DNA of 21,386 nt from a virus, in IMG/VR virus record IMGVR_UViG_3300030117_002228, positions 1-21,386 of that record; one strand, 5' to 3'. Position numbers and translations under genes: made by a program. Numbering within the stretch: position 1 is the stretch's first letter; each line of letters opens with the position of its first letter. Under the pieces are notes generated by a model. That model was not told where the DNA came from, made no database searches, and worked only from the letters and a program-made list of their open reading frames with translations. Below, in pieces: positions 1-21,386 of the stretch.

Positions 1-118
1 AGATATTGAAGAAACTCAAGCAGCGATTGGTTTCTTTTCTAATAAAATTGTAGATATTGTTAACTCTGATAAAACAAACACTGCAGAAGTAGAATCCTCT
101 GAAGAAGATTCTGAATAA
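1..118 (+). CDS. C-terminal end of a probable ssDNA-binding protein (5' end outside the window)
   Basis: The frame is open from the window edge (first full codon at 2) to TAA at 116-118 and gives 38 residues. The last ten residues are mostly Glu, Asp and Ser, an acidic C-terminal tail. T7 gp2.5-type ssDNA-binding proteins end in such tails, which contact the polymerase and primase-helicase. The position directly before the primase-helicase agrees with that role. This is inference from the tail and the neighbour only; the OB-fold domain lies outside the window. It could be any acidic-tailed early protein. Confidence 0.5.
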   Translation, partial: DIEETQAAIGFFSNKIVDIVNSDKTNTAEVESSEEDSE

Positions 119-122
119 TATT

Positions 123-175
123 AAACTAGGTTAGGTTTTTTTATATTACAATTTTTTACCCTAGCCTAGTTTTCT
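123..175 (+). terminator. Stem-loop with T tract between the acidic-tail gene and the primase gene
   Basis: Left arm 123-135 pairs with right arm 160-172 over 13 bp with one G-T wobble (131/164). The loop of 24 nt is AT-rich with two T runs, and the right arm is followed by TTTC. This is compatible with an intrinsic terminator or an mRNA processing/stability hairpin between two co-directional phage genes. The large loop makes termination less certain than the stem itself. Confidence 0.5.
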
Positions 176-188
176 TATTGGAGATAGA

Positions 189-1847
189 ATGGAGAAAACT
201 AAATTTATTAAACACAAATTACCATGTCCTAAATGTGGTGGGTCTGACCCTGTCTCAATGAATGCTGATGGTTCAGCTTATTGTTTCAGCTGTTCGACTT
301 TTTTTACAGATTATGAAAATGCAAGTGAGGGTAAGATTTTGGAAACTACACCAAAAGCAACTAATACCTTTTTAGATTCTTATACCGGTATCTATGGTGA
401 GCTAACTGATAGAGGTATATCAGAAAAGACTGCTAAAAAGTTTGGAGTACGTATAGTTAAAGATGTCAATGGAAATGTAACACAACATATCTATCCGTAT
501 TTTAATGGCAATGAAATTAGTATAACTAAAACTAGGTTTGTTGCTGACAAGAATTTTTCGACTAAAGGAACATACGAAGGCACAGGATTATTTGGAGAGC
601 AACTTTGTAGAAATACTGGTGGTAAATTTTTAACTATTACTGAAGGTGAATGTGATGCTATGGCAGTTGATGAATTGTTTCAGGGCAAATGGGCAGTTGT
701 ATCTCTTAAACGAGGTGCTGCAGGTGCAGTTAAAGATATTAGAGAAAGCATAGAGTTTGTTGAAAGTTTTGATAATGTTGTTTTATGTTTTGATAATGAC
801 AAAGCAGGAAGACAAGCTTCACGAAATGTTGCAAGATTATTAAAACCCGGGAAGGTCAAGATAATGACTTTACCTAATGGTTACAAAGATGCCAACGACA
901 TGCTCAAACAAAAAGACTTCCAAGGTTTTACAAAAGCTTGGTGGGAATCAAAGACTTATACTCCATCAGGTATTATGGAACTATCCAGTAAAAAAAATGA
1001 CTGGTTAAAAAGAGAAGTCAAAGAAAGTATTGCTTATCCTTGGGAAGGTTTAAATAAAAAACTTTATGGTATGAGAAGAGGTGAGCTAGTTACTTTAACT
1101 GGAGGAACTGGACTCGGTAAGTCTTCAGTCACCAGAGAGCTTGAGCATTGGCTAATTAAAACTACTAAAGATAATGTTGGCATCATTGCTCTTGAAGAGA
1201 ACTGGGTAAGAACAGCAGATGGAATAATATCCATTGAAGCTAATGACAGATTGTATTTAAATGAAAAAAGAGATAGTTATACGCAAGAAGATTTAAATGC
1301 TTTATTTGACAAAGTAATAGAAAAGGATAGAGTATATATTCATTCACACCTTGGTGCTACGGACATTGATGAGATATTCGCCAAACTCCGTTATATGATT
1401 GTAGGTTGCGAGTGTAAGTGGGTTGTAGTTGACCACCTACATATGCTTGTTAATGTCCTAACCGAGGGTGATGAAAGACGAGGTATTGATAATCTAATGA
1501 ATAGACTACGTAGCTTAGTTGAAGAGACAAATGTAGGACTTATTCTAGTGTCTCATTTAAGACGTGCTACAGGCGACAGAGGGCACGAAAAAGGTGTAAC
1601 CGTATCGCTGAGTCATCTAAAAGGTTCTCAAGGCATAGCACAGCTTTCTGACTGTGTCATAGCATTAGAAAGAGACCAACAAGCTAAAGACCCTGTAGAA
1701 GCTAATACTACTAAAGTAAGAGTACTTAAATCTAGGTACACTGGAGATACTGGATTAGCTTGTGCTTTACAATACAACACTGAAACTGGTAGACTGTTTG
1801 AAGTAGATTCGGAGGACACATTCGATAATGAAGAACTTGATTTTTGA
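189..1847 (+). CDS. T7 gp4-like bifunctional DNA primase-helicase
   Basis: The protein primes lagging-strand synthesis and unwinds DNA at the phage fork. Order of domains in 552 aa: zinc-binding module with C13-x2-C16 and C32-x2-C35; TOPRIM primase fold with E152 in TEGECD and the acidic FDND at 201-204; then a RecA/DnaB-like helicase with Walker A GGTGLGKSS at 305-313 (K311), Walker B VVVD at 412-415, the VSH motif near 454 and the LKGSQGIAQLSD stretch at 477-488. The tail is acidic (DSEDTFDNEELDF), as in T7 gp4, where it docks the polymerase. The length is close to T7 gp4 (566 aa). GGAG at 180-183 precedes the ATG. It overlaps the polymerase gene by 20 nt, suggesting coupled translation. 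Confidence 0.96.
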   Translation: MEKTKFIKHKLPCPKCGGSDPVSMNADGSAYCFSCSTFFTDYENASEGKILETTPKATNTFLDSYTGIYGELTDRGISEKTAKKFGVRIVKDVNGNVTQHIYPYFNGNEISITKTRFVADKNFSTKGTYEGTGLFGEQLCRNTGGKFLTITEGECDAMAVDELFQGKWAVVSLKRGAAGAVKDIRESIEFVESFDNVVLCFDNDKAGRQASRNVARLLKPGKVKIMTLPNGYKDANDMLKQKDFQGFTKAWWESKTYTPSGIMELSSKKNDWLKREVKESIAYPWEGLNKKLYGMRRGELVTLTGGTGLGKSSVTRELEHWLIKTTKDNVGIIALEENWVRTADGIISIEANDRLYLNEKRDSYTQEDLNALFDKVIEKDRVYIHSHLGATDIDEIFAKLRYMIVGCECKWVVVDHLHMLVNVLTEGDERRGIDNLMNRLRSLVEETNVGLILVSHLRRATGDRGHEKGVTVSLSHLKGSQGIAQLSDCVIALERDQQAKDPVEANTTKVRVLKSRYTGDTGLACALQYNTETGRLFEVDSEDTFDNEELDF

Positions 1848-3558
1848 CATAGAAGCTGATGGACTTACACCTAGTAAAATATGGTGTATTGTAGCTAAAG
1901 ATTTAGACAGCAATACTGTTTATGAATATGGTCCTGATAAATTAGAAGAAGGTATAGAGCTTTTAAGAAACGCTGAAACTTTAGTTGGTCACAATATTAT
2001 TGGCTATGATATTCCAGTTATAGAAAAATTACACAGAGTTAAATTAACTAGTAATGTCATAGATACACTAGTGCTTTCCAGATTATTTCAACCTGTCAGA
2101 GAAAACGGACACAGTTTAAGAACTTGGGGCTATCGAATTGGAGTACACAAACAGGTTCAACCTGACGACTTTGATTGTTATACTCCAGAAATGTTAAGTT
2201 ATTGTAGGCAAGATGTTTTATTAAACGAACAAGTATACTTAAAACTTTTAGAAGAAGGCAGAGGATTTAATCAGGAGTCTATAGATTTAGAAACTAATGT
2301 TGCTAAAATTATGCATGAGCAAGAACAGACTGGTTTCTTATTTGATATAGAAAAAGCTAGTATGTTATTAGCTAAACTTAAAACTAGAATGGTTGAAGTA
2401 GAGGATGAAGTACAAAGAACATTTAAACCTAAATGGGTAGATGATAAACTTGTCACTCCATATATTAAAAAGAATGGTGAGTTATCTAAACGAGGTTTAA
2501 CTGATGAAGAGTATGATAACTGTATTAAGACTCAGAATGTAAAACCATTTATGAGAAAGAAACTACAAGAATTTAATTTAGGTAGTCGTAAACAAATCGG
2601 AGAATACTTAGTAGACTTTGGATGGAAACCTGAAAGATTTACACCTACTGGTCAACCTATTGTAGACGAAGGCACTCTAAAAAAGATAGACCACATTCAC
2701 GAAGCTCGGCTCATTGCCGAGTTTTTATTATTACAGAAACGTATTGCTCAGATATCTTCGTGGATAGATGAGTTACAAGGTGAACGTGTGCATGGTAAAG
2801 TAATACCTAACGGTACTATTACCGGTAGAATGACACACCGAAACCCCAACATGGCTCAAGTGCCTAGTGTTTCTAGTCCTTATGGAAAAGAATGTAGGTC
2901 TTGTTGGATTGTGCCTGAAGGATATAAATTAGTAGGTATTGATGCTAGTGGTCTTGAGTTAAGAATGTTAGCTCATTATATGGATGATAAAGATTATATC
3001 AATGAGATTTTACATGGTGATATTCATACTACTAATCAAAAACTAGCAGGACTAGATAGTAGAGACCAAGCTAAAACTTTTATCTATGCACTAATTTATG
3101 GTGCAGGAGATGCTAAACTTGGTAAGATTCTTAATGCTTCTAAGACCGAAGGCACAGAAATAAGAAATAGATTTTTAACTAACTTACCTGCTCTTGATAC
3201 TTTGACTGATAAAGTAAAAAAAGCTGCTCAACGAGGATATCTAAAAGGTTTAGATGGTCGTAAGTTATTTGTGAGAAGTGAGCATTCAGCTTTGAATACT
3301 TTACTTCAAGGTGGAGGTGCTATAGTTATGAAACAAGCTATGGATATACTTTACAATTTAATTAAGTTAAATACTTTCGATGCTAAATTTGTTGCCAACA
3401 TCCATGATGAATGGCAGATACAAGTTAGAGAAACTCAAGTTGAAGCGGTAGGTACAGTTGGTGTACAATCTATACATAAAGCGGGAGACCATTTTAATTT
3501 GAGATGTCCTCTAGACGGTGAATTTAAAGTCGGAGAAAGTTGGTATGAAACCCACTAA
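1828..3558 (+). CDS. T7-like family A DNA polymerase with 3'-5' exonuclease domain
   Basis: This is the replicative polymerase. Exonuclease motifs: D7/E9 in FDIEADG, GHNIIGYD with D61, and YCRQD with Y125/D129, so proofreading looks intact. Polymerase motifs: TGRMTHRNPN near 332-341; motif A GIDASGLELR with D372; motif B R412-x3-K416-x3-Y420-x3-Y424-G; motif C HDE at 526-528. Tyr420 aligns with E. coli Phe762 and T7 Tyr526. At 576 aa it is about 128 aa shorter than T7 gp5. The thumb region between about 200 and 290 looks too short to hold a full T7-style thioredoxin-binding loop (inference from length). GGAGG at 1811-1815 lies 12 nt before the ATG, inside the primase gene. The protein ends in His like T7 gp5. 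Confidence 0.96.
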   Translation: MKNLIFDIEADGLTPSKIWCIVAKDLDSNTVYEYGPDKLEEGIELLRNAETLVGHNIIGYDIPVIEKLHRVKLTSNVIDTLVLSRLFQPVRENGHSLRTWGYRIGVHKQVQPDDFDCYTPEMLSYCRQDVLLNEQVYLKLLEEGRGFNQESIDLETNVAKIMHEQEQTGFLFDIEKASMLLAKLKTRMVEVEDEVQRTFKPKWVDDKLVTPYIKKNGELSKRGLTDEEYDNCIKTQNVKPFMRKKLQEFNLGSRKQIGEYLVDFGWKPERFTPTGQPIVDEGTLKKIDHIHEARLIAEFLLLQKRIAQISSWIDELQGERVHGKVIPNGTITGRMTHRNPNMAQVPSVSSPYGKECRSCWIVPEGYKLVGIDASGLELRMLAHYMDDKDYINEILHGDIHTTNQKLAGLDSRDQAKTFIYALIYGAGDAKLGKILNASKTEGTEIRNRFLTNLPALDTLTDKVKKAAQRGYLKGLDGRKLFVRSEHSALNTLLQGGGAIVMKQAMDILYNLIKLNTFDAKFVANIHDEWQIQVRETQVEAVGTVGVQSIHKAGDHFNLRCPLDGEFKVGESWYETH

Positions 3559-3967
3559 AAAAGACAGAAAAAAGTTTGATATAGATTTGCAGTTTGGTTC
3601 TATTCGTGAAGATAAGATAGCAGATATGCTAACTAATAAAAAGATTGAAGTTAAATCTGAACGAGGTAAATGGATGGAGACTGGTAATATCTGTATAGAA
3701 TATCAATCTTATGGTAAACCTTCAGGTATTGAAGCAACTGAGGCAGACTTTTGGTTTCATAATCTTTGTATTGGTGATGAAATATTTTGCACGTTAGTAT
3801 TTGATGTACCTAAACTTAAAAAGCTAGTAAAAAAATTAGATTATTTAAAGTCAGTAAGTGGTGGCGACCACAATGCAAGTAGAATGTATCTTGTTAATAT
3901 ACAAAAATTATTTACTTCTGATGTATTTAAAACTTTTGAAGAGCTAGACAATGACAAACAAGAATAA
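3545..3967 (+). CDS. Small PD-(D/E)XK nuclease-like protein of unknown role
   Basis: The frame is open further upstream (ATG at 3518), but the ATG at 3545 is preferred because GGAG at 3532-3535 lies 9 nt before it. This gives 140 aa and a 14-nt overlap with the polymerase gene. With this start, E22, the E35-V-K37 pair and the following T-G-N-I-C-I-E-Y strand (E52) resemble the core of a PD-(D/E)XK nuclease fold, followed by a GIEATEADFW segment. No specific function is recognised. Its place between polymerase and exonuclease points to DNA metabolism. The fold assignment rests on motif spacing alone. Confidence 0.8.
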   Translation: MKPTKKDRKKFDIDLQFGSIREDKIADMLTNKKIEVKSERGKWMETGNICIEYQSYGKPSGIEATEADFWFHNLCIGDEIFCTLVFDVPKLKKLVKKLDYLKSVSGGDHNASRMYLVNIQKLFTSDVFKTFEELDNDKQE

Positions 3968-4787
3968 CGATAAACTTGACAATCTAGTAAAAGATAATTA
4001 TAATAAGTTCACATCTGAATCAGGACACTGGTACGACCAAGATGGTGAACCAATGTATACTATCATTGGTGCTAATGGCAAAGAAAGAAATACAACACTT
4101 AGAGATGCTAAATCTTTAGGTCTTGTACCGTCTGTTACTACTATTATTGGCATGATAGCCAAACCATCTTTAGAGAATTGGAAGATAGACCAAGCTTTAA
4201 AATCAGCATTATCTTTAGAAAGATATGAAGATGAATCACTTGAATCTTTTACTTATCGTTGTAAACAGGATTCTAAACAAATTAGTTTAAAAGCTGCTAG
4301 TGAAGGTACAAAGATTCATGCCATGATTGAAAGAGGATTTTTAGGAAAAAGAAAAACTAAACCTTACAATATTATTAAATCATGGTTAGATGAAAATTAT
4401 CCGAATGAAGAATGGATTGCAGAAGATTCTTTTTGTGCTGACTCTGGTTATGGTGGTAAGATAGACTTATACTCTAACTCTGGAATCTTTATAGACTTTA
4501 AAACAAAAGATAATTTAGAAGGCAAAGACCCTGCAAGATTAGTTTATGATGAACATGGTATGCAACTATCAGCTTATGCTCAAGGTTGTAACTTTGATGA
4601 TGTAGAACGAATATCTATTTTTGTTGATAGAAAAAATACAGATATTATTTTATGTCATGTTTGGGATAAAGAATCTCATTCAAAACACTTGGCTATGTTT
4701 AACAATATTTTAGAGTATTGGAAGTTAGTTAAAAATTATGACTCAACAGTGATAGCCCATGCCAAAAAGAAAACCAAGAAAACCTAG
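3951..4787 (+). CDS. RecB/Cas4-like PD-(D/E)XK exonuclease
   Basis: The 278-aa protein has the ordered motifs of the RecB/Cas4 nuclease family: GTKIHAMIERG with H123 and E127, GGKIDLY with D172, IDFKTK with D182 and K184, and the downstream Q205-x3-Y209 (HGMQLSAYAQG). It most likely does the job of T7 gp6 exonuclease: degrading host DNA to nucleotides and processing recombination or concatemer ends. It overlaps the preceding gene by 17 nt and the endonuclease I gene by 29 nt, so it is part of one operon. The motif set is clear; substrate polarity cannot be read from sequence. Confidence 0.88.
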   Translation: MTNKNNDKLDNLVKDNYNKFTSESGHWYDQDGEPMYTIIGANGKERNTTLRDAKSLGLVPSVTTIIGMIAKPSLENWKIDQALKSALSLERYEDESLESFTYRCKQDSKQISLKAASEGTKIHAMIERGFLGKRKTKPYNIIKSWLDENYPNEEWIAEDSFCADSGYGGKIDLYSNSGIFIDFKTKDNLEGKDPARLVYDEHGMQLSAYAQGCNFDDVERISIFVDRKNTDIILCHVWDKESHSKHLAMFNNILEYWKLVKNYDSTVIAHAKKKTKKT

Positions 4788-5205
4788 ACCTAAAAAAGAA
4801 TTAGGAGTTCCTAGAGGTTATGATAGTCACTGGGAATATGAATTACATCAAAGACTATTTGCCGATTGGCGACATCATTGGGAAACAATAGATTATGTTA
4901 TTGAACATAAATACGAACCTGATTTTGTTCGTAAATTTGATGATGGTAAAATTATTTTAATTGAAGCAAAAGGCAGGTTTTGGGATTTTGCAGAGTATAG
5001 TAAGTACGTGCATATTAAAAAAGCTTTACCGGATAATATTGAACTAGTCTTTTTCTTTCAAAAACCTTATGCTCCTATGCCGGGAGCTAAAGTAAGAAGA
5101 GACAAAACTAAAAGAACTCATGCTGAGTGGGCAGAGAAAAACGGATTTCGTTGGTTTAGCGAAACTAAATTACCCGAGGAGGATTGGATAAGTAATGAAA
5201 TATAA
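4759..5205 (+). CDS. T7 gp3-like endonuclease I (Holliday junction resolvase)
   Basis: The 148-aa protein matches the layout of T7 endonuclease I: a basic N-terminus, an early acidic helix (HWEYELHQ, E26/E28), YEPDF with D55, then LIEAKGRFW with E69 and K71, and a C-terminal half ending in EEDWI that resembles the T7 protein's end. D55, E69 and K71 correspond to T7 catalytic D55, E65 and K67. The enzyme resolves branched DNA before packaging and also attacks host DNA. No strong ribosome binding site is visible at the start, which lies inside the exonuclease gene; translation is probably coupled. Confidence 0.9.
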   Translation: MPKRKPRKPRPKKELGVPRGYDSHWEYELHQRLFADWRHHWETIDYVIEHKYEPDFVRKFDDGKIILIEAKGRFWDFAEYSKYVHIKKALPDNIELVFFFQKPYAPMPGAKVRRDKTKRTHAEWAEKNGFRWFSETKLPEEDWISNEI

Positions 5206-5434
5206 AACAATAGGCGACCTTGTTAATAATCCAGAACATTACAATCAAGGAAGCATAGAATGTATTGATGCTATTGAAGCAATGTTATCTAAAGAAGAAT
5301 TTATAGGTTACTTAAGAGGTAACTCACAAAAATATAGATGGCGATTTAGATACAAAAATGGCATACAAGATTTAAAGAAAGCAGAGTGGTATGAAAAAAG
5401 ATTGTTAAAACTTTTAGAGGCAAAAGATGAGTGA
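5195..5434 (+). CDS. DUF3310 family protein (T7 gp1.7-related domain)
   Basis: The 79-aa protein is essentially one DUF3310 domain: NPEHYNQG at 12-19, IECIDAIEAML, then FIGYLRGNSQKYRWRFRYK and a closing helix with KAEWYEKRL. The same domain occurs in T7 gp1.7, described as a nucleotide kinase, and in many phage nucleotide-metabolism neighbourhoods. This copy is domain-only, so enzymatic activity is not assured. GAGGAGG at 5176-5182 lies 12 nt upstream of the ATG. It overlaps both neighbours by about 10 nt and directly precedes nrdA, which fits a role in dNTP supply. Confidence 0.88.
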   Translation: MKYKTIGDLVNNPEHYNQGSIECIDAIEAMLSKEEFIGYLRGNSQKYRWRFRYKNGIQDLKKAEWYEKRLLKLLEAKDE

Positions 5435-7319
5435 AAAGAAAGGCGAAGTTCCTTATTTAGGAATAATAATTAATTATGATAAAGATAAAAAGTTAGACAA
5501 GTTTAGTATAGACACATTAAGAGATAGATATTTATGGCAAGAAGAAAGCTCTCCTCAAGAAGCTTTTGCTAGAGCTGCTGTTTATGCTAGTACCTTTCAA
5601 GAAGAAACAGATTATGCTATGGCACAGCGTATTTATAATTATGCCTCTGACCTTTGGTTTATGTTTTCTACTCCTATTTTATCTAATGGAGGAACGACAA
5701 GAGGATTACCTATTAGTTGTTTTTTAAATTATGTAGGTGATTCAATAGATGAATTAACTGACCACTTCAAAGAAAATGCCAGACTTGCTAGTTCTGGTGG
5801 AGGTATAGGAGGTTACTGGGGTGATGTTAGAAGTGACGGAACTTCTACAAGTAATGGTAGTAAGTCTACTGGCTCAATACCTTTTATGAAAGTTGTTGAT
5901 TCAGAAATGTTAGCATTCAATCAAGGAGTAACTAGACGTGGTAGCTATGCTGCTTATACTGACATTAGCCATCCAGAGATTGAAGAGTTTATGGTTATGC
6001 GAAAAGAATCCGGTGGTGATGTAAATAGAAAATGTTTGAATTTACACAATGGAGTTAATATCAACAATGCTTTTTTAAGAGCTGTAGAAACAGATGATGA
6101 TTGGCGACTAATAGACCCCAAGACTAAAGAAGCAGTAAAGATTATAAAAGCACGTGAGTTATGGTCTAAGATATTAGATGCTAGAGCAGAAACTGGTGAG
6201 CCTTATATAGTTAATCTTGATAACTGTAATGATGCTTTACCTCAAGGACAAAAAAATTTAGGACTAGAAATTAAACAAAGTAATTTATGTTCTGAGATTA
6301 CTTTACCAACTAACGAAGAAAGAACCGCTGTCTGTTGTTTGTCTAGTGTCAACTTAGAACACTTTGATGATTGGTCTGAAGATAAAAACTTTATTCAAGA
6401 TTTAATTACTATGTTAGATAATGTCTTAGAACACTTTATTGATAACGCAATAGACATGAATAATCTCGGAGGTTATAATGCAAACTATGAAAGATTTAAA
6501 AAACACATTAAAGAAGGCAAAGAAGGATTTACCAAAGCAGCTTACTCAGCTTATCGAGAAAGGTCGATTGGTCTTGGGGCAATGGGTTTTCATTCCTATC
6601 TTCAAGCACATAATATTCCCTTTGAAGGGATTTATGCAACGGGATTCAATCATAAAGCTTTTAAACATATTAAAAGTTCAGCTCTTAAAGCATCTAAAGA
6701 GATTGCCAAAGATAGGGGTGAAGCTCCTGATATCTCTGGTTCTACTCTTAGGAATGCTCATCTCCTCGCTGTTGCTCCTAATGCTAGTAGCAGTATTATA
6801 TGTGGTGGAACGAGTCCGTCAATAGAACCTATTAGAGCTAATGTTTTTACACATAAAACTTTATCTGGAAGTTATAAAGTAAAAAATAAAAATTTAGAAA
6901 AACTTATAAATAAAAAATTAGACGAACCAGCTAAACGAAAAAAACTCTGGCAACAGATTAGCGATAACCGAGGTTCAATTCAAAATATAAGATTATTTAC
7001 TAAAGAAGAAAAAGAATTATATAAAACTGCAGATGAAATAAATCAAATCTGGGTTGTCGAACATGCATATAAACGACAAGAATTTATATGTCAAAGTCAA
7101 AGTGTAAATTTATTTTTTATCCTACCTGATTCAAGTAAGAATCAAGAACAGCATAATGAATACTTACAGTATGTTAGTGATGTACATTGGTACGGTGCAA
7201 ATAAATTAAAATCACTTTACTATTTTAGGTCTGATGCTGCTAAAGCTGCAGAGAATGTTAATGTTAAAGTTCCACGAATAAAATTAGATGAAGTGGACTG
7301 TATTGCTTGTGAGGGATAA
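5427..7319 (+). CDS. nrdA: Ribonucleotide reductase class I large (alpha) subunit
   Basis: The protein reduces ribonucleotides to deoxyribonucleotides together with the NrdB encoded downstream. Visible catalytic features in 630 aa: C98 (LPISCF) and C303 (AVCCLS) as the redox pair, N286-x-C288-x-E290 (NLCSE) as the active-site triad with the thiyl Cys, the LKSLYYFRS tyrosine pair of the radical path near 588-596, and the C-terminal C625-x2-C628 that is re-reduced by thioredoxin or glutaredoxin. It is shorter than E. coli NrdA (761 aa) and begins almost directly in the catalytic barrel. I see no N-terminal ATP-cone, so dATP feedback inhibition is probably absent, as in many phage enzymes. Confidence 0.95.
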   Translation: MSEKKGEVPYLGIIINYDKDKKLDKFSIDTLRDRYLWQEESSPQEAFARAAVYASTFQEETDYAMAQRIYNYASDLWFMFSTPILSNGGTTRGLPISCFLNYVGDSIDELTDHFKENARLASSGGGIGGYWGDVRSDGTSTSNGSKSTGSIPFMKVVDSEMLAFNQGVTRRGSYAAYTDISHPEIEEFMVMRKESGGDVNRKCLNLHNGVNINNAFLRAVETDDDWRLIDPKTKEAVKIIKARELWSKILDARAETGEPYIVNLDNCNDALPQGQKNLGLEIKQSNLCSEITLPTNEERTAVCCLSSVNLEHFDDWSEDKNFIQDLITMLDNVLEHFIDNAIDMNNLGGYNANYERFKKHIKEGKEGFTKAAYSAYRERSIGLGAMGFHSYLQAHNIPFEGIYATGFNHKAFKHIKSSALKASKEIAKDRGEAPDISGSTLRNAHLLAVAPNASSSIICGGTSPSIEPIRANVFTHKTLSGSYKVKNKNLEKLINKKLDEPAKRKKLWQQISDNRGSIQNIRLFTKEEKELYKTADEINQIWVVEHAYKRQEFICQSQSVNLFFILPDSSKNQEQHNEYLQYVSDVHWYGANKLKSLYYFRSDAAKAAENVNVKVPRIKLDEVDCIACEG

Positions 7320-7754
7320 ATGAAAGATATATTATTTCCAATATTATTAATGATTGCCGGAACAATATCTATAATTGTTTTTGCTTATGAATCTACAGAT
7401 TATAAAGGTTATGATGATGTTCATACTTGTTTTGGCGAATGTTATGAAAAATATGTTATTAAATATGGCACACTAACAGAACAATTAGAAGCAAAAAGAG
7501 TCGCAATGCAAACAGAAACACCTGCTGATAAAGGTGCTAAGACGTATGTTAATTGTAATACTTGTCATGGCATGAAAGGAGAGGGAGGCATTGGACCAAA
7601 ACTTGTTGGCAGTACTTCTATTGTAGAAATGTTAACGCAATACAAAAATAAAGAAACTAGAGGTGAGCAGTCTGTTTTAATGTGGGGTCAAGCTGCTAAT
7701 TTATCTACTGAAGACATGGAAAACTTACAAGCTTACATAAATACTTTTAACTAA
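7320..7754 (+). CDS. Class I c-type cytochrome with N-terminal membrane anchor or signal peptide
   Basis: The 144-aa protein carries the covalent heme-binding motif C79-N-T-C82-H83, followed by GMKGEGGIGPKLVG. A C-terminal segment with M121 (candidate axial ligand) leads into ANLSTEDMENLQAYINTF, the ending typical of small monoheme class I cytochromes c. Residues 4-22 are a strong hydrophobic stretch; VFA at 20-22 would suit signal peptidase, or it stays as an anchor. Either way the heme domain would be periplasmic and need the host's cytochrome c maturation system. Residues 30-65 are an extra segment with C37-x3-C41. The ATG directly follows the nrdA TAA, with GAGGG at 7311-7315, and nrdB starts 13 nt after the stop, so the gene sits inside the reductase operon. 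Physiological role is unknown; electron transfer during infection is inference. Confidence 0.92.
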   Translation: MKDILFPILLMIAGTISIIVFAYESTDYKGYDDVHTCFGECYEKYVIKYGTLTEQLEAKRVAMQTETPADKGAKTYVNCNTCHGMKGEGGIGPKLVGSTSIVEMLTQYKNKETRGEQSVLMWGQAANLSTEDMENLQAYINTFN

Positions 7755-7767
7755 ACAAGGAAACTTA

Positions 7768-8760
7768 ATGACACTACTAACTACTAGAGAACACTACAAA
7801 CCATTTGATTATGCATGGATGTTTGAATACTATGATTTACAAAATAGAATGCATTGGCATCCAATGTCTGTACCCTTACATACTGACGTTAAAGATTGGA
7901 ATGAGAAATTAACAGACAACGAAAAGAACTTACTGGTACAAATTTTTAGATTGTTTACTCAGTCAGATGTAGATGTTGCTGGAGGTTATATAGATAAGTA
8001 TATGCCTATCTTTAAAAAACCAGAAGCAAGAATGATGATGTCTTCTTTTGCAAACATGGAAGCAATTCATCAACACGCTTACAGTTTACTATTAGATACT
8101 GTAGGTATGCCTGAAATAGAATACAAAGCTTTTGCTGAGTATGAAGAAATGGCAGATAAGCATGATTATGTTGGCAATTTTAAACCTCTTAAATCTGATA
8201 AAAAAACGATAGCTAAAACTTTAGCAGTCTATTCAGCATTTACCGAAGGATTACAATTATTTAGTAGCTTTGCAATCTTGATGAACTTTCAAAGGTTTGG
8301 CAAGATGAAAGGCATGTGTCAGATAGTAGCTTACTCTATTAAAGATGAAAGCTTACATGTCGAAGCAATGACAAAGTTATTTAGAGAATTTATAAAAGAG
8401 AATTTAGATATTTGGACAGACGACTTTAAAAAAGAAATCTATCAAATATGTAGAGAAATGGTTAAACTTGAAGAGAAATTTTTAGACTTAGTGTTTGAAA
8501 TGGGGAACTTAGAAGGTTTAACTAAAGAGGAGATGTATGCCTACAATAAATATATTGCAGACAGACGACTATTGCAGTTGGGGCTGAAACCAAACTTTAA
8601 ACAGAAAGATAATCCCCTAACTTGGTTGGATGATGTGCTAGGTGTAGAACATCAAAACTTTTTTGAAGGTAGAGCTACTTCATATCAAAAAGCAGGTCTT
8701 AGAGGTGATTATGGAAAATTAACCTTTACAGGATTTAACAATGAAGACGAAACGAAATGA
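7768..8760 (+). CDS. nrdB: Ribonucleotide reductase class I small (beta) subunit
   Basis: This is the radical-generating diiron subunit. The ligands are visible with spacing equal to E. coli NrdB: D67, E98, H101, E160, E194 and H197 (E. coli D84, E115, H118, E204, E238, H241). The radical Tyr is present at Y105, seven residues after E98, matching E. coli Y122, so this is an oxygen-dependent class Ia enzyme and not a Tyr-less variant. The length is 330 aa. AAGGAAA at 7759-7765 precedes the ATG. Partner of the NrdA encoded upstream, separated from it by the cytochrome gene. Confidence 0.95.
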   Translation: MTLLTTREHYKPFDYAWMFEYYDLQNRMHWHPMSVPLHTDVKDWNEKLTDNEKNLLVQIFRLFTQSDVDVAGGYIDKYMPIFKKPEARMMMSSFANMEAIHQHAYSLLLDTVGMPEIEYKAFAEYEEMADKHDYVGNFKPLKSDKKTIAKTLAVYSAFTEGLQLFSSFAILMNFQRFGKMKGMCQIVAYSIKDESLHVEAMTKLFREFIKENLDIWTDDFKKEIYQICREMVKLEEKFLDLVFEMGNLEGLTKEEMYAYNKYIADRRLLQLGLKPNFKQKDNPLTWLDDVLGVEHQNFFEGRATSYQKAGLRGDYGKLTFTGFNNEDETK

Positions 8761-8974
8761 AGCACAATTACTGGCTTATAGATTATTGTATGACAAGTCT
8801 GGCAACTTAATTACTGAAAGAAGTAAAGTTGATATTGAAAAGTTAAAGAAATATATGACCCTAGAAGAGCATGAAACTCTAAGAGTTATTATAAGAGAAG
8901 CTAGTCAGAAAATGGATGAAATACATAATCATATTGAAGCTTGTTTAAACGCTAGGGTAATGAACTCTAAATAA
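8741..8974 (+). CDS. Small helical protein of unknown function
   Basis: The 77-aa protein overlaps the end of nrdB by 20 nt, with AGGA at about 8730 upstream of the ATG. It is charged, predicted mostly helical from composition, with no hydrophobic segment and no recognisable motif. It is the last plus-strand gene before the convergent junction. Confidence 0.7.
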   Translation: MKTKRNEAQLLAYRLLYDKSGNLITERSKVDIEKLKKYMTLEEHETLRVIIREASQKMDEIHNHIEACLNARVMNSK

Positions 8975-9055
8975 TTAAATGTTTAAACTTGCTATCATTA
9001 CTGAAGTTATAATCCAGAATAACAGACATAAGACACAAATGCCTTCTTTGTCCAA
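8975..9055 (-). CDS. Candidate 26-aa single-pass membrane peptide (TTG start)
   Basis: A TTG at 9055-9053 lies 6 nt after GGAGG (9066-9062). It opens a frame of 26 codons ending in TAA at 8977-8975, directly abutting the stop of the plus-strand gene. The peptide is MDKEG followed by an almost uninterrupted hydrophobic stretch (ICVLCLLFWIITSVMIASL), enough for one membrane span. It follows a holin-like gene by 23 nt, so a small lysis-related peptide is conceivable. No family is recognised; the case rests on ribosome-site spacing, hydrophobicity and the exact fit to the gap. Confidence 0.4.
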   Translation of the reverse strand: MDKEGICVLCLLFWIITSVMIASLNI

Positions 9056-9061
9056 GTTTTA

Positions 9062-9066
9062 CCTCC
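9062..9066 (-). promoter_or_regulatory. Shine-Dalgarno site with no annotated-size gene behind it
   Basis: GGAGG on the minus strand lies 12 nt after the stop of the holin-like gene and 6 nt before the TTG at 9055. No ATG or GTG follows at suitable spacing, so it decides the start of the small membrane ORF. Confidence 0.45.
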
Positions 9067-9078
9067 GTATGGTTAATA

Positions 9079-9516
9079 TTATTTTTTAACTAAACTACCA
9101 CCGAAATACATTCCAATGATAGCCGATACTAAGTTAGTATCTAATTGGGTTATGACTAAACCTTCAAATGTTATCCACTTGAAAATTTCTACATCTTGAG
9201 TAAAGAATAAAAATCCGGGTCTAAATTGTGTGTAGCCAACTGTAACAGAAATGTCTGGTGCAAAGATAGCCACAAGTTTAGGTAAAACAATTATTGAAAA
9301 AACTGCTGTAAGTGCGATAATTCTACGAGTCCACTGAAAACCTTCATTCTTATTATTTCTTGCAGCTCTTACTGCTTTCATTTCAAACTCACCTCTAGTA
9401 ATAAGAAGTCTTTGCTCTTCGGCTTTAGCTTTACGACTTTCTGCCCAAAGACTCATTACTCCACTTAAAAGAGTAGAGCCAAGCATTGTTATTATCTCAA
9501 AAGGGAATCCCATCAT
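9079..9516 (-). CDS. Holin-like membrane protein
   Basis: The 145-aa protein has three hydrophobic regions: about 7-24, 65-86 and 127-143. A highly charged helix (26-63) separates the first two, and the protein ends in two Lys. This is the architecture of three-segment phage/GTA holins, though I cannot confirm the family from sequence alone. A holin would form the inner-membrane lesion at lysis. Two ATGs open the frame (9516 and 9513); GGAG at 9528-9525 sits 8 nt before the first, which is chosen. Its ATGA overlaps the stop of the 83-aa gene upstream. Confidence 0.75.
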   Translation of the reverse strand: MMGFPFEIITMLGSTLLSGVMSLWAESRKAKAEEQRLLITRGEFEMKAVRAARNNKNEGFQWTRRIIALTAVFSIIVLPKLVAIFAPDISVTVGYTQFRPGFLFFTQDVEIFKWITFEGLVITQLDTNLVSAIIGMYFGGSLVKK

Positions 9517-9764
9517 TTATTATTCTCCGGTTCAAAGTGTAAACTTCTATCAATAATTTTATTAAGAGAATCTAATAAGACCTCTGGAATATCATGTAGT
9601 TCACTTAATTGATTAGGATTTAACTGTATCATGTATAAATCCATTAAATCTTCGTATATCTTTCTAAACTCTTCTCGTTTTACCCAAGGTACGTTATGAC
9701 GAGTACGAGCTTTACAATCTATTTTGTAGGCTTCGTCTAAATCTTTTTCTCTATATAGTATCAT
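9513..9764 (-). CDS. Small protein of unknown function between internal virion protein and holin-like gene
   Basis: The 83-aa protein is charged and probably helical, with no membrane segment and no motif I recognise. ATGA overlaps at both ends (with the 1386-aa gene before it and the holin-like gene after it) tie it to the late operon by translational coupling; no clear Shine-Dalgarno is present. A lysis accessory or small virion component are both possible. Confidence 0.72.
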   Translation of the reverse strand: MILYREKDLDEAYKIDCKARTRHNVPWVKREEFRKIYEDLMDLYMIQLNPNQLSELHDIPEVLLDSLNKIIDRSLHFEPENNK

Positions 9765-12700
9765 TTATTAAATCTTTCATCCCACATTTTCTCTTTCATT
9801 GGTCTGTCTTTTTCTTTACCTGCCCAGTGATACTTTAACCATGCTTCTTTTGAAGTTAATTTACCAGAAGCTAAATCATCTAATGGTATAAGACCTTCAT
9901 TTTTATCAGCATAAAAAATATCATTTTGTAATTCTTCAGGAAGTTTTGAAAAATCTACATCTTTTTCATTTAATAAAATTTGATATTCGTCAGGTATTTT
10001 TAAATTATTTTTTTTATGAAACTCTTTATATCTAGTTATTGCAGTTTCATTAGCACCACTGCCTTTTGAATATTTCATTTCATATTGATATTTCCCTCTT
10101 CCCGGACCATCATCTACAAACTTACCATCTCTTTTAATTTTTTGAATTGCAGCAGCATTGTTTCTAGATTCTATTTCAGCAACGTCATTTGAATGTTCAA
10201 CTAATGCATCAGCTACAGCTTGTCCTCTAATTTTTTTAATAGCTTCTAAAACTGAACCACCATTACTCATAGTTAATCTACCACCATGGTAAGCATTTTT
10301 TCTACGTTGTAATGCTCCTAAAAACTTGCCTTCTTCACTCAAACCCACTCTAGTTTTTTCAGGTTGAGCATTAGGACCAGCTTCAATATCATAAGGCATA
10401 CCTGTCATTTTATTTATTCTTTTCTCTGGTTCTTGCGGAGCATTAGGTACGTCAACTTCACCACCTATTCTATATTTAACTCTACCAGAAGAAGATTCAT
10501 TTTGACCTTCTATAATGTCATTTAACTCATCATCTAATTTTTTTGCTAAATCATTAACCTTTGCTTTAGTGCCTTCTCCTCCTACAAAATCATAAACTTG
10601 ACTATAAGGTAAGTTTCTAGTTAAAGCTTGTCCAAAACCTAGTCTGTATTCAATCGTATCAAATACATCTCCAAGGAAAGGTCCACTAAAACCTCTAGCT
10701 ATTGAAGCAGGTACACCTGAACCACCTTTAGTTTTTGCATCATAAGCTCTCATTCCATAACTCATAGGTCCTGCTAATCCAGTTCTTTCAAAAGCATCCA
10801 CTAATCTTTCACCATCAGTTTGATTATTCCATCTTTCACCATTGCTTCTTAAGTAGTTTCCTTGTAAGGCTACAGCTGTCATTAATAATGAAGCACTTAA
10901 AGTTTTTATGCCTGATTGAATAGGATAGTTTTTCATTTCATTCACCATTCTTTTAAGAACAATATTAGAAAAAGCAGTAGGATAACTAGCAAATTGAAGT
11001 AGTAGTTTACCCCCACCAGATGAAAATAATAATGGTTTATTAGCTGCCCCTATTGAGGGGTTAAGAATAATTTCATTAGTAAATCTTCCTGCAGCAGGTA
11101 AGTATTGTTCTTTATAGAATTTAGATTGTTGAGCTTTAGTATTATTAAAAACTAATGTATCTTTATCTAAAGAGCTACGATACCAGTTCATAGCATCAGC
11201 TGGTTCAATTCCTAATTCTTTAAGTTGACCTTCCATGTATTCTTTTCGATTCATGCCTAAATCTCTTACTCGACCACTTGATAACTTTTTAACACCTATC
11301 TCATGCTCATATAATTTTTTAGCATTTTTCCTAATTAAAGTTTTACCTGTTGTAAATGCAGCACCTTGCACAGCTCTAGTCCATTGAGTTAATAGTGTTG
11401 TTTTAAAGAAAGTATTTTGAACATTTCTAGCAAATTTATTAGTAAGAATATCTCCACTTGCAAGTCTATCAAAACCATCTAAGGCAGATTGTTCTAAAGC
11501 TAAATTAGCTTCGTAAAGTTCTTGCCAGTATTCGTCATCTATATCACGAAATCTTTGTTTGCCACCAACACGACCTATAATAGGAGTATTTTCTGGAATG
11601 TATGATAATGCTCCTTTAGTTAATTGGTCAAAGTTTTTTATAGTTTCTTTTGTTAGACCTTTTGCTATTTCTTTAAATACTTTTGGGCTGTCTACTAAGT
11701 CTACTCTTGAGAGCAATATTAAAGGTTCTGTTACACTAGATAAAGTAGCTAATGGTAAATGAGCCATTTGCTGACTTAGACGAACATATTCAGACACGTT
11801 TCTTCCAAATGACTCAGCACCTCTTGAATATGTACCTGTCAAATCAGAAGGTCTAGCAATACCAGTTGTAAGGGTGTGTAAATTAACTAATCTTTCTAAT
11901 GCATTTGTAATTTCTCTTTCACTAGCACCGGCTGCTCGTAATTCTAATTTTATTTTATTTAAAAATTTATCTTCAAAATCACCTAAAGTTTTACCAAATA
12001 ATTTAGTTCTGGCATAAGTTGAAGAAACATTAGTAATATAATCTCCTAAGACTTCTGTTACATCAGTGCTCATAAAAGGTCTTAGCTCATCTTCAGGAAT
12101 ATTATTAAATATTCTGTGTTGTAAAAAAGATTTTCCAGAACCAACACTAGGAGTAGTTTTAAGTTGGAAAGGAGTGTATTTTAAATCTAACATGTCCTCA
12201 ATAATTTTATCGGCTTTTAAACTTTGAGCTTCTTCTATTAAACTATCCTTACTTGCATCTTTACCTAAATTTCTTCTGGCTGTGTCCATAAAGTCAATAC
12301 CAAATATATCCATGTCTTTACCTAATGTATCTGCTGGAATACCTACCTCTTCTTTTCCAGCTGCATTAATATATTTAGTTAAATACTTATCAGAAACTTT
12401 ATTATCAGGATTAGCATATCCATATTTTATTATTAACTCTTTAAATTCTGGTCTTAATTTTTCAATAGATGAATGCTCATACATTCTTGGAAAATAATTT
12501 TTAACTTCTCTAGAAGAAGTAAATAGTCCAACATCTTCTCCTTCTTTAAATGCATCTTTTAAAAGATTTTTAATACCTACTATTTTCTTACCAGTTTTTT
12601 TATCAATACCACCAGTAAATCCAAATCTAACATTGTCTGGAATTTCATATAGATTATTTTTATAAGTATAACTAGTTGCCTCTCCTCCAGTTTGAATTAA

Positions 12701-13921
12701 TTCTAATAAAGCAGCATTATCTTTTGCAGTAATTTTTGGATTAAAAAAACCAACTCTTCCTATAACATTAAGTGCAACATCAAGATTTTTACGATAATTA
12801 CCATAGTATTTACTGTTTTCTTCATGATAGGTTCGAGGACCAACTTTAGGTTTATTTTTACCTAATAAAGTTCTGTCTGAATCATATCGATAAAGTTGTA
12901 AAAGATTTTGTAAAGTCGATGATGCTTTTGCTTTAGTTCTAAATTCTGTGGTTGATTTACCAAAAAATCTACTGATAAAAAAGTCTGCACTTTCTCCTGC
13001 TTTAGCTGATAAACTAGAAAGATTGTAAGAGTTTTCAGTATTGTCTTCTACTATTTTTTGTCGTGAATTTCTTTCTGTAGTTTTTATAATTTTATCTTCA
13101 TTTAAGTATTTATACTGCTGTTTAAAAAATCTATAACCATCATACATACCAGTAAGTTTACCAATTCCTCCTCCAGCTACAGCTCCAATACCAGTAGCTA
13201 ATCCTAGTTCTTTAGCATCTATGTTATTTCTATTTAATAAATCAATGTCAATGTCTTGAGTAAAATAATTATGTGCACCATTCCAAGTAGCACCTTCAGC
13301 AGCAGTAAAAATAGCAGGTCTTGTTCCGGCTTTAGCAGCTTGTGAAAAAGCATATCTTTTAGCTCCTTGTTTGATAGCTTCTGTGGCTGCTTGTTTAGCA
13401 GCTAAAGTAGCTCCTCCAGTCCAAGGAGCTAGAGCTAAAAGAGTAAAAGGGTCGCCTACTGTATCAATAGCTACATCTTTAAACATTGTTAATTTTTCTT
13501 TAGCCCCATCTAATTTTGTATTTGCAAATTTATTTCTTAATCTATTAAAGGCATCTATTTCATCTTTAGTAATGTCATTTGTCTTATAAGCTGTGGTCAT
13601 AGCTGACACCAAACTATGTTCAGAGTCTCTTAAAGTTTCTGAAATTCTTTCACCTTTTTGGTCTAATACTTTAGCAACGATATCCCAGTCTTTTAAAACT
13701 TCTTCATCGTTTTCAAACTCAGCAATACTTTTAAACTCTTGTTTAGCTTTTTTACTTGGAGAAGCGTAAAGACTTGCAAAAGAATTTTTTTCTGGAGTAT
13801 TAGAAAAGATATTACCTATGTTTATTTTTTCTGATTTATTTAAATCAAAAGAGGGAGTTTTGTCTAATTCTTCTTTTTGATTAGAAGTATTAAAGACACT
13901 TTTAAAATCTATATCTGTCAT
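9761..13921 (-). CDS. Giant internal virion protein with C-terminal muralytic-like domain (T7 gp16 role)
   Basis: At 1386 aa this is close to T7 gp16 (about 1318 aa) and lies at the end of the internal-protein block. T7 gp16 forms the channel for DNA entry in the ejectosome. The N-terminus (MTDIDFKSVF) is followed by long helical, Ala- and Gly-containing stretches. A region around 970-1030 (LLQFASYPTAF and a hydrophobic helix after it) could insert into a membrane. The C-terminal part, from about 1230, has an IESRNN segment (E1251) and GPGRGKYQYE at 1272-1281. This resembles lytic transglycosylase/lysozyme-like motifs where a catalytic Glu precedes a G-x-G-x-Y-Q element. In T7 gp16 the transglycosylase is N-terminal. 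The start has no Shine-Dalgarno: the 28 nt before it are only A and T. Confidence 0.85.
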   Translation of the reverse strand: MTDIDFKSVFNTSNQKEELDKTPSFDLNKSEKINIGNIFSNTPEKNSFASLYASPSKKAKQEFKSIAEFENDEEVLKDWDIVAKVLDQKGERISETLRDSEHSLVSAMTTAYKTNDITKDEIDAFNRLRNKFANTKLDGAKEKLTMFKDVAIDTVGDPFTLLALAPWTGGATLAAKQAATEAIKQGAKRYAFSQAAKAGTRPAIFTAAEGATWNGAHNYFTQDIDIDLLNRNNIDAKELGLATGIGAVAGGGIGKLTGMYDGYRFFKQQYKYLNEDKIIKTTERNSRQKIVEDNTENSYNLSSLSAKAGESADFFISRFFGKSTTEFRTKAKASSTLQNLLQLYRYDSDRTLLGKNKPKVGPRTYHEENSKYYGNYRKNLDVALNVIGRVGFFNPKITAKDNAALLELIQTGGEATSYTYKNNLYEIPDNVRFGFTGGIDKKTGKKIVGIKNLLKDAFKEGEDVGLFTSSREVKNYFPRMYEHSSIEKLRPEFKELIIKYGYANPDNKVSDKYLTKYINAAGKEEVGIPADTLGKDMDIFGIDFMDTARRNLGKDASKDSLIEEAQSLKADKIIEDMLDLKYTPFQLKTTPSVGSGKSFLQHRIFNNIPEDELRPFMSTDVTEVLGDYITNVSSTYARTKLFGKTLGDFEDKFLNKIKLELRAAGASEREITNALERLVNLHTLTTGIARPSDLTGTYSRGAESFGRNVSEYVRLSQQMAHLPLATLSSVTEPLILLSRVDLVDSPKVFKEIAKGLTKETIKNFDQLTKGALSYIPENTPIIGRVGGKQRFRDIDDEYWQELYEANLALEQSALDGFDRLASGDILTNKFARNVQNTFFKTTLLTQWTRAVQGAAFTTGKTLIRKNAKKLYEHEIGVKKLSSGRVRDLGMNRKEYMEGQLKELGIEPADAMNWYRSSLDKDTLVFNNTKAQQSKFYKEQYLPAAGRFTNEIILNPSIGAANKPLLFSSGGGKLLLQFASYPTAFSNIVLKRMVNEMKNYPIQSGIKTLSASLLMTAVALQGNYLRSNGERWNNQTDGERLVDAFERTGLAGPMSYGMRAYDAKTKGGSGVPASIARGFSGPFLGDVFDTIEYRLGFGQALTRNLPYSQVYDFVGGEGTKAKVNDLAKKLDDELNDIIEGQNESSSGRVKYRIGGEVDVPNAPQEPEKRINKMTGMPYDIEAGPNAQPEKTRVGLSEEGKFLGALQRRKNAYHGGRLTMSNGGSVLEAIKKIRGQAVADALVEHSNDVAEIESRNNAAAIQKIKRDGKFVDDGPGRGKYQYEMKYSKGSGANETAITRYKEFHKKNNLKIPDEYQILLNEKDVDFSKLPEELQNDIFYADKNEGLIPLDDLASGKLTSKEAWLKYHWAGKEKDRPMKEKMWDERFNK

Positions 13922-13949
13922 TTATATTAAAAAATTTTATTAATTTTAA
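13922..13949 (-). other. Pure A/T spacer before the giant virion protein gene
   Basis: All 28 bases between the TAA of the 622-aa gene and the ATG of the 1386-aa gene are A or T, so no Shine-Dalgarno can exist there. Translation start may rely on an unstructured A/T-rich leader, as for ribosomal protein S1-dependent initiation, or on reinitiation. Confidence 0.6.
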
Positions 13950-15818
13950 TTATCTATATTTATTGTAAATTATATTAAATAATTCCATATCATCTTCACC
14001 ATTATTAAAATTATTAATATAATTTAAATAGTATTTTTCTGCTTCTTCTTTAGAAATAGTGCCTGAAACTAATCTAGTATTTTCAATACCAGAATCATTT
14101 TCAATAATTACTCTAGTATTTTCTAAAGTTGAAACAGGTTTTATTAAACTTTTTATTAGATACTTAACTTTTAATTTACTTGTGCTATCGTTCTTTATAT
14201 CATTTAATAAATCTAATTTACCTTCAGTAAAACTCCTGTCAACTGGGTCTGTTGTTTCATTTAATCTAGATTGATAAAAATTTATCTCAGTATTAATTGA
14301 CTTATCAAAAAAATCATCTTGAGTTAAACTATTTTTGTCTTGAGCTAATTGCATTTTAGTATATAAAAAGTCTGTAATACCAAAACCATCTTTAGGCAAA
14401 GGTTTTCCTGCAGACAAATCAACTACATTAGCTGGTAAATCAAATACTACTTTACCTTCAGTAGGATTATTAGTATCGCTTGGTCTAATATAAATATTAC
14501 CATTTCTTATTAAAGTATCTCTAGCTAAATTATAATAATAATATTTGTTGCCTTCTTGTCTAGGTCTGCCGGTTTGTTGGTCTATATCTTGAGCCTTTAA
14601 CTGGTCTGCAATTTTTGGTAAGTAAGATGCCAGAGCAGCTTCCATTGATATGTTTTGAACTTCATAAGAAACCTTACCATCAATTATTCTTTTTCTTCTT
14701 ATTTCATAATTATCAGTGCTTCGTTCATCTGAAACTTGTTCACCAAATTCATCAAGTCCAAAAAGTTGTTGAAAAGAATTTCTTTGACGAACTTTACCTT
14801 TAAATAGATTAAATCCTTCTACTTCAATCCTAGATAAATCATCTTTATCTTCTTGTGATAAAGCACTGACATCTTCACCAATCATTAATTTTTCATTACC
14901 TACTGTACCTATAACTTCTTGAGTTTGTGCTGCAGCTCTGTCTTTCTCCGTGTTACTGTCTTTAGCTATTACTCTAGTCATTTCTGCAGCAAAAGTTTTA
15001 CTTTCAGCTTCATAGTTTTTAGTAACTGCTGAAGCAGGAGTTATGTAAGTTTCAATATTACTTTTATTGTTTTCATCTAATATAGGAACTCTAAATAAAT
15101 CATCCATCTTGTCTTTATAATCTTTAACTCCTTGTTGAGCTAAATTTATCATGCCTTTTAATTTACTTGTTTCACCTGAATTAAAACCTAATTCCTCTCC
15201 AATAGCACTAAAAATTCCTACTCCTTTTTCAGATTCATAGTAAGCGTTAGCTGAAAGAGCATTTAATAGTTTAGAACTTGCTGCTTTACCTTCGTCAATA
15301 GTTTGATACAGTTCTCCATAGTCTCTTATGTTTGACCAGTAATCAGTATACGCTTTGGTATAGTTGTTAACATAATCATTGTAAGCTTTTACAGTTGCTG
15401 CTTTTTTTTCTGGACCTAAAATGTTTAAATCTAAAGCTTGATATGCTTGACCTACTTTATCATTAGGTATTACTTTTTCAACTACAAAATCTCTTACACC
15501 TTCTTCAAAACTTACAGGATGATTCATAATAGTATCTAATTGTTCATATCTTTTAGCTTGTCTTTCAAGTCTTTTTTCCATATTAAAATCTTTAGCAACA
15601 TTTTCAGCTTCTGCTAAATTAATAGCCAACTGTTGCTTTCTTCTTCTTTCTGGTCCAGCAAATAAAAACTCTTCAGTAAAACCTTTAGCAAATAATTCTT
15701 TATATTCGTCTCGTCTTCTTTGTCTACGTGTACGTCTTTCTTCTGCTTTTCTTTGGTCTAAAAGATTAGCTCTGCTATCAAATAAACCACTAAAATCTAA
15801 ATCTTTATTTTCTGCCAT
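13950..15818 (-). CDS. Internal virion protein, T7 gp15-like position
   Basis: The 622-aa protein has a short acidic N-terminus (DLDFSGLFD) and a very basic stretch at about 22-52 rich in Arg and Lys. Mostly helical, Gln/Lys/Glu-rich sequence without membrane spans follows. No family is recognised from sequence. Size and place (just before the gp16-like gene) match T7 gp15 (about 747 aa), the second ejectosome tube protein; this is positional inference. The start is supported by AGGAAG at 15829-15824, 5 nt upstream, and only 2 nt separate it from the stop of the preceding gene. Confidence 0.8.
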   Translation of the reverse strand: MAENKDLDFSGLFDSRANLLDQRKAEERRTRRQRRRDEYKELFAKGFTEEFLFAGPERRRKQQLAINLAEAENVAKDFNMEKRLERQAKRYEQLDTIMNHPVSFEEGVRDFVVEKVIPNDKVGQAYQALDLNILGPEKKAATVKAYNDYVNNYTKAYTDYWSNIRDYGELYQTIDEGKAASSKLLNALSANAYYESEKGVGIFSAIGEELGFNSGETSKLKGMINLAQQGVKDYKDKMDDLFRVPILDENNKSNIETYITPASAVTKNYEAESKTFAAEMTRVIAKDSNTEKDRAAAQTQEVIGTVGNEKLMIGEDVSALSQEDKDDLSRIEVEGFNLFKGKVRQRNSFQQLFGLDEFGEQVSDERSTDNYEIRRKRIIDGKVSYEVQNISMEAALASYLPKIADQLKAQDIDQQTGRPRQEGNKYYYYNLARDTLIRNGNIYIRPSDTNNPTEGKVVFDLPANVVDLSAGKPLPKDGFGITDFLYTKMQLAQDKNSLTQDDFFDKSINTEINFYQSRLNETTDPVDRSFTEGKLDLLNDIKNDSTSKLKVKYLIKSLIKPVSTLENTRVIIENDSGIENTRLVSGTISKEEAEKYYLNYINNFNNGEDDMELFNIIYNKYR

Positions 15819-15820
15819 AA

Positions 15821-16591
15821 TTACTTCCTATCTAATAAACTTTTTGATTCTTCCGTACTTTCTTGAGTTGGAGCAAGTAAACTAGGCTCTACTCTTTCTT
15901 CTACTTCTTCAACAATTTCACTTGGGATATCTGATTCTTTTACATCTTTTTTATTACTTAACTTAGCAATCTGTTTCATGCTATCCATCTGTAAAAGTTT
16001 TTCAGTTAATTTGTCATCAACCATGTCATCTAAATCAGAATCATCTTCTTCTATTTTGTATTCAATATTTGCTTTTTCACCTAAAGCCATTATAAAAAAT
16101 GCTGTTGATTCAGCAATTAACAAACCTACATCAGGAGTAAATTTACCACTCATAAAACCATTAAATACAAATAAACCTGTTAAATCTGCAACAGATATTC
16201 CTGAAGCTAAAGCTTCTAAAACACTTCTAGTTACATCAGGAGTAGACAGTAAAACGAACATATCATCTTGAGCATCTCTAGGATTAGCAAAATCAGGAGG
16301 AGTTTCCCAAGGATAAGGTTTTTCTGGGTCATTGGTTAATCCTTTTCCCGGAACTTTTTGATAGCTACTTAAATGGTCAACTATTACTTCTAAATTATCT
16401 GCTTCTGTTCTAGGGTCAGCTGTATCGTCTAAAGGTAGTTTATCTTCAACTTTATTGTTGAAAGGACTAGCAGTACCTAAAAAATCTTCTACAGTAATAT
16501 CAGCATCGACAAAGCTTTCTAAAGTTTTAATAGCTGCTTCACTTAAAGTTGGAGCAACTACTTTTTTTAATTTTTTATTTTCGTTTTCCAT
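15821..16591 (-). CDS. Late-operon structural-type protein of unknown function
   Basis: The 256-aa protein has a Pro- and acid-rich first half (PYPWETPPDFANPRDAQDD near 93-111), then a hydrophobic helical core at about 119-175. That core contains an LEALASGISVADL stretch, GKFTPDVGLLIAE and FFIMALGEKA. A strongly acidic C-terminal tail with Glu-Glu-Val repeats follows. I have the impression that similar proteins occur in other marine phages among virion genes, but I cannot name a family. No Shine-Dalgarno is seen; the start lies 5 nt after the stop of the preceding gene, so coupling is likely. Confidence 0.75.
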   Translation of the reverse strand: MENENKKLKKVVAPTLSEAAIKTLESFVDADITVEDFLGTASPFNNKVEDKLPLDDTADPRTEADNLEVIVDHLSSYQKVPGKGLTNDPEKPYPWETPPDFANPRDAQDDMFVLLSTPDVTRSVLEALASGISVADLTGLFVFNGFMSGKFTPDVGLLIAESTAFFIMALGEKANIEYKIEEDDSDLDDMVDDKLTEKLLQMDSMKQIAKLSNKKDVKESDIPSEIVEEVEERVEPSLLAPTQESTEESKSLLDRK

Positions 16592-16596
16592 AATAT

Positions 16597-17595
16597 TTAC
16601 GTATATTGTATTGGTGCTACATTAATGCCACTCATTAAAGCTACTTGCGTATTTCTAGCATAATCTAAAGAGCCATTTCCGTAAGCTAAATTATTTAACA
16701 TTGTGCCATATATTCCTGATAAGTCAGAACGACTACTTGAACTATATCTTTCTATATATTGACCAACATCTACCATTTTTCTAGTATTAGTAGAAAATGA
16801 AGTTGCTCGACCACTACCACTACGATAGTATTCTTCTTCTTCTCTATCTCCCATAAGAGTATTCATCATTAAACCACCAACAACCGCTTGTCCTCCTTTA
16901 CTAACCGCACTAACTGACCATTTTCCAAGCTTACTCATAAAAGTTTTTGGTGCTGCCCCTCCAACAGAAGTAGTAGCAGCTGTAGGTACACTTGAAACAC
17001 TTACAGTACCCGTAACAGCTTTTCCAGCAGCAGTAGTACCAGTTGTAGTTCCTATAACAGTTGGACTAGCAGCTGGGGCTATTGGAGTAGTTATAGAGCC
17101 ACCAAACAATGCTCCTCCAGTTAAATTAGCACCAGCAGCAGTAACACCTGATGCACTACCTAAAGCCACAGGTGTTCCACCTAATGCAGTAGTTAAACCC
17201 GGACCAGCGAGTGCAGTTGCTCCGACCCCACCAGCACCAAAGAGTCCTGCAGTAGTTCCAGCAGCTCCTGTAGCTCCAAATAAACCAGCTTTTAAAGTTG
17301 CACCAAAGGCAGCAGGACTAGTAAAAGAAGCAGCAAGAGCACTTCCAAAAGTTGCACCACCTCCAGCAGCTCCAGCCACAGCAGCAGCCCCAACTCCAGT
17401 GGCTATTAATGCTCCAATCACAACTAGCCGCACAAACTTGTTTTTTAAAAGTTTTTTACCAACCTTGACAACTCCCTTAACTACTTTTTTAACGACTTTG
17501 CCAACACCTTTAACAACTTTTTTAACAACTTTGCCGACACCTTTAACTACTTTTTTGATGCCTCCGGTTATTTTTTTAACTATTTTCTTTAAGAA
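16597..17595 (-). CDS. Gly/Ala-rich virion protein with cationic hendecad N-terminus (start codon unresolved)
   Basis: A GTG at 17433 would give 278 aa, but the same frame is clearly coding further upstream to at least 17589. It holds four 11-residue Lys/Val repeats and lies just after a perfect AGGAGG at 17607-17602. No ATG, GTG or TTG occurs in that frame near the site; 17595 is used here as the first codon 6 nt after AGGAGG. After the repeats come KKLLKNKF and a hydrophobic segment (VRLVVIGALIATG), then about 130 residues extremely rich in Gly, Ala and Thr. The C-terminal quarter is more ordinary, with Arg/Ser/Tyr. Size and place suggest a T7 gp14-like internal protein that enters the cell envelope on ejection; this is positional inference. 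Confidence 0.7.
   Translation of the reverse strand, partial: FLKKIVKKITGGIKKVVKGVGKVVKKVVKGVGKVVKKVVKGVVKVGKKLLKNKFVRLVVIGALIATGVGAAAVAGAAGGGATFGSALAASFTSPAAFGATLKAGLFGATGAAGTTAGLFGAGGVGATALAGPGLTTALGGTPVALGSASGVTAAGANLTGGALFGGSITTPIAPAASPTVIGTTTGTTAAGKAVTGTVSVSSVPTAATTSVGGAAPKTFMSKLGKWSVSAVSKGGQAVVGGLMMNTLMGDREEEEYYRSGSGRATSFSTNTRKMVDVGQYIERYSSSSRSDLSGIYGTMLNNLAYGNGSLDYARNTQVALMSGINVAPIQYT
17455..17586 (-). repeat. Four tandem 33-nt (11-residue) Lys/Val amphipathic repeats
   Basis: In coding order the units are 17586-17554 (KIVKKITGGIK), 17553-17521 (KVVKGVGKVVK), 17520-17488 (KVVKGVGKVVK) and 17487-17455 (KVVKGVVKVGK). The middle two are 30/33 identical at nucleotide level and all three differences are synonymous, which shows selection on the peptide. 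Eleven-residue periodicity suits an 11/3 amphipathic helix lying on a membrane. Confidence 0.85.
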
Positions 17596-17601
17596 GTCGC
17601 A

Positions 17602-17607
17602 CCTCCT
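17602..17607 (-). promoter_or_regulatory. Perfect AGGAGG ribosome binding site lacking a canonical start behind it
   Basis: The site lies 1 nt after the TAA of the 788-aa gene (17611-17609). The next codons in the coding frame are TGC, GAC, TTC, TTA, AAG, none a usual start. A GTG overlaps the site itself but is in another frame that stops after eight codons. The true initiation is undetermined: a base error, an unusual start codon or a shift of frame are all possible. Confidence 0.7.
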
Positions 17608-17608
17608 A

Positions 17609-19975
17609 TTAAATAAATTTATTAACTGTATAATCAGTTAAAGTTGAAATTAAAGTTTTCATAATATCAAAATTAGTTCTCATTGCAGCTTTATCAGAAT
17701 AAGAACCTGATAAAAATTCTGCAGTTAAATTAGCAACTATAGTTTTGTCTCTGTCTGCAGCATCAAATACATAACTTGCTTGGTCTCTCATGTCTTGCCA
17801 TAAGTTTGCTTGAGCTTGAGCAGTTAAATCAAAATTCATTTTTGTTGCCATTTCAGCTGCACCATTTATAGCTGCAGTATCTGCAGTAGCTATTTGTCTT
17901 CGCCATTGAGCATTAGATTGAGCAATAGCTAATTGATTTCTTGCATTAAATTCAACCCTATTATTTTCTATAGCTGCATTAAATTGTTCAATTTGATTTC
18001 TAGTACTAGCATTAAATTTTTCTATTTCAACATTTCTTTGAACTTTTCTAGCTTCTGCAGTATTTAATGAATTAGCATTAAATTGTTTTATTAAATTTAA
18101 TTGAGTAGCATTAAATTTGTCAGCATCTGCAGCAAGTCCTGCCATAAATTGATTCATTTGATTTTGACTGGTAGCATTAAATTGTTTAGCAGCATTCTCA
18201 GCAGCTTGATTACTTAAAATTGATTGTTGTTGATTTTGAGCAGCTAAAATTGCAGACTGTTGTTTATTACTTAAATTTGTTAAATCAGTTTGTAAAAAAG
18301 ATTTTGCATTATTTATTTTTCTTTCTTGGTCAATAGTTGCTTCAGCAATATTTTGTTGAGATAGTAATACAGCATTTTGAATAGTAGCTTGTTGGTCATT
18401 ACTAGCTTCTGTCAAACTAACTGTTTGAAAGAATTTACTATTAGATAACTCTCTTTGTTGGTCAGCATTAAACTGAGCCATGTTTAAACTAAAAACATTT
18501 TCAGCATTTTGTAATGCTGTTTGTTGTCTAAACTGAGAATTTTGTAATGCTACTTGAGCTTCAATTCCTTTTTCTTGAGCTATACTAGCTTGAATAGCTC
18601 TTGCATTAGATTCAGCAATAGGTAAAGCATTTTGAATAATAGTATTTAATAATGCATCTCTACCAACTGTTGAAGCTTCTAAACCTCTTTGAGCTAATAA
18701 TTGGTCAACAGCAGCCACCGCAGGTTTAGCCCAGTTAGGAATTGAACCACTTTCAATACCCTTTAATAAAGAATCCATTTGATTACTTACTAAAGCTTCT
18801 TGAGGTAGTCCTTCTACTAAACCTCTTTGCTCATCAGTTAGCTCCATCAATTTAGCTTCAAGAGCTTTAGGGTCATTACCTAGTTGTGAGATAGTTAAGT
18901 CATCAACACCTGCTGTTCTTAGTTCTTCTTTTGCTCTAGTAACTCTTCTTAAATCTAAACCTGTAACTTCAGCAGCTTGAGCAACTGCTTCAGGAGACAT
19001 TTCTGCTACAACTCTTTGTGCTATTGCTCCGTCCTTAATATCAACATCAGCTCCTTCAAGAGTAGCTGTTCTAATAATATCAGTGTTTTCAACAATAGAT
19101 TCTGTGCCTACTGTGCCTACTTCAGCAGTAGGAGTAACAGCACTAGCTTGAGCAATATCGGCAATAGTTTCTGTTTCAATAGGACTAGGTTGAGCCATAG
19201 TTCCTATAGTATCAACAGTTGTTACTTGTTCATCAGGTTGTTGAGTTGCTAAATTAGTACCTACTTGTTGAGTTTCACCTGAACTAATTTGACCAGTCCC
19301 AGCTGCAACTTGTCCGACACCTCTACCACCAACTTGTTCTATAGTTTTAACAGTTGGACCAGAAACAGTAGTGCCTCTACCAGCTGCTTCTTCTGCTAGT
19401 TGTTTTCTTCTTCTATCTATATCAGCATTTGATGCCATTGTTGTTTCTCCTGTTGTAGTTACTGCACTTTTAGCTGGAGGTGTCTTTTGAGAACCACTTC
19501 CAGCTCTTGCTGCTGCATTAGATTCTGCAACTTCTTTATTTTTTACTGCCAGTGCAGCTGACAAATCGTTTATATAACTTTGTTGATAATTATCAAAAGC
19601 GGTATTAAAAGCTGCATTGTAAGCATTTCTTACTTTATAATATGACCTCGGTGCAGGTGGTGGATTAGTTTTTTGATATTCTGCTTTAAAAGCATCTTTA
19701 CTTTGAGTAGGAGCAAATCCTATACCTGTTGCTATGTCACCTAAATAATCTGAAAAAGCTTTTTCTTGTCTGGCAGCATAACCCTGCACTGCTCCTGACC
19801 GAGGTCCGGGTTTAGGATTTTCTTGTTCGTAATCAGAATAAAATTGTTGTCTAGTTTTTACTAAACTACCAGTATTAAATTGTAAACGTGGACCTTCTTT
19901 AGAAACTAAACCACCTGAACGATAGTCTTGACGGATTGAGCTAATTCCAGCTCTTAAACCTTCTCTCTTCTCCAT
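17609..19975 (-). CDS. Large repetitive helical virion protein with FNA hendecad repeats
   Basis: This 788-aa protein is unfamiliar at family level. Residues 1-40 hold DYRSGGLV and FNTGSLV, short Gly-Gly motifs. Residues about 45-130 hold two similar segments with FYSDYEQENPKPGPRS and FKAEYQKTNPPPAPRS, an internal duplication. A low-complexity Ala/Thr/Gln region follows to about 300. From about 500 to 690 there is a long Gln/Asn/Ala-rich helical region, first with roughly 22-residue periodicity (DQQ...I.NA...), then eight strict 11-residue units beginning FNA. It lies between tail-fibre and internal-protein genes, so a virion role (ejected or tail-associated) is likely. AGGT about 10 nt upstream of the ATG is a weak ribosome site. 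Confidence 0.82.
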   Translation of the reverse strand: MEKREGLRAGISSIRQDYRSGGLVSKEGPRLQFNTGSLVKTRQQFYSDYEQENPKPGPRSGAVQGYAARQEKAFSDYLGDIATGIGFAPTQSKDAFKAEYQKTNPPPAPRSYYKVRNAYNAAFNTAFDNYQQSYINDLSAALAVKNKEVAESNAAARAGSGSQKTPPAKSAVTTTGETTMASNADIDRRRKQLAEEAAGRGTTVSGPTVKTIEQVGGRGVGQVAAGTGQISSGETQQVGTNLATQQPDEQVTTVDTIGTMAQPSPIETETIADIAQASAVTPTAEVGTVGTESIVENTDIIRTATLEGADVDIKDGAIAQRVVAEMSPEAVAQAAEVTGLDLRRVTRAKEELRTAGVDDLTISQLGNDPKALEAKLMELTDEQRGLVEGLPQEALVSNQMDSLLKGIESGSIPNWAKPAVAAVDQLLAQRGLEASTVGRDALLNTIIQNALPIAESNARAIQASIAQEKGIEAQVALQNSQFRQQTALQNAENVFSLNMAQFNADQQRELSNSKFFQTVSLTEASNDQQATIQNAVLLSQQNIAEATIDQERKINNAKSFLQTDLTNLSNKQQSAILAAQNQQQSILSNQAAENAAKQFNATSQNQMNQFMAGLAADADKFNATQLNLIKQFNANSLNTAEARKVQRNVEIEKFNASTRNQIEQFNAAIENNRVEFNARNQLAIAQSNAQWRRQIATADTAAINGAAEMATKMNFDLTAQAQANLWQDMRDQASYVFDAADRDKTIVANLTAEFLSGSYSDKAAMRTNFDIMKTLISTLTDYTVNKFI
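17918..18181 (-). repeat. Eight 11-residue FNA-type hendecad repeats
   Basis: These are residues 599-686 of the 788-aa protein. The units start at residues 599, 610, 621, 632, 643, 654, 665 and 676; six of the eight begin with F-N-A, one with F-M-A, and one is degenerate (RKVQRNVEIEK). Typical unit: FNASTRNQIEQ. The spacing is exactly 33 nt throughout. Hendecads form right-handed or straight coiled coils or long amphipathic helices. Confidence 0.85.
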
Positions 19976-19980
19976 ATATT

Positions 19981-20223
19981 TTACCTGATATCAAAGAGTC
20001 TGTCAAGTTTTTCATCAAGTTTCTCTAGTCTGTCCATGACATTTTTCATATCATCTTTTAGTTCGTCTTTAGTAACATATTCTCTAGCTATTTCTTCTCT
20101 AGTTTTATTTAATAAAATATCTAGTCTTTTAGCTTCACTAGAGTTCTGTCTAATACTATAAAGTATTGGTCCTAGAACTAATGTTATTATTGCGTTCCAA
20201 ATAATGTATGAAGATAATTCCAT
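19981..20223 (-). CDS. Small membrane protein with C-terminal coiled coil
   Basis: The 80-aa protein has one membrane segment at about 5-24 (SYIIWNAIITLVLGPILYSI) followed by a charged coiled-coil region (28-78) with leucines at heptad spacing (VMDRLEKLDEKLDRLFDI). Strong CGGAGG at 20237-20232, inside the tail-fibre gene end, precedes the ATG, and only one base separates the two genes. Possible roles are a second holin or holin-like factor, or a membrane-anchored lysis or virion accessory; none is shown by sequence. Confidence 0.75.
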   Translation of the reverse strand: MELSSYIIWNAIITLVLGPILYSIRQNSSEAKRLDILLNKTREEIAREYVTKDELKDDMKNVMDRLEKLDEKLDRLFDIR

Positions 20224-20224
20224 A

Positions 20225-21386
20225 TTATTCTGCCTCCGGTGTTTCTAAAACTTCTATTCTTGATTTTAAATCTTCTATTAGTTCTTGTTGTTCTTGGATT
20301 GCTTTTGTTAGTAAAGGTGTCAATTTTGCATAATCCATACTTTGCATATCTTCACCATCCTTTTCTCCATTTACTAAATATGGCAAAACTTCTTGGACTT
20401 CGTGAGCAATAAATCCTGTCACAGTTTCACTTTGATTATCCTTAAAATTAAATTTACTTGGTTTTAATTGCTTGAGTAAAGTAGTTGCATCCCAGTCTGT
20501 TATTACATTTTCTTTTAATCTGTAATCAGAGCCAGAAGTATAAGATACTGAACTGGTAGTTCCTGTAATAGCACCTATTTGTGCAGAACCACCAGAAACT
20601 TTAACAAATTGTAGATGTGTAACAGTACCTGAACTTGAAGATTCGCTTCGCATAACTTGACCGCTTAATTCTTGGACAGTGAAAGCACCAGTTGGGGCAG
20701 TGGTATTTATTCCAACACCACCAGTGTTAGTAATTCGCATTGCTTCACTATCAGCGGAATTTCCACCACCTCCTGTATGAAATGCTAAGACACCTGTTCC
20801 AGAAGTAGCACCATAAGCTCTTAACTTAAAAATATTAGAAGCATATTCAAAAACTCCCTTATTAGTTTGGTGAGCAACTATTGCTCCACCTACTTTTACT
20901 GCTCCTGAAAAATCTGCTTCTCCTGCTTGAGACATATCAAGGGTAAGAGCAGTTATTACAGAATTATTATCAACACCTTGAAATTTTAAATCTTTGTCAT
21001 TGACAGCACTTGATATTATGAAATCTGAAGATGAATTAGATAAATGTCCGATTTCTGTTCCAGCATCTTTAAAAGTAATATCGCCACCATCTGCATCAAG
21101 AATAATATCTCCTGCTACATCAAGTGTTAAATCGCCACCATCAGAAATAGTAGAGCCATTAATTGTTATATCTCCAACTGTTAGTCCTGAAGAATCTATA
21201 ACTGCTCTTTCAGTACCACCAGTATCAAAACGTATTTTATCTTCGTCAGAACTTTCTTCAGTCTGTATTAGTGTATCGCCATCTGCATCAGAAAGCTGAG
21301 TAGCAGTTGTAATACTTGTATTAGTTGCAGTAATAGCTTCTACAGCTACACCACTTGGAGGTGCTGTAGAGAATGTAAGAGTTGTA
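20225..21386 (-). CDS. Tail fibre, C-terminal part with S74 intramolecular chaperone (5' end outside the window)
   Basis: The frame is open without a stop from 21385 to TAA at 20227-20225, so an ATG at 20935 is internal and the gene continues past the window edge. The visible 386 residues begin with short Gly/Asp-rich beta-type repeats (GDITINGSTISDGGDLTL, then DIILDADGGDITFKDAG), as in trimeric phage fibres. A Ser/Thr/Gly-rich segment follows, then the peptidase S74 chaperone: SGSDYRLKENV, FIAHEVQEVLP, MDYAKLTPLLTKAIQE and a closing coiled coil. The fibre would recognise the host surface. Confidence 0.92.
   Translation of the reverse strand, partial: TTLTFSTAPPSGVAVEAITATNTSITTATQLSDADGDTLIQTEESSDEDKIRFDTGGTERAVIDSSGLTVGDITINGSTISDGGDLTLDVAGDIILDADGGDITFKDAGTEIGHLSNSSSDFIISSAVNDKDLKFQGVDNNSVITALTLDMSQAGEADFSGAVKVGGAIVAHQTNKGVFEYASNIFKLRAYGATSGTGVLAFHTGGGGNSADSEAMRITNTGGVGINTTAPTGAFTVQELSGQVMRSESSSSGTVTHLQFVKVSGGSAQIGAITGTTSSVSYTSGSDYRLKENVITDWDATTLLKQLKPSKFNFKDNQSETVTGFIAHEVQEVLPYLVNGEKDGEDMQSMDYAKLTPLLTKAIQEQQELIEDLKSRIEVLETPEAE
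20228..20530 (-). other. Self-cleaved S74 chaperone domain of the tail fibre
   Basis: By analogy with endosialidase-type chaperones, cleavage would occur before the Ser encoded at 20530-20528 (S-D-Y-R-L-K). The Ser and the nearby Lys serve catalysis, and the downstream 100-residue domain is released after trimer folding. The motif is seen; the exact scissile bond is inferred from the family. Confidence 0.7.

Follow-up and report, generated by a model that had tools for sequence, protein, structure and literature searches.

Most of what is known about how phages control electron flow concerns cyanophages and photosynthesis. The cyanophage genes petE and PTOX form a mobile cassette (PMC3037559), and phage soxD has been reported from two viral contigs, each missing at least one cytochrome motif (PMC8190135). 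A marine viral fraction contained reads of cbb3 oxidase subunit I that may stem from heterotroph-infecting phages (PMC3474794), and cytochrome carriers were not observed in oceanic nitrogen-cycle viruses (PMC8115048). No article found in open-access PMC describes a carrier cytochrome c encoded by a phage, and a sequence-only reading of the DNA analyzed here likewise named no described example.

Here we examine a candidate for such a gene, found in a 21,386-nucleotide stretch of viral DNA (the window), together with its relatives in phages and bacteria. As with the plastocyanin/PTOX pair of cyanophages, the genes comprise a phage-borne small electron carrier and, in some phages, a diiron quinol oxidase, and they are sporadic and mobile (PMC3037559). 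The cyanophage cassette, however, is built on a copper protein and on photosynthesis in cyanobacteria, whereas the cytochrome is a heme protein that would act in the respiration of presumed heterotrophs. A phage-encoded c-type cytochrome domain is also found in SoxD and other sulfur auxiliary genes of phages, but SoxD is an enzyme subunit that works with SoxC (PMC8190135). Newly found in this work are an alternative oxidase (AOX) or tightly coupled small membrane proteins in some of the cytochrome phages, and a heme-less peptide homologous to one module of the cytochrome in sibling phages.

A predicted membrane-anchored cytochrome c between nrdA and nrdB

The cytochrome gene (7320-7754, plus strand, 144 amino acids) begins with an ATG at 7320 directly after the TAA stop of nrdA (7317-7319), and its stop codon, ending at 7754, lies 13 nt before the nrdB ATG at 7768, confirming the placement given in the sequence-only reading. 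It is flanked by a T7-like replication set and a class Ia ribonucleotide reductase (RNR), all on the plus strand: a T7-like DNA primase/helicase (189-1847; phrog_239, E 8e-177), a family A DNA polymerase (1828-3558; PF00476, phrog_17; 52% identical to its nearest isolate, Pelagibacter phage HTVC115P), an exonuclease (3951-4787; phrog_298), a T7 gp3-like endonuclease I (4759-5205; PF05367, phrog_945), and the large and small reductase subunits NrdA (5427-7319) and NrdB (7768-8760), each recognized by Pfam, PHROG and NCBIfam models. A divergent structural module follows, including a large internal virion/endolysin-like protein (9761-13921, minus strand; phrog_7348, phrog_6958). The locus is thus the viral, T7-like replication operon that the earlier reading had taken it to be. 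HTVC115P, the nearest isolate by nrdA as well (61%), infects SAR11, and its nrdA and nrdB overlap without a cytochrome between them. In base composition the cytochrome gene is like its neighbors, with a GC3 of 0.18 in both nrdA and the cytochrome. Elsewhere in the window, a Gly/Ala-rich ORF of 278 amino acids (16597-17433, minus strand) has a raised GC of 0.47 against about 0.33 and no PHROG match.

Based on profile and motif evidence, we predict that the ORF encodes a membrane-anchored, monoheme, class I c-type cytochrome. Two Pfam models match residues 69-142 above their cut-offs, Cytochrome_CBB3 (PF13442; 1.6e-6, 28.7 bits against 27) and Cytochrom_C (PF00034; 7.7e-6, 27.6 bits against 21.3), so the class assignment does not fail for want of a profile match. 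A PHROGs search gave no match for the ORF, and no cytochrome match was found among 50,697 phage records. We examined conservation in an alignment of 95 full-length relatives, 59 from phages and 36 cellular. The heme-binding motif CNTCH (C79-N-T-C82-H83; 7554-7568, plus strand) and the candidate axial ligand Met121 (7680-7682, plus strand) bear the expected marks, with C79, C82, H83 and Met121 unchanged in 95 of 95 rows.

Two features had been overlooked in the sequence-only reading. Residues 1-25 (7320-7394, plus strand) form a predicted membrane helix, with a mean hydropathy of 2.64 over residues 4-22, which we take as a signal anchor whose orientation is inferred. Behind it lies an N-terminal module with the motif HTCFGECY (H35-Y42; 7422-7445, plus strand), in which C37, G39 and C41 are present in 59/59 phage and 36/36 cellular full-length rows; H35 is common among the relatives, not invariant.

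The predicted structure resembles cytochrome c554

An AlphaFold model built from a 46-row alignment reached a mean pLDDT of 88.3 and replaced an earlier model from 26 rows (pLDDT 70). The model, which holds no heme, places a membrane helix at residues 2-25 and helices at 40-49 and 52-64 ahead of a cytochrome c domain with the all-helical cytochrome c fold, in which Met121 sits in a helix spanning 118-126. Its best match in the PDB is cytochrome c554 of Vibrio parahaemolyticus (2zzs; TM 0.84 by target, rmsd 1.3 Å), followed by other c552 and c-type cytochromes; a structure search found no viral protein model matching at E <= 0.001. Together with the Pfam matches and the invariant ligands, the c554-like model upholds the class I call made from the letters.

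The fold is common to the monoheme cytochromes c554/c552 (2zzs, 1cno, 4o1w; TM 0.79-0.84 by target, rmsd 1.3-1.8 Å), and the heme motif is likewise found in bacterial monoheme c554/c552 and in cytochrome c4 domains. Solved c554, c552 and c4 chains, however, lack the membrane anchor and HxCxGECY module, which together put some 65 residues ahead of the heme domain in the phage protein. In the cy/CycM cytochromes of Alphaproteobacteria, an N-terminal anchor and a linker precede one class I heme domain. By hydropathy and the model helix at 2-25 the phage cytochrome resembles this layout of anchor plus single heme domain, but it has no NCBIfam cy/CycM match, its GECY module is distinctive, and its Foldseek match to the CcoH/cy chain of R. 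capsulatus (6xkw_p) is weak (E 0.29). We also considered and rejected more specialized assignments. Despite the name of the top Pfam model, the protein is not subunit III of a cbb3 oxidase (CcoP/FixP), having one CxxCH in 144 amino acids and no FixP match; the SoxX sulfur-oxidation model of NCBIfam scored 18.8 bits against a cut-off of 61; and matches to other NCBIfam cytochromes, PedF and MoxG among them, all fell far under their cut-offs.

Relatives of the cytochrome recur across phage types

The gene, which the sequence-only reading had called unusual, is no isolated case: all 94 IMG/VR phage contigs whose neighborhoods we inspected carry the ORF. Three scans of IMG/VR returned 35, 110 and 221 stretches coding for cytochrome relatives, the counts of the later, larger scans possibly including ordinary cytochromes. 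The order nrdA-cytochrome-nrdB recurs in independently assembled contigs, with cytochromes 100, 92 and 73% identical to that of the window. The gene is found mostly among replication and nucleotide genes, with nrdA directly upstream in 42 of the 94 contigs. Neighbors in the other contigs, several of them labeled by sequence inspection rather than by HMM, include DnaB helicase, peroxiredoxin/SbcD, SbcC/glutaredoxin, an HD-domain-like gene, and polA together with a small membrane gene, among others.

Five cytochrome contigs carry gp23, the major capsid gene of T4-type phages, whereas the group of the window is T7-like, indicating that the cytochrome gene crosses phage types. In the phylogeny, phage cytochromes form one large clade (support 100/99) and a second group nearer to other cellular lines. 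Several independent captures from cells are conceivable, as the maximum-likelihood tree requires two changes between phage and cell labels, but the AU test does not reject one origin of the phage genes (p 0.18). Identities within single contigs point to exchange: compared with the window, L010 has an nrdA of 94% and an nrdB of 98% identity and a cytochrome of just 70%, and L006 an nrdA of 73% and a cytochrome of 78%, mismatches showing that the cytochrome moves apart from its neighbors. The cytochrome thus recurs in unrelated phages and is mobile independently of nrdA and nrdB. It is under purifying selection, with a median dN/dS of 0.29 over 1164 pairs and a lower value in the heme half (0.17) than in the N-terminal half (0.49).

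Probable origin in marine Gammaproteobacteria

Full-length cellular homologs, with anchor and CxGECY-type module, occur in Halieaceae and related marine Gammaproteobacteria. In the family of genome G002, 73 of 140 genomes passed E 1e-30, most with full-length matches, and 21 of 294 genomes in the order of G001 have relatives; in samples at class (369 genomes) and phylum (398 genomes) level, full-length matches were confined to the query's own genome. The Halieaceae-type family (L037-L047, L121-L159) has the anchor, GECY module, CxxCH and Met all as in the phage protein, but is only 33-43% identical to it over aligned full-length rows, and its genes are chromosomal and stand alone. The genomes inspected show no partner oxidoreductase beside the cellular gene, which is either solitary or close to tusDCB-like genes; this lack of a conserved partner enzyme nearby fits a general electron carrier. 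AOX occurs in 27 of the 140 genomes of the G002 family.

Within the genomes sampled, among which a 16S probe recognized none of SAR11, the full-length relatives come from Halieaceae-related genomes, and the phage genes accordingly seem to derive from hosts in this section of marine Gammaproteobacteria. The closest cellular relatives found are gammaproteobacterial, even though HTVC115P, the nearest isolate, has a SAR11 host. The presence of the cytochrome gene in viral contigs, its recurrence, its cellular homologs and the selection acting on it mark it as a putative phage auxiliary metabolic gene, presumably expressed in infection and of benefit to the phage.

The nrdA-nrdB junction and a heme-less sibling peptide

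Of 57 contigs from close relatives with both nrdA and nrdB, 7 carry the cytochrome between these genes and 18 have the two joined (4 or 13 nt apart); other small genes fill the junction in the rest. The nrdA end, GAGGGATAA-ATG, runs into the cytochrome in the window and, where nrdA and nrdB are joined at 4 nt, directly into nrdB, as seen by comparing the window with the empty junctions of L222, L227, L241 and L264. This segment provides the context for ribosome binding to the cytochrome gene and, where the site is empty, to nrdB. A second phage type, L090-L093 (nrdA 57%), has a distinct cytochrome (48%) at the same junction, L093 being cut at its end. At the junction of L223, L230, L231, L235 and others, a Zn-ribbon-like ORF of 49-53 amino acids (MKCWHC...CPNC) alternates with an ORF of 69 amino acids.

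In several of L245-L256 and in L273, the slot is filled by an ORF of 49-50 amino acids with a membrane helix and the motif Y.DNHLCI.[ED]CWE but no heme domain (L245 3037-3186; L246 6114-6263; L249 6110-6262; L254 6116-6268; L256 6264-6416). The peptide is encoded by 17 viral contigs and, in those inspected, lies between nrdA and nrdB with its own ribosome-binding site. Its profile aligned to the N-terminal module of the cytochrome with 97% probability in hhalign (score 50.7), whereas none of 200 column shuffles that preserved the helix scored above 21.0. The module can therefore stand alone, which suggests that it does something without electron transfer, and the peptide offers a way to separate docking from electron transfer.

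Alternative oxidase and small membrane proteins in cytochrome phages

We tested the window and 24 other records, all cytochrome-bearing, for AOX (PF01786) and found it above cut-off in 9 of the 25, with E values down to 6e-72. Every complete copy inspected has the motifs LET, NERMHL, E[EQ]EA and RADExxH, leaving the iron-binding motifs intact. In L060 (5279-5848) the AOX gene overlaps the cytochrome gene by one base, and in L019 (768-1370) and L021, L033 and L075 (8724-9326 in each) it lies two genes upstream; further copies are found in L076 (12016-12606), L078 (3333-3905), L081 (12050-12622), L089 (12183-12755) and the L084 record (G009; 23352-23906). Several contigs with both genes also carry the T4-type capsid gene. 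The PF01786 search found no AOX in the window phage or its 43-46 kb relatives.

Small membrane proteins with a single helix, belonging to two families (clusters 15 and 23; 63-96 amino acids), abut the cytochrome in many contigs, their start and stop codons overlapping or adjoining those of the cytochrome gene (L011 1027-1314; L004 2917-3138; L024 6524-6730 and 7161-7421; L060 4639-4848). The 21 kb of the window contain neither AOX nor these small coupled proteins. An assignment of the small proteins to known oxidase subunits was rejected, as searches of Pfam, NCBIfam and the PDB gave nothing credible, and one of them was absent from the 140 Halieaceae-type genomes searched.

Proposed role and alternative explanations

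The protein is probably a membrane-anchored, His83/Met121-ligated cytochrome c with Halieaceae-type relatives, carried as an auxiliary gene and passing electrons from the bc1 complex to a terminal oxidase so that respiration is sustained. Its expression would coincide with that of the replication and nucleotide genes, early or midway through infection. From what is generally known of c-type cytochromes, the uncleaved N-terminal helix would place the heme domain in the periplasm, where host Ccm machinery would attach the heme. Electrons could then be carried from bc1 to a cbb3 or aa3 terminal oxidase of the host, and respiration and ATP supply might be kept up, or raised, during phage DNA synthesis; in the related phages, AOX would give electrons another way out of the quinol pool. 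An electron carrier feeding host terminal oxidases, in parallel to the cyanophage plastocyanin/PTOX cassette, appears to be the best reading, against which stand that no genomic neighbor names the electron partners, that the window phage and its 43-46 kb relatives show no AOX, and that the heme-less sibling peptide hints at an activity of the N-terminal module apart from electron transfer. Together our results suggest that marine phages with the cytochrome, some with a second respiratory enzyme, manipulate the respiration of infected cells. The earlier proposal that the protein may sustain or redirect host respiration is backed by the AOX co-encoded in other cytochrome phages. A wider scheme, possible but doubtful, is a host-respiration kit made up of a membrane module that would dock on a host respiratory complex and also occurs alone, the fused cytochrome c, tightly coupled small membrane proteins and AOX, with subsets varying among phages and often housed in the nrdA-nrdB slot.

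Other explanations place the activity elsewhere. The activity could reside in the N-terminal membrane module (TM helix plus HxCxGECY), with the heme domain optional: by binding to a membrane protein or a respiratory protein of the host, the phage product would serve at the membrane as an adaptor, as an inhibitor or in exclusion. The homologous stand-alone peptide of 17 viral contigs, its hhalign score far above the shuffles and the invariant C37 and C41 favor such a role, but the heme domain is the more constrained part by dN/dS, its ligands never vary, and both parts are present in the cellular relatives of the set, leading us to consider it unlikely. Wasteful redirection of electrons has a similarly small claim, and we rate it as improbable: the cytochrome would outcompete host carriers or, with AOX, uncouple electron flow from proton pumping, keeping NAD+ and quinone oxidized for fast carbon and nucleotide metabolism. 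AOX is a non-pumping oxidase, and its co-occurrence in 9 of 25 records speaks for this possibility; most cytochrome phages, the window phage included, nevertheless show no AOX, and a cytochrome c downstream of the bc1 complex would alone support coupled respiration.

The linkage to RNR had been left open by the sequence-only reading as functional or merely positional, and the positional part is what mostly held. A direct service to the enzyme, by supplying electrons to NrdB or controlling oxygen for it, would be suggested by the nrdA-cytochrome-nrdB order in the window and, with a distinct cytochrome, in L090-L092. However, RNR is cytoplasmic, whereas a membrane anchor together with a c-type heme implies that the domain lies in the periplasm; the cytochrome is placed elsewhere in more than half of the contigs, and it is missing from 50 of the 57 close relatives with both nrdA and nrdB. 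Because the junction takes varied cargo, the link is mostly positional, and we regard a functional one as very improbable. That bacterial DNA entered at 7320-7754 through contamination or a chimeric assembly is scarcely credible and was rejected: the bacterial-type fold is all that speaks for it, while the same gene order recurs in independently assembled contigs and metagenomes, the GC3 is phage-like and the cytochrome groups in a well-supported clade of phage sequences only (100/99).

If the favored carrier role is correct, a respiratory carrier in T7-like and T4-like phages of presumed heterotrophs, sometimes with AOX, would extend phage control of electron flow to respiration, with a bearing on the oxygen use and carbon turnover of infected cells. 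The cytochrome provides a defined protein for asking whether phages boost or bypass host respiration.

Further observations on phage AOX

A similarity search with the AOX of L075 gave a single find among other deposited phages, an AOX homolog (61% to L075) in Phage C48C1 (Kyanoviridae; OQ984149.1 26279-26830, L213 4037-4588) that is annotated as hypothetical and adjoins clamp and clamp-loader genes. In the large phages L021 (5372-7902) and L033 (5314-7907), a TctA-like permease, identified by a weak Pfam match to its first 60 residues, lies upstream of AOX and the cytochrome and is followed by a TctC-looking gene.
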